From: Candidatus Latescibacterota bacterium
Lineage (GTDB): Bacteria; JAAXHH01
Reading direction: 5' to 3'
DNA: 64,000 bases
NCBI GenBank assembly: GCA_022821085.1
Contig: JAJEEG010000002.1
Coordinates: forward strand, 186,001-250,000
Shown piece after piece: positions 1-64,000 of the stretch (the stretch's first letter is position 1; the number at the start of each line of letters is the position of its first letter). Below the pieces are notes generated by a model. That model was not told where the DNA came from. It saw only the letters and a program-made list of their open reading frames with translations, and searched no databases. Made by a program: the position numbers and the translations under genes.

Positions 1-1
1 G

Positions 2-250
2 ATCGGACCGGACCGCGTGGAATATGACGACCAGTTGCTGGACCTGTGGTTCTTCCCGGACGGCGGCTGCCGCGTACTGGACGAGGATGAACTGAAGCAG
101 GCCCGCGACGACGGGCTGATCGACGGTCAGACGGCGGATCGCATCCGGTCGTCCGCCGCGGAAGTCCAGCACGGAATACACCGGATCATGGAGGATTTCG
201 ACGCGTTGCTCGCTGGCCTCGGCATCGAATCGCATTCGGAATACGCTTGA
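2..250 (+). CDS. DUF402-like protein, C-terminal part (5' truncated)
   Basis: The frame is open from the window edge to a TGA at 248-250, so this is the last about 82 residues of a longer gene; an in-frame GTG at 17 is probably internal. The acidic string LDEDELKQARDDGLI followed by an A/R-rich helix resembles the C-terminus of DUF402/FomD-like proteins, whose better known members are nucleoside di/triphosphatases. The family call rests on recalled similarity of this tail only; the catalytic part lies outside the window. The gene ends inside the promoter proposed for phoH. Confidence 0.55.
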   Translation: MGPDRVEYDDQLLDLWFFPDGGCRVLDEDELKQARDDGLIDGQTADRIRSSAAEVQHGIHRIMEDFDALLAGLGIESHSEYA

Positions 251-275
251 CACGGACCGGCTTTAGCCTTAGACT
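247..275 (+). promoter_or_regulatory. sigma70-type promoter candidate for phoH
   Basis: TTGACA at 247-252, a 17-bp spacer and TAGACT at 270-275. It overlaps the stop codon of the preceding gene and lies about 95 bp upstream of the phoH ATG at 368. The -35 is a perfect match, the -10 is 4/6. Confidence 0.45.
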
Positions 276-367
276 TTACTTACGGGAAACGTGGCGAGAA
301 CGTTGCCTGTCAGGACAATCGGAACAGGCCGGCGCATCGCACCGTACAAGCATCGACCTTCCACTAT

Positions 368-1360
368 ATGCCATCATTGAAAAACACGGTTACGCAACGC
401 CTATCGGCCAAGGGTATCGATCCCCTCGCGCTCTACGGCCAGTTTGACTCCAGGCTGCGTGCCATCGAAAACGAATTCGACGCCAAAATCACCGCCCGAG
501 GCGAAGAGGTCGTGATCACGGGCAAGGCGGAAGAGGTAAGGCAGATCACCAGTGTGCTGCGCGAAATGATAAAATCCGTCCAGCAGGGCCGGACGAAGGA
601 AGTGGACGACATCATCCGGGCAACGCGAACCGGGCGGACCGGACGGACTGGAGGGACCGGGACGAAAAGCGGCGAAGAACAGGGATCGGGGTACGGCGAA
701 TCCATCGACGTGCTTTCCCGGAGGGAGCGGATCCGGGCACGGAGTCCCAATCAGCAGAATTACGTGGACCAGGTACGAAAGTGCGATATCGTCTTCTCCA
801 TCGGTCCCGCGGGCACGGGGAAGACCTACCTGGCCGTCGCCATGGCCATCTCGGCCCTCCGCCACGGGGAAGTCGACCGGATCGTGCTGGCGCGGCCGGC
901 CGTCGAAGCGGGAGAGAGTCTCGGTTTTTTGCCTGGCGACCCGCGGGAAAAAGTGGACCCGTACCTGAAGCCGCTCTACGACGCGCTGCACGACATGATC
1001 CCGAACCACAAGGCCGGGCGGCTCATCGAAGACGGGACCATTGAAATCATCGCCATGGCGTACATGCGCGGCCGTACGCTGAACAACGCCTTCGTCATAC
1101 TCGACGAGGCCCAGAACACGACGACTGCGCAGATGAAGATGTTCCTGACCCGCCTGGGCGCGAACTCCAAGGCGATCATCACGGGGGACATCACCCAGAT
1201 CGATTTGCCCGAGGACAAGGTTTCCGGGCTGGTGCACGTGCAGGAAGTGCTCGCGGACATCCGCGGCATCTCCTTCGTGTATCTGACGGAGACGGACGTG
1301 GTCAGGCACCGGCTCGTCCAGGACATCATCAAGGCCTATGAGCGCCATGAAAACCCGTAA
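368..1360 (+). CDS. phoH: PhoH-family P-loop ATPase (YbeZ-like)
   Basis: 330-residue cytoplasmic NTPase of the PhoH/YbeZ family, proposed in other bacteria to act with YbeY in rRNA processing. An N-terminal nucleic-acid-binding-like segment (about 1-75) precedes the P-loop domain: Walker A GPAGTGKT at 146-153, Walker B VILDEAQN at 243-250, and [11 protein letters not shown] further on. Four 9-bp repeats encode an RTG-rich linker (residues 87-98) between the two parts. ybeY starts 18 bp downstream, the usual phoH-ybeY-corC order. The ATG at 368 gives the normal family length. Function is inferred from family and synteny. Confidence 0.93.
626..661. repeat. 4 x 9-bp tandem array inside phoH
   Basis: Units CGAACCGGG, CGGACCGGA, CGGACTGGA, GGGACCGGG. 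In frame, encoding RTG-type triplets in the linker between the N-terminal and ATPase parts. Confidence 0.85.
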
Positions 1361-1378
1361 TTCCACCCGCGACGACAC

Positions 1379-1930
1379 TTGAATATCGAGATCGAGACCG
1401 TCCTGCCCGCGCCGGATTTCCCGCGCGAGGCGCTATGGACCGCAGTCTGCCGGGTACTCCGGGGCGAAGGCCGGGATCGTGGGGCCGTGACCGTGGTACT
1501 GGTCGATGACCCCTATATCCGGAAGTTGAATCACAAGTACCGCCATCTGGATCGCGCGACGGACGTGCTGTCGTTCGGAATGGACGACGATCCCGGATCC
1601 GAAGGGGAAACCCTGGGCGACGTTTACGTATCCGTCGACCGGGCCCGGGACCAGGCCGCCCGTCATCACGTGTCCCTGGACGACGAGCTGCACCGGCTCG
1701 TGGTCCATGGGTGCCTGCACCTGCTGGGATATGACCACCATACCGCTTCGCAGCGCAAAGTGATGCGGGAGAAGGAACAGGTCTATTCGGCGGATGCGGC
1801 CGCCCGGGACGACGTGGCCGTACTGGCCGACCAGGCCGTACTGGCTGACCAGGCTGGCCAGGCCAACCAGGCTGGCCAAGCCAACCGCGGGATTCCGGAA
1901 GGTAAATTGGGAGAAAAGTGTTGTGGATGA
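1379..1930 (+). CDS. ybeY: Endoribonuclease YbeY
   Basis: 183 residues. The UPF0054/YbeY metal site is intact: H110, H114 and H120 in HGCLHLLGYDH, which bind zinc and support single-strand endoribonuclease activity in 16S rRNA 3' maturation and ribosome quality control. A TTG start at 1379 gives the expected N-terminus 18 bp after phoH. The family core ends near residue 140; the remaining about 40 residues are an unusual tail made largely of four 6-residue repeats (AVLADQ x2, AGQAN[QR] x2). The stop overlaps the CorC-like gene by 8 bp, implying translational coupling. Confidence 0.92.
   Translation: MNIEIETVLPAPDFPREALWTAVCRVLRGEGRDRGAVTVVLVDDPYIRKLNHKYRHLDRATDVLSFGMDDDPGSEGETLGDVYVSVDRARDQAARHHVSLDDELHRLVVHGCLHLLGYDHHTASQRKVMREKEQVYSADAAARDDVAVLADQAVLADQAGQANQAGQANRGIPEGKLGEKCCG
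1817..1888. repeat. 4 x 18-bp tandem array in the ybeY tail
   Basis: Four in-frame 18-bp units encode residues 147-170 (AVLADQ, AVLADQ, AGQANQ, AGQANR), beyond the conserved YbeY fold. Confidence 0.85.
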
Positions 1931-3245
1931 CGACATTCCCCTATTGGTCGAATGGCTTGTCCTCATTGGTTGCACCATCTACGCCATGCTCCTGACCGGA
2001 GCGGAATCCGCGTTTTCCAGCCTGCCCAAATCCACGCTCCAGGAACTCAAGGCCGCCCACGAGGGCGGACAGTCCAGCCGCGTTACCCGGTGGCTGGACA
2101 ACCAGGAACGCCTTTTCACTACCCTGCTGATCGGGAAGATCATCACCACGGCCGGCGTCGTGATCTCCGTGGTAGCGCTGTTCCTGACCCCGCCGCTCAC
2201 CGACTGGTTCGGTTCGACGCTGACCCTGACCCTTTCCGGCCTGTTCGCTATCGGGCTTCTGCTGGTGCTCATCGAATGGCTGCCCAGGCTGCTCGTGTCG
2301 CATTACTCCGACGTGACCGTTCGCGTCTCCGCCGTACTCGTGCTCATCAGCTACTGGCTGTTCTGGCCGCTGATCACCCCGCTGCTGCTCATCAATCTGC
2401 GCATGGCGCGTGCGGGACTCTTCAGCAGCGGACGCAATCCGTACTGGCTCGACGACGAACTGCACCGGGTGCTCGAACTGGAAGAAACCCACGAACTGAA
2501 ACCCGACGACAAGGAGATGATCAGCAGCATCATCGAAATGCACGACACCAGCGTGCGCGAGGTGATGGTCCCGAGAGTGGACATGGTGTGCGCCGAACGA
2601 TCCAGGCCCATACCGGAGCTGCTGGAGCTCATCCGCGAGATGGGACACTCCCGGATTCCGATCTACGGCGATTCCGTCGACGACATCGTGGGCGTCGTCT
2701 ATGCCAAGGACCTGCTCCAGCTGAGCGAAGACCCGGATGGGGAGAAAGACCTGGACGGGTTGCTCCGCCCGCCCTATGTCGTGCCGGAGACCAAGAAAGC
2801 CGCCGAACTGCTGAAAGAGTTCCAGCAGGAGAAGATCCACCTGGCCATCGTCGTGGATGAACACGGGACCACCGCGGGCCTGGTGACCCTGGAGGACCTG
2901 CTCGAAGAGATCGTCGGCGAGATCCAGGACGAGTACGACGACGAGGATCCCATGTACGAGGCGACGCCAGAGGGCTCGTACATCGTCCACGCCCGGCTCA
3001 ATATCGATACGCTGAACGACATCCTGGACCTCGATATCACGCCCGACGGGTTCGAAACCGTCGGCGGCCTGATCTTCAATGAACTCGGCCGGGTTCCCGA
3101 ACCTGGAGAGGATGTGCCGTTCCCGAACGCCCGGATCGTGGTGCGCGAAGTCGAAGGGCAACGCATCATCAAGGCGGAGGTGACCCGGCTGCATCCCCGG
3201 TCCGAAGAGGACGATGACGGTGCGATGGAGGACCGCGTTGCCTAG
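1923..3245 (+). CDS. CorC/HlyC-type membrane protein (CNNM + CBS pair)
   Basis: About 440 residues from a GTG at 1923, preceded by a GGGAGAAAAG ribosome site and overlapping ybeY; longer in-frame starts would translate the ybeY repeat region. The first about 135 residues are hydrophobic (CNNM-type membrane domain beginning near LVEWLVLIG). A CBS pair follows (about 200-330, including MVPRVDMV and GVVYAKDLL), then a CorC/HlyC C-terminal domain around 345-430 after the acidic EIQDEYDDEDP. Family members are linked to Mg/Co efflux or envelope ion homeostasis; older 'hemolysin' labels are misleading. Third gene of a phoH-ybeY-corC operon. Confidence 0.88.
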   Translation: MDDDIPLLVEWLVLIGCTIYAMLLTGAESAFSSLPKSTLQELKAAHEGGQSSRVTRWLDNQERLFTTLLIGKIITTAGVVISVVALFLTPPLTDWFGSTLTLTLSGLFAIGLLLVLIEWLPRLLVSHYSDVTVRVSAVLVLISYWLFWPLITPLLLINLRMARAGLFSSGRNPYWLDDELHRVLELEETHELKPDDKEMISSIIEMHDTSVREVMVPRVDMVCAERSRPIPELLELIREMGHSRIPIYGDSVDDIVGVVYAKDLLQLSEDPDGEKDLDGLLRPPYVVPETKKAAELLKEFQQEKIHLAIVVDEHGTTAGLVTLEDLLEEIVGEIQDEYDDEDPMYEATPEGSYIVHARLNIDTLNDILDLDITPDGFETVGGLIFNELGRVPEPGEDVPFPNARIVVREVEGQRIIKAEVTRLHPRSEEDDDGAMEDRVA

Positions 3246-4770
3246 CCCGCCTGGCCCGGACCGCCCGGACCGCCCGGACCGCCCGGACCGTCCCAACATC
3301 ATCCTCATCATGACGGACCAGCAGCGAGTCGACACGATCCGCGGCTGGGACCAACCCCACATGATCACCCCGGCCCACGACCGGCTGGTCGCAGAAGGCG
3401 TTTCCTTCCGGCAGGCCTACTGTCCGGGCGCCACCTGCGTGGCCTCGCGGGCCGCCGTCTTCACCGGCATGTACCCCCACAACACGGGCGTCTACAGTTT
3501 CCAGCCCTGGGGCCGCCACCGCAACTGGGTGCAGGACCTGGCGGAAAGCGGGTACTGGTGCGCCAGCATCGGCAAGATGCACTTCATGCCCCGGGACATC
3601 CCCGGCGGGTTCCACGAGCGCGTCGTCGTCGAGAACCCGACCGGCATGAGCCTGGTCAGCGGCGGCGCGGACGACGACTGGGGCCGGTACATGACCTTCC
3701 ACGGCGTAGAGCGGCCCAACGACCGCCACCTGACCGACCCCGACTGGTGGACCAAACTGCAGGGCGTGCCGTGGCACGAGGAGGAGCGCTTCCACAGCGA
3801 CGTCTTCATCGGAAATTCGGCGCTCAACTGGATCCGCAGCCACCGCGGCGACAAGCCCTTCTTCCTCGAAATCGGATTTACGGGTCCCCACGAGCCCTGG
3901 GATCCCCTGCCCCGTCACCTGAGCCTGTACGACGATGCCGAGATACCCATGCCGGTAACCCGGGAGAACGAACTGGCGGAAAAGCCGCCCCAGCAGGAAG
4001 CGCTGAAGAAGATGTTCTCCACGGCCGGCCACGAATCCGGCATCAACATGTACCTGGCCAACGACGAACGCATTGACCGCATGCGCCGCCACTACTACGC
4101 CAAGGTGACCACGGTGGACGAGAAGATGGGAGAGATCCTGGACGCCCTGGAGGAAAGGGGCTACCTGGACAACACCCTGGTCATCTTCTGCTCGGACCAC
4201 GGCGAGAACCTGGGCGACCACGCCCTGGCCTACAAGTGGCTGATGTACGATACGATCACCCACATCCCGCTCATCATCCGCTACCCGGACCGCCGGCGCC
4301 GGGGCGACCACGTATGCGACCTGGTCTCCCTCATGGACCTGGGTCCCACCATCCTCGAGGCGGCCGGCGTGCCGGTCCCCACCTACCTGGAAGGGCGATC
4401 CCTCCTGCCCTATGCCGACCCGGACACATCCGTCACGCCGCGCGACTACGTCTTCTGCGAGGACAACTACCAGATCATGATGCGGAGCCCGACCCACAAG
4501 ATGGTTTACTACATCGGCCAGGAGGAGGGCGAGCTATACGACCTGGCGGCCGATCCCGGAGAGCTGTGGAACCGGTGGGACGACGATGCGTATGCAGGGA
4601 TCAAGGCGAAGATGAAGGAAGACCTGCTGGAATGGCTGGCGGCCAGCGCCTACTGGCACGCAGGGTACAAGCGGGACCGCTCCGCGCACTACACCGTGCG
4701 CTGGCCCACCGCGGACAATGTCAACCTGCAGGGACCGGCTGCCGAGGACGCGGAGAAGCCGGGGTTGTAG
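3238..4770 (+). CDS. Type I sulfatase (alkaline phosphatase superfamily)
   Basis: About 510 residues. It has the N-terminal metal-binding MTDQQ motif and the sulfatase signature CVASRAAVFTG, with the Cys (about residue 67 here) predicted to become formylglycine; CxAxR is the accepted variant of CxPxR. CSDHGENLGDH supplies further metal ligands. The substrate is unknown. The TTG at 3238 follows GGAGGA (3227-3232) and overlaps the corC stop; an ATG at 3214 is an alternative. There is no signal peptide: the start is a run of Pro-Asp-Arg encoded by four identical 9-bp units, so location is unclear. Confidence 0.88.
   Translation: MPSPPGPDRPDRPDRPDRPNIILIMTDQQRVDTIRGWDQPHMITPAHDRLVAEGVSFRQAYCPGATCVASRAAVFTGMYPHNTGVYSFQPWGRHRNWVQDLAESGYWCASIGKMHFMPRDIPGGFHERVVVENPTGMSLVSGGADDDWGRYMTFHGVERPNDRHLTDPDWWTKLQGVPWHEEERFHSDVFIGNSALNWIRSHRGDKPFFLEIGFTGPHEPWDPLPRHLSLYDDAEIPMPVTRENELAEKPPQQEALKKMFSTAGHESGINMYLANDERIDRMRRHYYAKVTTVDEKMGEILDALEERGYLDNTLVIFCSDHGENLGDHALAYKWLMYDTITHIPLIIRYPDRRRRGDHVCDLVSLMDLGPTILEAAGVPVPTYLEGRSLLPYADPDTSVTPRDYVFCEDNYQIMMRSPTHKMVYYIGQEEGELYDLAADPGELWNRWDDDAYAGIKAKMKEDLLEWLAASAYWHAGYKRDRSAHYTVRWPTADNVNLQGPAAEDAEKPGL
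3255..3290. repeat. 4 perfect 9-bp units at the corC/sulfatase junction
   Basis: CCCGGACCG repeated four times without mismatch, encoding the Pro-Asp-Arg-rich N-terminus of the sulfatase just after its start codon. Confidence 0.92.
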
Positions 4771-4776
4771 GCCCTT

Positions 4777-7197
4777 TCAGCCTTCGACCACGATGAAATC
4801 GACCGTCTTCGTGTCCTGCTGCCCGGAATGGAGATCCGTGACGGTCAGCGTCATGGTATAGGTCCCGGGATCCAGGTCCGCCGTTTCGATCGAGGTGTAT
4901 TTGAAATCGTCCGGCGTCGTGCCGCTGTCTTCGAAGGTCACGTAGGCCGTCTGATCGTCGGACCGTTGGCTGACCATGCGCCCGAGCGCGGAGAGGAGCC
5001 GGAGGACGACATTGCGCCTGGGTTCCCTGGCGGCAATCTCCATCTCCGTTCGAAATTCCGTCCGGCCCTCGGCATCCCGCTCCAGGTTGTAGATCTCGTA
5101 ATAGATGAACACCGGCGTCGCACTGGAATAGAGGCGTGCGGGGTGGGGCGTGATGAACAGGCCGTTGCGGACGAGCAGTCCCGCCGCGTCGGTGGGCACG
5201 ATGGATGCGGCGAGCTTTACATCGCTCAGCAGCATCCGGTCCACGCTGTAATCCGAGATCTGGAGCGGCGAGGTAAAGACCCCGTATTTCTGAGACAGCG
5301 AATCCCGCAGGGAAACCGCGGACCGGTACGCCCCGGGCTGCGCACTGAACTGGAACGCGCCCGTACTGAGTTGCAGATTTTCCTGTTCCGACGCGGGGCG
5401 GCGAAGCGGTCCCATCTTGAAGGGCATCGCCTGCACGTAGTTGAAGTCCATGTCCTGAAGGGCGATTCGTCCGGCCAGCCAGGTCCTTTCGCCGAGCCCG
5501 TCCTCCACGTTGCCCAGCTGAGCCGCGGGAAGGCTGTAGGCCACTTCCACGTCGGCCCGGTCGCCGGCGCCCTTGAAGGAGGCCAACTGGTAAACGAACG
5601 AAAGTGGCTCGCCGCCGTAGTCGTGCCGGTGGACTTCGGGTACTTTCCGGATGAGCTCTTCGGCCTGTTTCCTCGGCGTGTTCAGGAAGCTGTACGCGAG
5701 CCGGTCCGTCGTGCCAAAGTTGGACGACTGGTCGGGCAGATCGATCACCTCAAGCGGGTAGTCGAACACCTTCGAATTCCGCTGATCCGTAAAGAAGATC
5801 TCCAGGCCGAAGGGGACGTAGACCCAGCTCTCCGTCGGGAATGCGACCGACTTGGTCTCGCGACCCGCCCGTGCGCTGAATATGCCGAAGTCCTGGATCG
5901 GCGCCCCGGTGCTGACCTGCATATCAAGTCGCTGCCGGCTGGTTTCGCGGATCATGTCCACGGCCCGCGTCCCGGTCGGGAAAATCGCGTTGACCACGTC
6001 CTCCCCGGATTTGAGGATGAACTGCTGACGGTCGTCCGGATGACCGTATCGGACATAGATCTCGCCGCGGCGGTCCCACGGGTCCTTGCCCGTTGAAAAA
6101 TGCAGCCTGGAGAAGATCACCCGTCGGTAGTGTTCCACCAGCCGTTCATTGATCCGCGTCGTGGGATCGGGGTCACGGGCCGCCCAGTAGGTGCGCCACA
6201 ACTCCTCCCTTTCCTGTTCCGGCGCTTCGAGAAAGGCCTCGGATTCCTTCGAGGAGGCTACGATGGAGAGATCCTTGTACAGGGCGACTTTATCGGGGTC
6301 GATTTCCGACAGCACCGCGACGTATCGCCTCATCGCCCGGTACGCGCGCCCGTGCTGGTCCAGGGTATGGTACCGGTAGGCTTCGAGCTGTGCCGCCAGC
6401 CCCGCGACCAGGGGATTGACGGCCGAATCCTGGGCCGCGGCGACCCGCTGCAACTGGGCGTATCCCTTCTGGAACTCCCTTAGTTCGACGGCACAGGCAG
6501 CCAGGCGAAAAGTCGCTTCGTCGTGCGCCGGATTCACGGATGCCTGCCTGGCATACCAGTCCATCGCGGATTCCGGGTCGTCCTGGATCTCCTCGATGAC
6601 GTATCCCAGTTGAAAATAGGCGTCGGGATGATTCCGGTTCAACGCGATGGCGCGCCGGTAGGACGCGTCCTGGATCCTGTATTCCCGTTCGGCCGTACGG
6701 GGCCGGAACAGCGCCATCCTGATCTTTCCGTACGTGCGGCCGCGGTAGTAGTATATGTCCGCGATGTCCGGCGCCAGTTTCTCGGCCTCGTCCAGGAACT
6801 CCCGCGCATCCTTCTTCTTGTCTTTGAGGATGTAGACCCGCGCGAGTTGAATGAGGATTTCCGGGGAAGCGCTGTCTATCTCCCGCGCTTCCTCAGCGGC
6901 GCGCTCGGCCTCGTCATACGCTTCCTGCCGGTCCAGCGCACGGCTCAGCCACAGGAGGGCCGCAGACGATCCGGGTTGTTCCTGTAGCAGACTTCTCAGC
7001 GTGGACTCCGCTCCCGTAAATTCGCCCCGGTCGTACTGCGCCCTGGCGCGATCCAGGCGGGACAAAGCCTCCTGGCCGGCGAGGGCCCCAGCCTCCTGGC
7101 CGGTGAGGGAATCCGCTTCCTGGCCGGCGGCGGGCGGCAGCCATATGAATAGCATCAGCAGGACAATCAGCACGGGGATTTTATTCAGGTTAGACAT
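4777..7197 (-). CDS. Secreted TPR/GWxTD-domain protein (1)
   Basis: 806 residues with a signal peptide (hydrophobic 8-21, then PPAAGQ). TPR-like helices span about 45-300. A GWxTD-type module follows, recognisable from WAARDPDP, a conserved NERLVEHYRRV helix and PWDRRGEIYVRYGHPDD; in this copy the eponymous GWxTD is PWDRR. The C-terminal half is beta-rich (jelly-roll-like), ending in TYTMTLTVTDLHSGQ. The family is found in FCB-type bacteria with no established function; an envelope or extracellular role is inferred. It is last in a minus-strand run, 38 bp after its paralogue, and converges on the sulfatase with 6 bp between stops. A 24-bp repeat array lies just after the signal peptide. Confidence 0.8.
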   Translation of the reverse strand: MSNLNKIPVLIVLLMLFIWLPPAAGQEADSLTGQEAGALAGQEALSRLDRARAQYDRGEFTGAESTLRSLLQEQPGSSAALLWLSRALDRQEAYDEAERAAEEAREIDSASPEILIQLARVYILKDKKKDAREFLDEAEKLAPDIADIYYYRGRTYGKIRMALFRPRTAEREYRIQDASYRRAIALNRNHPDAYFQLGYVIEEIQDDPESAMDWYARQASVNPAHDEATFRLAACAVELREFQKGYAQLQRVAAAQDSAVNPLVAGLAAQLEAYRYHTLDQHGRAYRAMRRYVAVLSEIDPDKVALYKDLSIVASSKESEAFLEAPEQEREELWRTYWAARDPDPTTRINERLVEHYRRVIFSRLHFSTGKDPWDRRGEIYVRYGHPDDRQQFILKSGEDVVNAIFPTGTRAVDMIRETSRQRLDMQVSTGAPIQDFGIFSARAGRETKSVAFPTESWVYVPFGLEIFFTDQRNSKVFDYPLEVIDLPDQSSNFGTTDRLAYSFLNTPRKQAEELIRKVPEVHRHDYGGEPLSFVYQLASFKGAGDRADVEVAYSLPAAQLGNVEDGLGERTWLAGRIALQDMDFNYVQAMPFKMGPLRRPASEQENLQLSTGAFQFSAQPGAYRSAVSLRDSLSQKYGVFTSPLQISDYSVDRMLLSDVKLAASIVPTDAAGLLVRNGLFITPHPARLYSSATPVFIYYEIYNLERDAEGRTEFRTEMEIAAREPRRNVVLRLLSALGRMVSQRSDDQTAYVTFEDSGTTPDDFKYTSIETADLDPGTYTMTLTVTDLHSGQQDTKTVDFIVVEG
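7067..7138. repeat. 3 x 24-bp tandem array in GWxTD protein (1)
   Basis: Three in-frame 24-bp units starting GCCTCCTGG / GCTTCCTGG encode the GQEA-containing repeats (about residues 20-44) from the end of the signal peptide to the TPR region. Confidence 0.75.
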
Positions 7198-7235
7198 GTT
7201 GCGCCGTCCTTCAGCGCGCGAGTGTAAGCGGGAAG

Positions 7236-9866
7236 CTATTCCGAATCCGTCCTGAATTCCGCGACCCGGTCATTGGTTACGACGAATAACTTCTGCCGCG
7301 TGGCGATTTGTCCGGAATTCAGGTCCGTGACGCGAACCGTCATCTCGTAGGCGCCGGTGGGTGTGGTGCCCGTGTCGATGGAAGTGTAACTGTACTCGTT
7401 CGTACGGTTTCCTTCGTTCTCGAATACCATGAGCACGGACTGTTCGCTGTCCGTACGCCGTACCAGCCGGTCTATCCCCTTCAGAATACGCCAGAAGAGG
7501 TTCTGCGGCCGGTCCTTGTTCTTCACTTCCAGTTCCACCCGGTAAGCGGTTCGACCGGACTCGGACAGGGCGAGGTTGTAGATCTCGTAGTAGAAGTGAA
7601 CGGGGTCGGTGCGCTGGTACATGCGCGCCGGATTGGGTACGATTTCAAGTCCGTTGCGCACAAAGGGGCCGTGGGTTGAATCGGCCGGTGCGATGGATAC
7701 CGCCAGCTTGATATCGCTCAACACCAGCGCGTCGCCGGCGTAATCGGGAACAACATAGACCTGTTCGTAAATGCCGATGCGCCGGGTGGTCTCGTCCTGG
7801 ACTTCTATGGCGGAATTGAAACTGCCGGGCGGCGCTTCCATCTCCATCATACCCGTATGGAGTTCGATACCCGGATCGTTCCCGGACGCCGGCGCGAGCG
7901 GCCGGTCGATGGGTCCGATACGCCTGGAAGTCTGGGCTACGCGGTTGTAATCTTCATCATGTAACACCATGTGGCTGTCCAGCCACGTGCGCAATCCCTG
8001 CCCGTCCTCCACCGACTCCAGTTGTTCGGCCGGGACCATGTAGGCGGCTTCCACTTCGGCCATGCCGTCCCGACCCTTGTAGGACACGATGTCGTACATG
8101 AACCGCAGCGGTCCGCCGCCGTAGTCGAACGCGTAAGACTCCGGAGTCTTCTCCATCAGCGCGGCCGCGATGCGCCTGGGATGATACTCGTCCTGGACTA
8201 CGGCTTCGGCGATGTTCGTCTCGTGTACCTGGAGCGGATAGTCGAACTTGCCGACCCCGACCTGGTCGACGAAGAATAACTCGAGGTCGTGCTCCAGGTA
8301 TACCCAGCTTTCGGCCAGGAAGCCCAGCGATTGTGCCCTGGAGGAGAAGGCCGGAGAGGAGCCTATATCGGCGATCTCCTTCCCCGTTACCGCGGATGGA
8401 ACGATATTTGAGTAGTCGTCCTGCTGTGTTGACAATTCTTGCAGGTAGTCCCCCGCATCGGGATCGCGGGTGCCGCGCGTTGCCGGGTCGCTCCACGTCG
8501 TGCCGGAGTTATCGATCTTCAGGCGGTACCGCAATATGAAGTTGCGCTCCCGGATCGCATCGATGCGGGCGTCGCCGGTCGGCTGGTAGTTCTTCAAGGC
8601 GTTCTCGCCGGTCTGCATGATGAAATGCTGCAGATCGTCGGGTTCGCCGTACCGGATATAGATCCCGCCGCGGCGGTCCCATGGCTGCTGACCACTGGAG
8701 AAATGCTCCCGCGCATGCATGACCCGCCGGTAGTGTTCCACAAGCCGCTCGTTCACGGCGGTGGCCGGCTTCGGATCGCGGGCCGCCCAGAACCTGCGTC
8801 TGAACTCCGCTTTCGCTTCTTCCGTTTCCAGCGCCTGGTACTGCCGGAATTCCTCTTCCGACGTCACGTAGGCCAGGTCCGTGTAGTGGGCGCGTTCATC
8901 CGGCTCCGCACCGTCCAGGAATTCCTCGTAGGCCCGGTCCGCTTCGGCGTACCGGCTCTGGGACTGCAGCGACGTGGCCTTCAGTTTGTTGATCAAAGTA
9001 TGCGCGTAGTCCGGCACGGCGTCCCCGTGTACATCGACCACCTGCGTCAGGAGGTCAATGCCTTGCTCGAACTGCTTGAGCAGGTAACTGCAACGCTCCA
9101 GGTGGTAGAGCGCATCCAGGTGATCCGGTTTCACCATCAACTGCCGGTAGAACAGGGCCAGCGCCCTCTTGTAATCGCGAGAGGGGTTTTCGTAGGACAG
9201 TCCCAACCGGTAGTAGGCGTCCGGGTGCAGCGGATTCGCCGCCGCCGCCCTGCCGAAGGATCGCCGGGCCTGCATCACGTAGAGCGGCGCCGCGGGGTCT
9301 CTCTTGCTCTGCGCCATGTACGCGATGCCGAGGTAGTAGTGCACTTCGGAGTGTGCCGGATCGTACCGAAGGGCCTGCTTGAGGCTCTTGCGCGCGTCGA
9401 CCATGCGGTTCCTCATGCGCATGTACGTCCGGCCCAGGGCGAGATGCACATCCGGGTTCTTCCGGTCGTGCCGTATGGCGATACGCAGTTGTTTCGCCGC
9501 TTCCCGGTCTTCGCCGAGTTCATAGTGACTGACGCCCAGCCAGTAGCGGGCTTCCCCGGACCTGGACTTGAGGCGGACCACCTCCTCGAAGACCGTTCTC
9601 GCTTCTTCGAATTTCCGCTGATCGTAGAGGGATATGCCTTCCGCCAGCAGGGCATCCAGCGTTGCGTTCTGGTTGGCCGGCTGGGCAGGACCGGCAGGAC
9701 CGCCAGGACCGCCAGGACCGGCAGGACCGGCAGCCCGGGGTTCGGACGGCGTGTTCGATGCCGTCGCGTCCGCGGTCGCGTCTGCAGTGGAACTCACCAG
9801 GCAGCAGGACAGCAGGAATCCAGCTATGATACGACAAGGGAGCGGTCGCGGAGACAGGGCGGACAT
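7236..9866 (-). CDS. Secreted TPR/GWxTD-domain protein (2)
   Basis: About 876 residues from the ATG at 9866; an upstream in-frame GTG (9920) would put 18 hydrophilic residues before the hydrophobic segment. The N-terminus (IIAGFLLSCC) is a signal peptide and possibly a lipobox (LLSC). TPR repeats cover roughly 75-330, with RKSLKQALRYDPAHSEVHYY one clear unit. WAARDPKP, NERLVEHYRRV and PWDRRGGIYIRYGEPDD match protein (1), as does the C-terminal TGAYEMTVRVTDLNSGQ, so the two are paralogues. A collagen-like Gly-Pro-Ala linker (about residues 47-61) comes from a 9-bp array. No established function. Confidence 0.8.
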   Translation of the reverse strand: MSALSPRPLPCRIIAGFLLSCCLVSSTADATADATASNTPSEPRAAGPAGPGGPGGPAGPAQPANQNATLDALLAEGISLYDQRKFEEARTVFEEVVRLKSRSGEARYWLGVSHYELGEDREAAKQLRIAIRHDRKNPDVHLALGRTYMRMRNRMVDARKSLKQALRYDPAHSEVHYYLGIAYMAQSKRDPAAPLYVMQARRSFGRAAAANPLHPDAYYRLGLSYENPSRDYKRALALFYRQLMVKPDHLDALYHLERCSYLLKQFEQGIDLLTQVVDVHGDAVPDYAHTLINKLKATSLQSQSRYAEADRAYEEFLDGAEPDERAHYTDLAYVTSEEEFRQYQALETEEAKAEFRRRFWAARDPKPATAVNERLVEHYRRVMHAREHFSSGQQPWDRRGGIYIRYGEPDDLQHFIMQTGENALKNYQPTGDARIDAIRERNFILRYRLKIDNSGTTWSDPATRGTRDPDAGDYLQELSTQQDDYSNIVPSAVTGKEIADIGSSPAFSSRAQSLGFLAESWVYLEHDLELFFVDQVGVGKFDYPLQVHETNIAEAVVQDEYHPRRIAAALMEKTPESYAFDYGGGPLRFMYDIVSYKGRDGMAEVEAAYMVPAEQLESVEDGQGLRTWLDSHMVLHDEDYNRVAQTSRRIGPIDRPLAPASGNDPGIELHTGMMEMEAPPGSFNSAIEVQDETTRRIGIYEQVYVVPDYAGDALVLSDIKLAVSIAPADSTHGPFVRNGLEIVPNPARMYQRTDPVHFYYEIYNLALSESGRTAYRVELEVKNKDRPQNLFWRILKGIDRLVRRTDSEQSVLMVFENEGNRTNEYSYTSIDTGTTPTGAYEMTVRVTDLNSGQIATRQKLFVVTNDRVAEFRTDSE
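9684..9728. repeat. 5 x 9-bp tandem array in GWxTD protein (2)
   Basis: GGCAGGACC x2, GCCAGGACC x2, GGCAGGACC. It encodes the Gly-Pro-Ala/Gly-Pro-Gly linker between the signal peptide and the TPR region. Confidence 0.88.
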
Positions 9867-9982
9867 AGGACTATCGGGAGGGATCGAATGGGTTGGATGA
9901 CAAGCCGTTCCCGGTCGCACGGGATTCGGTAGGCTTGTCCAGAACCTGATTGAATATCCCGGCTGGAGGGCCTGGTGTCAAG

Positions 9983-10657
9983 TTAAATCCGGGGATGAGA
10001 CGCGGGGCGGGCGACGGCCTGGACGACCCGCAGCATGCGCGCATAGGGCGAGTCATCAGAAGATTCAGCGGTCCCGGCCTGCGTCGGCTCGGTTCCGGCC
10101 TGCGTCGGCTCGAAACGGGCCGGGTCCGGTGTGATCTCAGGTTCCGCGACGTTGCCGCCCTCGTCAGGTTTTTCCGCGAGCAGAACCCGCACGTTGAACA
10201 CGCGTCCCCGTTGCGGATCGTCCAGGCACAGGCGAATCTTCGCGCCGATGCGTTGGCAAAGTACGGCGGGCAACAGTTCCGCGCAGGGATTCAGATCGAC
10301 GGCCAGGTTGAGCCCGGCTTCCGACAACCGGTCGACGATTCCGAAGGAAGGCAGACCGAACCACCATCGGGCGCTCCGGTCCAACGGCACCACGGTGATG
10401 CGTGCATCCGACGGATCGCAGAACTCGACGGATCTTGGTTCGCCGACCACGAAAACGACCTTTGCGTCCAGACACGCAACCAGTTCGGGGATAACCTCGG
10501 CCGCTTTACGGGCTTCTTCGGGACTCGACGGGAGGCAGATCAATAGCCGGACCGGCCGGTTGCGGATGTCGGAAAGGTTGAATGCCGCATTGCGGTATCG
10601 GCCCCACCAGGTATGCAAGCCGTAAATCCATCGCTCCCTGCGGGACATCCCTGCCAT
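9983..10657 (-). CDS. Small Rossmann-like protein, DUF6913-like
   Basis: 224 residues; ATG at 10657, two bases after the stop of the upstream lipoprotein gene, behind a weak AGGAG/AGGAA site. An N-terminal basic helix precedes alternating beta/alpha elements (VRLLICLPSS, AKVVFVVGE, LNLAVDLNP, AKIRLCLDD), somewhat like the N-terminal half of a GT9-type fold or DUF6913. No catalytic motif is visible. The C-terminus carries a duplicated TEPTQAG segment (about 182-195) from a 21-bp repeat. Its place between a lipoprotein and two secreted GWxTD proteins suggests a common process, not identifiable from sequence alone. Confidence 0.6.
   Translation of the reverse strand: MAGMSRRERWIYGLHTWWGRYRNAAFNLSDIRNRPVRLLICLPSSPEEARKAAEVIPELVACLDAKVVFVVGEPRSVEFCDPSDARITVVPLDRSARWWFGLPSFGIVDRLSEAGLNLAVDLNPCAELLPAVLCQRIGAKIRLCLDDPQRGRVFNVRVLLAEKPDEGGNVAEPEITPDPARFEPTQAGTEPTQAGTAESSDDSPYARMLRVVQAVARPASHPRI
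10071..10112. repeat. 2 x 21-bp tandem duplication in the DUF6913-like gene
   Basis: GTCCCGGCCTGCGTCGGCTC / GTTCCGGCCTGCGTCGGCTC (plus a final G each), encoding the duplicated TEPTQAG-like heptad near the C-terminus. Confidence 0.85.
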
Positions 10658-10659
10658 TG

Positions 10660-11289
10660 CTATTCCTGCTCCTCGCCCTTCTTGCGGATATCGTAATTGC
10701 CATGCATCTGCCGGACCATGTCGTTGCTCAGGTTTGCAATGGCACTTTCGACCGATGCGGCATATTCTCTCTGGCCTCTGCTGAAGAACCCGATTCTCTC
10801 GGAAGCGATGCCGATCCCCGACGCCATGACGGATGCGTACTGGATCATCTCCGCGTCATAGAACATCAGTTCGACCGTGATCGCCGTGTTTCCCCGGGCG
10901 TCGTCTTGAAAGGGACCTTCTTCCTTGTTCAGCGTTACCATAGCCGCGGTCACCCTGGGAATCATGACGAGGTCGAGTGCGCTTTCCTCGATCATTTCGC
11001 CCGTGGGTTGCGCATCCAGTATCGTTACCCGCGAGAAAACACGGTTCGCTGATTTCGTGATGACCGATTCGAGGGATGCACCGATTTCGAAGATGTATTT
11101 GTCGAGATCTGATCGGTCATCGATAACAAACTGGCTGACGTCCGGAGGAATATACACGCCGACGCGCAAATCCACGGGTCTGGCGATATTGGCCGAAGGA
11201 CCGATGTTGGGATTCAACTGGATGCTGTGGGTACATCCCGCCAAAAGGACGATCGCCACCAGTCCAGCCGCTGTTTTCAGTACATGCAT
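10660..11289 (-). CDS. Lipoprotein of unknown function
   Basis: 209 residues from the ATG at 11289, chosen for the GGGAGGAAC site just upstream and the lipoprotein signal that follows directly (hydrophobic stretch to LLAGC, predicted lipidated Cys19). The mature part alternates beta strands and helices (DLRVGVYIPPDVSQFVI, LDLVMIPRVTAAMVTL), somewhat like small LPS-assembly or curli-type accessory lipoproteins, but no family is clear. The C-terminus is charged. It is first in a four-gene minus-strand run with the DUF6913-like and GWxTD genes, so an outer-membrane role is the best inference. Confidence 0.75.
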   Translation of the reverse strand: MHVLKTAAGLVAIVLLAGCTHSIQLNPNIGPSANIARPVDLRVGVYIPPDVSQFVIDDRSDLDKYIFEIGASLESVITKSANRVFSRVTILDAQPTGEMIEESALDLVMIPRVTAAMVTLNKEEGPFQDDARGNTAITVELMFYDAEMIQYASVMASGIGIASERIGFFSRGQREYAASVESAIANLSNDMVRQMHGNYDIRKKGEEQE

Positions 11290-11390
11290 GTGCCGTTCCT
11301 CCCTGGTACGTCCATCCCCGCCGTGTAAGTCTGCGCCCCTGGCAAACGCCTTGAAAGCGTGCTCGCGCATACCTTTTTCAAGTTACCTGA

Positions 11391-11419
11391 AAACTACGGA
11401 TTCCCGAACGAAAAGTCAA
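11391..11419 (-). promoter_or_regulatory. sigma70-type promoter candidate for the lipoprotein/GWxTD operon
   Basis: On the minus strand: TTGACT (11414-11419), a 17-bp spacer and TAGTTT (11391-11396), about 100 bp upstream of the lipoprotein ATG. Confidence 0.4.
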
Positions 11420-11474
11420 GCGGCGACGGCGAGTATCCACCGGTTGCGCAAGCGCCGAGAAACCCCGATAACAC

Positions 11475-11503
11475 TTGACATTTCAATGGATTATCTCTAA
11501 TTT
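11475..11503 (+). promoter_or_regulatory. sigma70-type promoter candidate for iscS
   Basis: TTGACA (11475-11480), a 17-bp spacer and TAATTT (11498-11503), 100 bp before the iscS ATG. It lies in a locally AT-rich patch. Confidence 0.5.
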
Positions 11504-11603
11504 CAAAGACCGTTGACGCGACGGAAGAAGCCGTTTTCAGAACGTCCTGAATGTTTGATGAACGGGGCTGGATTCCACCCCTTTTACGGAGACCGCGCTC
11601 CTC

Positions 11604-12767
11604 ATGGCGAGCATCTACCTGGATCACAACGCGACCACGCCGGTCAGGTCCGAAGTCTTCCATGTCATGGAACCCTTCTTCAAAGACCGGTTCGGCAACG
11701 CGTCTAGCATACACCGGTACGGGCAGGATGCGCGCGCGGCCGTGGAAGAGGCACGGACCCGGGTGGCCGGCCTGGTGAACGCACGGCCCGGCGAGATCTA
11801 TTTCACCAGCGGCGGCACCGAGTCCGACAACCTGGCGATCAAGGGCACCGCCTACGCACGCAAGGCCTACGGAAGGCACATCATCACGACGAACATCGAA
11901 CATTCGGCCGTGCTGAACAGCTGCGCTTTTCTAGAGCGGGAAGGCTTTGAAGTAACCTACCTGCCCGTGGACGAATACGGCCAGGTCGATCCCGGCCAGG
12001 TGGAGGACGCCCTGACCGACCAGACGATCCTGGTCAGCATCATGCACGCGAACAATGAGATCGGCACGGTCCAGCCCGTGGGCGAAATCGGAAGGATCGT
12101 CAGGGCGCGCGGCGTGTGCTTCCACACGGACGCGGTGCAGTCCGCCGGCAAGCTGCCGGTCGACGTGGACGCGATGGGCGCGGACCTCCTTTCGCTCTCG
12201 GGCCACAAGATCTACGGTCCCAAGGGGGTCGGAGCCATCTACATCCGCAAGGGCGTCGAGATCGAACCCACAGCCCACGGCGGCCATCATGAAAATGACG
12301 TGCGGTCCGGCACGGAGAACACCGTGGGCATCGTGGGACTGGGCAAGGCCGCCGAACTGGCGGCTGAAGAGCGGGAAAGCGAATACCGGCACCTGTCCGA
12401 AATGCGCGATGCCCTGGAAGCGCGCATCCGGATCGGGATCGAGGACGCGCGGGTGAACGGGCATCCGCAGCGGCGCCTGCCCGGCACGCTGAACGTGTCC
12501 TTCCCCGGCGCGGAAGGCGAATCGCTGATCATGAGCCTGGATCTCGCGGGCATCGCCGTGTCCACCGGCTCGGCCTGCACATCGGGCGCCATCGAACCGT
12601 CCCACGTGCTGCTGGCGCTGGGCAGGGACCCGCGCACCGCCCTCGGTTCGGTCCGGTTCAGCTTCGGGCGGGATAATTCCATGGAGGACGTGGACTGTGT
12701 CATGGAGAGGCTGCCCGGCATCGTAGCCCGCCTCCGCGAAGTTTCCGCTGCGCAAGTACCCGGTTGA
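11604..12767 (+). CDS. iscS: Cysteine desulfurase (NifS/IscS type)
   Basis: 387 residues, class V PLP aminotransferase fold. It takes sulfur from L-cysteine as a protein persulfide for Fe-S cluster and tRNA thiolation pathways. Visible features: YLDHNATTP start, SGGTESDN phosphate-binding loop, NIEHSAV (H100), PLP lysine K202 in SGHKIYGPKG, and catalytic Cys325 in TGSACTSG. Length and motifs are those of group I (NifS/IscS) enzymes. It is followed at 10 bp by the IscU-like gene and then mnmA, so it likely feeds both. No IscR is seen. Confidence 0.95.
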   Translation: MASIYLDHNATTPVRSEVFHVMEPFFKDRFGNASSIHRYGQDARAAVEEARTRVAGLVNARPGEIYFTSGGTESDNLAIKGTAYARKAYGRHIITTNIEHSAVLNSCAFLEREGFEVTYLPVDEYGQVDPGQVEDALTDQTILVSIMHANNEIGTVQPVGEIGRIVRARGVCFHTDAVQSAGKLPVDVDAMGADLLSLSGHKIYGPKGVGAIYIRKGVEIEPTAHGGHHENDVRSGTENTVGIVGLGKAAELAAEERESEYRHLSEMRDALEARIRIGIEDARVNGHPQRRLPGTLNVSFPGAEGESLIMSLDLAGIAVSTGSACTSGAIEPSHVLLALGRDPRTALGSVRFSFGRDNSMEDVDCVMERLPGIVARLREVSAAQVPG

Positions 12768-12777
12768 GGCGCGTTTC

Positions 12778-13185
12778 ATGTATTCATCCACCGTAATGGA
12801 CCACTTTCACTCGCCCCGCAACGTGGGGGATCTTCCCGACGCGGACGGCGTGGGCAACGCCGGAAACCCTATCAGTGGGAATACCATTGCCTTGTACTTG
12901 AGGATCGCGGACGGGACCGTCACGGATGCGAAGTTCCGGACCTTCGGCTGTGCGGCGTCTATCGCGGCGAGCAGCATGGTCACCGAATGGGTGATCGGCA
13001 GGACGACCGAAGAGGCCGCGTCCATCGAAAACCATACGATCGCCGATGCCCTGGGCGGCCTTCCACCCACCAAGATGCACTGCTCCGCCATGGCCGCGGA
13101 CGGCGTTCGGACGGCGATCGAGGATTACCGGTCCCGTCACGGTACGGTCCGGAATGCCGGTCACGGCAGGGGCCGGAAAGACTGA
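12778..13185 (+). CDS. IscU/NifU-like scaffold protein with altered cluster ligands
   Basis: 135 residues. The fold signature of IscU/SufU-type Fe-S scaffolds is clear (YSSTVMDHFHSPRN, GNAGNP, FRTFGCAASIA, KMHCSAM). The family usually has three cluster-binding Cys plus an Asp in NPxCGD. Here that motif reads NPISGN: Ser33 in place of the first Cys and Asn35 in place of the Asp that assists cluster release. Cys58 and Cys102 remain. It may bind clusters differently or act as a sulfur-relay partner of the flanking iscS and mnmA products. The substitutions read directly as AGT and AAT. Four bases separate it from mnmA. Confidence 0.88.
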   Translation: MYSSTVMDHFHSPRNVGDLPDADGVGNAGNPISGNTIALYLRIADGTVTDAKFRTFGCAASIAASSMVTEWVIGRTTEEAASIENHTIADALGGLPPTKMHCSAMAADGVRTAIEDYRSRHGTVRNAGHGRGRKD

Positions 13186-13189
13186 ATTG

Positions 13190-14416
13190 ATGACGACAAT
13201 TTCCCATTCCACTGTCCGCGGCGGAGACGCCGCGGCTTCCGCTTTCGATCCCTACGTCAACCGGTTGCCGCCGGCGGGGGCGAAGGTCGTCGTGGCCATG
13301 AGCGGAGGCGTGGACAGCTCGGTGGCGGCCGCGATGCTCAAGGAAGCGGGCTGCGAGGTCATCGGCGTAACGATGCACCTGTGGGACTACGACCGCGTGG
13401 GCGGCAACGCGCAGTTCGAACACGGCTGCTGCACGGTCGAGGACCGCAACGACGCGCGGGTCGTGGCCGGCAGACTCGGCATCCCCTACTACGTGGTGGA
13501 TTTCCGCGAGGAGTTCGAGCGGGGCGTCATCTCCAATTTCGTTTCAGAGTACATGCAGGGGCGCACGCCCAATCCCTGCGTGGCCTGCAACAGCAAGGTC
13601 AAGTTCGGCGTGCTGCTCGACCGGGCCAGCGAACTCGGGGCCGACTACGTGGCGACCGGACACTACGCCCGGGTGGCGCTGGATGAAACCGCGGACGATG
13701 CGGACCAGGCAGGCCGCTTGGTCTTGAAGCGGGGCATCGACGGAAACAAGGACCAGTCCTACGCCCTGTGGGAGATGACCCAGGACGAGCTGACCCGGAC
13801 CGCCTTCCCCGTCGGCATGCTCACGAAGGCGCAGACACGGGAAATCGCCGAACGGCTCGCGCCGCGGGTGGCCGATAAAAAGGACAGCTACGAGATCTGC
13901 TTCATCCAGGACCGGGGCCATGAAAGGTTCCTCAAGGAGTGGACGGCGAATCACCCTGTCAACACGGACGAAGGGCTGCTGTCCATCGAGGATCCCATAC
14001 GGCCGGGACCGATCGTGGACACGAACGGCCATATCCTGGGTGAGCACCGGGGGCATCCCCTCTACACGATCGGGCAGCGGAAGGGGCTTGGGCTGGCCGC
14101 GGGACGCCCGGTGTACGTGGTCGACATCCTGACCGATACGAATACGATCGTAGTGGGCGACGACGAGGATCTCCTCAGCGACCGGCTCATCGCGGACGGG
14201 GTCAACTGGCATTCCGCGGATGCCCCGAAGGGAGAGGTCCGCGGACAGGCCAAGATCCGGTACCGGCAGGAAGCGACGCCCGCGGTCATCACGCCCTGCG
14301 AACCCGGCGTCGCGCGGGTCGACTTCGAATACCCCCAGCGGGCGGTCACGCCGGGACAGTCCGTCGTATTCTATGACGGCGAGACGGTCCTGGGAGGCGG
14401 CATCATACGCGAATGA
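13190..14416 (+). CDS. mnmA: tRNA-specific 2-thiouridylase MnmA
   Basis: 408 residues from the ATG at 13190, 4 bp after the IscU-like stop. The enzyme adenylates and thiolates U34 of Lys, Glu and Gln tRNAs using sulfur relayed from a cysteine desulfurase. The PP-loop SGGVDSS is at 38-44. C133 in NPCVACNSKVKF aligns with the nucleophilic Cys, and C237 in SYEICFIQD with the persulfide-bearing Cys. A PP-loop domain, central domain and C-terminal beta-barrel fit the length. The N-terminal about 25 residues are an extra extension. Clustering with iscS suggests direct sulfur supply. Confidence 0.94.
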   Translation: MTTISHSTVRGGDAAASAFDPYVNRLPPAGAKVVVAMSGGVDSSVAAAMLKEAGCEVIGVTMHLWDYDRVGGNAQFEHGCCTVEDRNDARVVAGRLGIPYYVVDFREEFERGVISNFVSEYMQGRTPNPCVACNSKVKFGVLLDRASELGADYVATGHYARVALDETADDADQAGRLVLKRGIDGNKDQSYALWEMTQDELTRTAFPVGMLTKAQTREIAERLAPRVADKKDSYEICFIQDRGHERFLKEWTANHPVNTDEGLLSIEDPIRPGPIVDTNGHILGEHRGHPLYTIGQRKGLGLAAGRPVYVVDILTDTNTIVVGDDEDLLSDRLIADGVNWHSADAPKGEVRGQAKIRYRQEATPAVITPCEPGVARVDFEYPQRAVTPGQSVVFYDGETVLGGGIIRE

Positions 14417-14423
14417 GGTCGTT

Positions 14424-15437
14424 ATGCGCTTCGGTAGGGTGCCTGCGCGAGTTTCCAGCTATATACGTTTCCGGTGCCTTGGATGGGCCTGCAGCGTGCT
14501 CGTGCTGCTGCCGGGTCCGGGGGCAGGCGCGGCAGAATCCGTAAGAATCGAACATGGCGTTCGAGTGACCTTCGAACCCGTCGACGCCCCCTTCGTGGAA
14601 CACGTGCTGGGCATCGTGCGCGAGACGTCGCCTCATCTGCGTGCCACGCTGGGCCTGCCCTCCGCCGATACGATCCACGTGCATATCGCCCCCACGCAGG
14701 AAGACTTCCTGACCTATACGCCCGGGGCCATACCCGATTGGGGCGCGGGCTACGCCGTGCCGCACCGAAGGCTCGTGGTGCTCAGGTCTCCCCGGATTAC
14801 CGGTACGTATGACGGTTCCGAAGAACTCGTAGTGCACGAGCTCGCCCACGTGATGCTGCACAGCGCGCTCCGCGGCGCGGATATTCCCCGCTGGCTGGAC
14901 GAGGGGTTCGCGATGCACATGGCGCGGGAATGGGGATTCTGGGACCGGGCGTCCCTGGTGGTCGCCGTCGTTTCGGGAAACCTGGTCCCCCTTGGCGCTA
15001 TCCAGGGTGTGAACAGGTTCCCCGAACATCGGGCCCATCTGGCCTACCAGCAAAGCGCCCTCGCCGTGCAGTACATACTCCGGAGCTACGGCGAATCGGG
15101 ACTACACGCCCTGTTCGACAGCCTGAGGCGGACCGGGTCCATCGACCGGGCCTGTTTCGAGACCTTCGGCATGAGTGTCGTGGAGTTCGAACGGGACTGG
15201 CTGGCTTACATGGAACGCAACTACGGCTGGCGCATGTTGCTCGGCGAAAGCCTGTCCCTCGTGGTCGCGCCCCTTTTTGGCGTGCTTTGCCTGCTCGCGT
15301 TCCTGAAGATCCGAAGGCGGAGGCGGGCCACGCTGCGCCGCTGGGCGCGTGAGGAAGAAGGCGACTGGCGCACGGACGAAGACGACTGGAGAAGGAAGAA
15401 TGAAGAGTGGGTCATGTCCAGGGAGCGGGATGAATGA
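14424..15437 (+). CDS. Membrane-anchored peptidase_MA-type metalloprotease
   Basis: 337 residues from the ATG at 14424; GAGG overlapping the mnmA stop is its ribosome site, and a longer frame starting inside mnmA is rejected. N-terminal signal (hydrophobic about 17-35, ending GAGAAES). A zincin core has HELAH at 138-142 with a downstream WLDEGFAMHM, where E160 is the probable third zinc ligand, as in peptidase_MA-like families. A transmembrane segment lies near 275-300 (SLVVAPLFGVLCLLAFL), followed by a highly charged cytoplasmic tail. An extracytoplasmic protease is inferred; the substrate is unknown. Confidence 0.8.
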   Translation: MRFGRVPARVSSYIRFRCLGWACSVLVLLPGPGAGAAESVRIEHGVRVTFEPVDAPFVEHVLGIVRETSPHLRATLGLPSADTIHVHIAPTQEDFLTYTPGAIPDWGAGYAVPHRRLVVLRSPRITGTYDGSEELVVHELAHVMLHSALRGADIPRWLDEGFAMHMAREWGFWDRASLVVAVVSGNLVPLGAIQGVNRFPEHRAHLAYQQSALAVQYILRSYGESGLHALFDSLRRTGSIDRACFETFGMSVVEFERDWLAYMERNYGWRMLLGESLSLVVAPLFGVLCLLAFLKIRRRRRATLRRWAREEEGDWRTDEDDWRRKNEEWVMSRERDE

Positions 15438-15464
15438 CCGGGCGAAAATGAGAGCGCGTTTCGA

Positions 15465-16370
15465 ATGAAGCTGTCGCACCGGCTCGAATACGCGGGACTT
15501 CGGGTGTTGATGTCGATGACCAGGCGGCTTGCGCCTGCCCGTGCGTCGCAGGTGGGCGACGTACTGGGGGCACTGGTCTTTCACGTGACCGGTATGAGGA
15601 AGAAACTGGTCATGGAGCACCTGGCCCGGGTCTTCGGGATGTCCGGGGATTCCGAGAAGCTTCGAGCCATGTCCCGGTCCGTCTACCGCCAGTTGGGCCG
15701 GACCGCCGTGGAACACGCCCGCCTGCTCGCGGGAAGGACGGCGGACCTGCGGGACCGGCTCGACATCTCGGGAGAAGAACATATCGCCCGTGCCCGCAAC
15801 GGGGGCCGCGGGGTCATTCTGGTCACCGGCCATTTCGGTTACTGGGAGTTGCTTGGCGCGACGGTCGCTATGCTTGGCTATCCCATTACCGTCGTCGCGA
15901 AGAAGCTGCATAATCCCGCCGTCGACGGCCTGGTACACGCGGGGCGCGAGCGTTTGGGCATGGCGGTGGCCACGATGGATAAAGCGCCTGCCGCCGTCTA
16001 CAGGGCGCTTCGGCGCAACGAATGCGTCGGGCTGCTCGCGGACCAGGACGCGGGCGCCGGCGGGGTGTTCGTCGATTTCCTGGGAATCAGGGCGTCCACC
16101 TACCAGGGACCGGCGCTTTTTGCGTTGCGCACGGGCGCTCCCATCGTGCCGTGTTTCATCATTCGATCCGGCCCGGAACGGCACCGTGTCTGTTTCGAAA
16201 CCCCGATCGAGGCGATTACGACCGGTGACGAACCGGCCGACATCGCACGGATTACCCAGGCCTACACGGACGTGCTGGCCCGGTACATCATTGATTATCC
16301 CGATCACTGGTTCTGGGTACACCGGCGGTGGAAGACCCCGGCACCCGAAGATTCAAATCACGTAAAGTAA
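15465..16370 (+). CDS. LpxL/HtrB-type lysophospholipid acyltransferase
   Basis: 301 residues. The family adds secondary acyl chains to lipid A on the inner membrane. The catalytic H(X)4E is present as HFGYWE (H123-E128), preceded by GVILVTG and followed by GLLADQDAG and a PDHWFWVHRRWK C-terminal motif typical of LpxL/LpxM. Hydrophobic residues near the N-terminus could act as a membrane anchor. Downstream a lipoprotein and a heptosyltransferase follow in the same direction, supporting a role in LPS assembly. Which acyl position is modified cannot be told. Confidence 0.9.
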   Translation: MKLSHRLEYAGLRVLMSMTRRLAPARASQVGDVLGALVFHVTGMRKKLVMEHLARVFGMSGDSEKLRAMSRSVYRQLGRTAVEHARLLAGRTADLRDRLDISGEEHIARARNGGRGVILVTGHFGYWELLGATVAMLGYPITVVAKKLHNPAVDGLVHAGRERLGMAVATMDKAPAAVYRALRRNECVGLLADQDAGAGGVFVDFLGIRASTYQGPALFALRTGAPIVPCFIIRSGPERHRVCFETPIEAITTGDEPADIARITQAYTDVLARYIIDYPDHWFWVHRRWKTPAPEDSNHVK

Positions 16371-16384
16371 AGGAGACCCCTTCC

Positions 16385-17077
16385 ATGCCACGCTATCCCG
16401 TCATCGCCATCTGTGCCGTATCGCTGTTCGGTATCTCCGCGGCCTGCGGAAACGGAGGAGAACAGTCCGGCACACGGTCGCCGGAACCGCCGGCCGATCC
16501 TCCGCCGCTGGTGGCGGCGCCCGCCGTCGCGGAGAGCCCGGACGCCCCTGGCGCGTCTCCGGCGAGCGCCCCTGGCGCGTCTCCGCCGAGCGCTCAGGAG
16601 CCATCGACAACGGGTGGAGCCGCGGGAATCGCCTGGACCGTCCCGCCCCGTTGGGAGGTGCAGCCACCCCGCACGATGCGCGTGGCGACCTATCTGATCC
16701 CGAAGGACGCCGAAGACGACGAACCGGGCGAGTGCGCCGTGTTCTTTTTCGGCCGTGGGCAGGGAGGCAGCGTCGACCTGAACCTGCAGCGCTGGCGGGA
16801 ACAGTTCGAGACGGATTCGGGCGGTCAGCCGTCACTGGCCGAGCGTAAGTCGACCATCAACGACCTGGCCGTGACCACGGTGTCCCTGGCGGGGACGTAC
16901 CTCGCCTCCATGGGCCCCATGTTCCAGTCCGGCGCCGTGAAAAAACCGGGCTACAGGATGCTCGGTGCCATTATCGAGGCGCCGGAAGGCAACGTGTTCG
17001 TCAAACTCACCGGACCGGAGAAGACGGTCCTCAGCGCAGAAGGCGAGTTCCAGGCATTTCTGAATTCGCTTAAGTAA
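16385..17077 (+). CDS. Lipoprotein, unknown
   Basis: 230 residues from the ATG at 16385 behind AAAGGAGA. N-terminal signal ending ISAACGNGG, a plausible lipobox with Cys. A Pro/Ala/Ser-rich linker (about 30-80) includes a 24-bp duplication encoding APGASP[AP]S. The remaining about 150 residues form a compact domain (ECAVFFFGRGQGGSVDLNLQ near the start, VFVKLTGPEKTVLSAEGEFQ near the end) like small secreted domains common in environmental genomes; no function is assigned. Located between lpxL-like and heptosyltransferase genes. Confidence 0.8.
   Translation: MPRYPVIAICAVSLFGISAACGNGGEQSGTRSPEPPADPPPLVAAPAVAESPDAPGASPASAPGASPPSAQEPSTTGGAAGIAWTVPPRWEVQPPRTMRVATYLIPKDAEDDEPGECAVFFFGRGQGGSVDLNLQRWREQFETDSGGQPSLAERKSTINDLAVTTVSLAGTYLASMGPMFQSGAVKKPGYRMLGAIIEAPEGNVFVKLTGPEKTVLSAEGEFQAFLNSLK
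16544..16591. repeat. 2 x 24-bp tandem duplication in the lipoprotein linker
   Basis: Two units beginning GCCCCTGGCGCGTCTCC, in frame, differing at one base, encoding the Ala/Pro/Ser linker (about residues 54-69). Confidence 0.88.
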
Positions 17078-17131
17078 AATAACGGCGCGAGGCCCCTTAA
17101 GTCCGCGTTCCGACGAGGCATCTTCAGCGGG

Positions 17132-18169
17132 TTGAACATACTTGTCATACAAACCGCATTCGTGGGCGACCTTGTTTTGTCCACCCCATTGTTCGAAGCG
17201 GCCAGGACGCGGCTGGGTGCCGGTCGCATTGGCGCCGTGGTGCGGCCCGATACGGCGATCCTGCTTCGGAACAATCCCCACGTCGACGATATTTTCGTCT
17301 ACGACAAGCAGGGCGCGCAAAAAGGCCCCCTGGAACTGCTTCGCCTTGCCCGCAGGTTGCGTATCGCCGACTACGATGCGGCGTTGATCCCCCACCGATC
17401 CTTACGAAGCGCACTGCTGGGTTTCCTGGCGGGCATACCCGTCCGGGTGGGCTTCGATCGAAGCGCGGGCAGGCTGCTCCTGACAGACCAGGTCACCTAC
17501 CGGTCCGTCCACGAAGTAGACCGAAACCTCTCTCTTCTGTCATCATGGGAAAGGGATACGGATGGGATTCGCCCGGCCCTGTACCCGGACGATGCGGACC
17601 GGAAACGGGTCGACGCGCTGGTGCGGGAGTCGGGCATTTCGCCGTCCAAACCGCTTTTCGGGGTGAGTCCCGGTTCGGTCTGGGCGACCAAGCGATGGCT
17701 CCCCGGCCGTTACGCCGAGCTGATCCGCCGTCTCGCAGAAAAACACGGATACCGTTCCGTGCTCTTCGGCAGTTCCGGGGACCGGCCGCTTTGCGACGAA
17801 ATCGCCGCCGAGTCCGGTGTCGACCCGCTGAACGCGGCCGGAGCACTGACCCTGCTGCAGTCGGCGGCGCTTGCCGCCCGTTGCACCGCCGTGGTTTCGA
17901 ACGACACGGGGATGAGCCACGTGGCCGCCGCCATGGATACGCCCGTCGTGGCCGTCTTCGGGCCCACGGTACCCGCCTTCGGGTTCGTCCCTCACGGACC
18001 GGGGCACCAGGTCGTCGAGATCCCCCTGGACTGCCGGCCCTGCAGTTCCCATGGCGGGAACCGGTGTCCCATCGGAACCCACGACTGCATGCGCGGCATC
18101 GCCGTGGAGCGGGTGATCGAAGCCGTGGCCGTCCAACTCGATAAACCCGGGCCGTCCGTGGCAGACTGA
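17132..18169 (+). CDS. Glycosyltransferase family 9, heptosyltransferase II-like
   Basis: 345 residues, TTG start giving the canonical MNILVIQTAFVGDLVLSTP. GT9 enzymes transfer heptose from ADP-heptose to the LPS inner core at the cytoplasmic face. Visible: the N-terminal Rossmann domain, GVSPGSVWATKRWLPGRYAE (nucleotide-sugar domain start), SNDTGMSHVAAAMDTP and AVFGPT, all conserved in WaaF/WaaC. A Cys-rich CRPCSSHGGNRCPIGTHDCM motif near the end is also typical of WaaF-like proteins. It agrees with the neighbouring LpxL-type gene. Acceptor unknown. Confidence 0.9.
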   Translation: MNILVIQTAFVGDLVLSTPLFEAARTRLGAGRIGAVVRPDTAILLRNNPHVDDIFVYDKQGAQKGPLELLRLARRLRIADYDAALIPHRSLRSALLGFLAGIPVRVGFDRSAGRLLLTDQVTYRSVHEVDRNLSLLSSWERDTDGIRPALYPDDADRKRVDALVRESGISPSKPLFGVSPGSVWATKRWLPGRYAELIRRLAEKHGYRSVLFGSSGDRPLCDEIAAESGVDPLNAAGALTLLQSAALAARCTAVVSNDTGMSHVAAAMDTPVVAVFGPTVPAFGFVPHGPGHQVVEIPLDCRPCSSHGGNRCPIGTHDCMRGIAVERVIEAVAVQLDKPGPSVAD

Positions 18170-18181
18170 ACAGGAAACAAC

Positions 18182-19126
18182 ATGCGCATTGGCATCATCG
18201 GCCTCATCAACCACGACACCATCTACATGGCCGGCGGCCGCCGGATCCAGGACCTCGGGGGCATATTGTACAACACCACCGTAATGGCCGACCTCGTGGA
18301 CGAAGGCGACGCACTGTATCCCATCAGCCGCATCGGCGCAGACTGCTTCGACGCCATGCGCGCCATCCTGGACCCGCGTCCCGCCGTAAGCACCCGCGGA
18401 ATCTCCCTTTCCCCGGCGGGGACCAGCCGGAACCGGATCCGTTACGACGAAGACCTGGAGAAAATCGAGCAACTGACCAACCACGTGGGCTCCATTACTC
18501 TCGAACAGATCGAACCTTTCCTGGACCTCGACGCCCTGCTGGTGAACTTCATCGTCGGCGACGATGTTACCCTGGAGACCATGAAGGCCGTTCGGGGCAG
18601 CGCCTCCGGGTTGCTTTACCTGGATGTGCACAACCTCTGCCTGGGCATCGACGCGGAGGGCTACCGGCGAAGACGGGCGCCCGGGAACTGGCAGCGATGG
18701 ATCGAGATGTTCGACGTCGTTCAGATGAACGAGGTGGAGGCCCGTCTGCTGGCCGGCTCGGATCACGAAGTGGCGGCTGGAGGGCCGGGCGGACCGTTGG
18801 AAGCCAAAGATGATTTTATCGCCTTCGGAACGTCCGTAATATCACTCGGCCCCTCGGTATGCGTAATCACCCGGGGGGCCCTCGGTCCCGTCACGGTCTA
18901 CCGGAAGGACGGCGAACCAAAGGCCTTTGCCATCCCCTCGGAGCCGGTCCGGGACGTGATCGACACCACCGGCTGCGGGGACGCGTTTGCCGCCGGTTTC
19001 GTAACTGAATTCGCAGCCTCGAAAGACCCGGTCGGCGCGACCCGTCTCGCGAATCGCGTCGCAAGCGTGAACTGCACCGTGGCGGGGCTGCCGGAGAGAG
19101 GAACCTTCGACAATGTCCGTATCTGA
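18182..19126 (+). CDS. PfkB-family carbohydrate kinase
   Basis: 314 residues of the ribokinase/PfkB fold. The C-terminal signature DTTGCGDAFAAGF begins at D261, with D267 the catalytic base. The N-terminal GGILYNT region corresponds to the family's substrate motif. PfkB kinases phosphorylate sugars, nucleosides or related alcohols; the substrate cannot be deduced. It starts 12 bp after the heptosyltransferase and its stop lies 14 bp inside the next gene, so it is both the end of the envelope group and the first gene of the overlapping catabolic-looking series. Confidence 0.88.
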   Translation: MRIGIIGLINHDTIYMAGGRRIQDLGGILYNTTVMADLVDEGDALYPISRIGADCFDAMRAILDPRPAVSTRGISLSPAGTSRNRIRYDEDLEKIEQLTNHVGSITLEQIEPFLDLDALLVNFIVGDDVTLETMKAVRGSASGLLYLDVHNLCLGIDAEGYRRRRAPGNWQRWIEMFDVVQMNEVEARLLAGSDHEVAAGGPGGPLEAKDDFIAFGTSVISLGPSVCVITRGALGPVTVYRKDGEPKAFAIPSEPVRDVIDTTGCGDAFAAGFVTEFAASKDPVGATRLANRVASVNCTVAGLPERGTFDNVRI

Positions 19127-19865
19127 CGAAACCGTTGTCATTCTTTTCCGTGGCGGACGCTTGCCTGAGTGGCATCGGCTCGACCAGGCCCGTCGGGCCG
19201 ACTACGAGCGCCTGCACGTCGACCTGATGCTGTCGGTTGCCAGCCGCCATGGCCTGATCGGCATCCACGGTTACCGGCTGATGGGACCCCGTGGAAGCTG
19301 GGAGCGGTTCTGGACCATCGAATTCCCGGATCTCGCCGGCGCAGAGGACTGGATGTCGGCCGAAGCGGAACCGCCATACGGACGCTACGGGTTATACGAC
19401 TATACCCTTGCCCGACGCTGGCAGCCGGAGTGCCTCAACTGGCTGCCGCGCAAGGCCGAACCGCCCGTGGACCCCGGCCGCGATCCGCACACGATCCCGC
19501 CGCTGGCCGCCGATACTTCGTCGATCGTCCTGCTGGCGTTCGGCGGCCGGCACCGGGGTGCGGGACAGGCAGGCCGGTCGGGCCTGGATGATTGTGCGGA
19601 GCATGACGAAGAGCGATGGCGGCGCATGCGGGAGGTGAGCCGGGACCACGGACTCATCCATGGCGAGGTATTCCGGCTGATGGGCACCAGTGACCGCGGC
19701 GAATTCGCCTGGGTCCTGGAATTCCCCGATCTGTCGGGCATCGAGGCCTGGATCGGCACGGAGACGGCGCCTCCGCTGGCCGCCTGTCAGCGGCACGATT
19801 TCCAGGTCGCCAGGCGCTGGGCGCCCGAGTACTTCGCCACCTGGGAGGCGGGATGGGGAGGGTGA
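19113..19865 (+). CDS. Protein with an internally duplicated ~105-residue domain
   Basis: 250 residues in two similar halves. Half 1 (about 8-110) contains HGLIGIHGYRLMG, WTIEFPDLAGAEDWM and LARRWQPECLNWL. Half 2 (about 130-248) contains HGLIHGEVFRLMG, WVLEFPDLSGIEAWI and VARRWAPEYFATW. The pattern suggests a tandem dimeric alpha/beta-barrel (ferredoxin-like) fold, which often pairs two domains around one site; this is inference. No catalytic residue is recognisable. The ATG overlaps the PfkB gene by 14 bp. Confidence 0.7.
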   Translation: MSVSDETVVILFRGGRLPEWHRLDQARRADYERLHVDLMLSVASRHGLIGIHGYRLMGPRGSWERFWTIEFPDLAGAEDWMSAEAEPPYGRYGLYDYTLARRWQPECLNWLPRKAEPPVDPGRDPHTIPPLAADTSSIVLLAFGGRHRGAGQAGRSGLDDCAEHDEERWRRMREVSRDHGLIHGEVFRLMGTSDRGEFAWVLEFPDLSGIEAWIGTETAPPLAACQRHDFQVARRWAPEYFATWEAGWGG

Positions 19866-20002
19866 CAGGCTGGTAGGCGCTGCGGTATGTTAAACGGGCA
19901 AATACGCCCCATAATTCCCTTGGACGCGGCGCCTGGATTCGTCATTTTACTTCGTCGAGCATCTCGGTGACCCGATCGACTACATCGACCGACCGGAACA
20001 TC

Positions 20003-20302
20003 ATGTCTCCAACGCCCCCGAACTCAGGCGTCAGGCAGCGGCTGCTGTACCTCCATGCGCGGACGCCCAGTGTTTTCTCCGAAATCCTGGGGTATACGCC
20101 CGTCGAGCCCGTCCGGGACTACCGGGCGGAGATCACGGCGGATGTCCCCGACTGGCCCTATAACACCGTGCACGACGCGCTCGTCGACGGGTGGCAGATC
20201 GTGCAGTTCCCCCATCTCCAGGCGCCCATCAACGACCGGGACCTGGACGTCGTGGGATACGAGTTCATCTTGCAGAAACTGGAGGAGGTCCAGGATGGAT
20301 AA
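20003..20302 (+). CDS. Small hypothetical protein
   Basis: 99 residues from the ATG at 20003 (an ATG at 19967 is possible). No recognised domain. Mixed charge with aromatic stretches (DYRAEITADVPDWPY, GWQIVQFPHLQAP) and a C-terminal helix (GYEFILQKLEEVQ) point to a small globular protein. Its stop overlaps the dioxygenase start by 8 bp, and the GGAGGAGG ribosome site for that gene lies inside its last codons, so the two are probably coupled. Confidence 0.6.
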   Translation: MSPTPPNSGVRQRLLYLHARTPSVFSEILGYTPVEPVRDYRAEITADVPDWPYNTVHDALVDGWQIVQFPHLQAPINDRDLDVVGYEFILQKLEEVQDG

Positions 20303-21083
20303 GTCCCATCTGCTCACGGATATGGAGATGGTCGGATTTATCGTGAACGGCTATCACCTGCTCGAGCTCGATTTGCCCGAGGGACTCAACGAGCGTATCG
20401 CCGGCCGGCTGGAGGAATTGGACCACAATCCCGGCGACGCCATCGCGGAGGAGGTGCCCGAACTCTGGCAGGCGATCGAACATCCCGCCGTGGAAGGCGC
20501 CCTGGTCAGCCTGCTCGGCGAGGACTACGAGGTACAGGGCCACCGCCACTGGCACTGCAAGCAGCCGCACACCGGACACATGTCCTGGCACCAGGACAGC
20601 ACCAACAACCGGGACAACCGGATCGACCGGCTCCTCGGGCTGTTCTATCCGACCGACATCACCCCGGAGATGGGTCCCACGATCATCGTCCCGGGCACGC
20701 AGTTCCGCAACGCGCCCACGGACCGCATGGCCACCTATACCAATATCCATGGGCAAGTGCCGATGGTCGTCAGGGCCGGGACCTTCGCCCTGACCCACTA
20801 CGACCTCTGGCACGGCACCGCGGCCAATCGAACATCCTTGAAACGCCACATGATCAAGTTCCTGTTCAGGCGGGTGCGGGACAACCGCGCACCGACCTGG
20901 AACCACGATCCCGAAGCCATGAACGTACCCACGGCCTGGGGCGGGAAACGGGACGATCCCAAGAATGTCCTGTCTTTCGGCAACCCCATCGGCGTCGGAC
21001 AGAGCGATCACTACAAGGAGCGCCAGATTCGGTGGAAATGCTGGAACAACCTGCTGGGAGTCGCCGATGCGTCTGACGGTTAG
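20295..21083 (+). CDS. Phytanoyl-CoA dioxygenase (PhyH)-family protein (1)
   Basis: 262 residues; start chosen from GGAGGAGG at 20281-20288. The Fe(II)/2-oxoglutarate oxygenase core is seen as H99 and D101 in SWHQDST, H173 in DLWHGTAANRT, and R184 as probable 2-oxoglutarate ligand. Bacterial PhyH relatives hydroxylate diverse small molecules, so the name does not imply phytanoyl-CoA. Embedded between a small protein and a TIM-barrel isomerase with overlaps on both sides, it likely acts on the intermediate of this operon. Confidence 0.85.
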   Translation: MDKSHLLTDMEMVGFIVNGYHLLELDLPEGLNERIAGRLEELDHNPGDAIAEEVPELWQAIEHPAVEGALVSLLGEDYEVQGHRHWHCKQPHTGHMSWHQDSTNNRDNRIDRLLGLFYPTDITPEMGPTIIVPGTQFRNAPTDRMATYTNIHGQVPMVVRAGTFALTHYDLWHGTAANRTSLKRHMIKFLFRRVRDNRAPTWNHDPEAMNVPTAWGGKRDDPKNVLSFGNPIGVGQSDHYKERQIRWKCWNNLLGVADASDG

Positions 21084-21909
21084 CAACCATTCCTTCGAGT
21101 ATCTCGACCTGGAGGGCACGCTGGCGCTGGCCCGGGCCATCGGCTTCAAAGGCGTGGACATCGCCGGGTTCCACGACCGAGGGCGATGCAGCCTGGAGCC
21201 GGACGAAGTGGGCGCGGATCCGATGGGCCATGCGAACCGCCTCAACCGCATGCTGGCGAAATACGAACTGGAGGCCGTCGATTTCTTTCCGCAGTTCGGC
21301 GCATCCCTCGAAGAACGCTCCTTCAATGCCCCGGACCCCGCGGTGCGTAAGCGGAACAGGGCTTCATTCGAGGGGATCATCCGCTTCTGCGAGGCCGTCG
21401 GCATACCGGGATTCACGATCAGCCCGGGCACGCACCACCCTGGCCGTTCCTTCGAAGAGAATCTCGACACGGCCGTCGAAGCCATGAACGACCTGACCGA
21501 TCTGGCCGGCGAACGGGACATCACGGTCCGCTTCGAACCCCACGTCCAATCCGTCGTCGACACCCCGGAAAGGGCGCTGGCCCTGCTGGAACGGGCGCCA
21601 AAGGCCACGGTCACGCTGGATTACTCGCACTTCGTCATGCAGTACGTCCCCGAGGAACGGATCCACCCGCTCCTCGCCCGTACCGACCATTTCCACATCC
21701 GCGCGGCTCGGCCCGGAAAACTGCAGTCCCGGCTCGACGAGAACACCATCGATTTCGTGGACATCGCCCGGCGGCTCGAAGGACTGGGCTACCGGGGCTG
21801 CCTGTCCATCGAATTCGTGTACATGACGTGGTTCGACTGCAACCGGGTCGACTGCCTGACGGAGACCATCTTCACGAAAGACCTCATGCAGCCGCACGTG
21901 CCGGTGTGA
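21067..21909 (+). CDS. Sugar phosphate isomerase/epimerase-like TIM barrel
   Basis: 280 residues; the ATG at 21067 lies 17 bp inside the dioxygenase gene. AP-endonuclease-2/xylose-isomerase-like family. Putative metal ligands are seen in GFTISPGTHH, VRFEPHVQSV (Glu), VTLDYSHFVMQ (Asp/His), DHFHIRAARPG and the C-terminal SIEFVY (Glu). Members isomerise or epimerise sugars, inosose or related polyols. Role in the operon: probable interconversion of a sugar or cyclitol acid; substrate unknown. Confidence 0.85.
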   Translation: MRLTVSNHSFEYLDLEGTLALARAIGFKGVDIAGFHDRGRCSLEPDEVGADPMGHANRLNRMLAKYELEAVDFFPQFGASLEERSFNAPDPAVRKRNRASFEGIIRFCEAVGIPGFTISPGTHHPGRSFEENLDTAVEAMNDLTDLAGERDITVRFEPHVQSVVDTPERALALLERAPKATVTLDYSHFVMQYVPEERIHPLLARTDHFHIRAARPGKLQSRLDENTIDFVDIARRLEGLGYRGCLSIEFVYMTWFDCNRVDCLTETIFTKDLMQPHVPV

Positions 21910-21915
21910 CGCGAC

Positions 21916-23355
21916 ATGCCCGACCTTTTCGCCGGCACCGCCCGGCGCGTGATCAACCCACCCCTGGGAATCCGGACCTTCGGCTTCAGTTCGCGGGAAG
22001 GACTCGTCCAGTCGATCGAGAGCGATCTGACGGCCACGGCGCTGGTCCTTTCGGACGGTAAGTCCAAGGTCGTGATCATCGCGACGGATACCGGGTGGAT
22101 GGACCTGCCCGTGATGAACGGCCTGCGGGAGCGCGTCGCAGAAGCGGTGGGTACCGCTTCCTCCCACGTCATGGTCAATATCAACCATACCCACAGCTCG
22201 CCGGCCGCGCCGGAGTGGTTCCCCGATGAACCCGGACAGATCGCGCTGCAGTCCCGCTACCAGGAGGATCTGTGCGGCTGGATCACGGAGACGGCGCGGG
22301 AGGCGGACGAACGGAAGGTTACGTCGCGCATCGGCGCGGGCCGGGGCGATTGCCGCATCGGGGTTTACCGCCGGGAAACCGATCCCGCCGGAGAGATCTT
22401 CCTCGGCGAAGTACCCGGCCATCCGACCGACCCGGCCGTGGGGGTCCTGCGCGTGGACGACCTGGAAGGCCGTCCCATCGCGACGTTGTTCTCCTACGGC
22501 TGCCACCCGGTTACTGTCGGACCTCGGTCCATGGTGGCTTCGCCGGATTTCCCGGGCGCGGCGAGGGACCTGGTCGAGCACGCTATCGGAGGACTGTCGT
22601 TCTTTCTCCAGGGCTGCGGCGGAAACATCATGCCGCAGGGCGGCCTGAGCATGGAGGCCGACTGCAGGGACGAGAAAGACCGTATCGGGGCAACGCTGGG
22701 TGCCGAGGTCGTCAAGACCTCCGCGGCCATCCACACCCACCGGAAGCGCGGGGAGCGCGAGCGCATGGGATCGCTGTCCCGCATTTCCGTCTGGCCCTGG
22801 GAGCCGGTCACCGGCGAGGCCTGTACCCGCCTGGCCGCCAGGGACGAAACCCTCTCACTCGGATTCATCGACCTGCCGCCCCTCGACGAGGCGCGGGCCA
22901 TCAGGGCGGAATGCCACGAGGCGCGGGACAAAGTCCGCGCACAGGGCGGCGAAGTTTGGGAGTTTCTCGTCACCACGCGATTCGCGGACTGGAGCGACCG
23001 GCTCGTCGAGGCCGTCGAAACCGGCGGCGCCTCGATCGACGTGGTGGTCCAGGCCATACGGATTAACGATATCATCCTGGCCGCGAACAGCACGGAAACC
23101 TTTTTCGAAACCGGACTGGCCATCAAGGCCGGTTCGCCGTTCCCCCATACCCTGGCCATGGGTTACACCAACGGATGCGTATGCTACCTGCCCAGGGCGG
23201 AGGATTACCCGGCGGGCGGCTGGGACATCCGCAAGCGCTGGTACGGCGTGCCAGATTTGCTATTCCAGGCCTACAGCATGCCCACGGCCATCCACCCCGA
23301 TTCGGAGCAGCGGGTCGTCGACTCCACACTCGCACTGATCGAAGGGTTGCGATGA
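21916..23355 (+). CDS. Neutral/alkaline ceramidase N-terminal-domain-like hydrolase
   Basis: 479 residues. It begins with the family pattern AGTARRVINPPLG; NINHTHSSPAA and LFSYGCHPVTVG contain the His residues that bind zinc in ceramidases, and FFLQGCGGNIMP matches the conserved core. No signal peptide and no C-terminal ceramidase domain, as in many environmental members annotated only as 'ceramidase N-terminal domain'. An amidase acting on a small amide is plausible, ceramide unlikely. Overlaps or abuts the aminotransferase gene. Confidence 0.8.
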   Translation: MPDLFAGTARRVINPPLGIRTFGFSSREGLVQSIESDLTATALVLSDGKSKVVIIATDTGWMDLPVMNGLRERVAEAVGTASSHVMVNINHTHSSPAAPEWFPDEPGQIALQSRYQEDLCGWITETAREADERKVTSRIGAGRGDCRIGVYRRETDPAGEIFLGEVPGHPTDPAVGVLRVDDLEGRPIATLFSYGCHPVTVGPRSMVASPDFPGAARDLVEHAIGGLSFFLQGCGGNIMPQGGLSMEADCRDEKDRIGATLGAEVVKTSAAIHTHRKRGERERMGSLSRISVWPWEPVTGEACTRLAARDETLSLGFIDLPPLDEARAIRAECHEARDKVRAQGGEVWEFLVTTRFADWSDRLVEAVETGGASIDVVVQAIRINDIILAANSTETFFETGLAIKAGSPFPHTLAMGYTNGCVCYLPRAEDYPAGGWDIRKRWYGVPDLLFQAYSMPTAIHPDSEQRVVDSTLALIEGLR

Positions 23356-23387
23356 TCGCGCCCGTGCGGCGCAAGCGAGGATTGCAC

Positions 23388-24761
23388 ATGGGTGATGAAT
23401 CGTTCGAGGCACACAGGAAGTCCCGCCCCAGGGCTACGGAACTGTATTCGCGCGCGCTGGAATCACTGGCCGGCGGGGTGGGTCACGACCTGCGCAGGGG
23501 CCATCCCCTTCCGCTGTACATTTCCCGCGCGGCAGGCTCACGCAAGTGGGACGAGGACGGCCGGGAATACATCGACTACGGCATGGGCAACGCCGCGCTG
23601 CTGCTGGGGCACGCGCCGCCGGAAGTTTGCCGGGCCATGCGCGACGCCCTTGATCTGGGCTTTCATTTCGGCAACGACCATCCGATGCAGCTGGAATGGG
23701 CCGAGCTGATCCAGAAACTGGTCCCCTGTGCGGAACGAGTGCGCTTCGTGAACTCGGGGTCAGAGGGCAGCATGCTCGCGCTCCGCGTTGCCCGGGCCGT
23801 CACCGGCAAGACCAGGGTGCTGCGTTTCGAGGGACACTTCAGCGGATGGCACGACGGCGTGGGCAAGGGGGCCATGATCCCCTTCGACGAACCCGTCTCT
23901 GCGGGCATCCCTTCGGCCGTCCTCGACACGATCGAAGTCATCCCGGCGGACCTCGACCGCGTCGCCGAAGTGCTGGAGAAGGACCGGGACATCGCCGCCG
24001 TCATGCTGGAGCCGTCCGGCGCATCCTGGGGTACCGGACCCCTGACCGTGGCCTTCAACGAGGGGCTTCGCGATCTGACCCGGAACCACGGCGTGCTTCT
24101 GGTCTACGACGAAGTTATAACGGGATTCCGCTACGCGCCGGGCGGCTACCAGGAATACGCCGGGATCACGCCGGACATGAGTTTCCACGGCAAGATCGTG
24201 GCCGGCGGCATGCCGGGCGGCGTGCTCGCGGGCCGCGCCGACATCATGGAGGTATTCGACTACACCGGCGACGCCCACCGGGACCGGTACGAACGGGTGC
24301 ACCACCTGGGGACCTTCAACGCCAACCCGGTCTCCACCGCCGCCGGCATTGCCACCCTGAAACGCGTGGCCACCGGTCTGCCCCACGAGCGGGCGAACCG
24401 GCTGGCCGGGCAGTTGCGCCAGGGCATGGACAGCATCCTCCGCGCGGAAGGCGTGGCCGGTTACGTCTACGGCGACGCGTCCATCTTCCACGTCTACCTG
24501 GAGCCCTTTCCCGGAAGCGGCGCCTCCGACCGTGAACGACTGGTCACCCGCGACGTGAACGTCCTCAAGGGGATCCCGGCTTCCGTGGTTTCCGCCTTCC
24601 AGAAGACGCTGCTCGCGCGCGGCATCGACCTGGTCTCCTACACGGGAGGCGTCACCTCCTCCGCCCATACCGACGAGGATATCGCGTTGACGCTGGACGC
24701 CTTCGGAGACGTCATACGGGCCCTGGTCCGCGAGCGCGTGATCGCGACACTCCGGCAATAG
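23388..24761 (+). CDS. Class III aminotransferase (glutamate-1-semialdehyde aminomutase-like)
   Basis: 457 residues from the ATG at 23388 (GAGG 7-8 bp upstream). An ATG at 23352 overlapping the previous stop as ATGA is a real alternative adding 12 residues. PLP fold type I: RVRFVNSGSEG (cofactor loop), LVYDEVITGFR, and PLP lysine K269 in HGKIVAGGMPGG. It resembles HemL, but genomic context argues for a catabolic transaminase or aminomutase rather than haem synthesis. With the adjacent hydrolase it could release and transfer an amino group. Confidence 0.85.
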   Translation: MGDESFEAHRKSRPRATELYSRALESLAGGVGHDLRRGHPLPLYISRAAGSRKWDEDGREYIDYGMGNAALLLGHAPPEVCRAMRDALDLGFHFGNDHPMQLEWAELIQKLVPCAERVRFVNSGSEGSMLALRVARAVTGKTRVLRFEGHFSGWHDGVGKGAMIPFDEPVSAGIPSAVLDTIEVIPADLDRVAEVLEKDRDIAAVMLEPSGASWGTGPLTVAFNEGLRDLTRNHGVLLVYDEVITGFRYAPGGYQEYAGITPDMSFHGKIVAGGMPGGVLAGRADIMEVFDYTGDAHRDRYERVHHLGTFNANPVSTAAGIATLKRVATGLPHERANRLAGQLRQGMDSILRAEGVAGYVYGDASIFHVYLEPFPGSGASDRERLVTRDVNVLKGIPASVVSAFQKTLLARGIDLVSYTGGVTSSAHTDEDIALTLDAFGDVIRALVRERVIATLRQ

Positions 24762-24819
24762 GAAACCAGGGCGTGCAAAACGGTTCATCTCATCGTCTTA
24801 ACCAGGAGCGATAAGTCAC

Positions 24820-25938
24820 ATGGAACTTACCCTGACTTCGCCGCGGTCCAGAGCGGCACAGCTTGCGGCCATCCCGTCGCCCGATGGATGCAACGCGCCG
24901 GCGCTTCGTCTTTCGGGAAGCGGCGGTTCGACCCTTCTGGCCGAACGGGATCCCCTGTCCGCCATATACCACGCCATCCTTCCGTCCATGGAAACGGGCG
25001 AGGTCTCGACCTGGGATGTCGCCGTCGCCGATGGCCCCACGCCCCACTGCGACATCGGACATGCATCCCGTGAAGACCGGGTGGAAGTGTCGCTGGGCGG
25101 CGCGCCGTTCATGACCTTCCACCACGGCGCCTCATACCCCAAACCCTTCATCAATCCCATCCTGACACCGGGCGGCGTCAACATGCTGCGGGAACCCATG
25201 CCGGCTTACAGCGAAGGGGAGCATCCCTGGCAGCGGGGACTCACCCTGATGCAGGGCGCCATCAACGGCGTGGATTGCTGGGGTGAATTCGACCGGCCCG
25301 GGTTCGGGCGGACCGCCCAGGATGAAATGTCCATCCACCGGGGGCCCCTGTCGCTCACGATCGCCACGGGCAACACCTGGTACGAGGCGGACCGGCCCCT
25401 CATGTCCGACCGCCGGTGGTACCGACTCTTCGACACCGGCCGCGACGCCGTGATTCTGGATGTGCTCTTCACACTCATCACCGACCACGGTCCCGTGACC
25501 ATCGGGTCCACGAAGGAGGGCGGGTTCCTGAGCATCCGCGTCAATCCCTCCATGAACGCGTCGGGAGACGGCCGGATGCGCAACGCCTACGGCGCGGACG
25601 ACGAGACCGGTTGCTGGTCCCGCCGGGCGCATTGGATGGACTACTGCGGCCCGGTGGGTGACGAGACGGGCGAGTCCGGGCTGACTGCAGGATTCGCCGT
25701 TTTCGACCACCCGGACAACCTCCGCTATCCCACGGCCTGGCACGTGAGAGGGTATGGCCTGTTCGCCGCGAACTGCTGGATGGTCTGGGACGACTACCAC
25801 TGCGAAGCGGATACGGAGACTACCTTTCGGTGGCGCGTCGTCATACACACCGGCGATACGCGCGAAGCGGCCATCGCGGACCGTTTCCTGGATTATGTGG
25901 ACGGACCGCGGGCGCAGTGGGAACAGCCCGAGGCTTGA
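24820..25938 (+). CDS. DUF6807 (PmoA-like) protein
   Basis: 372 residues. FMTFHHGASYPKPFINPILT, GVNMLREPMP, HPWQRGLTLMQGAINGVDCW and SIRVNPSMNA match the DUF6807/'PmoA' family, a beta-sandwich protein often beside oxidoreductases and sugar-catabolic genes. The database name 'methane oxygenase PmoA' is misleading: no membrane segments are seen. No catalytic role is proven for the family. It is last in the 18.2-25.9 kb operon, 58 bp after the aminotransferase. Confidence 0.8.
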   Translation: MELTLTSPRSRAAQLAAIPSPDGCNAPALRLSGSGGSTLLAERDPLSAIYHAILPSMETGEVSTWDVAVADGPTPHCDIGHASREDRVEVSLGGAPFMTFHHGASYPKPFINPILTPGGVNMLREPMPAYSEGEHPWQRGLTLMQGAINGVDCWGEFDRPGFGRTAQDEMSIHRGPLSLTIATGNTWYEADRPLMSDRRWYRLFDTGRDAVILDVLFTLITDHGPVTIGSTKEGGFLSIRVNPSMNASGDGRMRNAYGADDETGCWSRRAHWMDYCGPVGDETGESGLTAGFAVFDHPDNLRYPTAWHVRGYGLFAANCWMVWDDYHCEADTETTFRWRVVIHTGDTREAAIADRFLDYVDGPRAQWEQPEA

Positions 25939-25980
25939 CGGGACACCAGTTTCGGTGATCCCTGCTTGGTATCCGGTGAC

Positions 25981-25999
25981 GCATAGATTTCCGCTATGC
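25981..25999. repeat. Inverted repeat downstream of the DUF6807 gene
   Basis: GCATAG (25981-25986) and CTATGC (25994-25999) with a 7-nt loop, 42 bp after the stop. No T-run follows on either strand, so it is not a clear terminator; it could be an operator or weak hairpin. Confidence 0.35.
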
Positions 26000-26082
26000 A
26001 CGAGAAAACTACCATGTCGCCGACTAATCCTGTGAGAGGCACGTTCTTGACCCCATATAAACAGCGCTCACAGGAGGCGTCC

Positions 26083-26418
26083 ATGTCGACCAACGGAGAA
26101 TTAAACAAGCGGTTCAATGTACTTGAGAAAAACATGACCGAGCGGATGAATTTGTTTGAGGAAGACATGATCAACAAATTCAACCTCTTTGCCAGAGAAG
26201 TAACGATGAAGATCAGCGCACTACACAGGTGCGTTGACCAGCGGTTCGAGGCCGTTGACCAGCGGTTCGAGGCCATGGATCAGCGCCTTGGGGCCGTTGA
26301 GAAGCGACTCGACGCCGTGGAACAGCGACTCGATGCCGTGGAACAGCGGTTGGAACGGATTGAAACGGACGTGGCGGAGATCAAGGACCTACTGGTCAAA
26401 GTACTTGCGAAATTGTAG
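26083..26418 (+). CDS. Coiled-coil protein with heptad repeats
   Basis: 111 residues from the ATG at 26083, preceded by CAGGAGGCG; longer ATG starts upstream lack a site. Almost entirely alpha-helical: an N-terminal helix (LNKRFNVLEKNMTERMN) and six 7-residue units of the form V[DE]QR[FL][ED]A from 21-bp repeats, then ERIETDVAEIKDLLVKVL. Likely a trimeric or tetrameric coiled coil without catalytic function. No neighbour shares an obvious pathway; the MoxR gene follows after 171 bp. Confidence 0.75.
   Translation: MSTNGELNKRFNVLEKNMTERMNLFEEDMINKFNLFAREVTMKISALHRCVDQRFEAVDQRFEAMDQRLGAVEKRLDAVEQRLDAVEQRLERIETDVAEIKDLLVKVLAKL
26233..26358. repeat. 6 x 21-bp heptad-coding array
   Basis: Six 21-bp units; the first two (from GTTGACCAGCGGTTCGAGGC) are identical, later ones diverge. 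Each unit equals one coiled-coil heptad, so selection for the coil as well as DNA-level duplication can explain it. Confidence 0.9.
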
Positions 26419-26471
26419 TTCGATTCGACCTGGATTACGAATGAGGAGACCCCGCCTGCCGTTTAAACTTC

Positions 26472-26501
26472 TTGAATGCCTTTCCAGTCATCCTGTATCT
26501 T
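26472..26501 (+). promoter_or_regulatory. sigma70-type promoter candidate for moxR
   Basis: TTGAAT (26472-26477), an 18-bp spacer and TATCTT (26496-26501), about 90 bp upstream of the moxR ATG at 26590. Confidence 0.35.
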
Positions 26502-26589
26502 CTCGGGCCGGGCTTACAGTACGGACTGACATTGAGTACCGGTGGCGCGCGGCGATGGAAACGGATTCGCATATTCGAAGGAAGTGCCA

Positions 26590-27594
26590 ATGAATGAAGA
26601 ACAGCAGCAGGACGATCTGAAAATCGTCGAGGAGCTCAAAGAAGCGGGCGAGAACATACGGAAAGAGATTTCCAAGGTCATCATCGGCCAGCAGGACGTG
26701 ATTCAACAACTGCTGACCGTCCTCCTGGCAAACGGCCACGCCCTGCTGATCGGCGTTCCGGGGCTGGCCAAGACCCTTTTGATCAACACGCTTTCCAGGA
26801 CGCTTGATCTAAAGTTCAGCCGCATTCAGTTCACGCCCGACCTGATGCCTTCCGACATCACGGGAACGGAAATCCTGGAAGAGGACCGGACGACCGGTCA
26901 CCGGGAGTTCAAGTTCATCCGCGGACCGATTTTCGCGAACGTGATCCTGGCCGACGAGGTGAACCGTACTCCGCCCAAGACCCAGGCGGCCCTTCTGCAG
27001 GCGATGCAGGAACACGAAGTGACGGCCGCGGGGGAATCCATGAAGCTCGACGAACCGTTTTTCGTCCTGGCGACGCAAAACCCCATCGAACAGGAAGGCA
27101 CCTATCCGCTGCCCGAGGCCCAGTTGGACCGCTTCATGTTCAGTATTTACATGGATTATCCGTCCCGCATTGAAGAGATCGAAATCGCCCGGAGCACGAC
27201 GAGCGTTCAGGAAGCCGAACCGGAACATATCCTGACCGGGACCGACGTAAAGAAACTGCAGCAACTGATCCGTAGAGTGCCCGTGGCGGACCATGTGGTC
27301 GAGTACGCCGTCTCCCTGGCGCGCATGACCCGTCCGAACGAGCCGGATTCCCCGGCCTTCATACGGGACAGGGTCAGTTGGGGCGCCGGACCGCGAGCAT
27401 CCCAGTATCTGATCCTGGGCGCAAAGGCCCGGTCGGTGCTCATGGGGAACTATACGCCCACGCCGGAAGACGTGCGCGCCCTGGCGCTGCCCGTGCTGAG
27501 ACACCGCATCGTGACCAATTTCAACGCCGACGCGGACGGGGTCACCGCCGATGACATCATCACGCAGCTGATGGAAGAAACGAAAGGCGCCTGA
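26590..27594 (+). CDS. MoxR-family AAA+ ATPase
   Basis: 334 residues from the ATG at 26590 (CGAAGGAAG upstream). Walker A GVPGLAKT at 55-62, Walker B VILADEVNR around 118-126, sensor LATQNPIEQEGTYPLPEAQ, and the lid domain with TNFNAD near the end. MoxR ATPases act as chaperones for metal insertion or complex assembly and are usually followed by a DUF58 protein, as here. The stop codon lies inside the first of three 20-bp direct repeats. Confidence 0.93.
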   Translation: MNEEQQQDDLKIVEELKEAGENIRKEISKVIIGQQDVIQQLLTVLLANGHALLIGVPGLAKTLLINTLSRTLDLKFSRIQFTPDLMPSDITGTEILEEDRTTGHREFKFIRGPIFANVILADEVNRTPPKTQAALLQAMQEHEVTAAGESMKLDEPFFVLATQNPIEQEGTYPLPEAQLDRFMFSIYMDYPSRIEEIEIARSTTSVQEAEPEHILTGTDVKKLQQLIRRVPVADHVVEYAVSLARMTRPNEPDSPAFIRDRVSWGAGPRASQYLILGAKARSVLMGNYTPTPEDVRALALPVLRHRIVTNFNADADGVTADDIITQLMEETKGA

Positions 27595-27640
27595 GCCTGA
27601 CGAAGGGCGCCTGAGCCTTACGAAAGGCGCCTGAGCCTAC
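27581..27640. repeat. 3 x 20-bp tandem array across the moxR stop codon
   Basis: Units CGAAAGGCGCCTGAGCCTGA, CGAAGGGCGCCTGAGCCTTA, CGAAAGGCGCCTGAGCCTAC. The moxR TGA (27592-27594) is in unit 1. The period is not a multiple of three, as expected outside coding sequence. Confidence 0.93.
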
Positions 27641-27660
27641 TGCATGCTCGACAGAAACCC

Positions 27661-28560
27661 ATGAATTCGCCCGAATACCGCAAATACCTCGATCCGATGA
27701 CCGTGTCCCGGCTCGCCCGGCTGGATCTCAAGGCGCGGCTGGTCGTGGAAGGGTTCATCGCCGGGCTGCACAGCAGTCCCTACCACGGGTTCAGCGTCGA
27801 ATACGCAGAACACCGGCAATACATGCCGGGCGATCCCATCAAGCATATCGACTGGAAGGTCTTCGCCAAGTCGGACCGGTTCTACATCAAGGAATACGAA
27901 GAAGAAACCAATCTGAAGTCCTATATCTTCCTGGACGTCAGCGCGTCGATGGAATTCGTGTCTACGGGGATAAGCAAGCTGGAGTACGGTAGATACCTGG
28001 CGGCCGCCCTCACCTACCTCATGTTGAGCCAGCAGGACTCCGTGGGCCTGGTGTTGTACGACGAGCGGATCAGGCAATACGTTCCCCCGCGGTCGGTCCG
28101 CAACCATCTGCACATCATTCTGCAACGGCTGCACGCCGCGGCGTCCGGATCCGGGACGCGAAGCAGGGCGACGTTTCACTCGCTGGCGGAACGGATCAAG
28201 CGGCGCGGGCTGATAATCATCATTTCCGACTTGTTCGACGAACCCGGAGACATCGTCGACAGCATCCGGCATTTCCGCCATCGGAAACATGAAGTGATCG
28301 TGTTTCGCCTGCTGGATCCCGCCGAGAAGGACTTCGAATTCCGCCATCCCGCCCGTTTCCGCGACATGGAGACCGGGGAAGAGGTATACACTCACCCGCA
28401 TGTGATCCGTGAAGCCTACCTGGGGGACCTGAAGGAACAGGACGAACTGTACACCCGCGTCTGCCGGGAGAACGCCGCGGACTATCTCAGCCTGGACACC
28501 GGCACGCCATTCGACCAGGCCCTGTTGACCTTCCTCGCCAAGCGCGCCCATCTGGGTTGA
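27661..28560 (+). CDS. DUF58-domain protein (MoxR partner)
   Basis: 299 residues. DUF58 signature HRQYMPGDPIKHIDWKVFAK at 51-70; vWA-like MIDAS residues D92, S94, S96 in LDVSASM. This soluble group lacks the N-terminal membrane anchor seen in longer DUF58 proteins. MoxR-DUF58 pairs commonly precede BatA/BatB-type vWA membrane proteins; here the cluster stops and a convergent ABC ATPase gene follows. Function: probable adaptor for the MoxR ATPase. The gap to moxR is the 20-bp repeat array. Confidence 0.9.
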   Translation: MNSPEYRKYLDPMTVSRLARLDLKARLVVEGFIAGLHSSPYHGFSVEYAEHRQYMPGDPIKHIDWKVFAKSDRFYIKEYEEETNLKSYIFLDVSASMEFVSTGISKLEYGRYLAAALTYLMLSQQDSVGLVLYDERIRQYVPPRSVRNHLHIILQRLHAAASGSGTRSRATFHSLAERIKRRGLIIIISDLFDEPGDIVDSIRHFRHRKHEVIVFRLLDPAEKDFEFRHPARFRDMETGEEVYTHPHVIREAYLGDLKEQDELYTRVCRENAADYLSLDTGTPFDQALLTFLAKRAHLG

Positions 28561-28650
28561 CCCGCGCCCGACCGCCCGGGGGTTGACGGCCGCGGCCGCC
28601 TGGGATGACCCGCACCGTCCGGGTTGACGCCCGCGCCCGCCGCTAACCGG
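28561..28650. other. GC-rich degenerate repeat tract between convergent genes
   Basis: About 90 bp with recurring GTTGAC/ATGACC-CGC-CCG blocks at irregular 18-26 bp spacing (four blocks). It resembles a decayed tandem array. No terminator with a T-run is visible. Confidence 0.4.
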
Positions 28651-29751
28651 TCAAACGATTGCCGCTTCATCTTCCCGGGAGAAGAAGTGGGCCCTGGCCA
28701 TGTTCACGAGGAGCGGAAGTTCCGTGTTTATGGCGGGGTCTACGAAGGCGTCCACCCTGGCGATGAACGGATACCGGCCGGTCGTCATGTAGAGGAAGGT
28801 CTCGCTCCCCGTGGGTTCCACCACCTCGACGGTCGCCCTGATCTGACGGGCTTCCTGCCAGTCCTTGTTCGCATCCACGGACGTGATGTCCTCCGGACGG
28901 ATGCCGAAAGTGACCTCCCGGTCCCGCCACGGCGCCAGGGCTTTCCGCATGCCGTCCGGAATGGGAAGGCGGAGGCTGCCTTCGTCGAAGGCCGCATGCC
29001 CGTTGTCGAACACGACCCTGCCTTCCAGGAAGTTCATGCCCGGACTGCCGATGAAGCCCGCGACGAACCGGTTCGCCGGTTTCTCGTAAAGCTCGAGCGG
29101 CGCGGCGACCTGCTGCACTTCGCCGTCTTTCATCACGGCGATCCGGTCGCCCATGGTCATGGCTTCGACCTGGTCGTGGGTGACGTAGACGATGGTCGCT
29201 TCGAGGCTGTTATGGAGCTTGCTGATCTCCGTCCGCATCTGCACGCGCAGCTTGGCGTCCAGGTTCGAGAGGGGTTCGTCGAAGAGGAACACCTTGGGCT
29301 TGCGGACGATAGCGCGGCCCACCGCCACACGCTGACGCTCGCCGCCGGAGAGCGCCTTCGGCTTTCGTGCGAGGAGATGGCCGATGCCCAGAATGCCGGC
29401 GGTCTCGTTGACCCGCGCCTCGATCTCGGCGCGGGGATACTTGCGCAGTTTGAGCCCGAAGGCCATGTTTTCGTAGACCGTCATGTGGGGGTACAGCGCG
29501 TAGTTCTGGAACACCATGGCGATGTCCCGGTCCTTCGGAGGGACGTCGTTCACCCGTTTCCCGTCGATGTGGATCTCGCCGGAGGTCACTTCTTCGAGCC
29601 CGGCGATCATGCGCAGCGTGGTGGACTTGCCGCAACCTGAGGGTCCGACGAGGACCACGAACTCCCGGTCCCTGATTTCCAGGTTGACGTTGCGGACCAC
29701 GGTGTTCTTGTCGAACCGCTTGTCCACGTTCTTCAGGACCACATCCGCCAT
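28651..29751 (-). CDS. Sugar ABC transporter ATPase (UgpC/MsmK/MalK family)
   Basis: 366 residues. Walker A GPSGCGKST (36-44), Q-loop FQNYALYPHMTV, signature LSGGERQ (134-140), Walker B VFLFDEP (154-160) and H-loop YVTHDQVEAMTM. The C-terminal third is the regulatory OB/TOBE-type domain (FAGFIGSPGMNFLEG, FGIRPEDI). Such ATPases energise importers of glycerol-3-phosphate, maltose or oligosaccharides and often serve several permeases. No permease or binding-protein gene adjoins it, so it may be a shared ATPase. Divergent from the cyclodeaminase gene. Confidence 0.94.
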   Translation of the reverse strand: MADVVLKNVDKRFDKNTVVRNVNLEIRDREFVVLVGPSGCGKSTTLRMIAGLEEVTSGEIHIDGKRVNDVPPKDRDIAMVFQNYALYPHMTVYENMAFGLKLRKYPRAEIEARVNETAGILGIGHLLARKPKALSGGERQRVAVGRAIVRKPKVFLFDEPLSNLDAKLRVQMRTEISKLHNSLEATIVYVTHDQVEAMTMGDRIAVMKDGEVQQVAAPLELYEKPANRFVAGFIGSPGMNFLEGRVVFDNGHAAFDEGSLRLPIPDGMRKALAPWRDREVTFGIRPEDITSVDANKDWQEARQIRATVEVVEPTGSETFLYMTTGRYPFIARVDAFVDPAINTELPLLVNMARAHFFSREDEAAIV

Positions 29752-29798
29752 GAAAGCACTCCTCCGGGACTCCGCCGACAGGTCTGTGAGACTCCCGT

Positions 29799-29827
29799 AT
29801 TGTGTGACACGCCGGGGTATTTGTCAA
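29799..29827 (-). promoter_or_regulatory. sigma70-type promoter candidate for the ABC ATPase gene
   Basis: On the minus strand: TTGACA (29822-29827), a 17-bp spacer and CACAAT (29799-29804), about 50 bp upstream of the ATG. It sits only 22 bp from the divergent promoter. Confidence 0.5.
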
Positions 29828-29849
29828 TACAATATCCCCTCGGTTTTAG

Positions 29850-29878
29850 TTGACTTTGCCCCGCAGAAACGTTATTTT
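29850..29878 (+). promoter_or_regulatory. sigma70-type promoter candidate for the cyclodeaminase operon
   Basis: TTGACT (29850-29855), a 17-bp spacer and TATTTT (29873-29878), in an AT-rich patch about 90 bp before the start codon. Confidence 0.5.
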
Positions 29879-29964
29879 GCCTGCTCATTTTTGGGAAACA
29901 ATCCACTTGCCTTTTGCGCCGTGCGCAAACCCCAGATAACCGGACTGCCGGGAGGAGTCTTACC

Positions 29965-30912
29965 ATGCCGCTCATCGTCGAGCTGGACCGCATCAAGGAA
30001 GCCGTAGAGGGCATTGACGTCATTCAGGACATAGAAGACGGTTTCGTCGCCTATTCGCAGGGGAAGGTGCAGGTGCCGCCTGTCGGCGAGATGCACTTCG
30101 AGGATCCTCCCGGGAACGTGCACATCAAGTACGGCGCCATCAACGACGACGACTATTACGTCATCAAGCTGGCGTCCGGGTTCAACGACAACCCTACGGT
30201 CGGACTGCCTCGCGTCCAGGGCATGATGCTGATCTTCAACCAGCGGACGGGCCAGCCCGTGGCCTTTCTGCTCGACCAGGGCTACCTCACCAATGTGCGC
30301 ACGGCCGCCATGGGGCCGGTCGTGGCCAGGGCCCTCGCACCGAAGAACGTCAGCCGCATCGGCGTGTTCGGCACGGGTCTCCAGGCGCGCATGCAGGTCG
30401 AGTATCTCAAGGGCATCGTCGACTGCACGGACGTGATCGCCTGGGGCCGTTCCGCCGAGAGCAAGGCCGCCTACAAGAACGAAATGGAAGCCCAGGGATA
30501 CACCGTCGAGATCACGGATGACGCCGGCGCCGTGGCGGCGACAAGCAATCTCATCATCATGTCCACGCCGTCCCTGTCGCCGCTGCTGACCGCCGACCAG
30601 GTGCGTCCCGGTACGCACATCACCGCGATGGGATCCGACACGCCGGACAAGATCGAGCTCGATCCCGGCGTCCTCGCGAAGGCCGACGTGGTCGTGGCGG
30701 ACAGCATTCCGCAGTGCAGGCTGCGCGGCGAGATCGCACAGGCGATGAAGGCGGGCGCCATTACCGAAGACAAGGTGGTCGAGCTCGGAAACGTGATCCA
30801 GGATCCGTCCCTGGGCCGCACTTCCGACGATCAGATCTCGATCGCCGATTCGACGGGTGTCGCCGTGCAGGACATCCAGATTTCCAAGGCCGTCTATCAC
30901 GCCGTAAAGTAG
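29965..30912 (+). CDS. Ornithine cyclodeaminase/mu-crystallin family protein
   Basis: 315 residues; start chosen at the ATG behind GGGAGGAG. NAD(P)-binding Rossmann segment IGVFGTGLQARMQVEYL and the family block GYLTNVRTAAMGPVVARALA are clear; PGTHITAMGSDTPDKIELD follows. Members include ornithine cyclodeaminase, lysine cyclodeaminase, alanine dehydrogenase, ketimine reductases and SbnB-type synthases; the sequence alone does not separate these. It is the first gene of a set with three PLP enzymes, so amino- or imino-acid metabolism is likely. Confidence 0.88.
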   Translation: MPLIVELDRIKEAVEGIDVIQDIEDGFVAYSQGKVQVPPVGEMHFEDPPGNVHIKYGAINDDDYYVIKLASGFNDNPTVGLPRVQGMMLIFNQRTGQPVAFLLDQGYLTNVRTAAMGPVVARALAPKNVSRIGVFGTGLQARMQVEYLKGIVDCTDVIAWGRSAESKAAYKNEMEAQGYTVEITDDAGAVAATSNLIIMSTPSLSPLLTADQVRPGTHITAMGSDTPDKIELDPGVLAKADVVVADSIPQCRLRGEIAQAMKAGAITEDKVVELGNVIQDPSLGRTSDDQISIADSTGVAVQDIQISKAVYHAVK

Positions 30913-30959
30913 CGAAGCGGGTGGCCGGAACGACGGCGCAAAAACCAAGGAGCAAGCAC

Positions 30960-32138
30960 ATGGCAGCGGCCTTCCAGCCTTTCGAACTGGAACGCATCAT
31001 GTCGGACTGGGAACAGGTCGTGGAGTACAACCTGTCCGAGAGCGGCGCGCACCCGGTTAAAGTCAGAGAATTGATCGAACACGATCCGGGTATCCTGGAC
31101 CGTATGCTGGATACTGAACTGGGCTACGGATACGCCAACGGTTCGCCGGAACTGAGGGAGGCCATCGCCCAGTACTACCCCAGCGCGACTCCTGAGAACG
31201 TCCTGGTGACCATCGGGTGCATCGAGGCCAATTTCATCACGTTCCAGACATTGCTGGAAGGTGGCGGCGAGGTGGCAGTCCAGGTGCCCTGCTATCTCCA
31301 GAGCTGGGGACTGGCGCATAACCTGGGCGCTGTCCGGCGGACGTTCCGTCTCGATCCCGACCGCAACTGGGCCCTCGATACGGACAGCCTCGAAACCGCC
31401 GTCTCGGACGAAACGAAACTGATCTCCATCTGCAACCCGAACAATCCGTCCGGGCAGATCCTGACGGAGGCCGAAATGGACGCGGTCGTCCGTGTGGCCG
31501 AACGTAGCGGCGCCTACCTGCTCGCGGACGAGATCTATGCCGGATCCGAACGGGAACGCGAGGAAGTGTCGCCCACCTTCTACGGCCGGTACGACCGGGT
31601 CATCTCGGCGGGCAGCATGTCCAAATCCTTCGCCATGCCCGGCCTGCGGATCGGCTGGCTCGTCGGCCCCGAAGACCTGATGAAACAGCTTTGGATGCGC
31701 CACGAGTACCTTACGCTGAGCACGGCCAAGCTGTCCAATCACTTCCTTGCGCCGCTGGCGCTGCGCCCGGACGTGCGGAAGGCCATCTTCGAGCGGACGC
31801 GGGGCTATGTACGGCGCGGATGGGACAACTACCAGACCTGGATCGGCGAAAACGCGGACATCCTCAGTCTCGTGCCGCCCCAGGCGACGGCCATTTCCTT
31901 CGTCCGGTACAACCTGAAGACCGATTCCGCGACGCTCGCGAACCGGCTGATCCAGGAGAAATCGGTCCTCATCGGGCCCGGCGACTACTTCGGCGTGCCC
32001 AACCATCTCCGCATCAGCTACGGCCTGCCGCCCGACTACCTGAACGAGGGGTTGCGCCGTATCTCCAGCCTGCTCCGCCAGGTCGCCGAGGAAGAGGCCG
32101 CCGGCTCCGAAAACGAGCGCGGTGCGGCCGCCGGCTGA
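30960..32138 (+). CDS. Class I/II PLP aminotransferase
   Basis: 392 residues from the ATG at 30960 (AAGGAGC upstream). Fold type I motifs: YGYANGSPELREAIA, NPNNPSGQILTE, LLADEIYAGSE, and PLP lysine in SAGSMSKSFAMPGLRIGW; C-terminal HLRISYG supplies the substrate-binding Arg. It resembles plant-ACC-synthase/aspartate-type aminotransferases that may be transaminases or beta-lyases. It starts 48 bp after the cyclodeaminase gene and is followed after 18 bp by the class V enzyme. Substrate unknown. Confidence 0.9.
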   Translation: MAAAFQPFELERIMSDWEQVVEYNLSESGAHPVKVRELIEHDPGILDRMLDTELGYGYANGSPELREAIAQYYPSATPENVLVTIGCIEANFITFQTLLEGGGEVAVQVPCYLQSWGLAHNLGAVRRTFRLDPDRNWALDTDSLETAVSDETKLISICNPNNPSGQILTEAEMDAVVRVAERSGAYLLADEIYAGSEREREEVSPTFYGRYDRVISAGSMSKSFAMPGLRIGWLVGPEDLMKQLWMRHEYLTLSTAKLSNHFLAPLALRPDVRKAIFERTRGYVRRGWDNYQTWIGENADILSLVPPQATAISFVRYNLKTDSATLANRLIQEKSVLIGPGDYFGVPNHLRISYGLPPDYLNEGLRRISSLLRQVAEEEAAGSENERGAAAG

Positions 32139-32156
32139 TCACGGGAAGGGCCTGCC

Positions 32157-33308
32157 ATGAAGCCGTCCCTCGATCCGCTGGCACCGGTCGACGAGTTTCC
32201 CCTGGCGCAGACCTGCACGTATATCAACGCGGCCAACGTGACGCCCATGTACCGTCCGGGGGCCGCGGCGATCACCGAATGGTACCGGGACGTCGCCGAG
32301 CACGGCAGCAACCACTTCGACGAAGAAGCCGAGGCTACGGTCTTCGATGAACTCCACCGGCAGGCGGCCCGGCTATTTAACGCCTCCCCGGCGGACATCG
32401 CCGCCGGTTCCAGCACCACCGAGCTCCTGAGTTCCCTCGCCTGGGCGGTCATGCCCGGCGCGGAGACTAACGTCGTCAGCACCGACGTTTCCTTCCCCGC
32501 CTCGGTCTATCCCTGGCGGCGCGTCGCCAGCCACACGGGCTGCGAGATCCGGTTGGCGCACGCGCGGGGAGACACCGTCGATCCGCACCGCGTCAGAGAC
32601 CTCGTGGACGACAATACGGCCGTGGTGGCCCTGTCCCACGTGGAGTTCCGCAGCGGCCAGCGCTGGGACCTCGCCGCCTTCGCGGACATCGCACACCGCC
32701 ACGACGCCCTGCTGGTCGTGGATGCCACGCAGTCGGCCGGAGCGGTGCCCATCGACGCGCCCGGCATGGGCGTGGACGCCGTGGCCGCCGGTGCGTACAA
32801 GTGGCTGTGCGGCCCTTTCGGAGTCGCCGTCATGTACCTCGCGCCGCACCTGGCCACACGACTCGAGCCCGGCCTGGTGGGCTTCAGAAGCCAGAAGGAC
32901 ATCTGGGACATCCGCACCGATCCGCCCGACTACCCGGAGGACGCGTCCAGGTTCGAGTTCAGCACGATGGCATACGGGCTGGCCGGCGGGTTCGCGAAAT
33001 CGATCGAGTTCCTCGTGGACACGGGTATCGACCGGATCTTCGCCCACAACCAGGTGCTGGCCGACCATCTCATCGACGGCCTGCCCGAAATCGGTGCCGA
33101 GGTTACCTCCCCCAGGAACGCCGACGAGCGTTCGGCCATCGTCACCGCCCGCTTCCCCGGCCGCCGAATGGCCGACGTGGCGCAGCATCTGAAGCAGTCC
33201 GGCGTCATGGTCGCCCTGCGCGGCCCGGTGATCCGCTTCTCGCCCCACCTGTACAACCGGACGGCAGACGTGGAACGGGCGCTTGAAGTGATTTCCGGCA
33301 TGCCCTGA
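32157..33308 (+). CDS. Class V PLP enzyme (cysteine desulfurase/kynureninase-like)
   Basis: 383 residues. Class V fold: TYINAANVTPMY N-terminus, AGSSTTELLSSLAW cofactor loop, ALSHVEFRSGQRWDL, LVVDATQSAGAVPID, and PLP lysine in AAGAYKWLCGPFG. No catalytic Cys loop of IscS/SufS type is seen in the C-terminal third, so desulfurase activity is doubtful; lyase, epimerase (as in isopenicillin-N epimerase-like relatives) or transaminase activity is equally possible. Part of the four-gene PLP/cyclodeaminase set. Confidence 0.85.
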   Translation: MKPSLDPLAPVDEFPLAQTCTYINAANVTPMYRPGAAAITEWYRDVAEHGSNHFDEEAEATVFDELHRQAARLFNASPADIAAGSSTTELLSSLAWAVMPGAETNVVSTDVSFPASVYPWRRVASHTGCEIRLAHARGDTVDPHRVRDLVDDNTAVVALSHVEFRSGQRWDLAAFADIAHRHDALLVVDATQSAGAVPIDAPGMGVDAVAAGAYKWLCGPFGVAVMYLAPHLATRLEPGLVGFRSQKDIWDIRTDPPDYPEDASRFEFSTMAYGLAGGFAKSIEFLVDTGIDRIFAHNQVLADHLIDGLPEIGAEVTSPRNADERSAIVTARFPGRRMADVAQHLKQSGVMVALRGPVIRFSPHLYNRTADVERALEVISGMP

Positions 33309-33325
33309 TTCCGCAAAGAACAACC

Positions 33326-34786
33326 ATGTACAAGTTCCAGTGGTACCAGTCGATCTACGACAGCTTTCCTGAAATCGTCGAGGAAGCACGACGCTACGGT
33401 GAGGAAACCGGCACGCTGAAGCTGAAGCAGGACATCGGCCTCTACGCCGGCAGCTCGGCGAGGCCGGGCAATCTTCCCGACTACGTACTGGACGCGATCG
33501 TAGAGGCCAACCGGGGCGGCAAGACCTACCCGGTCCGGGTGATCGAGGACGAACTCCGCGAAGTCGTCAAGGACGTCTACGGCGACGAGTACGACGCGGT
33601 GGCCGCCAATACCTGCGAAGCGCTACTGCGGCTCACGCTCGAGACCCTGTGCGCGCCGCCCTCCATGCGCCACGGCGACATCTACCGCGGCCGGTTGCTC
33701 ATGCCCTACGGGGAAGACTACGAATGGATCGGCGGATACGGCCGGGCCTTCCCGCCTAGGTACAAGAACCTGCTCGTGGACCGGACTATCGCCGGCGGCG
33801 AACTGGGCATCGAAAACAAGAGCCTGGCGAATCTCGAGACGCTCTACGTCCGCATGGCCGGCGCGAAGTACGATCCCCACGGCATCCGGTACAATCCCAC
33901 CTCGCTGCTCACGGCGGTCGACGTGGACGGCACCATCGAGAACGTGAAGAATGCCGCCGAAAGAAACGCTTCGCTGCTCACGGGTATCGCCACGGTGGGG
34001 TATGACACCCCCAGCTACGGGCTCGGCGAGCAGGACGAAAAAGGCGCGCCTGTCCTCCTGAAGAAACTGGCCGATATAGCCCGGGACTACGATGTACCAT
34101 ACATTGTCGACACAGGGGGCTCGATTCCCATCGTCGGCATGGACCCTCGGGACATCGGCTGCGACATCATCACCTACAGCATGGACAAGCCGGGCCGCGC
34201 ACCCGCTTCAGGGTTGCTGATCGGTAAAGAAGAGATGATCAACCCGATCCGCAAAGGCATGGGCCTCGGCGGCCAGCGGTTCGGTGAGCTGTCCTCCCAC
34301 GGAAAGGCGGTCTACACTTTCAGCGATCCGGGCCGGGACACCCTGGTCGGCCTGACCGCCTACCTGAAGGTCCTTCGCGACCGGCCCCGCCTGGTCACGG
34401 ACCCCGTGGACCGGTTCCACGAAATCATCGTGGAGGAATTCGCGCAGATGAAGCCCGCGCGCTTCCGAGACGACCTGATCTTAACGAAGACCTACCAGCT
34501 GGGCGGCACCGAGCTCAACTACGAACGCACGTGGAAGGACGGCGCCTTCGGCATCCCGATCTTCAACCTCGAAGACCTGTGGGCCAACACCAACCCCATC
34601 GTGCTCGCCCAGGAGCACATGGGCGTCGAACCCGCCACGATCTACAGCGGGAAGATGTTTCTCGGGCCCGGCCTGGGGACGCTCGACCAGGATGGAAACC
34701 TGATTGAAGAGTACGCCGTCCTGGGCGCGAAGACCCTGGTCAAGGCCGTGGAAATCGTGTGCCGATATGCGGGGTTGGGGGATTGA
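33326..34786 (+). CDS. Fold-type I PLP-dependent enzyme, SelA-like, unassigned
   Basis: 486 residues, larger than common aminotransferases. PYIVDTGGSIPIVGMDPRDIG and the following YSMDKPGRAPASGLLIGK resemble the cofactor-binding and lysine regions of SelA-like and class V enzymes, with the Lys of SMDK the likely Schiff-base residue. The KGMGLGGQRFGELSSHGKAV segment and the long C-terminal domain are unfamiliar. No SelC/SelB context exists, so selenocysteine synthesis is unlikely. It may be a lyase or aldolase acting with the upstream PLP enzymes. The end overlaps a short ribbon-helix-helix-like frame. Confidence 0.7.
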   Translation: MYKFQWYQSIYDSFPEIVEEARRYGEETGTLKLKQDIGLYAGSSARPGNLPDYVLDAIVEANRGGKTYPVRVIEDELREVVKDVYGDEYDAVAANTCEALLRLTLETLCAPPSMRHGDIYRGRLLMPYGEDYEWIGGYGRAFPPRYKNLLVDRTIAGGELGIENKSLANLETLYVRMAGAKYDPHGIRYNPTSLLTAVDVDGTIENVKNAAERNASLLTGIATVGYDTPSYGLGEQDEKGAPVLLKKLADIARDYDVPYIVDTGGSIPIVGMDPRDIGCDIITYSMDKPGRAPASGLLIGKEEMINPIRKGMGLGGQRFGELSSHGKAVYTFSDPGRDTLVGLTAYLKVLRDRPRLVTDPVDRFHEIIVEEFAQMKPARFRDDLILTKTYQLGGTELNYERTWKDGAFGIPIFNLEDLWANTNPIVLAQEHMGVEPATIYSGKMFLGPGLGTLDQDGNLIEEYAVLGAKTLVKAVEIVCRYAGLGD

Positions 34787-34910
34787 TCCGGAAATCCACG
34801 CGGCGGTAGCCGAGGCGGCCGAAGTCAACGGCTTGAGTATAAACCGGTGGGCTGGGGAGAAACTGAGCGAGGCCGTAGCGAAGAAACGAAGTGCTTCGGC
34901 AGTCGATTAA
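34767..34910 (+). pseudogene. Short HicB-like ribbon-helix-helix remnant
   Basis: A 47-codon frame from the ATG at 34767, overlapping the end of the PLP gene by 20 bp. IDPEIHAAVAEAAEVNGLSI followed by NRWAGEKLSEAVAK matches the C-terminal ribbon-helix-helix segment of HicB-type antitoxins (usual form: PELHxxLxxxAxxxGxSLNxW). The usual N-terminal HicB domain is absent and no HicA toxin is adjacent, so this is a remnant or a minimal RHH protein. The start codon is weakly supported. Confidence 0.45.
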
Positions 34911-34931
34911 TCAGGCAATCTCTTGTCCACC

Positions 34932-34979
34932 TGTAACGATCATGTTACACGGCAATCAATCGAGGTCGTCGATTACCGT
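34932..34979. repeat. Two inverted repeats between convergent genes
   Basis: TGTAAC-N6-GTTACA (34932-34949), and ACGGCAATC (34949-34957) pairing with GATTACCGT (34971-34979) with one mismatch. They lie in the 92 bp between the RHH frame and the convergent radical SAM gene. They could act as a bidirectional transcription end, though no T-run follows. Confidence 0.4.
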
Positions 34980-35002
34980 GTCTTGACCCCTGCCTCGTAT
35001 CG

Positions 35003-36394
35003 CTAAAACTCCACGCCTTCCAGCACAAGCGATTCCATTTCATCCCACTGGCCGGAGGGCAGGTCCTCCTCGCACAACTGCGCCAGCTCCTTCTCGAAGA
35101 AAAATGCCTCCTCACCAAAGGCCGGCTCGAGGTCGTCCAGCCAGATGGCTTCTTCGTCATACCGGGCGAAGAACGGCCGCAGGACCCAGTCGGGATTGCG
35201 TCCCTGCAGGAACCGGAGGGCGATGATCTTCTCCCCGTGGATCTCGCTGATGCCCATTACATGGACCTTGCCGGGATGGGCCGACATGCTGGGTCCGCGC
35301 ACGGTCCGGCAGATCCCGCTTACCTGCTGATAGGCGTTCTGGAAGATCTCCCAGGCCCGTACCATCGGCACGGCGAAGAAATGCTGCACGCCGGTATCCC
35401 GCACCAGGAACATATAGTACGGCACCATCCCCAGGTCAACCTGCCTGCGCCACATGGCCGCCCACGTGTCCGGATCGTCGTTGATATTCCGTAGAATGGG
35501 CGACTGCGTGTAAACCGTCGCTCCCGTACCGCGGATCCGGCCGACTGCCTTTGACACCACGTCAGGCTGGAGTTCGGCGGGATGGCTGCAGTGGGCCATG
35601 ATGGCCAGGTGCTTGCCGGCGCGGGTGATCCGTTCGAACAGCGCCAGCACGTCGTCCGCATCCGGGTCCGTGAGGTACTTGTAGGGCCAGTAGGCCAGCG
35701 ATTTCGTCCCGATCCGGATCGTGTGCAGATTGGGGAGATCCGCCTTCAGCAACGCATCGATATACACGCTGAGGTTCTTTGCCCGCATGACCATGGGATC
35801 GCCGCCCGTGAAAAGCACGTCCGTGACCTGTGGATTGTCTTCGAGGTACCTGATGAGACTTTCGACCTCGCGGCTGGCGAACTTCAGCTCATCGATGCCC
35901 ACGAACTGGGGCCAGCGAAAGCAGAAGGTACAGTAGGCGTGGCAGGTCTGACCCTGGGACGGGAAGAACAGGACCGTCTCCCGGTACTTGTGTTGCATGC
36001 CGTCCAGTTTCTCGTCGTCCTCCCTTGGGACGTTGTGCTCGAGCTGACCTGCGGGCTGTGGGTTCAGATCCCATCGGATCCGGTTCACGGTGCGCGCCAT
36101 TTCCGCTTCACCCGCCCCTTTTTCCACCAGGGCCGCCACCTCGTCGAAGTGGTCCGGCGACAGCATCTCCCGTTGTGGAAAGGTGAGCTGGAACATGGGA
36201 TCGTCGGGGATATTCTCCCATTGGATCAGGTTCTCCACCACGTGGGAATTGGTCCGGAACGGCAGAACCCGCGCCACAACCTCCATTTCGAATTTCAGGT
36301 CGTCCGGGAGTCTGTCGATCTGTGGTATTTTCCTGTAGTTCCTGAGATCGTATATCTGCAACCTGGGGTTCTTGCCGTTCATGCTTCTGATCAT
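35003..36394 (-). CDS. KamA-family radical SAM protein (lysine 2,3-aminomutase-like)
   Basis: 463 residues; ATG at 36394 behind AAGGAAGG. Radical SAM cluster ligands C151, C155, C158 (CHAYCTFC) follow HKYRETVLFF; downstream LFTGGDPMVM and IRIGTKSLAYWPYKYL match KamA-type barrels. Lysine 2,3-aminomutase binds PLP through a Lys in a Gly-rich C-terminal motif; here the corresponding region reads MSAHPGKVHVMG, so the PLP site is divergent and the substrate may not be lysine. It converges on the cyclodeaminase/PLP operon. It could isomerise an amino acid used or made by that operon. Confidence 0.82.
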   Translation of the reverse strand: MIRSMNGKNPRLQIYDLRNYRKIPQIDRLPDDLKFEMEVVARVLPFRTNSHVVENLIQWENIPDDPMFQLTFPQREMLSPDHFDEVAALVEKGAGEAEMARTVNRIRWDLNPQPAGQLEHNVPREDDEKLDGMQHKYRETVLFFPSQGQTCHAYCTFCFRWPQFVGIDELKFASREVESLIRYLEDNPQVTDVLFTGGDPMVMRAKNLSVYIDALLKADLPNLHTIRIGTKSLAYWPYKYLTDPDADDVLALFERITRAGKHLAIMAHCSHPAELQPDVVSKAVGRIRGTGATVYTQSPILRNINDDPDTWAAMWRRQVDLGMVPYYMFLVRDTGVQHFFAVPMVRAWEIFQNAYQQVSGICRTVRGPSMSAHPGKVHVMGISEIHGEKIIALRFLQGRNPDWVLRPFFARYDEEAIWLDDLEPAFGEEAFFFEKELAQLCEEDLPSGQWDEMESLVLEGVEF

Positions 36395-37036
36395 GGTACC
36401 TTCCTTACTGACAACGGAGATCCAGCGCCCGGAGATTGGGAACCGCCCCGCGTGCTTCTTTTAACTCGACTCGTACTCGGGTAGCGACGGGCCGGGGCTC
36501 GGCCCAAAATTGGCAGCATCGGATCCATAAATGACGGCATCGGACCCATAAAGTTCGATCAGCGCGGGGCGGAGAAAACGGCTGAGACTGGATCGGAATC
36601 CAGACGGCTTCAAGCAAGGATGCCCGAGCATCCACGAGCCGCCATCGCCCCGGGTGGTACGAACAAGAAGGCCGTCCGGGCCGCAGATAGGAAAGAAAGC
36701 CGTTCCGCGAGGATTACCGGGGAAGCTCAACTAGAGACGCTAAGGCGAGCGCAATTCCCGAGGGAAACGTCTTTGTCGCGCAATTACCCGCTGTCGCCGG
36801 TTATGTAGGAGAAAAGTTTCGGCGGGGGCAACAACCGCGATATAGCAGACTACGCAGACACTGCCTCGCGCCGCGGGAGGACGATACGTCCACCTAAAAC
36901 CTCCTTTGGGTGAGGGCGTGTTTAGGGGAAGATCGGTACAGTCTCAAGATAACCGCAGGCGCACTGCGCTTCAAGTCTTTTCGGCCTGTGGCGGAAAGCC
37001 TGGCCCATGCGTGCATATACTCGCCGGGAGATCGGA
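36395..37036. other. 640-bp intergenic stretch, nothing recognised
   Basis: Between the radical SAM gene start and the stop of the MurU-like gene (both minus). It contains a 21-bp duplication at 36512-36553 and is otherwise without a credible reading frame. I looked for riboswitch, tmRNA, RNase P and SRP RNA signatures and recognised none. A perfect 7-bp stem with a 3-nt loop, GATCGGACTATCCGATC (37030-37046), spans the MurU-like stop codon but lacks a T-run. Confidence 0.5.
36512..36553. repeat. 2 x 21-bp tandem duplication, intergenic
   Basis: GGCAGCATCGGATCCATAAA / GACGGCATCGGACCCATAAA (21-bp period), about 120 bp upstream of the radical SAM start, in its probable leader. Confidence 0.8.
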
Positions 37037-37897
37037 CTATCCGATCGCCGCGAACCAGTCCGTTCCGAACTGCCTCTCTGCCGCCGCGATGCGTTCCGCG
37101 CTGCCGAGATCCGCCCACCGGGCTTCTTCGGCCCGAAAGGCCCGAATTGATTCGCCCGTGCTCGCCAGGTCCAGGAAGTAATCTATGATCGAAAAGGGAC
37201 CGGCCTCTTTCATTCTCGCGAGCGCATGCGGGGACATGGCGTAGACGCCCATGAAGGGCAGGGGAGTGACCTCGCCGTGCGACGGCCGGACTGGCCGGAC
37301 CATGCGAGTCTCGCCGGTAACATTCGACCGCCACCCGCAGAGGACGTATTCCTCGTCGAAGAGCAGGTGACGCGAACTCTTTCGTTCCTTCACGGCGACG
37401 GTGACCAGGGCATCCGACGCGCGGTGGGCATCCGACGCCGTATGGGCATCCGACGCGAGGTGGGCACTCGACGCCGAACCGGTTTCCGGCGCGAGGTGGA
37501 CACTCGACGCCGAACCGGTTTCCGACGCGCGGTGGGCCTTCATCAGCTCGGATAGATCCAGGTCGGTCAGCACGTCCACATTGTGCACCAGGAACGGTTC
37601 TTCGCGGTTGAAGAAACCCGCGGCCTTCCTAACCCCGCCGCCCGTGTCCAGGATCTCCTCCTCCACGGAAACGGTCAGCGAAACGCCGGGACCATCGTAC
37701 GCGGCCGAGTAGGCCTTGATTTGTTCCGCGAAATGGTGGGCATTGATGATGATGTCGGTGAAACCATGCCGGGCGAGCCGCGCGATAACCCAGTAAAGCA
37801 TGGGCTTGCCGGCCACCTTCACCAGGGCCTTGGGCCGGTCGTCGGTAAGGGGCCGGAGCCGGGTACCCAGGCCGGCCGCGAGGATCATGGCCTTCAC
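37037..37897 (-). CDS. Sugar-1-phosphate nucleotidyltransferase (MurU-like)
   Basis: 286 residues, GTG start at 37897 overlapping the upstream stop as GTGA. NTP-transferase signature LAAGLGTRLRPLT at 6-18, then RPKALVKVAGKPML, VEEEILDTGGGVRKA and a late RWADLGSAERI. MurU in Pseudomonas makes UDP-MurNAc from MurNAc-1-P in a peptidoglycan recycling bypass; the preceding gene encodes the matching kinase type, supporting this role. Residues about 122-163 are an insertion of ETGSASS/HLA/SDAH repeats absent from relatives, in a loop after DLSELMKAHR. Mannose-1-P guanylyltransferase-like activity is an alternative. Confidence 0.82.
   Translation of the reverse strand: MKAMILAAGLGTRLRPLTDDRPKALVKVAGKPMLYWVIARLARHGFTDIIINAHHFAEQIKAYSAAYDGPGVSLTVSVEEEILDTGGGVRKAAGFFNREEPFLVHNVDVLTDLDLSELMKAHRASETGSASSVHLAPETGSASSAHLASDAHTASDAHRASDALVTVAVKERKSSRHLLFDEEYVLCGWRSNVTGETRMVRPVRPSHGEVTPLPFMGVYAMSPHALARMKEAGPFSIIDYFLDLASTGESIRAFRAEEARWADLGSAERIAAAERQFGTDWFAAIG
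37409..37534. repeat. 3 x 18-bp + 2 x 36-bp tandem array in the MurU-like gene
   Basis: Units at 37409-37426, 37427-37444 and 37445-37462 (GGCATCCGACGC core), then 37463-37498 and 37499-37534 (each with CGACGCCGAACCGGTTTCCG). All in frame. The 36-bp unit looks like an 18-bp unit expanded and then duplicated. Confidence 0.92.
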
Positions 37898-39330
37898 GAG
37901 TCCTCCTGCTCACGGTGCCTCAGCCGGACCGTCAAGCCCGGACGCTCTTTCAAGTGCGCCGCCAGCCGCTCAGCGAAGTACACCGATCGGTGCTGTCCGC
38001 CCGTGCACCCGAAGGCGACGGTCAGGTCCGTGAACCCGCGACGAAGGTGGTGTTCGACCGCCCGGCCGACCATGGTCTTCGCATCCCTCAGGAAGGACTG
38101 CGCCTCCTCGAGTTCGTCCAGAAAGGCGGCCACCGGTGCGTCCTTACCCGTCAGATCCGCATATTCGGGAATACGGCCGGGGTTCTTCACGATCCGGCAG
38201 TCGAAGACGAACCCGCCGCCGTTCCCGCTCGGATCCCGGGGCAGGCCGAGGTGATATGAAAAGCTCCAGAGGTGGACGGTCAGTCCTTCGCCGGAAACCT
38301 CGCCCATGCGCCGAAGCCCAGGATCGTCGACGATGCGCGACCAGGCCCGGTTCAGTTCAGGCAGGTCGACCGGCAGGCCGGCCCGCGCCAACAGGCCCTC
38401 GAGGTTACAAACGCCGTGGGAGATACTGGTCAGGAAGTGGGACTTGCCTTCGTACAACCCGCGGTACCCGTAGGCGCCCAGCGCCTGCATGAGGCGGACC
38501 AGGGCGTAACCCCAGTAGTGGGCGAGGAACGTATCCTGGAGAAGAGGGGTATACGCGCCGGCCGCTTCGACGTAGTGTTCCAGGAGCTCGTCCCGGGTCT
38601 CCCAGGGGATTTCGGCCCTGGCGTCCTGCAGGAGTGAGGCCACGTCGTATTGTAGCGCGCCCTGCCGCCCGCCCTGGTAGTCGATGTAGTGCGGCCTGCC
38701 CTCATGCAGCATGATGTTCCGGGACTGGAAGTCGCGGTACAGGAAGTAGCGGGTATCGGCTTCCAGCAGGAACGCCGTGAACCGTTCGAAATCGTTTTCA
38801 AGGGCCTGCTCGTCGAAGTCGATGGGCACGAGTTTGAGGAAATGGTACTTGAAGTAGTTCAGGTCCCAGCGGATGGACTGCGCGTCGAACCGGCTCCTGG
38901 GGTAACAGATCGAGAAGTCCAGGTCCGCCGCCGCGGTGACCTGGAAGCGGGGCAGGTCGTCGAGTACCTGCCTGTACATCGCGACCGTCTGATCCGGGAA
39001 GGCGCCATCCTCCGCTCGCTTGGCGGCCACCCGGGCGTACAGCGTCTCGTCTCCAAGGTCCTGCTGCAGGTAGACGCCCTGTTCCAGGTCCTCGGCGTAG
39101 ATCTCGGGCACCGGCAGGCCGTGGCGGCGGAAGTGGCGGGACAGGGAAAGAAAGGCGGCGTTCTCCCGGCGGTCGGCGTTCGTCGCGCCGACGACGGTCC
39201 GTCCCCCGTCCGCCATCCGGTAATACCGCCGCCTCGAACCGTCCGCGCCCAGGGCGCCGATGCGCGACGGCGCACGGCCGAACGTTCGGCGGAAGAGACG
39301 TGCCAGCCTGTCCGGGGCATCACGATTCAT
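37894..39330 (-). CDS. AmgK-like sugar kinase fused to a RapZ C-terminal domain
   Basis: 478 residues. The N-terminal about 330 form an aminoglycoside-phosphotransferase fold: YRDFQSRNIML (D200, N205) and HYIDYQGG (D217) as catalytic and metal sites, like the anomeric MurNAc/GlcNAc kinase AmgK. The C-terminal about 130 match the RapZ C-terminal domain (FDCRIVKNPGR, LTGKDAPV, VAFGCTGGQHRSVYFAERLA), which in E. coli binds glucosamine-6-P; the RapZ N-terminal P-loop domain is absent. Overlap with the MurU-like gene makes a recycling pathway likely. Similar fusions occur, to my knowledge, in Bacteroidota. Sugar sensing by the C-domain is inference. Confidence 0.88.
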   Translation of the reverse strand: MNRDAPDRLARLFRRTFGRAPSRIGALGADGSRRRYYRMADGGRTVVGATNADRRENAAFLSLSRHFRRHGLPVPEIYAEDLEQGVYLQQDLGDETLYARVAAKRAEDGAFPDQTVAMYRQVLDDLPRFQVTAAADLDFSICYPRSRFDAQSIRWDLNYFKYHFLKLVPIDFDEQALENDFERFTAFLLEADTRYFLYRDFQSRNIMLHEGRPHYIDYQGGRQGALQYDVASLLQDARAEIPWETRDELLEHYVEAAGAYTPLLQDTFLAHYWGYALVRLMQALGAYGYRGLYEGKSHFLTSISHGVCNLEGLLARAGLPVDLPELNRAWSRIVDDPGLRRMGEVSGEGLTVHLWSFSYHLGLPRDPSGNGGGFVFDCRIVKNPGRIPEYADLTGKDAPVAAFLDELEEAQSFLRDAKTMVGRAVEHHLRRGFTDLTVAFGCTGGQHRSVYFAERLAAHLKERPGLTVRLRHREQEDS

Positions 39331-39337
39331 GTCCGCT

Positions 39338-40246
39338 TCACCCGGGCCGCTTCATGATCAGGAGCAGGGGTCTGTGGTCGGTGGGATACATCCGGCGCGC
39401 GTCGTTGTTGTTGTCGAGGATGACGTAGACCCGGTCGCGGTCCATGGCGAGCCCCTCCGCCGTTTTCGCGCCGAACTGTTCGTGCTGATAGAGGTATTCC
39501 GGGTCGTTGACGATATGGGCGAAGGACCAGATCGTCGAGGGACTGTCCACGTCCAGGTACCGGATGGTCCTCCGGATGGTCGCGGTGCTTCGCTGCAGGA
39601 TGTATACGTTTTCGACCTCCCGGTGGAGGCCCGTGTAACTGTCTGCCAATCCATGGTTGGCGATCTCCACGATCCGCTGCACCGGGGCCATGTCGACTTC
39701 GATCAGGCCGCAGGGCTCCCGCTCCGCGGTGACCAGGAACCGGTCCCGGGCCATCAGCGTGATCCCCTCGAGATACCCGCCGCGCGTCTGGAACAGCCCC
39801 GCCGAAGCGCCTACTTTCCGGAGGCTCGTGGTGACCCAGGATGCCTTCTTTCCGTCCGCTTCGACCTTTAGAATGGCGAACGCCCCTTCGCTGGCGAGAT
39901 AGAAGATCCCGTCGTCATCACGGGTGATGCCCTCCAGGTCCAGCCTGAACACACCGAAGGGTCTGGGCGCCTCGAACCGTATATGCGGAACGAATACCGC
40001 GACATCCTCCCGGAGCTCGATCCGGAAGATGGTATCGTCGTGCTTGTCGGAAACGGTATACAGGGTGTCGTTGTGGACGAAGAGTCCCGATGGCTGGTTG
40101 GATTCGGGACCCTCGACGGGGAGGACGCTGATGGCTTCGAGGAGGACCGGGCTTTCCTGTGCTGAGGCTGCCCTGGGAATGCACAGCAGGACCGAAGCAC
40201 ATAAGGCGAGCGACGCGAGAAGGAGGCGGAAACCCCTACTCCCCAT
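39338..40246 (-). CDS. Secreted beta-propeller (SdiA-regulated/phytase-esterase-like)
   Basis: 302 residues with a signal peptide (LLLASLALCASVLLC to AASAQ). Repeating blade-like segments (GLFVHNDTLYTVSDKHDDTI, LEGITRDDDGIFYLASEG, YLEGITLMARDRFLVTAE, AEGLAMDRDRVYVILDNN) fit a beta-propeller of the SdiA-regulated or 'esterase-like phytase' type. The acidic repeats could bind calcium. Its start lies 11 bp inside the OppA-type gene and it is followed 7 bp later by the kinase-RapZ gene, so it belongs to the same transcript. Enzymatic activity unproven. Confidence 0.7.
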   Translation of the reverse strand: MGSRGFRLLLASLALCASVLLCIPRAASAQESPVLLEAISVLPVEGPESNQPSGLFVHNDTLYTVSDKHDDTIFRIELREDVAVFVPHIRFEAPRPFGVFRLDLEGITRDDDGIFYLASEGAFAILKVEADGKKASWVTTSLRKVGASAGLFQTRGGYLEGITLMARDRFLVTAEREPCGLIEVDMAPVQRIVEIANHGLADSYTGLHREVENVYILQRSTATIRRTIRYLDVDSPSTIWSFAHIVNDPEYLYQHEQFGAKTAEGLAMDRDRVYVILDNNNDARRMYPTDHRPLLLIMKRPG

Positions 40247-41915
40247 CTTCCACCTCGGCGATGTAGAGGTTTTGCCAGCGGAAGTAACCTACAGTGCCGT
40301 CGTCATTTACGTCATAGCCCTTCAACCAGGGCTTCCGGAGCTGCAGGCCCATCTTGTGATAGAGGAACGCGGCAGGATAGTCCGCCACCTGGACGACCGA
40401 GGCTTCCCGGTACAAGTTTTCCCGGATCTCCGGATTCAGTTCGGCGGCGGCCGCATCCACGAGGCGGTCGAAGGCGGGATTGTGCCAGTCCTGCCGGCCG
40501 TGGCCCCGGGGCTGGGAGTGCCAGATCATGTCCAGCATGTTGCGGGGATCGAGGAAATCGGCGCCGAAGGCGATCAGGCCGAGGTTCATGTTCCATTTAT
40601 ACAGATGGTCCATGTAGGTGTGCAGGTCGGCCGTCCGGATGTCCAGGTCGACGCCGAGATGCTCTTTCAACATGCTCTGTATCGCCACGCCGATCAGGCG
40701 GTCGGAGGGCGTTGGGGCCCTGAGCCACAGCTCCTGCCGCGGGAAACCCTGTCCCCCCGGATATCCGGCCTCGCGCATCAGTTGCCGCGCCCGTTCGGGA
40801 TCGAAGCCTTGCACCGCGGCGTGCGTGTCCCCCTCGAACTCCCTGAAGCCAGGCGGGATCATGGAATAGGCCGGTACGGCCCCGCCCCGCAGGATGACGT
40901 TGCACAGGTTGTCTCGGTCCATCACCCGGGTGAAGGCTTCACGGACGCGAATGTCGTTGAAGGGCGGCAGCTGCGTCCTGAAGAACAGATACCAGGTATT
41001 CAATCCGTGAAAACGGACGAGATCATTCCTCAGATCGGGATCCCCCTCGATGCGGGCCAGGTCGTTCACGTCCACGTTCTCCATGTCGACCTCGTCGCTC
41101 TCGTAGGGAAGAATGGTAGCCGCGGCCGCGTTGCGAAAAGGGTGTATCACCTTCTCCAGGAAAGGCTTGTGGGGGCCGTTGTAGTAGGGATTGGGTACAA
41201 GCGTCATGTGGCTGCCGTTGACCCACTCCGTGACCATGAATCCGGAATTCGTGATGATGTTTTGCGGTTCGGTCCACTTGCGGCCGTATTTGTCCACGAG
41301 GCGCTTCGGCACCGGCATGGCGTCGCCGAAAGAGACGATATGGGGCAGATAGGGCGCCCGCTTTTCCGTCTCGATGACCAGGGTCGTATCGTCCACGGCC
41401 CGGATGCCCAGGGACTCGAGGTCCTTGTTCTCCCCCTTGACGATCGCTTCGGCGTTCTTGATGTCGTAGTAGAAGAAGGCGTAGATGTTGGTGGATTCGG
41501 GATCGAGCATCCGGCGGTAGGAATACACGAAGTCGTGGGCCGTCAGCGGCGATCCGTCGCTCCAGCGCATCCCGGACCTGAGGTTGAAGGTCCAGACGAT
41601 CCCGTCTTCCGACCCCCAGGTGTGCGCGGCGCCCGGGATCGGGTTCCAGTGCTCGTCCTTGAACAGCAGGGCCTCGAAGGGAAGGATCGTCTGCTCGGTA
41701 TCGTAGGGCTCGATACTGGGGTCCAGGCTCTTGGGCTCCGGACTCATGGACCGCAGCACCTGTCGGGAGGCGTCTGCCGCGTCGTCCGGGAGTACCACGC
41801 CGATCGAGTTTACGCGGCCACCTTCCGTGGTGGTCGTCGGCTGTTCCCCGCCGCGTTCACCTTCTCCGCAGGAGACCAGCAAGAAGATCGAAACAAGTAC
41901 TGCGGGAGTGCGCAT
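40236..41915 (-). CDS. Peptide ABC transporter substrate-binding lipoprotein (OppA-like)
   Basis: 559 residues. Lipoprotein signal IFLLVSCGEG. SBP family 5 signature LRSGMRWSDGSPLTAHDFVY and SYRRMLDPE; later AFTRVMDRDNLCNVILRGG. Typical oligopeptide-binding OppA/MppA size. In some bacteria such proteins bind murein tripeptide, which would fit the adjacent wall-recycling genes, but no permease genes are near and the ligand is not predictable. It follows htpG after 39 bp. Confidence 0.9.
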   Translation of the reverse strand: MRTPAVLVSIFLLVSCGEGERGGEQPTTTTEGGRVNSIGVVLPDDAADASRQVLRSMSPEPKSLDPSIEPYDTEQTILPFEALLFKDEHWNPIPGAAHTWGSEDGIVWTFNLRSGMRWSDGSPLTAHDFVYSYRRMLDPESTNIYAFFYYDIKNAEAIVKGENKDLESLGIRAVDDTTLVIETEKRAPYLPHIVSFGDAMPVPKRLVDKYGRKWTEPQNIITNSGFMVTEWVNGSHMTLVPNPYYNGPHKPFLEKVIHPFRNAAAATILPYESDEVDMENVDVNDLARIEGDPDLRNDLVRFHGLNTWYLFFRTQLPPFNDIRVREAFTRVMDRDNLCNVILRGGAVPAYSMIPPGFREFEGDTHAAVQGFDPERARQLMREAGYPGGQGFPRQELWLRAPTPSDRLIGVAIQSMLKEHLGVDLDIRTADLHTYMDHLYKWNMNLGLIAFGADFLDPRNMLDMIWHSQPRGHGRQDWHNPAFDRLVDAAAAELNPEIRENLYREASVVQVADYPAAFLYHKMGLQLRKPWLKGYDVNDDGTVGYFRWQNLYIAEVEDGE

Positions 41916-41954
41916 AGCGAATCGTCGTTTCGTTACACCGCCAGCCCCGGCGCG

Positions 41955-43895
41955 CTAAACCCGGATCAGTTCCTTGACAAGCAGGTCGTTGATCCGGCCC
42001 GCGAACCCCACGGGATCGTCGAGCTTGGACCCTTCGGCCACCACGGCCTGCTCGTAAAGCAGGCGGCCGATGGATTCGACGCGCGCGTCGGCGCTGTCGC
42101 TGTCGTGTAGCTTCTGCAATCCCTGGACCACGGGATGTCCGGCGTTGAGTTCCAGGATGCGCTTGGCGTCCTGGGCCCCGCCTTCGCCCATGCGCTGCAT
42201 GAGCCGTTCCATGTGGGCGCTCATGGCGCCTTCGTCGGCCACCAGGCAGGAGGCGCTGTCCCTGAGGCGCGTGGACAGCCGGATATCCTGCACCTCCGGG
42301 ATCTTGCCCTTCAGGGTTTCGATCAGGGCCTTGAAGGTCTTCTCGTCGTCCTCCGCCCTGGCCTTGTCGGATTCGCCGGCCGCGATGTCGCCCTTGTCGG
42401 CCGCCTTGTACTTCTTCTCGCGGTACTCGTCCACCGACGACATGACGAATTCGTCGATGGGGTCCGTCATGAAGAGGACGTTCCAGCCGCGATCCCGGAA
42501 GACCTCCAGGTAGGGTGTCCGCTCGAGCATGCCGCGGTGCTCGCCGATCAGGTAGTAGATCTCCTCCTGGTCGGGCGGCATCTGGTCGACGTATTCATCC
42601 ATGGAAATGTACTTCCCGGCCTCGGTGTTCATGGACTCGTACACGGCGAGGGAGGTCAGGGTGTCCCGGTTCTCGAAGTCCTGCGCCATCCCCTCCTTGA
42701 GGATCAGGCCCAGTTCCCTGTAGAACGCCACGTACTTGTCGAACTCGTCCTTCTTCATCTCCTCCAGCACGGTGAAGATCCGCTTTACGATGTTCTTCCG
42801 GATGCGGTCGAGGATGGGATTCTGCTGCAGGATCTCGCGGGAGACGTTGAGGGGCAGGTCCGCGCAATCCACCACGCCCTTGATGAAGCGCAGGTAGGGC
42901 GGCAGCAGCTCCTCGCAGTTCTCCATGATCTGGACCCGCTGCACGTACAGCCTGGGTCCCACCTTGGGGTCGCCGAACATCATGTCGAAGGGCCGCTTCG
43001 CCGGGATGAAGAGCAGGACCTTGAACTCCGTCAGCCCCTCGGCCGTATAGTGGATCACCTTGGCCGGATCGCCGTAGTCGTGGGAGATCTGGCGGTAGAA
43101 GGCGTTGTACTCGTCTTCTTCGATCTCGTCCTTCGAACGCAGCCAGAGCGCCTTCATGGAGTTGAGCGTCTCTTCCCGGACCACCGCCTCCGTCTTGTCG
43201 TCCTCCCTGTCGTCCTCGCCCTCGACGGGTTCGTGCCGTTCCACGTCCATGACGACCGGGTACTCGATGAAATCGGAGAACTCCTTGACCACCTGCCGGA
43301 GCCGCCATTCCTCCAGGAACTCCTTCTCGTCCTCCTTGAGATGGAGCGTGACGTCGGTCCCGTGCGTCTCCTTCTCCACGGTCTTGATGGTGAACTCGCC
43401 CTCTCCCGCGGAGATCCAGCGGACGCCCTGTTCCTTCGGATCGCCCGCCAGGCGAGAGACCACCGTCACCCGGTCGGCCACCATGAAGGCGGAGTAGAAT
43501 CCCACGCCGAACTGGCCGATCAGATCGGGACGGCTGGCTTCGTCCGCCTGCTGCAGGGTTTCCAGGAAGGCCCTGGTGCCGGACTTCGCGATCGTGCCCA
43601 GCTGGTCGATGATGGTTTCGCGGGACATCCCCGTGCCGTTGTCGGAAACCGTCAGGGTGTTCTTGTCCTTGTCGGCGATGAGCTTGATCTTCCACTCGGT
43701 GTCGCCGTCGAGCAGGTCGCTGTTGTTGATGGAATTGAAGCGGATCTTGTTGATCGCGTCGCTGGCGTTGCTGATCAGCTCGCGGAGGAAGATTTCCTTG
43801 TTGGAGTAGAGCGAATGGGTGATCAGGTGCAGGATCTGCCGCAACTCGCTCTTGAATTCCATGGTTTCGGTGGACGTAGCAGGTGCTTCGGACAT
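41955..43895 (-). CDS. htpG: Chaperone HtpG (Hsp90)
   Basis: 646 residues from the ATG at 43895, chosen for the AGGAAAGG site; an earlier in-frame ATG (43946) would add 17 unconserved residues. Family blocks: ELRQILHLITHSLYSNKEIF, LRELISNASDAI, VSDNGTGM (GHKL ATP site), IGQFGVGFYSAFMVAD, and a middle domain containing GVVDCADLPLNVSREILQ. No C-terminal MEEVD, as in bacteria. ATP-driven chaperone for client folding under stress. Transcription probably starts at the consensus promoter about 170 bp upstream. Confidence 0.97.
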   Translation of the reverse strand: MSEAPATSTETMEFKSELRQILHLITHSLYSNKEIFLRELISNASDAINKIRFNSINNSDLLDGDTEWKIKLIADKDKNTLTVSDNGTGMSRETIIDQLGTIAKSGTRAFLETLQQADEASRPDLIGQFGVGFYSAFMVADRVTVVSRLAGDPKEQGVRWISAGEGEFTIKTVEKETHGTDVTLHLKEDEKEFLEEWRLRQVVKEFSDFIEYPVVMDVERHEPVEGEDDREDDKTEAVVREETLNSMKALWLRSKDEIEEDEYNAFYRQISHDYGDPAKVIHYTAEGLTEFKVLLFIPAKRPFDMMFGDPKVGPRLYVQRVQIMENCEELLPPYLRFIKGVVDCADLPLNVSREILQQNPILDRIRKNIVKRIFTVLEEMKKDEFDKYVAFYRELGLILKEGMAQDFENRDTLTSLAVYESMNTEAGKYISMDEYVDQMPPDQEEIYYLIGEHRGMLERTPYLEVFRDRGWNVLFMTDPIDEFVMSSVDEYREKKYKAADKGDIAAGESDKARAEDDEKTFKALIETLKGKIPEVQDIRLSTRLRDSASCLVADEGAMSAHMERLMQRMGEGGAQDAKRILELNAGHPVVQGLQKLHDSDSADARVESIGRLLYEQAVVAEGSKLDDPVGFAGRINDLLVKELIRV

Positions 43896-44064
43896 CGTCT
43901 GGCCTTTCCTCATGAACAGGGGAGTGGGTTGCTCCCGGATGGGCATGCCGTCCCGGGCCGTGATTTACGCCCGGATACAACGCGTTCGGTTGATTTTCCA
44001 ATGGTGAAACGTGGCGCTTTCCGCCGGTCTGCTGTCCGCTCGCGAAGGCCCGGACAACATGCGT

Positions 44065-44093
44065 ATTATAGGGGTTTCAGCCGGTATTGTCAA
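44065..44093 (-). promoter_or_regulatory. Consensus sigma70 promoter for htpG
   Basis: On the minus strand: TTGACA (44088-44093), exactly 17 bp, TATAAT (44065-44070): 12/12 match. It leaves a leader of about 160 nt before the htpG start. Confidence 0.75.
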
Positions 44094-44144
44094 CATGGGG
44101 CTTCCTTCAAAAAAGGCTTTGGCGGCTTCGTGCCGGTGGGTAAA

Positions 44145-44174
44145 TTGGTAACCTGGATCATACAGGGTTATGAA
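44145..44174 (+). promoter_or_regulatory. Promoter candidate for the PhyH (2) gene
   Basis: TTGGTA (44145-44150), an 18-bp spacer, TATGAA (44169-44174), about 90 bp before the PhyH start. Confidence 0.35.
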
Positions 44175-44205
44175 TACCGCAGATACATCATCAAGGGAGA
44201 CCGAA

Positions 44206-44277
44206 ATGCGTCGACGGCACGTGTTGTTCCTGTGCTTCGTACGCGGACGAAACGGGAGGCACCGTGATGTTGACTGA
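44206..44277 (+). CDS. Possible 23-residue leader peptide
   Basis: ATG 6 bp after GGGAG, 23 codons, Arg/His-rich (MRRRHVLFLCF start), ending at a TGA 8 bp past the PhyH start codon. It may be a translational leader or chance. No homology is claimed. Confidence 0.25.
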   Translation: MRRRHVLFLCFVRGRNGRHRDVD

Positions 44278-45130
44278 TGTACAGGCAGCCGAATTCCACC
44301 GGAACGGGTTCCTCAACGGAGGCCGCATCCTGGACGACTCCGGTGTGCAGGAACTGCGCGACGAGCTGCAGCGCGTGCTCGACACCGGGCCGGAAGGCTT
44401 TCCCGATGACGGGCCGAGGCCGGTGCTGTTCCACAACATGGTCCGCGAACGGGAGCCGGAGCGTTGCGTCTGGCAAATCGTGAACATCTGGGAAGTGTCC
44501 GGCGCCTACCAGCGCCTGATCCACCACCCCTTCATCGTCCAGGCCATCAGCCGGCTCACGGATGCCGACGAACTGATGGTCTGGCACGACCAGATCCAGT
44601 ACAAGCCGTCGGGATACGGCGGCGTCACCAGCTGGCACCAGGATGCGCCGCTGTGGCCCATCATACGGCCCATGACGCCCGTATCCGCGTGGGTCGCCCT
44701 CGACGACGCGACGGTGGAAAACGGGTGCATGTGGATGACGCCGGGCAGCCATCGGTGGGGCAACCAGATCGAGTTCCTGCGGACGCAGGCCCACCTGAAG
44801 CAGGCCGAGGACTTCGGGCGGATCGAAGGCTTCACGCCGCCGGGCGGCAATGGCGCGGGGAAGGTCGAACCGCGGCCCTGGCCGGTGAAGGCAGGCGAGG
44901 TCTCGTTCCACCACTCGCTGACCTGGCACGGCTCGCCTTTCAACCGGTCTCAGCAGCCCAGGCGCGCCATCGCCATGCATTACATGACGGGCGAGTCCCG
45001 CTTTGTAGCTTCCGGGCAGCACGTCATGAAAGCCTTCGTCGACCTGCCGGACGGGGCGCCTATGAACCAGGCGGGCGAACATTTTCCCTGCGTGATGAGA
45101 AACGGAAAACCTGCCGCCATCGCCGGTTAG
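44267..45130 (+). CDS. Phytanoyl-CoA dioxygenase (PhyH)-family protein (2)
   Basis: 287 residues; ATG at 44267 behind GGGAGG. The Fe(II)/2-oxoglutarate site is complete: H124 and D126 in SWHQDAP, H221 in LTWHGSPFNRS, and R232 as probable 2-oxoglutarate ligand. AWVALDDATVENGCMWMTPG is typical of bacterial PhyH proteins that hydroxylate small metabolites. It precedes a Gfo/Idh/MocA oxidoreductase with 146 bp of repeat-rich spacer between. Substrate unknown. Only distantly similar to PhyH protein (1). Confidence 0.88.
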   Translation: MLTDVQAAEFHRNGFLNGGRILDDSGVQELRDELQRVLDTGPEGFPDDGPRPVLFHNMVREREPERCVWQIVNIWEVSGAYQRLIHHPFIVQAISRLTDADELMVWHDQIQYKPSGYGGVTSWHQDAPLWPIIRPMTPVSAWVALDDATVENGCMWMTPGSHRWGNQIEFLRTQAHLKQAEDFGRIEGFTPPGGNGAGKVEPRPWPVKAGEVSFHHSLTWHGSPFNRSQQPRRAIAMHYMTGESRFVASGQHVMKAFVDLPDGAPMNQAGEHFPCVMRNGKPAAIAG

Positions 45131-45147
45131 CACACCTGGACGGTTGA

Positions 45148-45218
45148 GCGAACCCGAATGGGAATGCGATCCCGGCGGATATACGAACCCGGACGGATAT
45201 GCGAACCTGGATAGGTAT
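45148..45218. repeat. ~18-bp tandem array, intergenic
   Basis: Four units of 18, 18, 17 and 18 bp (GCGAACCCGAATGGGAAT-like) between the PhyH and Gfo/Idh/MocA genes, with a further partial unit. Imperfect; one unit has lost a base, tolerated outside coding sequence. Confidence 0.75.
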
Positions 45219-45276
45219 GCAATATCCGGGACGGGCGAAAGCCTCCGGACACGATCGACGCAGGAAGGAGTGATCC

Positions 45277-46437
45277 ATGGATGTCGTACGCATCGGCGTG
45301 ATCGGCCTCGGGAACATGGGCGGGTTCCACGTCGATTATCTCACCGGGAACGAAGTGCCGGGCGCGGTGCTGAAGGCCGTCTGCGATGTCGATCCGGATC
45401 AACTGGCGCGCGCGAAATCCCGGGCCGGGGAGGACTTCGCGGCCTACGAGAGCGCGGACGAACTGCTCCAGTCCGACGCGATCGACGCCGTGATCATCGC
45501 GACGCCCCACTACGACCATCCGCCGCTGGCAATAAAGGCCTTTGGCCGCGGACTGCACGTGCTCTGCGAAAAACCGGCCGGAGTATATACGCGCCAGGTA
45601 CGGGAAATGAACGCGGCGGCCGAGAAGAGCGGCCTCGTCTTCGGACTGATGTTCAACCAACGGACGCTGGGCGAGCACCGGAAGCTCAAGGAACTCGTGT
45701 CTTCGGGCGAACTGGGCGAGCTTCGCAGGACGAACTACATCATCACGAACTGGTTCCGGGCGCAGAGCTATTACGACTCGGGCGGCTGGCGCGCCACGTG
45801 GTCCGGTGAAGGCGGCGGCGTGCTCGCGAACCAGTGCCCCCACAACCTCGACCTCTGGCAGTGGATCTGCGGCATGCCCGTGCGCATCCGGGCCTTCTGC
45901 GGTTTCGGCAAGTACCACGACATCGAGGTGGAGGACGACGTGACGGCCTACGCCGAGTATGAAAACGGCGCCACGGGCGTATTCATCACGACCACGGGCG
46001 AGTCGCCCGGAACCAACCGCATGGAAATCACGGGCGACAACGGGAAAGTGGTCATGGAGGAGGGCCGGATCACCTTCTGGCGCAATCGGACGCCGGCGGA
46101 TGTCTTCAATCGCGAATGGAAGGGCGGTTTCGGCAGCCCGGAGACCTGGAAGTGCGAAATCCCCTTCCAGGCCGGGGGCGAAGAACATCGCGGCATCACC
46201 AAAGACTGGGTGCGCGCTATCCTGGAGGGCACGCCGCTGATCGCGCCGGGCGTCGAAGGCATACGGGGCGTCGAACTGGCCAATGCCATGCTGCTTTCCG
46301 CCTGGCAGGACGACTGGGTCGATATCCCGGTGGACGAAGCGCTCTACTACGAGAAGCTGCAGGAGCGGATACGGTCGTCCACGGCGCGCAAGAAGGAGAC
46401 CGGCGGCACGACGCTGAGCGTGGAAGGCACGTTCTAG
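45277..46437 (+). CDS. Gfo/Idh/MocA-family oxidoreductase
   Basis: 386 residues. N-terminal Rossmann fold RIGVIGLGNMGGFHVDYL, dinucleotide-domain end HVLCEKPAGVY with the conserved EKP motif, and a C-terminal alpha/beta domain containing GGVLANQCPHNLDLWQWICG, where the His is the usual catalytic region. NAD(P)-dependent oxidation or reduction of a sugar, inositol or derivative. GGAAGGAG precedes the ATG. It probably acts with the upstream dioxygenase. Confidence 0.92.
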   Translation: MDVVRIGVIGLGNMGGFHVDYLTGNEVPGAVLKAVCDVDPDQLARAKSRAGEDFAAYESADELLQSDAIDAVIIATPHYDHPPLAIKAFGRGLHVLCEKPAGVYTRQVREMNAAAEKSGLVFGLMFNQRTLGEHRKLKELVSSGELGELRRTNYIITNWFRAQSYYDSGGWRATWSGEGGGVLANQCPHNLDLWQWICGMPVRIRAFCGFGKYHDIEVEDDVTAYAEYENGATGVFITTTGESPGTNRMEITGDNGKVVMEEGRITFWRNRTPADVFNREWKGGFGSPETWKCEIPFQAGGEEHRGITKDWVRAILEGTPLIAPGVEGIRGVELANAMLLSAWQDDWVDIPVDEALYYEKLQERIRSSTARKKETGGTTLSVEGTF

Positions 46438-46502
46438 CTTCCGAACACACGTTTAAGATCAGTCAGAAGCCGGCAGGCGGCCGCCTCTTGCAGGACCTCC
46501 GG

Positions 46503-47600
46503 CTACAACAGCGCCGTGCAATCCCAGTCGCGGTACGCATCGGCCAGGCATTGCATCTTGGGCCGCCAGTAGTCCGGCGTACTTCCGTTCTGTTGGTCCC
46601 AGACGGGCAGTTCGACCCGCCAGATCAGCTGCAGGCGGTAGTCCCTGCAGAGATCGTCCCACGAGTAGTCCTTCACACCGCGATTCACCAGCGTCTCGTA
46701 GTACCGCGTCAAGCATCGTATCTCCCGGTCGTTTTCCTGTCTCTGTTCACGCGTCCAGAACGTCGCGATCAGGTAAACCAGATCTTCAGCGCCCAGGTAG
46801 AGACATGCCTCCTCCATATCAGACAGGTAGGTTCCGTGAATCTCCGGGTCGTCAGGACAGAGGAACTGGGTGAAGTAACAGTCCGAGTGACACACCGTGA
46901 GCTTTGAGACGCGCGCAAATCGATGTTCCAGGTACCGGTCCCACAGCGTGGGCAGCCCATCTATGCGACTGTCGTACAGCTCGAGCAGTTCGCGTGGCAG
47001 TTCGCCGCCTGCCGTCTTCCTGAATCGCCTCCATTCCTCGGCCTGATCCCGCACCTCGGCCATGTAGCGTTCTTCATCCCTGAACGGGAGCGGGATCCTT
47101 ACGGGACCGTCCCCCAGGTCGGGGTGTTCCCACCAGTAAGCGTGCAGGCCGGCCAGGGCTTCCACGCAACCGGCCAATTCCCGTTCTTCCGGCACGCCGT
47201 CACCTGCCAGCACGCGCGCACGGGAGATGGGAGCATGATGCGTTCCGGAAACATCGAGCATCAGGCAATGCGTAACCCCCGTGTCCTCGTCGTAAGCGCC
47301 GTCGATGAAGGGAATCAACATGGAAGGCGGCGGCTTCTGCCTCGTTGCCAGCCGGTAGAAGGAGACTTCATCCCGTCCCCAATGTTGCTGTTTGATCTTG
47401 ATGAAAAGGCGCTCGGGAACACCTGCCGGGACATCCGCGGAATACACGGGCTCCAGGTGCGCCACGATGGAATTGAAGGCGGGATTGGGATGGACCTTCA
47501 CTTCCAGGATGCGGCCCCGGCCCAGTATGCCGTTTCCGCGTAGTATGGAAGTCAGCCATTCGGGGGTGACCGAATCCAGGGACGGTATAACGTCACTCAT
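46503..47600 (-). CDS. Aminoglycoside phosphotransferase-fold kinase
   Basis: 365 residues from the ATG at 47600, which overlaps the pyrD stop; a longer frame would run through the pyrD tail repeats. APH/EcKinase-like architecture: N-lobe with LFIKIKQQHWGRDEVSFYR (ATP Lys and helix Glu), DVSGTHH, and catalytic loop CHSDCYFTQF where most relatives have HGDxxxxN; the Asn is Gln here. YLSDMEEACLYLGAEDLVYL corresponds to the DFG-like metal loop. Small-molecule kinase, substrate unknown; altered residues may reduce or change activity. Confidence 0.78.
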   Translation of the reverse strand: MSDVIPSLDSVTPEWLTSILRGNGILGRGRILEVKVHPNPAFNSIVAHLEPVYSADVPAGVPERLFIKIKQQHWGRDEVSFYRLATRQKPPPSMLIPFIDGAYDEDTGVTHCLMLDVSGTHHAPISRARVLAGDGVPEERELAGCVEALAGLHAYWWEHPDLGDGPVRIPLPFRDEERYMAEVRDQAEEWRRFRKTAGGELPRELLELYDSRIDGLPTLWDRYLEHRFARVSKLTVCHSDCYFTQFLCPDDPEIHGTYLSDMEEACLYLGAEDLVYLIATFWTREQRQENDREIRCLTRYYETLVNRGVKDYSWDDLCRDYRLQLIWRVELPVWDQQNGSTPDYWRPKMQCLADAYRDWDCTALL

Positions 47601-48777
47601 CGACGGTACCACGCGGATTCGCATGCGGAGTCGGGTGGGGTTTCGGACGAGGTTTCGGGCGGGGTTTTGGGTGGGGATTGTCGACGCCCACGGCATCGGT
47701 AATCCGGTCCAGGCCATCCCGGGCCATCAGACGGCACAGGCCCCGGTTGATGCGCTTCACCAGGCCCGGACCGTGGTAGACGAGGGCCGTATAGACCTGG
47801 ACCAGGGTCGCGCCCAGCCGGATCTTCCGGTAGGCGTCTTGTGCGGTGAAAATGCCTCCGATGCCCACGATCACGTGGCGGTCGCGATCCATCCTGGAAT
47901 ACCAGGCCTGTATGGACGCGTCGATCAGTTCCCGGGTCGGGCGGCCGCAGAGGGTCCCTGGCATGCGGTCGAGGGCCTGTGGCGGGGTCTTCAAGCCTTC
48001 ATAGGGCTTTCCGGTCGGCAGGCCGAACACGATGCCCTTAACGAAGGGGAATGGATCCATGGCGGCGAGCGTCCCCTCGATCGTTGCGGGATCAGTGGTC
48101 GGCACCACCTTCAGGAAGGTGGGCGGCATGGTGTCGTAGGCGGCGTATCCCGAGAGCAATGTCCCCAGCGTGCCCGGATCGTCGAAGGGGCTTCGGCCAG
48201 ACGTGGTATTGGGGCAGTTCAGATTGAGCGTCGCGTAGTCGGCAAGGCCCAGAAAGGGACGCATCGCCACAACCAGTTCCTCCACTACCTCTTCCGCACC
48301 CGCCGGTCTCCCGGTGTTCGTCTCGACCAGGTTGATGCCCAGGGGAACGGGTGGCCTGGACGGTTGTGCGGAAGCGAACCGCCGCGCCACGGCTTCCGCA
48401 CCGTCGTTGGGCACCCCGTAATTGACCACGATCGCCTCATCCTTCGGTACGCGGAACAGCCGTGGCCGCCCTGGATTACCTTCCGAAGGATGTGCCGAAA
48501 CCGAACCCACCTCCACGAATCCGAATCCGGCCGAAGCGAGTCCTTCCATGGCGACGCCGTTCTTGTCGAACCCGGCGGCCAGGCCGACGGGATTGGGAAA
48601 GGCGAGCCCGCCGGCTTCCACCCTCAGCCGCGGATCATCCACGGTAAGGAGGCCCTGGAGCATGCCGCGAACGGAAGGAATGTGTCCCGCCTTGCCGACC
48701 ACGGTGAGCGTAGCGCGATGTATCCACTCCGGGTCCATGCGGAACAGCAGGGGGCGTATGAGAGGGTAGAGAGACAT
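47593..48777 (-). CDS. pyrD: Dihydroorotate dehydrogenase, class 2-like
   Basis: 394 residues. The N-terminal helix pair YPLIRPLLFRMDPEWIHR matches the membrane-associated, quinone-reducing class 2 enzymes; GLAAGFDKNG, VEVGSVSAHPSEGNPGRPRL and VIVGIGGIFTAQDAY are family blocks for FMN binding. The catalytic motif is LNLNCPNT with C188, where class 2 enzymes usually have Ser (SSPNT) and class 1 enzymes Cys. The C-terminus carries a PKPRPKPRPKPHPTPH tail from a 12-bp array beyond the fold. Role: oxidation of dihydroorotate in pyrimidine synthesis. Confidence 0.9.
   Translation of the reverse strand: MSLYPLIRPLLFRMDPEWIHRATLTVVGKAGHIPSVRGMLQGLLTVDDPRLRVEAGGLAFPNPVGLAAGFDKNGVAMEGLASAGFGFVEVGSVSAHPSEGNPGRPRLFRVPKDEAIVVNYGVPNDGAEAVARRFASAQPSRPPVPLGINLVETNTGRPAGAEEVVEELVVAMRPFLGLADYATLNLNCPNTTSGRSPFDDPGTLGTLLSGYAAYDTMPPTFLKVVPTTDPATIEGTLAAMDPFPFVKGIVFGLPTGKPYEGLKTPPQALDRMPGTLCGRPTRELIDASIQAWYSRMDRDRHVIVGIGGIFTAQDAYRKIRLGATLVQVYTALVYHGPGLVKRINRGLCRLMARDGLDRITDAVGVDNPHPKPRPKPRPKPHPTPHANPRGTVDE
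47617..47676. repeat. 5 x 12-bp tandem array in the pyrD tail
   Basis: Read on the coding (minus) strand: CCCCACCCAAAA, CCCCGCCCGAAA, CCTCGTCCGAAA, CCCCACCCGACT, CCGCATGCGAAT. It encodes residues about 368-387 and ends 17 bp before the downstream kinase start codon. Confidence 0.88.
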
Positions 48778-48891
48778 GGGTCGGGGTCGTCCGAAGTTTC
48801 AATGTCTACGCGCATTGACCGGCAGCCAGGATGGTCCCTCGTTGTGCTGGCGAGGCCTCCCGGCCGGCCGTTTACGATGCGTCTGTGCACG

Positions 48892-48897
48892 ATTATA
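48892..48897 (-). promoter_or_regulatory. -10 element of the probable pyrD promoter
   Basis: TATAAT on the minus strand, about 115 bp before the pyrD ATG. The -35 region (GCTTGC at 17 bp) is poor. Its position after the terminator suggests pyrD has its own promoter. Confidence 0.4.
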
Positions 48898-48922
48898 CGC
48901 GACCGGCATGCGGCGCAAGCTT

Positions 48923-48963
48923 AAAAAAAAAACCGGGCGCCCCTGGAAATACGAGACGCCCGG
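48923..48963 (-). terminator. Rho-independent terminator
   Basis: On the minus strand: CCGGGCG (48963-48957) pairs with CGCCCGG (48939-48933), then ten T (48932-48923). An outer CGCAAGC/GCTTGCG pair (48963-48969 with 48914-48920) encloses the whole element. Confidence 0.85.
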
Positions 48964-48994
48964 CTTGCGTCTGGAGGAATGTCAACTGATCAGA

Positions 48995-49027
48995 TCAGTC
49001 GTCACACCTCCGTTGTTCAGATATCAT
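48995..49027 (-). CDS. Possible 10-residue micro-ORF
   Basis: AAAGGAGGA ends 4 bp before an ATG at 49027; the frame reads MISEQRRCDD then TGA, 32 bp before the terminator stem. Too short to support by homology; the strong ribosome site is the only evidence that it is translated. Confidence 0.3.
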   Translation of the reverse strand: MISEQRRCDD

Positions 49028-49096
49028 AATTCCTCCTTTCCTTTTTGCGCCGCCGTGCTGCAGTACGTGGCGCGGTCCATGCCGATGCATCAACAT

Positions 49097-49140
49097 GCCG
49101 GATATGATCCGGCGTCAATTCCCCGATCGAACCGGGGAAT
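49097..49140. repeat. Two adjacent hairpins
   Basis: GCCGGAT-ATG-ATCCGGC (49097-49113) and ATTCCCC (49119-49125... plus-strand AATTCCCC) pairing with GGGGAAT (49134-49140) around a 9-nt loop. On the minus strand a TTGACG (-35-like, 49118-49113) precedes the first palindrome, which would then occupy a 17-bp promoter spacer. The -10 (TGTTGA) is weak. Confidence 0.5.
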
Positions 49141-49229
49141 AAACCACAAGTCACAACATTTCATCGAGATACGGGAAACCGAAACGCCTCCTGAGATTCC
49201 ACGGGAGCGGATGCAGGTTGCCCCGAAGT

Positions 49230-50279
49230 TCAAGCATACTCCGGTCTCGGCGTGACGCCGAATCCCGGTCGATCTGTCGGCGCGATGCTCCCTTCCGAAA
49301 CCACGGGCTCGTCGAGCAGGACCGCGTCCTCCCCACCGCTCCACCGGTCCGGATGAGTCTCGGCCAGGTCCATGCAATCCGTGGCCGCGATCAGGTGCAG
49401 CCCCCAGATCTCACCGCCGCGATGGGGGCAAACGGGCACGCCGTGCGATCTCGCCAGGTCGACGATACGCAGTCCGGCCGTTATCCCGCCGCACCAGGTG
49501 ATATCCGGCTGCCACAGGTCCAGGGCGCCGGCGCGGGCGATGGCGGCGAAGGCGTGGTGAGCGAAGTCATGCTCGCCGCCGGCCAGCAGCACCGGCGCCA
49601 GCCGGGGCCGGAGTTCCGCCAATTCGTTCAAATGGTCCGGTGTGACGAGATCCTCGAACCAGTAGGGCGCATATTCGTCCAGGGCCTCGCGCATCCGCAG
49701 GGCTACCGCGGCATCCCAGGACATGTAGCAGTCGAACATGAGCAGCGCGTCCCGGCCGAACATCTCCCTGCAACGGGCCGCCTGGGCCACGGCCGAATCA
49801 TAGTCGGCGGCTGACTGCCACTTGTGCGATCGCTTCACCGCGGTATAGCCCAGGTCGCGGACCCGGGACAGATCGCCTCCGGTCGCGTAGGCGCGGATCC
49901 TGCCCTTCTTCAATCCACCGATCAGATCGTACACGGGCCGGCCCTCGGCCTTTCCGAGCAGATCCCACAGGGCCAGGTCGATCCCGCTCAGGGCCATGAT
50001 CGTTATGCCGCCGCGGCCGTACGGCAGGGATTTGTAGTACAGGTGGTCCCAAACCCGGCGGATCTCATCCACGCTCCCGATGGACCTGCCGACCAGCGCA
50101 TCGCGCAGATGGCCGTTGACGATCAGTTTGCCGGGCTCGCCGCCCCCGCCATATCCGTACCCGGTCACGCCCGCGTCCGTTTCCACCCGGACCACAATCT
50201 GCCAGTAGTATTCCTGCCAGGCGCCCGTGCCTTTATTGCGCCGAGACGGGTAGACGGCCTTGACGTCCGTGATCTTCAT
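49230..50279 (-). CDS. Mandelate racemase/muconate lactonizing enzyme-family protein
   Basis: 349 residues from the ATG at 50279 (MKITDVKAVYPSRR). Enolase superfamily: N-terminal capping domain with TDAGVTGYGYGGGG and RGGITIMALSGIDLALWDLL, then a barrel with putative metal ligands D in LMFDCYMSW, E in YWFEDLV and E in LLAGGEHDF; AVKRSHKW may supply the catalytic Lys. C-terminal VPVCPHRGGEIWGLHL fits sugar-acid dehydratases. Likely a dehydratase or racemase of an acid sugar; substrate undetermined. Stands alone between a tRNA terminator and the micro-ORF region. Confidence 0.88.
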   Translation of the reverse strand: MKITDVKAVYPSRRNKGTGAWQEYYWQIVVRVETDAGVTGYGYGGGGEPGKLIVNGHLRDALVGRSIGSVDEIRRVWDHLYYKSLPYGRGGITIMALSGIDLALWDLLGKAEGRPVYDLIGGLKKGRIRAYATGGDLSRVRDLGYTAVKRSHKWQSAADYDSAVAQAARCREMFGRDALLMFDCYMSWDAAVALRMREALDEYAPYWFEDLVTPDHLNELAELRPRLAPVLLAGGEHDFAHHAFAAIARAGALDLWQPDITWCGGITAGLRIVDLARSHGVPVCPHRGGEIWGLHLIAATDCMDLAETHPDRWSGGEDAVLLDEPVVSEGSIAPTDRPGFGVTPRPEYA

Positions 50280-50288
50280 GCCGTAATA

Positions 50289-50328
50289 GCAACAGGTTGC
50301 GGACAATGGCAACAGGTTGCGGATCGGG
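50289..50328. repeat. 2 x 20-bp tandem duplication, intergenic
   Basis: GCAACAGGTTGCGGACAATG followed by GCAACAGGTTGCGGATCGGG, 10 bp upstream of the enolase-superfamily start codon, in its leader. Confidence 0.85.
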
Positions 50329-50337
50329 TGAGCATGA

Positions 50338-50367
50338 GAAACCCGGCCGGGGAGACCCGTGCCGGGC
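50338..50367 (-). terminator. Probable terminator after tRNA-Val
   Basis: On the minus strand: CCCGGC (50367-50362), 13-nt loop, GCCGGG (50348-50343), then TTTCT. It ends the tRNA transcript before the enolase-superfamily gene. Confidence 0.5.
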
Positions 50368-50390
50368 GGCTATACGGTTCGGAATCGAAT

Positions 50391-50463
50391 GGGCGCTAGT
50401 GGGATCGAACCACTGACCTCCACGATGTCAACGTGGCACTCTAACCATCTGAGCTAAGCGCCC
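50391..50463 (-). tRNA. tRNA-Val (anticodon GAC)
   Basis: 73 nt. Acceptor GGGCGCT/AGCGCCC, D-arm TAGCTCAGATGGTTAGAG, anticodon stem CCACG/CGTGG with loop TTGACAT, and T-arm with GGTTCGATCC. Discriminator A; CCA not encoded. Reads GUC and GUU. Confidence 0.96.
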
Positions 50464-50501
50464 TGCAAAACAGCATTCACCAGTGTGTTCATGACCCCGA
50501 A

Positions 50502-50588
50502 TGCCGAGGGCCGGACTCGAACCGGCACGGACTATTGAGGTCCGGGAGATTTTAAGTCTCCTGTGTCTACCAATTCCACCACCCCGGC
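50502..50588 (-). tRNA. tRNA-Leu (anticodon TAA)
   Basis: 87 nt with a long variable arm (CGGACCTCAATAGTCCG), as expected for Leu. Acceptor GCCGGGG/CCTCGGC with one G-T pair, anticodon stem GGAGA/TCTCC with loop CTTAAAA, T-arm GCCGGTTCGAGTCCGGC. CCA not encoded. First of a two-tRNA transcript with tRNA-Val 38 bp downstream. Confidence 0.96.
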
Positions 50589-50622
50589 ATACCGTCCCCG
50601 GTTCTCCCAACTCAACTGCACC

Positions 50623-50651
50623 ATGGTAGGACGGGAGCCCCCGCAAGTCAA
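50623..50651 (-). promoter_or_regulatory. Promoter of the tRNA-Leu/tRNA-Val unit
   Basis: On the minus strand: TTGACT (50646-50651), a 17-bp spacer and TACCAT (50623-50628), about 35 bp upstream of the tRNA-Leu 5' end. Confidence 0.55.
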
Positions 50652-50717
50652 GGGAAACAGGTCTTCTAACTGACTCTAATATGGATCGTGCCAGTCGGTT
50701 GGAAACAGCTCATGCTG

Positions 50718-51332
50718 TTACTTTTTCTTATGTAATTGCACCCAATCTATTTCGCCCGTTATGAGGAACTCCTCGGCGCCAATCTTCGATTTTGTCCCAT
50801 CTTCCCGAATCCAATGAGCATCCTGAAGCGATAAACTCTGTTTTGTTTCTCGGCTACTCATCCTTTTAGGCCAACCCACAAGTTTTTCTCCGCTTCCCAG
50901 TTTAACCAACACCCAGTGGTTAGACAATCGAAATGCTCCATCCCAGGGCTGCGCGTCATGCGACTGTCGAGTCAGTCCGATTTTCCTTAGGAGTCTCATC
51001 CAGTCCTTGTTTATCGCCAATGACAGAAGAATCGATACCAATAGGGAGATCCCCGTTAGTGCTATTATCCCACCCAATTCTACAGAAAGAAACATCAACT
51101 GGTGCTCATTGGATGCAACCGGCTTTACAGTTACTTGAAGACCAGGCAAGTAGCCAGAATCCACAAAAAATGAATAGATGACATAAACACCAAAACTCAA
51201 AGCCAAGGCACGCACAATCAATCGAAGCGGCACGTTTTCTCGAGTTCCCGTTGGAAGCTCGACAAGAGCTACCACAAAGAAACCCGGAAGAAGAACAATC
51301 AGAACGTAAATCGCCTGAATGGAATTAGGCAT
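50718..51332 (-). CDS. DUF6338-like membrane protein (AT-rich)
   Basis: 204 residues from the ATG at 51332. Three hydrophobic segments (about 5-23 AIYVLIVLLPGFFVVAL, 41-58 and 88-108), the first containing the PGF motif, then a soluble C-terminal domain with HWVLVKLGSGEKLVGWPKR and GEIDWVQLHKK, resembling DUF6338 proteins. Role unknown. Base composition is far more AT-rich than the neighbours and codon use differs, pointing to acquired DNA beside the tRNA pair. It overlaps the small acidic gene upstream by 8 bp. Confidence 0.7.
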   Translation of the reverse strand: MPNSIQAIYVLIVLLPGFFVVALVELPTGTRENVPLRLIVRALALSFGVYVIYSFFVDSGYLPGLQVTVKPVASNEHQLMFLSVELGGIIALTGISLLVSILLSLAINKDWMRLLRKIGLTRQSHDAQPWDGAFRLSNHWVLVKLGSGEKLVGWPKRMSSRETKQSLSLQDAHWIREDGTKSKIGAEEFLITGEIDWVQLHKKK

Positions 51333-51522
51333 CTTTACCACTACCCTCAATTAATGACTGGGACTGATCTGTCTGACTGTTCTCATTTCCGCTCGAAGGT
51401 GGATTTGGTGAAATCATCTCCGGCGTAATTTCAGGCATGGTTTCGATTCCTGGTGAATCTTCGTTTACGCTCTTGATTTCAATATCATTCTGATCCCGGG
51501 AAGTGTGTCTCTCCTCAGACAT
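51325..51522 (-). CDS. Small acidic protein (AT-rich)
   Basis: 65 residues from the ATG at 51522 with GGAG 8 bp upstream; a start at 51549 is less likely. Rich in Glu, Ser, Pro and Asn (EDSPGIETMPEITPEMISPN), probably disordered. No recognised domain. Translationally coupled to the DUF6338-like gene and sharing its low GC, so the two form one acquired unit. Confidence 0.6.
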   Translation of the reverse strand: MSEERHTSRDQNDIEIKSVNEDSPGIETMPEITPEMISPNPPSSGNENSQTDQSQSLIEGSGKDA

Positions 51523-51687
51523 AGCGGTCTCCAATGCGGCTAGAACCACTGGGACTATTCCGAGAATCCAGATGGCTATTCACCTGAATCCATTCCCAGT
51601 ATCAAACTTTCAACTCCAATTTGGGTTTAAGATCAATTTCGAAAATGAAGAATCCAATAGAGTCTGGAACTAAACGCCCATTAGTAG

Positions 51688-51716
51688 AATGTACATGGAT
51701 TAGCGATTAGGGTAAA
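51688..51716 (-). promoter_or_regulatory. Promoter candidate for the AT-rich gene pair
   Basis: On the minus strand: TTTACC (51711-51716), a 17-bp spacer and TACATT (51688-51693), about 165 bp before the small acidic gene. The 51523-51791 gap is AT-rich and shows nothing else. Confidence 0.35.
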
Positions 51717-51791
51717 CTCTTCTTTGCTAACCGTATCCGTTCACAGAGATGCATATGATTCTGAAATTAACTTGGCAAGCGTGTCCGATTC

Positions 51792-53183
51792 TCAGATTCC
51801 GTCAGCAGGGGCTTCCCCCAACGCACCGGACCAGCACGCGAAGGGCCGTCCCTTCCGTTCGTCGTTCTTGAAGAAGGCCAGGTAGGTCATGACGTCGTAG
51901 GCGATGAAGGCGCGGCCTGTACGGGATGACCGGGCGAGGTGGTGCACCCGGCGCCACGTACCCGCGTTAAAGTAGACCTGCGCTCCCCGGCGCCCGTTCC
52001 CCGGCGCGACGTCGAGGGGCACGATTTCGTGATGATGGGTGTGACCGTACACCACGAAGCGGGCTTCGAGGTCCTCAAGCGCTTTCTCCCTGGCCGCGTG
52101 GGCAAAGTAGGAATCCGCCGAATCGCCCGTCACCCGGTCCCACCACGCGCCCAGCGCACCGGACAGGCCCAGCGGTACGTTCCGCGTGAACCGGAGCGCA
52201 TACTCCAGCTTGTCCACGCTCTCGAAGGGGTTGTACATCGAACCCAGGTCCCGTATGAAATCCAGGTTGAGGAAGTCGTCCACCAGGCTGTTCCACGTAT
52301 CCTTGACTTTACCGGCCTGCATCGGGGACACGCCGTGCTCACGCAGCAGCGCGTCGACCCAGACGGAGGCGGCGGCCAGCGGACGGACGTTGTCCAGTTC
52401 GCGCAGGCCTTCGATGAAGGTCCGGGGAAGCAGCGAGCCCAATCGGTTGCGGACTTCGAAGGGGAATCTGTTCAACAGCTCGATCACGATCGCGTCTCCC
52501 AGGGAGGGTTGGTCCCGCGAACCGGAAAAGTTGAACGGATCGTAAATATCGCCATGGCACGCCCGGACTCCGTGCGCCCGCAGTATCCCGGCAATGGGGG
52601 CCGACTCTTTGGGCTCGTGGGGGAAGGGCTGTTCAGGGTCGTTTTCCAGTCCCAGGGCGGCTGCGACCTTTCTGCGGAGAAGCTGGCAGGCTCTGCCGGG
52701 GAGGCAGTAGAACCAGTCGTGGTTCCCGACCATGTAGTGGATGCCGACCTCGACCGGCACGCCGGGTTCGGACGGCCGCGGGTCTCCGTTGGCGCCGCCG
52801 GGCGGAGGCAGCAGGAGACCACCGGGTTCGGCCAGGTTCCTGAGGCAGGTGAGCGACGGTTCGTTGTGCGCCAGGATAGCGGTGGTTATGTCGTTCAGCT
52901 TCCCGATGAAAGGCAGATCATCGGGATCGCTCCAGGGGCGCGGCCCATGGTCCTGCTCCAGCCACGCCGTGGACCTGAGGACGTCCAGGATATCACCAAG
53001 GAGGAGGATGTCGATTCGCTCGATCGGCTGGTACCGGCCTCCCTTGCGCCATGAGGCCGCGATGGCCATGTCCCGGACCCGCCTGGCGAAAATCCGGAAG
53101 GCGTTTTCCTTGATGGTCCGCCCGGTCGTGCCGTCGGTAAGGTGTAGATCGCTGATGATTACTATCATGAAGGTTCTGGTCAT
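51792..53183 (-). CDS. Calcineurin-like metallophosphoesterase
   Basis: 463 residues. All five metal/phosphate motifs are visible: ISDLHL, LLGDILDVL, VGNHDWF, ACHGDIYD and VYGHTHHHE. A long insertion between the fourth and fifth motifs (about residues 225-370, mainly helical) sets it apart from small phosphodiesterases. Likely a dinuclear-metal phosphoesterase; substrate (nucleotide, phosphoprotein or lipid) unknown. The start codon overlaps the upstream gene as ATGA-type coupling; the alternative ATG at 53168 would remove 5 residues. Confidence 0.88.
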   Translation of the reverse strand: MTRTFMIVIISDLHLTDGTTGRTIKENAFRIFARRVRDMAIAASWRKGGRYQPIERIDILLLGDILDVLRSTAWLEQDHGPRPWSDPDDLPFIGKLNDITTAILAHNEPSLTCLRNLAEPGGLLLPPPGGANGDPRPSEPGVPVEVGIHYMVGNHDWFYCLPGRACQLLRRKVAAALGLENDPEQPFPHEPKESAPIAGILRAHGVRACHGDIYDPFNFSGSRDQPSLGDAIVIELLNRFPFEVRNRLGSLLPRTFIEGLRELDNVRPLAAASVWVDALLREHGVSPMQAGKVKDTWNSLVDDFLNLDFIRDLGSMYNPFESVDKLEYALRFTRNVPLGLSGALGAWWDRVTGDSADSYFAHAAREKALEDLEARFVVYGHTHHHEIVPLDVAPGNGRRGAQVYFNAGTWRRVHHLARSSRTGRAFIAYDVMTYLAFFKNDERKGRPFACWSGALGEAPADGI

Positions 53184-53854
53184 CCATCCCGCTGGGTGAG
53201 GTCGAAACCGATCATGTAGGTTCCACCGGTGCCCCGTCCGTGGACCGTCAGCCGGGCCTTTTCACCATCGGTCAATTCCCCGAACGTGGTTGATCCCCTG
53301 AACAGAATCGCGTCGCCACCCGCGATCTTCTTCAGGAGGAAGGACTGCAGGTCGTCCGCGGCGGCGCCCAGGGATTCGGGCAGGTTCAGGGGCAGGTCTT
53401 CCGGGACCGTTCCCTTGATTCTGCCGATGACGGCCTCGACGATGCCGCCCAGAAAATCCTTGATCTTGTCCCAGGCGTCCCTGCGGTCCACGTCGAACAC
53501 CTTGAACTGTATGGAATGGATTCGCTTCCCCCGCACCAGCAGGATCAGCTTATCCCAATCGTCGATGGCCTCCATTTCGAACCGGCCGCACCGGTCGGGC
53601 GAACCGTCACCGATCCTGAGATGCTCCTCGCCTACGCTTCGAACGTAATTCGGCTTGCCCGACCTTCCGGCATCACACTCCCAGAAGGTGTCGAGGCTCG
53701 GCATCACGGCATGTTCGGTGGCGAACTGGCTTCGGTGGTTGATAAAGCGCAGATCGACGACGAAGCGGAAATTGGCCTTGTTGTTCGGAAGATCCGCGGG
53801 AAACAGGAAATCCGTCAGCGTGAATTCATAGAGCGGCAAGGAGATTCTCCACAT
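53180..53854 (-). CDS. Unknown protein coupled to the phosphoesterase
   Basis: 224 residues from the ATG at 53854 (GTG at 53860 possible; neither has a clear ribosome site). Beta-rich N-terminal half (LYEFTLTDFLFPADL, FRFVVDLRFI, LILLVRGKRIHSIQFKVFD), a helical middle and a C-terminal strand pair (RLTVHGRGTGGTYMIGFDL); overall like a C2/PLAT-type sandwich, but no family is recognised. Overlap with the phosphoesterase suggests a functional pair. Confidence 0.65.
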   Translation of the reverse strand: MWRISLPLYEFTLTDFLFPADLPNNKANFRFVVDLRFINHRSQFATEHAVMPSLDTFWECDAGRSGKPNYVRSVGEEHLRIGDGSPDRCGRFEMEAIDDWDKLILLVRGKRIHSIQFKVFDVDRRDAWDKIKDFLGGIVEAVIGRIKGTVPEDLPLNLPESLGAAADDLQSFLLKKIAGGDAILFRGSTTFGELTDGEKARLTVHGRGTGGTYMIGFDLTQRDG

Positions 53855-53856
53855 AT

Positions 53857-53868
53857 GCACACGTGTGC
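53857..53868. promoter_or_regulatory. Perfect 12-bp palindrome at the gene start
   Basis: GCACACGTGTGC immediately upstream of, and overlapping the GTG alternative for, the 53180-53854 gene. Position suits an operator for this two-gene unit. Confidence 0.4.
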
Positions 53869-53999
53869 GTTACCGGTCAAAAAAAGTACGACTCGGCATT
53901 CCCGATTCAAGCAGGAAGACGGATAGGATACCTCGAGGCGCAAGGACAATCGACGTCTCGTAAGTCGGATCCATCCGTGAGTCGAAGTTTCAAGAAGGA

Positions 54000-54028
54000 G
54001 CCGGACCGGACGATACGACCGGACCGGC
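54000..54028 (-). terminator. Possible terminator of the HU gene
   Basis: GCCGGTCCGG / CCGGTCCGGC on the minus strand, ten pairs with one T-T mismatch and a 9-nt loop, 16 bp after the HU stop, followed by TCCTTCTT. The T-tract is imperfect. Confidence 0.5.
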
Positions 54029-54043
54029 CCCCGTATTCCGGAT

Positions 54044-54316
54044 TTAGCCTATGGCGTCTTTCAAAGCTTTGCCGGCCGTAAACTTGGCCACGTTTCTCGC
54101 CGCGATCGTAATGGACTCGCCCGTACCGGGATTTCGCCCCTGGCGAGCAGCGCGGTTCGATACGCTGAACGTGCCGAAGCCGATCAGCGTGACGGAATCG
54201 CCGTCGCTCAGACTGCTCTTGATGGCGTCGAGTGCTGCGGCGACTGCGGCGTCGGCCTGTGCTTTGGACAACCCAGTAGCATCAGCAACCTTACCGGCCA
54301 ATTCTGTGCGATTCAT
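54044..54316 (-). CDS. hup: DNA-binding protein HU
   Basis: 90 residues, the standard HU/IHF length. N-terminal MNRTELAGKVADATGLSKAQ, core VTLIGFGTFSVSNRAARQGR and the GRNPGTGESITI arm with the conserved Pro that intercalates DNA. Nucleoid-associated dimer that bends DNA nonspecifically. GGAGGG lies 7 bp before the ATG. Monocistronic, with its own promoter and a probable terminator. Confidence 0.96.
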   Translation of the reverse strand: MNRTELAGKVADATGLSKAQADAAVAAALDAIKSSLSDGDSVTLIGFGTFSVSNRAARQGRNPGTGESITIAARNVAKFTAGKALKDAIG

Positions 54317-54432
54317 TGATTACCCTCCAGATGAAATAATGGGAGTAATGCACCCGATAGAGTGCGAGAATTCCCGCGACAGACCGTTCGAAGGTCCTGT
54401 GCTTGCGGGTGAATTACGTGAAATGCACGTGC

Positions 54433-54462
54433 AATATATTTCGTACGCGGTTTCGTAAGCAA
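54433..54462 (-). promoter_or_regulatory. Promoter candidate for the HU gene
   Basis: On the minus strand: TTGCTT (54457-54462), an 18-bp spacer and TATATT (54433-54438), about 115 bp upstream of the HU ATG, in an AT-rich region. Confidence 0.45.
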
Positions 54463-54554
54463 GTTTTTTTTCGCTATACCTGTGTATGGTACTGCGACAG
54501 GACGGGCGATTTCATTGATTTCGATCCACGAAACTTCTATTTTTCAATCTAATC

Positions 54555-55943
54555 ATGCCGGCTAAAAATCCGTCCAGAAGATTGCTTCTCCTGATGCCGA
54601 CGACGACCTATCGCGCGGATCCGTTTCTGGAAGCGGCGCGCCGCATGGACCTTGAAGTCGTCGTGGGATCGGACTTCTGCAAGTTGCTGGCGGAGGAGTG
54701 GGACATCCCGCTGTCGCTCAGGCTCCGGTACGTGTCGCAGGCCGTGGGTGAAATCGTGAACTATGCCCGTGAACATCGCCTCGACGCCATCGTACCCGTC
54801 GACGACTATACCACCGAAATCGCCGCCCGGGCGTGTAAGGTCCTCGGCCTGCCGCACAACTCGCCCGAGGCGGCCGTCGCCGCCCACAACAAGTACCGCA
54901 TGCGTGAAATGCTTTCGGCCGCGGGGGTATGGTGCCCCTATTTCGCCCGTTTCGACCTGTCGCTTCCCGTCGAGGAAATCGCGCTGGAACAGCGTTACCC
55001 CTGTGTGCTCAAGCCCGTCCTGCTATCGGGCAGCCGGGGGGTAATCCGGGCCGACACGCCGGACGACTTCATCGAAGCGTTCCGAAGGATCGGCCGCATA
55101 TTGGAAAGCGCGTCGGACCGTCCGCCGAGCCTTGATCCCGACGCCCACCGCATCATGGTGGAGTCTTATATGCCCGGCCGGGAGGTGGCCCTGGAGGGCC
55201 TATTGAACGACGGCCGTCTGCGCGTGCTCGCCCTGTTCGACAAGCCCGATCCCCTGGAGGGACCCTTCTTCGAAGAGACGATATACGTAACGCCTTCGTG
55301 CTTGACCGAAGAGACCCAACAGGTCGTTTTCGATGCCGTCCAGCGGGCTTCCACGGCCGTGGGACTCACGGAGGGACCCGTCCATGCCGAATTGCGGATC
55401 CATCACGGCAGGGCCGGTATCATCGAGATCGCGGGCCGGTCCATCGGGGGACTGTGCTCGCGCGTCCTGGAGCACGGGCTGGGGATGTCCCTGGAAGAAC
55501 TCATCCTGCGCCATGCCCTGGGTGAGAATGTGGACGGAGGCGGCAAGGCGCCGGGCAGCGGCAAGGCGCCGGGCAGCGGCGGAGCGGATCACGCGGACCA
55601 GGCAGGCCGGGCAGGCCAGGCAGGCCAGGCAGGCCAGGCAGGCCGCGAGACGCAGGGCCGTACCGGGACGGGAGACGAGGCTGCGGGGGTGATGATGATG
55701 CCGGTACCGGAAAGCGGATTGTTCCAGCGATTCGACGGCGTGGAGGAGGCGAAGGAGATCCCGGGCGTGGTGGACGTGGTCGTCACCGCGAAGGAAGGCG
55801 ACATGCTGACCCCACTGCCGGAAGGCGCCAGCTACCCCGGTTTCATATTCGCCAGGGGGGATGATCCGGGCCAGGTCGAGCGGGTCCTTCGAAGGGCCCA
55901 TGGAGAGCTTCGAATGCACGTCAAGAAGGTCCTGGCCACGTAG
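54555..55943 (+). CDS. ATP-grasp carboxylate-amine ligase
   Basis: 462 residues. N-terminal Rossmann-like domain (RRLLLLMPTTTYRADPF), then ATP-grasp: AAVAAHNKYRMREMLSAAGV, RYPCVLKPVLLSGSRGV, MVESYMPGREVALEG and GPVHAELRIHHGRAGIIEIA (Mg ligands). The C-terminal domain (about 390-462) follows a repeat-built linker (GKAPGS x2, then QAG-type triplets, about 330-363). Resembles dipeptide or amino-acid ligases of the BL00235/CarB-like type. Substrates unknown; no neighbouring biosynthetic partner is obvious. Confidence 0.85.
   Translation: MPAKNPSRRLLLLMPTTTYRADPFLEAARRMDLEVVVGSDFCKLLAEEWDIPLSLRLRYVSQAVGEIVNYAREHRLDAIVPVDDYTTEIAARACKVLGLPHNSPEAAVAAHNKYRMREMLSAAGVWCPYFARFDLSLPVEEIALEQRYPCVLKPVLLSGSRGVIRADTPDDFIEAFRRIGRILESASDRPPSLDPDAHRIMVESYMPGREVALEGLLNDGRLRVLALFDKPDPLEGPFFEETIYVTPSCLTEETQQVVFDAVQRASTAVGLTEGPVHAELRIHHGRAGIIEIAGRSIGGLCSRVLEHGLGMSLEELILRHALGENVDGGGKAPGSGKAPGSGGADHADQAGRAGQAGQAGQAGRETQGRTGTGDEAAGVMMMPVPESGLFQRFDGVEEAKEIPGVVDVVVTAKEGDMLTPLPEGASYPGFIFARGDDPGQVERVLRRAHGELRMHVKKVLAT
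55542..55577. repeat. 2 x 18-bp tandem duplication in the ATP-grasp gene
   Basis: GGCAAGGCGCCGGGCAGC twice, perfect, encoding GKAPGS twice. Confidence 0.92.
55599..55643. repeat. 5 x 9-bp tandem array in the ATP-grasp gene
   Basis: CAGGCAGGC, CGGGCAGGC, then CAGGCAGGC three times, encoding (Q/R)AG triplets in the linker before the C-terminal domain. Confidence 0.92.
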
Positions 55944-56045
55944 CGGGGTTCCGTGCCGTCTGACGTGCAGCGGGGAATCCGTGCCGTCCTCGGAAATCCT
56001 TGAACAGAATATCGGCAAGCAGTTCGAACAAGGGAGAATCCAACC

Positions 56046-57539
56046 GTGCCTACGCACTACAACCGAGTAATGGAGATGTACCGCGAGTTGAGCGACCTCT
56101 ACGGCGCCCTGGCCCTGATGCGATGGGACCAGGAAACCTACATGCCTCCCAAGGGCGCGGCCAGCCGGGGACGGCAACTCGCCACCCTCTCCGGTATGGC
56201 CCACGAGCGGATCACGTCCGAGGAGATGAGGGCGGAACTGGATTCCGCCCGGTTGGAATCGCTGACGGCCGACGAGGAGGTCAACATTCGCGAAATCGCC
56301 CGTTCCAGCGATCGGGCGGTCAAGATTCCAGTCGACCTGGTAAAATCCATCGCAGAAACGAGTTCGGCGGCCATCGGGGTGTGGATCAAGGCCCGGAAGG
56401 AAGATGATTTTGCGACTTTCGCGCCGTGGATCGACAAGCTGGTCGCCCTCCAGCGCGAAGTCGCGGAGGCGGTCGGATACGAAGACGAACCCTACGACGC
56501 GCTGCTCGATGAATACGAACCCTGTGCCACCACGAAAGATACGGCGGCGGTCTTTGAATCGATTCGCGGCCCCCTCGTGGACCTGGTGCAGCGCATCGCG
56601 TCCTCCGGGGTCCGGCCACGCACCGATTTCCTGGAGCGGAACTACCCCTTAGGCGACCAGCGGCGCTTGGGCGTCATGGCCGCCGAGCGCATGGGCTTCG
56701 ACTTCGAGGCCGGGCGGCTGGATATCTCCCCACATCCCTTCTGCACGCACATGGGCGTGCAGGACGTCCGCCTGACGACCCGGTACTCCGAAACCCTGCC
56801 CATGCAGTCCTTCTACGGCGTCATCCACGAGGCGGGACACGGCCTCTACGAGCAGGGCCATGACCCGGTCCACGAAGGCACGCCCCGGGGCGCGTCCGTG
56901 TCCCTGGGCATCCATGAATCCCAGTCGCGCCTGTGGGAGAACATGGTCGGCCGCAGCCGGGCCTTCTGGCGTTACTTCTTCCCCGAATTCTCTGCCGTGT
57001 TCCCGGACCAGGCCGCGGACGTGAGCGAAGAGGAGATCCATGCCGCGGTCAACGAGGTGAAACCCTCGCTCATCCGGGTCGAAGCGGATGAGATCACCTA
57101 CAACCTGCACATCCTGCTCCGGTTCGAAATAGAGCGCGGCCTGTTCACGGACGAATTCACGGCCGGCGACCTCTCCGCGGTCTGGAACGAGAAGATGAAG
57201 GCCTTTCTCGGCATCGAGCCGCCGGACGACCGGGACGGCGTGCTGCAGGACATCCACTGGTCCCACGGGAGTTTCGGCTATTTCCCCACCTACACCCTGG
57301 GCAATCTGTACGCCGCCCAGTTCTACCGCGCCGCCGAGCGCGACCTGCCCGGCCTGTCGGACCGGATCGCCCGGGGGGAACTGCTGCCGCTGCGGGACTG
57401 GCTCAGGGATCACATCCATCGGCCCGGCATGACCTACCGCGCGGGCGACCTCGTGCGGCACGTCACCGGCGAGCCCCTCTCAGCGGACTTTTTCCTGGCC
57501 TACGTCGATGAGAAATACCGTTCCCTGTACCGCCTATGA
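56046..57539 (+). CDS. M32 family metallocarboxypeptidase
   Basis: 497 residues, the usual size for Taq-type carboxypeptidases. Zinc site HEAGH in GVIHEAGHGLYEQG; the third ligand Glu in GIHESQSRLWEN; MRWDQETYMPP near the N-terminus and RVEADEITYNLHILLRFEIE are family blocks. Cytoplasmic, releases C-terminal residues from peptides. Its stop overlaps the start of the first DUF6785-like gene as ATGA, so peptide hydrolysis may be linked to what those membrane proteins carry; inference only. Confidence 0.94.
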   Translation: MPTHYNRVMEMYRELSDLYGALALMRWDQETYMPPKGAASRGRQLATLSGMAHERITSEEMRAELDSARLESLTADEEVNIREIARSSDRAVKIPVDLVKSIAETSSAAIGVWIKARKEDDFATFAPWIDKLVALQREVAEAVGYEDEPYDALLDEYEPCATTKDTAAVFESIRGPLVDLVQRIASSGVRPRTDFLERNYPLGDQRRLGVMAAERMGFDFEAGRLDISPHPFCTHMGVQDVRLTTRYSETLPMQSFYGVIHEAGHGLYEQGHDPVHEGTPRGASVSLGIHESQSRLWENMVGRSRAFWRYFFPEFSAVFPDQAADVSEEEIHAAVNEVKPSLIRVEADEITYNLHILLRFEIERGLFTDEFTAGDLSAVWNEKMKAFLGIEPPDDRDGVLQDIHWSHGSFGYFPTYTLGNLYAAQFYRAAERDLPGLSDRIARGELLPLRDWLRDHIHRPGMTYRAGDLVRHVTGEPLSADFFLAYVDEKYRSLYRL

Positions 57540-59491
57540 ACGTCACGGGTGCCCCATCCACCCAGCACGCGGCCACTCCACGGGCCGTCCTGATCGGCCT
57601 TGCGCTGGCCGTCTCCGTCAACCTCTTCTCGGTTTCGACCAGCTACCTGGCGGGGTACACCCATCTCACCTTCGCCCACATCGACTTAGGCCTCCTGATC
57701 CCGTTCTACGTGGGCATTCTGGCTCCCAACATGCTCATCCGGGCGGCCCGTCCGGCGTGGGCTCTGAGCCACCGGGAACTGCTCCTCGTCTTCGTCCTGG
57801 GCTGGATCGGCTTCATGGTGCCGACCTACGCCATGTCGAACTACCTGGTCGGCATGATGGCCACGGCGGAGTACTATGCCACGCCGGAGAACCAGTGGCG
57901 TGAGCTGGTTTTCCCCCATCTGCCCGACTGGCTGATCATCACGAACGAACAGAACGCGAACCAGGACTACTACTGGGGCCTTCCTCCCAACGCGGCGATC
58001 CCCTGGGCGGCGTGGATCATTCCCGCCTTCTGGTGGCTTTCGTTGTTCACCGGGCTGCTGGCCGTGGGCATCTGCTACGTCATCCTGTTTAGAAAGCAGT
58101 GGGCGGAACACGAACGCCTTGCCTACCCCCTCGCGCAGTCGGCGGTCGTCATGACTGCAACACCCGACGACGCGGACGACGTCCTGCCGTCGATCATGCG
58201 CAACCGGCTGTTCATCGCGGGCGCCTTGATCACCTTCTCCCTGGTGCTCTGGAACACCGTGTCGTACTGGACGCAGTGGACGTCCTTTCCCATCGATGCA
58301 AAGTTCGTGATAAACCTCGATATCGGTCGCGCCTTTCCCGTGCTCGGCATCCGCATGAACATACTGTCCTTCGCCTTCTCGTATTTCATCAACGCGGACA
58401 TCCTGTTCAGCGTCTGGCTTTTCCAGATCATCAACATGCTCGAGCAGGGGGTCCTGGCCCGTGTCGGCGTCACGGCGGCATCGGGTACCGTCATCCCGGG
58501 CGGACTGGTGGCGGTGCAGTTCATCGGCGGGATGATCGCGTTCTCTCTATGGGGCGTCTGGACCGCGCGGAGGCACCTGGCGATGGTGTGGCGCCACGCC
58601 CTCGGCCGTCCCACCAACCTGCGCGACGAAGACGAGTTCCTTACCTACCGGTCCGCCCTGATCACCGGCGCGTGCGGACTCGCCTATGTGGCATGGTGGC
58701 TGCATTCCTCAGGGATGTCCTTCCCGGTGATCGCCTTGTTCCTTACCTTCCTGTTCCTCTTCTACTTCGCCATGTGCCGTGTGATGGCGGAGGCGGGGCT
58801 GGTCTTCCTGGACCTGCCCATCAACGCCCATACATTCACTATCGGCATGATCGGTTCGGCCTCCCTGTCGCACCGGAACCTGACGGCTCTGGGCCTGGGA
58901 CACGCCTTCGCGCGCAACTGGAAGACCTTCCCCATGATCATACCGTCCCAGGTCGCCCGGCTCAAATCCGAGCTCGGGATCCGGGGACCGACGCTGTTCT
59001 TCTGGTGCGCGGTCTCCTTCGGCCTCAGCGCCGTCTCGGCCCTCGGCTTCACGGCCTGGTCCGGGTACAGGCTGGGCGGCGCAACGGGTTTCCACGCCGA
59101 CATCGCCGGCCACCCCGGCTTTTACGACCAGATCGTAAGCTGGATGAAGAACAGTACCAGCATATCCGGCGGTGAAGTGTCCTTTCTGATCCTCGGCATG
59201 GCGATCGTCACCGTCATGATCGTTGCCCGTTCCTTTTTCAGCTGGTGGCCCATCTCTCCCATCGGCTTCGTGGTGGCCGCCGGGGGTCCGGTCCGCCACG
59301 CCTTCTTCCCCGTCTTCCTGGCCTGGCTGGTCAAGACCATCCTGATCAGGGTCGGCGGCATGCGCCTGTACCGGGACGCACAACCATTGATCATCGGTAT
59401 TATCGTCGGCTACGTTCTCGGCGCGTCCATTGCGATTATGGCGGATCTACTGTATTTTCCCGGAGCCGTGCATGAACTCCATTTCTTCTAA
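57536..59491 (+). CDS. DUF6785-like polytopic membrane protein (1)
   Basis: 651 residues with about 13-15 hydrophobic segments. Conserved blocks shared with the next gene: HIDLGLLIPFYVGILAPNML, ENQWRELVFPHLP, FRKQWAEHERLAYPLAQ, GLVFLDLPINAHTFTIGMIG, FARNWKTFPMIIPSQVARLK, WWPISPIGFVVAAGGPVRHA. The layout resembles DUF6784/DUF6785 proteins, distantly like oligopeptide (OPT) transporters; transport is inferred. Starts in ATGA overlap with the M32 peptidase gene, supporting peptide uptake as one hypothesis. Confidence 0.75.
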   Translation: MNVTGAPSTQHAATPRAVLIGLALAVSVNLFSVSTSYLAGYTHLTFAHIDLGLLIPFYVGILAPNMLIRAARPAWALSHRELLLVFVLGWIGFMVPTYAMSNYLVGMMATAEYYATPENQWRELVFPHLPDWLIITNEQNANQDYYWGLPPNAAIPWAAWIIPAFWWLSLFTGLLAVGICYVILFRKQWAEHERLAYPLAQSAVVMTATPDDADDVLPSIMRNRLFIAGALITFSLVLWNTVSYWTQWTSFPIDAKFVINLDIGRAFPVLGIRMNILSFAFSYFINADILFSVWLFQIINMLEQGVLARVGVTAASGTVIPGGLVAVQFIGGMIAFSLWGVWTARRHLAMVWRHALGRPTNLRDEDEFLTYRSALITGACGLAYVAWWLHSSGMSFPVIALFLTFLFLFYFAMCRVMAEAGLVFLDLPINAHTFTIGMIGSASLSHRNLTALGLGHAFARNWKTFPMIIPSQVARLKSELGIRGPTLFFWCAVSFGLSAVSALGFTAWSGYRLGGATGFHADIAGHPGFYDQIVSWMKNSTSISGGEVSFLILGMAIVTVMIVARSFFSWWPISPIGFVVAAGGPVRHAFFPVFLAWLVKTILIRVGGMRLYRDAQPLIIGIIVGYVLGASIAIMADLLYFPGAVHELHFF

Positions 59492-59569
59492 TGCGAGGCC
59501 CGCGGCGGGCCCCGTGCCGCCCGGTGAACGCGCCGGCCGCGGCAAGGACCCCGGCGCACCTTACCGACC

Positions 59570-61525
59570 ATGAGCGAACCGGAAGAAAGAACCCCCTCGA
59601 AGGTCGTTACGCCCCGGGCGGTGGCCGTGGGCCTGGCCCTGGCCGTGGTCGTCAACGTCGCCTCGGTCGCCAGCAACTATCTCCTCGGCTTCGTCCACCT
59701 GACCTACGCCCACATCGATCTCGCGCTGCTGATCCCTTTCTTCCTCGGTGTGCTCGGTCCCAACATGCTGATCCGGGCGTACCGGCCGTCGTGGGGACTT
59801 CGGTACAAGGAACTGCTCTTCGTATTCTGCCTGGCGTGGATCGGTTTCATGGTGCCGACGTGGGGCATGTCGAATTACGTGATGACCATGATGGCGTCGG
59901 CCGAGTATTACGCTTCGCCGGAAAACCAGTGGAGGGAACTGTTCTTCGCCTACCTGCCCGAATGGATCATCGTTACGAACGAGTTCGACGCGAACCGGTA
60001 TTACTACGCGGGGATCAGCGACCATATGCCTGTTCCGTGGTCGTCCTGGGTCGTGCCCGTCTTCTGGTGGATGTCCTTTTTCGGAGGTCTCCTCGCCGTC
60101 GGCATCTGCCTCGTCGTCATGCTTCGGAAGCAGTGGGTCGAACACGAGCGCCTGGCCTACCCCCTCGTCAACACGCCGGTCGTCCTGATGGAGACTTCCG
60201 ACGAGCGCGAGGCGGTCATTCCGAAGGTCATGCGGAACCGACTGTTCATCACGGGCGCCGTGGTTACCTTCTCCATGATGCTATGGAACGTCTCGGCGTA
60301 CTGGACGCAGTGGTCGTCCTTCCCCATCGACGCGGCCTTCAACACCAATATCAACATCGGCCGCTCCTTTCCGCCCCACCCAATCCGGATGAACGTCATC
60401 ACGATCGTCTTTGCCTATTTCATGAACATGGACGTGCTCTTCAGCATCTGGTTCTTCCAGATCGTCAACACGTTGCAGCAGGGCATCCTGGCCAGGATCG
60501 GCGTGATTGCCGATTCCGGAACCGCGGTGCCCGGCGGGCTCGTGGCCGTGCAGTTCATCGGCGGCATGGTCGCCTACGCGCTCTGGGGATTCTGGGTCGC
60601 CCGCGGGCACTTCAGGATGGTCTGGCGCCACGTGACCGGCCACCCCACGGACCTGCGGGACCGGGACGAGTTCCTGTCCTACCGGACGGCCCTGGTCACC
60701 GGCGCGTGCGGTCTGGCCTACGTGGTCTACTGGCTCAACGCCGTGGGGATGTCCTTCCCCGTGATCGCCGTTTTCCTCGCGCTGCTGTTCCTCTTCTACG
60801 CGGCGCTCTGCCGCGCGGTGGCCGAATCCGGCCTGGTCATGGTGGATCTGCCCATCAATGCCCACCAGTTCACCGTGGGCATGCTGGGATCCGCCTCGCT
60901 TTCACCTCAGAACCTGACGGCCCTGGGGCTGGGAAGCGGATTCGCGCGCAACTGGAAGACCTTCCCCATGATCATCCCGTCCCATGTCGCCCGGCTTCGT
61001 TCGATCCTGGGGATCGACGGCCGCGTGCTGTTCTTCTGGTGCGCGGTGACCTTCGTCCTCAGTGCGGCCGCCGCCATCGGCTTTTCGATATATTCGGGAT
61101 ACCGGCTGGGCGGCGCGGCGAACTACCATAACAACATCTCCGGCGATCCCGGGTTCTACAACCTGATCGTCACCTGGATAAACAACAGTACGACGATCTC
61201 CGGCGGCGAGGTGACGTTCCTGCTGACGGGCTTCGTCATCGTTACGGGCATGACCATCGCGCGATACTACCTGAGCTGGTGGCCGCTGTCGCCCATCGGG
61301 TTCGTGGTGGCCGCGGGCGGACCGGTCCGGAATTCGTTTTTTCCCGTCCTGCTTGTCTGGATCCTGAAATCCATCCTGATCCGCACGGGCGGCGTCCGCC
61401 TCTACCAGGCCGTGCAGCCGCTGATGATCGGCATCCTCGTAGGTTACGTCCTCGGCGCCGCTATTGCCGTCGGGGCGGACTGGCTGTATTTTCCGGGTTC
61501 GATCCACGAGATCCAGTTCTTCTGA
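59570..61525 (+). CDS. DUF6785-like polytopic membrane protein (2)
   Basis: Also 651 residues and alignable throughout with protein (1): HIDLALLIPFFLGVLGPNML, ENQWRELFFAYLP, GLVMVDLPINAHQFTVGMLG, FARNWKTFPMIIPSHVARLR, WWPLSPIGFVVAAGGPVRNS. Clearly a tandem gene duplication with many conservative changes, so the two copies are old enough to have diverged in specificity, or form a heteromer. Spacer of 78 bp from the first copy; the phosphohexomutase follows after 52 bp. Confidence 0.75.
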   Translation: MSEPEERTPSKVVTPRAVAVGLALAVVVNVASVASNYLLGFVHLTYAHIDLALLIPFFLGVLGPNMLIRAYRPSWGLRYKELLFVFCLAWIGFMVPTWGMSNYVMTMMASAEYYASPENQWRELFFAYLPEWIIVTNEFDANRYYYAGISDHMPVPWSSWVVPVFWWMSFFGGLLAVGICLVVMLRKQWVEHERLAYPLVNTPVVLMETSDEREAVIPKVMRNRLFITGAVVTFSMMLWNVSAYWTQWSSFPIDAAFNTNINIGRSFPPHPIRMNVITIVFAYFMNMDVLFSIWFFQIVNTLQQGILARIGVIADSGTAVPGGLVAVQFIGGMVAYALWGFWVARGHFRMVWRHVTGHPTDLRDRDEFLSYRTALVTGACGLAYVVYWLNAVGMSFPVIAVFLALLFLFYAALCRAVAESGLVMVDLPINAHQFTVGMLGSASLSPQNLTALGLGSGFARNWKTFPMIIPSHVARLRSILGIDGRVLFFWCAVTFVLSAAAAIGFSIYSGYRLGGAANYHNNISGDPGFYNLIVTWINNSTTISGGEVTFLLTGFVIVTGMTIARYYLSWWPLSPIGFVVAAGGPVRNSFFPVLLVWILKSILIRTGGVRLYQAVQPLMIGILVGYVLGAAIAVGADWLYFPGSIHEIQFF

Positions 61526-61577
61526 ACACAGGGGGCCGTCCCCGTGTGGCACGGCCTGAAAGCCGGCAGGCAGCGAC

Positions 61578-63416
61578 ATGACTGACCCGATAGCCAGCAT
61601 CATCGACGAATGGGTCGGCGAGGACGTCCTTTCGCGGACGGCGGGCGAGGCCATCGTCCGCTGGCTGGACGACCCGGCCTGCGACGCCTTCGCCGGCGGG
61701 ATTCGCGCACTGGTCGATGCCGGGGACACCGGTGAACTGGAAGACGCCTTCGGCACGTCCATCGCCTTTGGAACGGGCGGAATGCGCGGCCGCATGGGGC
61801 CGGGCCCGAACCGGTTCAATACCATTACCGTGGGCAGGGCGGCACAGGGGCTGGCGCGGTATCTCCTCCGCGAGGACGGGCCGGAAGGCTGGCACATCCG
61901 GAATATCGGCGGTCGGTCCGGCCCAGGGGTCGTCGTGGCGTGGGACACGCGACGCAACTCGGCATTGTTCGCAAAGGAAACGGCCAGGGTGCTCGCCGCC
62001 AACGGCGTACCGGTGCTGATCTTCGACGGCTATCGCTCGACCCCCGCGCTGTCCTACGCCGTCCGCGATCAGCGGGCCGCGACCGGGATCGTGATCAGTG
62101 CCAGCCACAATCCGCCCGAAGACAACGGGTTCAAGGTGTACGGTCCCGACGGCGGGCAGATCGTGGCGCCACGGGACGAAGCCATCACGGAGGAAATTCG
62201 CCGCGTCACCCGCATCAGGCGGACCGGCTACGAGGACGGCGTCCGGTGCGGCCTGATCCGGACCATCGGCAGGGACCTGGACGAGCGGTACATCGGCGTC
62301 CTGTCGGAAATGACCCTGGCCGACGCCCGGGACGTCCGGGTGGTATACACGCCCCTGCACGGCGTGGGCATGACATCGGTGGCCGCGGCACTGGAGAAAC
62401 TGGGATATCGGGACGTGCATCTCGTGGACGAGCAAGTCGCGCCGGACGGCGCGTTCCCCACGCTCGAAGGTGGTATCGCGAACCCCGAAAAACCGTCGGC
62501 CTTCCGACTGGGCATTCGAAAAGCCGCGGAAACAGGCGCCGATCTCGTGCTGGCCAGCGACCCCGATGCCGACCGGATCGGCTGCGCGTTGCCGTTGCCG
62601 GACCGGGGATGGGAGGCAGCGGAGGAAGATCTCGTGCTGAACGGTCACCAGATCGGCGTCCTCCTCTGTTACTATATGCTCAGCAGGAAACAGGCGGCGG
62701 GAACGTTACCCGGGCGAGGACTATTCTGCAAGACGATCGTCACGTCGGACCTGGCCGCCCTCATCGCCCGATCCTTCGGCCTTCATGTCGTCGTCGACCT
62801 GCCCGTCGGGTTCAAGCACGTCGGCGCGGAGATCGAACGCATGCCCGAGGGGACGACTTTCGTGTTCGGCACAGAGGAAAGCCACGGTTACCTGGCGGAC
62901 GCCCGGATCCGGGACAAGGAGGCGGCCACCGGCATCCTGCTCGCCGAGTATGCCGCCCTGCTGAAGCGAGAAAACCGGACCCTGCGCGACGCACTGGACG
63001 AAATCCACCGAACTTATGGTTATTTCAGGGAAGTCCAGCGGTCCGTCGTCCTGCCCGGGGCGGCAGGCGCCCGCAGTATCGGATGCATCATGGCCGCGCT
63101 GCGCGCATCTCCTCCGGAGCGCATTGGCGGACGGGCTGTATGCCACGTGATCGACCGGCAAAGCGGGCAGGCGCTCGACCTGCGTACGCGCACGACCGGC
63201 CCCGTCGCGGGCGAACGGGTGAATATCCTGGTCTTCACCTTCTCGGAAGCGGGCCACACGCGGGTCATCATACGGCCCTCGGGCACCGAGCCCACGATCA
63301 AGTACTACGTCTCGGCCTCGACGGTCGACATGGACGGAGACCGGGATTCCATAGACAGCCTGGCGAAATCCGTCCTGGCCGCCACGATCGAATTATGCGA
63401 ACAAATACAGGGGTGA
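61578..63416 (+). CDS. Phosphoglucomutase/phosphomannomutase (PgcA-like)
   Basis: 612 residues. Alpha-D-phosphohexomutase family: catalytic S176 in SASHNPPEDNG, Mg loop ASDPDADRIGCA, sugar-binding GTEESHGYL, and phosphate-binding RPSGTEPTIKYY near the C-terminus. Size and the early AFGTGGMRGRMGPGPNRF block match long phosphoglucomutases (PgcA/PGM2 type). Interconverts hexose-1-P and hexose-6-P; possible links to cell-envelope sugars. Same strand as the DUF6785 pair. Confidence 0.93.
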   Translation: MTDPIASIIDEWVGEDVLSRTAGEAIVRWLDDPACDAFAGGIRALVDAGDTGELEDAFGTSIAFGTGGMRGRMGPGPNRFNTITVGRAAQGLARYLLREDGPEGWHIRNIGGRSGPGVVVAWDTRRNSALFAKETARVLAANGVPVLIFDGYRSTPALSYAVRDQRAATGIVISASHNPPEDNGFKVYGPDGGQIVAPRDEAITEEIRRVTRIRRTGYEDGVRCGLIRTIGRDLDERYIGVLSEMTLADARDVRVVYTPLHGVGMTSVAAALEKLGYRDVHLVDEQVAPDGAFPTLEGGIANPEKPSAFRLGIRKAAETGADLVLASDPDADRIGCALPLPDRGWEAAEEDLVLNGHQIGVLLCYYMLSRKQAAGTLPGRGLFCKTIVTSDLAALIARSFGLHVVVDLPVGFKHVGAEIERMPEGTTFVFGTEESHGYLADARIRDKEAATGILLAEYAALLKRENRTLRDALDEIHRTYGYFREVQRSVVLPGAAGARSIGCIMAALRASPPERIGGRAVCHVIDRQSGQALDLRTRTTGPVAGERVNILVFTFSEAGHTRVIIRPSGTEPTIKYYVSASTVDMDGDRDSIDSLAKSVLAATIELCEQIQG

Positions 63417-63428
63417 CCGGCCGATAAT

Positions 63429-63482
63429 CGGGCAAACCGGGCAAACCGGGCGAATCGGGTGAACCAGGTGAACCGGGTAAAC
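63429..63482. repeat. 6 x 9-bp tandem array upstream of the sialidase-like gene
   Basis: CGGGCAAAC x2, CGGGCGAAT, CGGGTGAAC, CAGGTGAAC, CGGGTAAAC. Intergenic, starting 12 bp after the phosphohexomutase stop and ending about 70 bp before the next start codon. Confidence 0.9.
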
Positions 63483-63554
63483 CGGGTCCTGACCGGATGG
63501 CGATCAGGATCCCCATCAACAAGGTTCCCAACAAATTATGAAAGGCCAATCTCC

Positions 63555-64000
63555 ATGCGCATCATAGACTCCGGCGTCATCAGCCGCAGCGTGCCCGGCA
63601 CCGATCGCGCCAACCTCACCTTCCCCGCCGTCCTCTGCAAGTCCGACGGCACGTTGATCGCCGCATGGCACAGCGGCACGACGAAGGACTGCGCGGATGA
63701 AGTGATAGAAGTCAGCCGCTCACAGGACCTCGGGAAGACCTGGAGCGCGCCCGAACGGCCCTTTGGCAGCCCCGTTCTCCGCGGTGTCCGTGGATCGATC
63801 AAGATCGTATACCTCACGGAACTGGCGCCCGTCCGGATCATCGCCGCGTCCATGTGGATCGATCGCGAGACCTATCCCGACGCCCCCGGCCTCTTCAATC
63901 CTGAGACCGAGGGATGCGTGCCCATGTACATCCTCCTGGCGGATTCGGAGGACGGCGGAGAGACCTGGACGGCGTGGCGCGAGGTGCCCATGCCGGAAGA
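63555..64000 (+). CDS. Sialidase/BNR-repeat protein, N-terminal part (3' truncated)
   Basis: The first 148 codons; the frame is open to the window end. Two Asp-box motifs of BNR beta-propellers, SQDLGKTWSAP and SEDGGETWTAW, and the RANLTFPAVLCKSDGTLIAAWHSG start resemble exo-alpha-sialidase-like proteins. No signal peptide. Catalytic residues of true sialidases cannot be checked in the partial sequence; many such proteins have other glycosidase or binding roles. Confidence 0.75.
   Translation, partial: MRIIDSGVISRSVPGTDRANLTFPAVLCKSDGTLIAAWHSGTTKDCADEVIEVSRSQDLGKTWSAPERPFGSPVLRGVRGSIKIVYLTELAPVRIIAASMWIDRETYPDAPGLFNPETEGCVPMYILLADSEDGGETWTAWREVPMPE

Follow-up and report, generated by a model that had tools for sequence, protein, structure and literature searches.

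A RapZ C-terminal domain fused to an AmgK-like kinase is a movable module beside MurU-like nucleotidyltransferases

Two described systems bear on the locus reported here. In Pseudomonas and Caulobacter, AnmK produces MurNAc-6P, MupP removes the 6-phosphate, AmgK phosphorylates C1 and MurU generates UDP-MurNAc; Caulobacter has all four proteins and lacks MurQ (PMC5371407, PMC13046382). Tannerella forsythia lacks MurA and MurB and forms its UDP-MurNAc precursor out of free MurNAc: as its murK mutant accumulates UDP-MurNAc-pentapeptide, a route from MurNAc to UDP-MurNAc must exist there (PMC5790795). The second system is RapZ/YvcJ, known as a GlcN6P sensor and GlmZ adapter. The C-terminal domain of E. 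coli RapZ binds GlcN6P with nanomolar affinity (PMC7073468), and in its crystals T248 and G249 hold sulphate or malonate through their backbone, together with H190, H252 and R253 (PMC5737377). The protein needs H190 and loses function in C247A and even C247S mutants; the same study raises a catalytic role of the thiol as a possibility, and in its structure with GlcN6P there was density for a chemically transformed product (PMC9841335).

Anatomy of the fusion and its MurU-like partner

Within the 64,000-nucleotide stretch analysed here (the window), the original prediction described APH catalytic motifs followed by FDCR..NPG and FGCTGGQHRSVY in one frame, with a GTGA-overlapped nucleotidyltransferase behind it. 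This underlying observation was confirmed: YRDFQSRN, IDYQGGR, FDCRIVKNPGR and FGCTGGQHRSVY share a single frame (Table 1), on which Pfam places APH at residues 27-254 (E 1e-12) and RapZ_C (hereafter RZC) with a score of 116.6 bits against a cut-off of 27. The catalytic Asp, catalytic Asn and metal-binding Asp of APH kinases are all present, as the invariant D200, N205 and D217. For an AlphaFold2 model of the full-length fusion, built on 47 family members, the top-ranked Foldseek match was 3CSV, an APH-type kinase. The RapZ equivalog model reached 104 of 244 bits, below its cut-off; the N-terminal half of the fusion is APH, without a Walker-A domain. Conservation of RZC matches or exceeds that of the kinase half, with 24/125 invariant positions compared with 39/311. 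A family-by-family search of the window genome returned this one RZC and no separate RapZ.

The proposed AmgK- and MurU-like identities stood as the nearest named families, at scores that mark both proteins as divergent. The best NCBIfam match of the kinase half is AmgK (71/550 and 63/500 bits, below the equivalog cut-offs). AmgK was the best kinase model in every fusion copy scanned (49-71 of 550 bits), and no other kinase family was reported in these scans. For the window nucleotidyltransferase, MurU was the best of 34 models at 129/250 bits, short of the equivalog cut-off, and it was the top nucleotidyltransferase model in every copy scanned (127-148 of 250 bits). As in the AmgK/MurU salvage systems of Pseudomonas, Caulobacter and Legionella, an APH-type kinase gene overlaps an NTP-transferase gene, and the AmgK and MurU genes of Legionella adelaidensis have the same short overlap. 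However, the window system has an extra RapZ_C module, its kinase scores 49-71 bits against cut-offs of 500-550, and a clear MupP is absent from the HAD proteins scanned in the window genome. Its catalytic and substrate motifs are also altered, with YRDFQSRN, GGRxG and YGxRG where canonical AmgK (Legionella) has HRDYHSRN, DAMWG and IFCRL. Judged by these scores, the two enzymes are divergent relatives of AmgK and MurU; as both fall far below the equivalog cut-offs, their substrate is one that we infer. The nucleotidyltransferase gene also contains a coding minisatellite, which adds about 40 Ala/Ser/Asp/His-rich residues to the enzyme and differs strongly in length between genus members.

An OppA-type binding protein had been placed in the same transcript as a possible importer of muropeptides. 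The gene is indeed present upstream, and the cassette of OppA-type, propeller, fusion and MurU-like genes is intact in 9/9 genus-mates examined (69-95% identity by gene); it is absent in 3/3 more distant relatives examined, so import by OppA is a genus-level hint only. An HtpG gene (41955-43946) lies 39 bp upstream of the OppA-type gene. The FliG, YebC and DUF3822 neighbours were considered as functional clues and rejected, as they mirror the gene order of the lineage.

Table 1. Features of the fusion locus and of related loci in other contigs
Feature	Position	Strand	Remark
MurU-like nucleotidyltransferase, 286 aa	37037..37897	-	best NCBIfam match MurU
Coding minisatellite in nucleotidyltransferase	37409..37537	-	36-bp unit, 3.6 copies
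GTGA stop/start overlap of fusion and nucleotidyltransferase genes	37894..37897	-	sequence
Kinase-RapZ_C fusion, 478 aa	37894..39330	-	single reading frame; AlphaFold2 pLDDT 91, pTM 0.78
RapZ_C domain (RZC), residues 350-475	37906..38283	-	Pfam 351-475, E 1e-33
CTGGQHRS, residues 442-449, RapZ anion pocket, fits CxxGxxRS	37984..38007	-	pattern in 68/68 domains
Gly385, at the RapZ pocket His190 position	38176..38178	-	alignment to RapZ
APH-type kinase domain, about residues 5-316	38383..39318	-	nearest AmgK; nearest solved structure 3CSV
Metal-binding motif IDYQ, residues 216-219	38674..38685	-	Asp217 invariant; within IDYQGGR 216-222
Catalytic loop YRDFQSRN, residues 198-205	38716..38739	-	Asp200 and Asn205 invariant
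Phytase-like / SdiA-regulated beta-propeller gene	39338..40246	-	7 bp upstream of fusion
OppA-type (SBP_bac_5) binding protein	40236..41915	-	Pfam; head of genus-level cassette
RapZ_C + MurU-like nucleotidyltransferase fusion	L114:6237-7382		unlike the window's fusion
Window-genome AnmK frame overlapping SpoIID-family gene frame, then LptE-like gene	L131:6133-8806
Mislabelled fusions	L140:5992-7422 and L139:5992-7422		public annotation RNase adapter RapZ conceals kinase half

Distribution and shuffling of the RapZ_C module

A scan of GTDB species genomes found at least 594 stretches encoding relatives of the fusion, from which 80 full-length fusions with 44-55% identity were retained. These come from Bacteroidota, Acidobacteriota, Ignavibacteria, Calditrichota, Elusimicrobiota, Gemmatimonadota and other groups, which rules out a chance or rare event. 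The cross-phyla survey that had been suggested thus returned a widespread fusion; in 50/80 relatives the next gene downstream, on the same strand, is MurU-like. Among the Bacteroidota genomes sampled, RZC occurs in 20/148, as a free protein of 134-149 aa in three genomes, and a RapZ-length frame was found in none of this sample. The nucleotidyltransferase start of Parabacteroides distasonis overlaps the fusion stop, like in the window. NCBI labels the fusions of P. distasonis and Bacteroides finegoldii "RNase adapter RapZ" (WP_005858754.1, WP_237923178.1), and our literature search found no paper treating RapZ and AmgK together. While the fusion architecture is common, the novelty lies in the shuffling of its modules, in the public mislabel and in a phosphatase reading of the RapZ C-domain that can be put to the test.

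The shuffling is seen in the phylum of genome G023, where this type of RZC is present in 10/24 genomes, 8 of which also have a genuine RapZ elsewhere. It is fused to the kinase at two loci (L112, L113), while at four (L108-L111) it is a free gene of 144-164 aa that adjoins the kinase gene and mostly also the nucleotidyltransferase gene. At two more (L106, L107), free RZC adjoins the nucleotidyltransferase and the kinase is unlinked (G072:C39, G068:C55), and in G022 (L114) RZC forms the front part of a fusion with the nucleotidyltransferase, with the kinase encoded by the gene before it. The kinase was kept in 15/15 checked genomes with this RZC type, and an order-mate of the window genome (G014, 83% complete) has neither RZC or fusion nor kinase. 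Since RZC is found free or fused to either enzyme and the kinase accompanies it in 15/15 genomes, we regard it as an obligate third component of the kinase/nucleotidyltransferase route: it is a movable module, more than a regulatory tail of the kinase. Genome G068, which lacks AnmK, has an unlinked anomeric-kinase relative and, behind it, a gene for a sugar kinase of the BadF/NagK type (L128:4481-6566; NagK model 51 bits).

Pocket and fold of RZC

Loss of the RapZ_C pocket residues had been named as a way for the original prediction to fail. The outcome is mixed: across 81 fusion copies, C247, T248, G249, G250, H252, R253, S254, D182 and R184 (RapZ numbering) are kept in 98-99%, and the one that gave way is H190, which is Gly in 98%. 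True RapZs are themselves not uniform at position 190, having H, Y, F or N. The W191 position is Arg or Lys in the fusion family, and a Gly-rich SGNGGG loop is added. When 68 domains of both kinds were compared, the invariant positions included D182, R184 and the GCTGGxHRS loop, so that the pattern CxxGxxRS is found in 68/68, with a strand on one side and a helix on the other. This pattern is that of the active-site loop of PTP/DSP cysteine phosphatases. The likeness extends to the anion, which RapZ crystals show bound by Arg and the backbone (PMC5737377), whereas the fold has no match among these enzymes and the residue before the Cys is Gly rather than His. Modelled alone (pLDDT 93, pTM 0.89), RZC matched the E. 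coli RapZ C-terminal domain 5o5s (E 4e-10) and nothing else convincingly: no PTP/DSP or other phosphatase fold was among the best 50 Foldseek rows, and Pfam found no recurrent phosphatase family on the 68 domains. Homology to the PTP fold was rejected; the lone Rit1 DUSP-like Pfam match (E 0.28, 1/68) is at chance level. Compared with RapZ/YvcJ, RZC shares the C-terminal fold and the CTGGxHRS pocket, but it lacks the Walker-A N-terminal domain, has Gly at H190 and the SGNGGG loop, and occurs free or joined to a kinase or nucleotidyltransferase. We know of no RapZ C-domain with demonstrated catalytic activity.

Wall-recycling context and candidate functions

The window genome has AnmK and a MurA homologue (352 bits, just below the cut-off), and MurQ was not found in it. 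The reading frames of AnmK and a SpoIID-family gene overlap (Table 1); SpoIID-type enzymes release anhydro-MurNAc ends, the substrate of AnmK. Across the window's clade, AnmK is present in 15/15 fusion genomes and MurQ in 0/15, and G014, the order-mate without fusion or kinase, has MurQ. The presence of MupP was judged solely on seven HAD_2 matches in the window genome, one of which matches the MupP model at 58/359 bits; a phosphoglycolate-phosphatase-like HAD protein could perform the MupP step. With AnmK, no MurQ and no clear MupP, MurNAc-6P would have nowhere evident to go, unless it is dephosphorylated by RZC or by a HAD enzyme that was not recognised. Among 49 fusion genomes outside the clade, AnmK is present in 40 and absent in 9, and MurQ is present in 26, so mutual exclusion of the fusion and MurQ holds in the clade and fails elsewhere. 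AnmK is not enriched with RZC in Bacteroidota (15/20 with RZC versus 43/60 without, p = 1), nor significantly so in the phylum of G023 (7/10 versus 4/14, p = 0.095), and we no longer took such enrichment to prove peptidoglycan recycling. In G073, AnmK and the operon are about 1.6 kb apart.

We tentatively favour a divergent branch of MurNAc or amino-sugar salvage in which RZC is a third module that handles a sugar-6-phosphate, most likely catalytically and in place of MupP. The kinase half would phosphorylate the anomeric carbon of recycled MurNAc or a close amino sugar, and the overlapping nucleotidyltransferase would then yield the UDP-sugar, with flux presumably running in this direction. 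The CTGGxHRS pocket of RZC would bind an amino-sugar 6-phosphate, and its cysteine-based CxxGxxRS loop would most likely strip off the 6-phosphate, the task of MupP in Pseudomonas, providing the kinase with free sugar. The proposed reaction is the same as that of MupP, but MupP has a HAD fold to which RZC is unrelated, and phosphatase activity of RZC is hypothetical. The case for catalysis is limited by the failure to find a phosphatase fold, by AnmK being unenriched in Bacteroidota and by the occurrence of MurQ in about half of the non-clade fusion genomes. We consider doubtful the more ambitious claim that the RapZ C-terminal domain uses its cysteine as a phosphatase or phosphotransferase of amino-sugar 6-phosphates, replacing MupP in a widespread AmgK/MurU-type route, and that the RapZ regulator descended from this enzyme.

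Ranking close behind the catalytic reading is a possible role of RZC as an allosteric sensor of GlcN6P or a related sugar phosphate that switches the AmgK-like kinase and tunes wall recycling to amino-sugar status, as the original prediction held; that interpretation is partly supported overall. The nanomolar affinity of the RapZ C-terminal domain for GlcN6P (PMC7073468), the retention of most pocket residues and the joining of RZC to a pathway kinase all suit such a sensor, although Gly replaces H190. Free RZC, nucleotidyltransferase-fused RZC and an unlinked kinase would be unexpected for a kinase-specific appendage, even if a trans-acting sensor could fit, and with RZC also free or fused to the nucleotidyltransferase, GlcN6P gating is not the sole natural reading. 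It is rather unlikely that the two enzymes make some other nucleotide sugar or polyol derivative instead of one from MurNAc or GlcNAc, with RZC serving that pathway. AmgK and MurU scores well under the cut-offs, the departure of the kinase signature from canonical AmgK (Legionella) and the non-wall neighbour genes of most loci point that way; against it, no other kinase family was reported in the scans and MurU leads the nucleotidyltransferase models in every copy. Very improbable, finally, is an RNA- or RNase-adapter module acting as in E. coli RapZ, with post-transcriptional control of amino-sugar genes. The domain is the same, and the E. coli RapZ pocket binds the GlmZ backbone (PMC9841335), but the RNA-contacting R238 is Phe in 95% of copies and K251 is Gln in 98%. 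K194 and R211 are unconserved, though K170, R184 and R196 are mostly retained; the RapZ N-terminal domain is missing from the fusion, and RNA binding by RapZ has been described as restricted to Enterobacteriaceae (PMC7073468).

At least in the Bacteroides and Parabacteroides records, a likely wall-salvage kinase is hidden by a wrong RapZ label. The shuffling of RZC offers a fresh way into the question of how the RapZ C-domain acts on GlcN6P. Tannerella belongs to the same family as Parabacteroides, a carrier of the fusion, and the shuffling may also bear on how Bacteroidota, such as this MurNAc auxotroph, obtain UDP-MurNAc.
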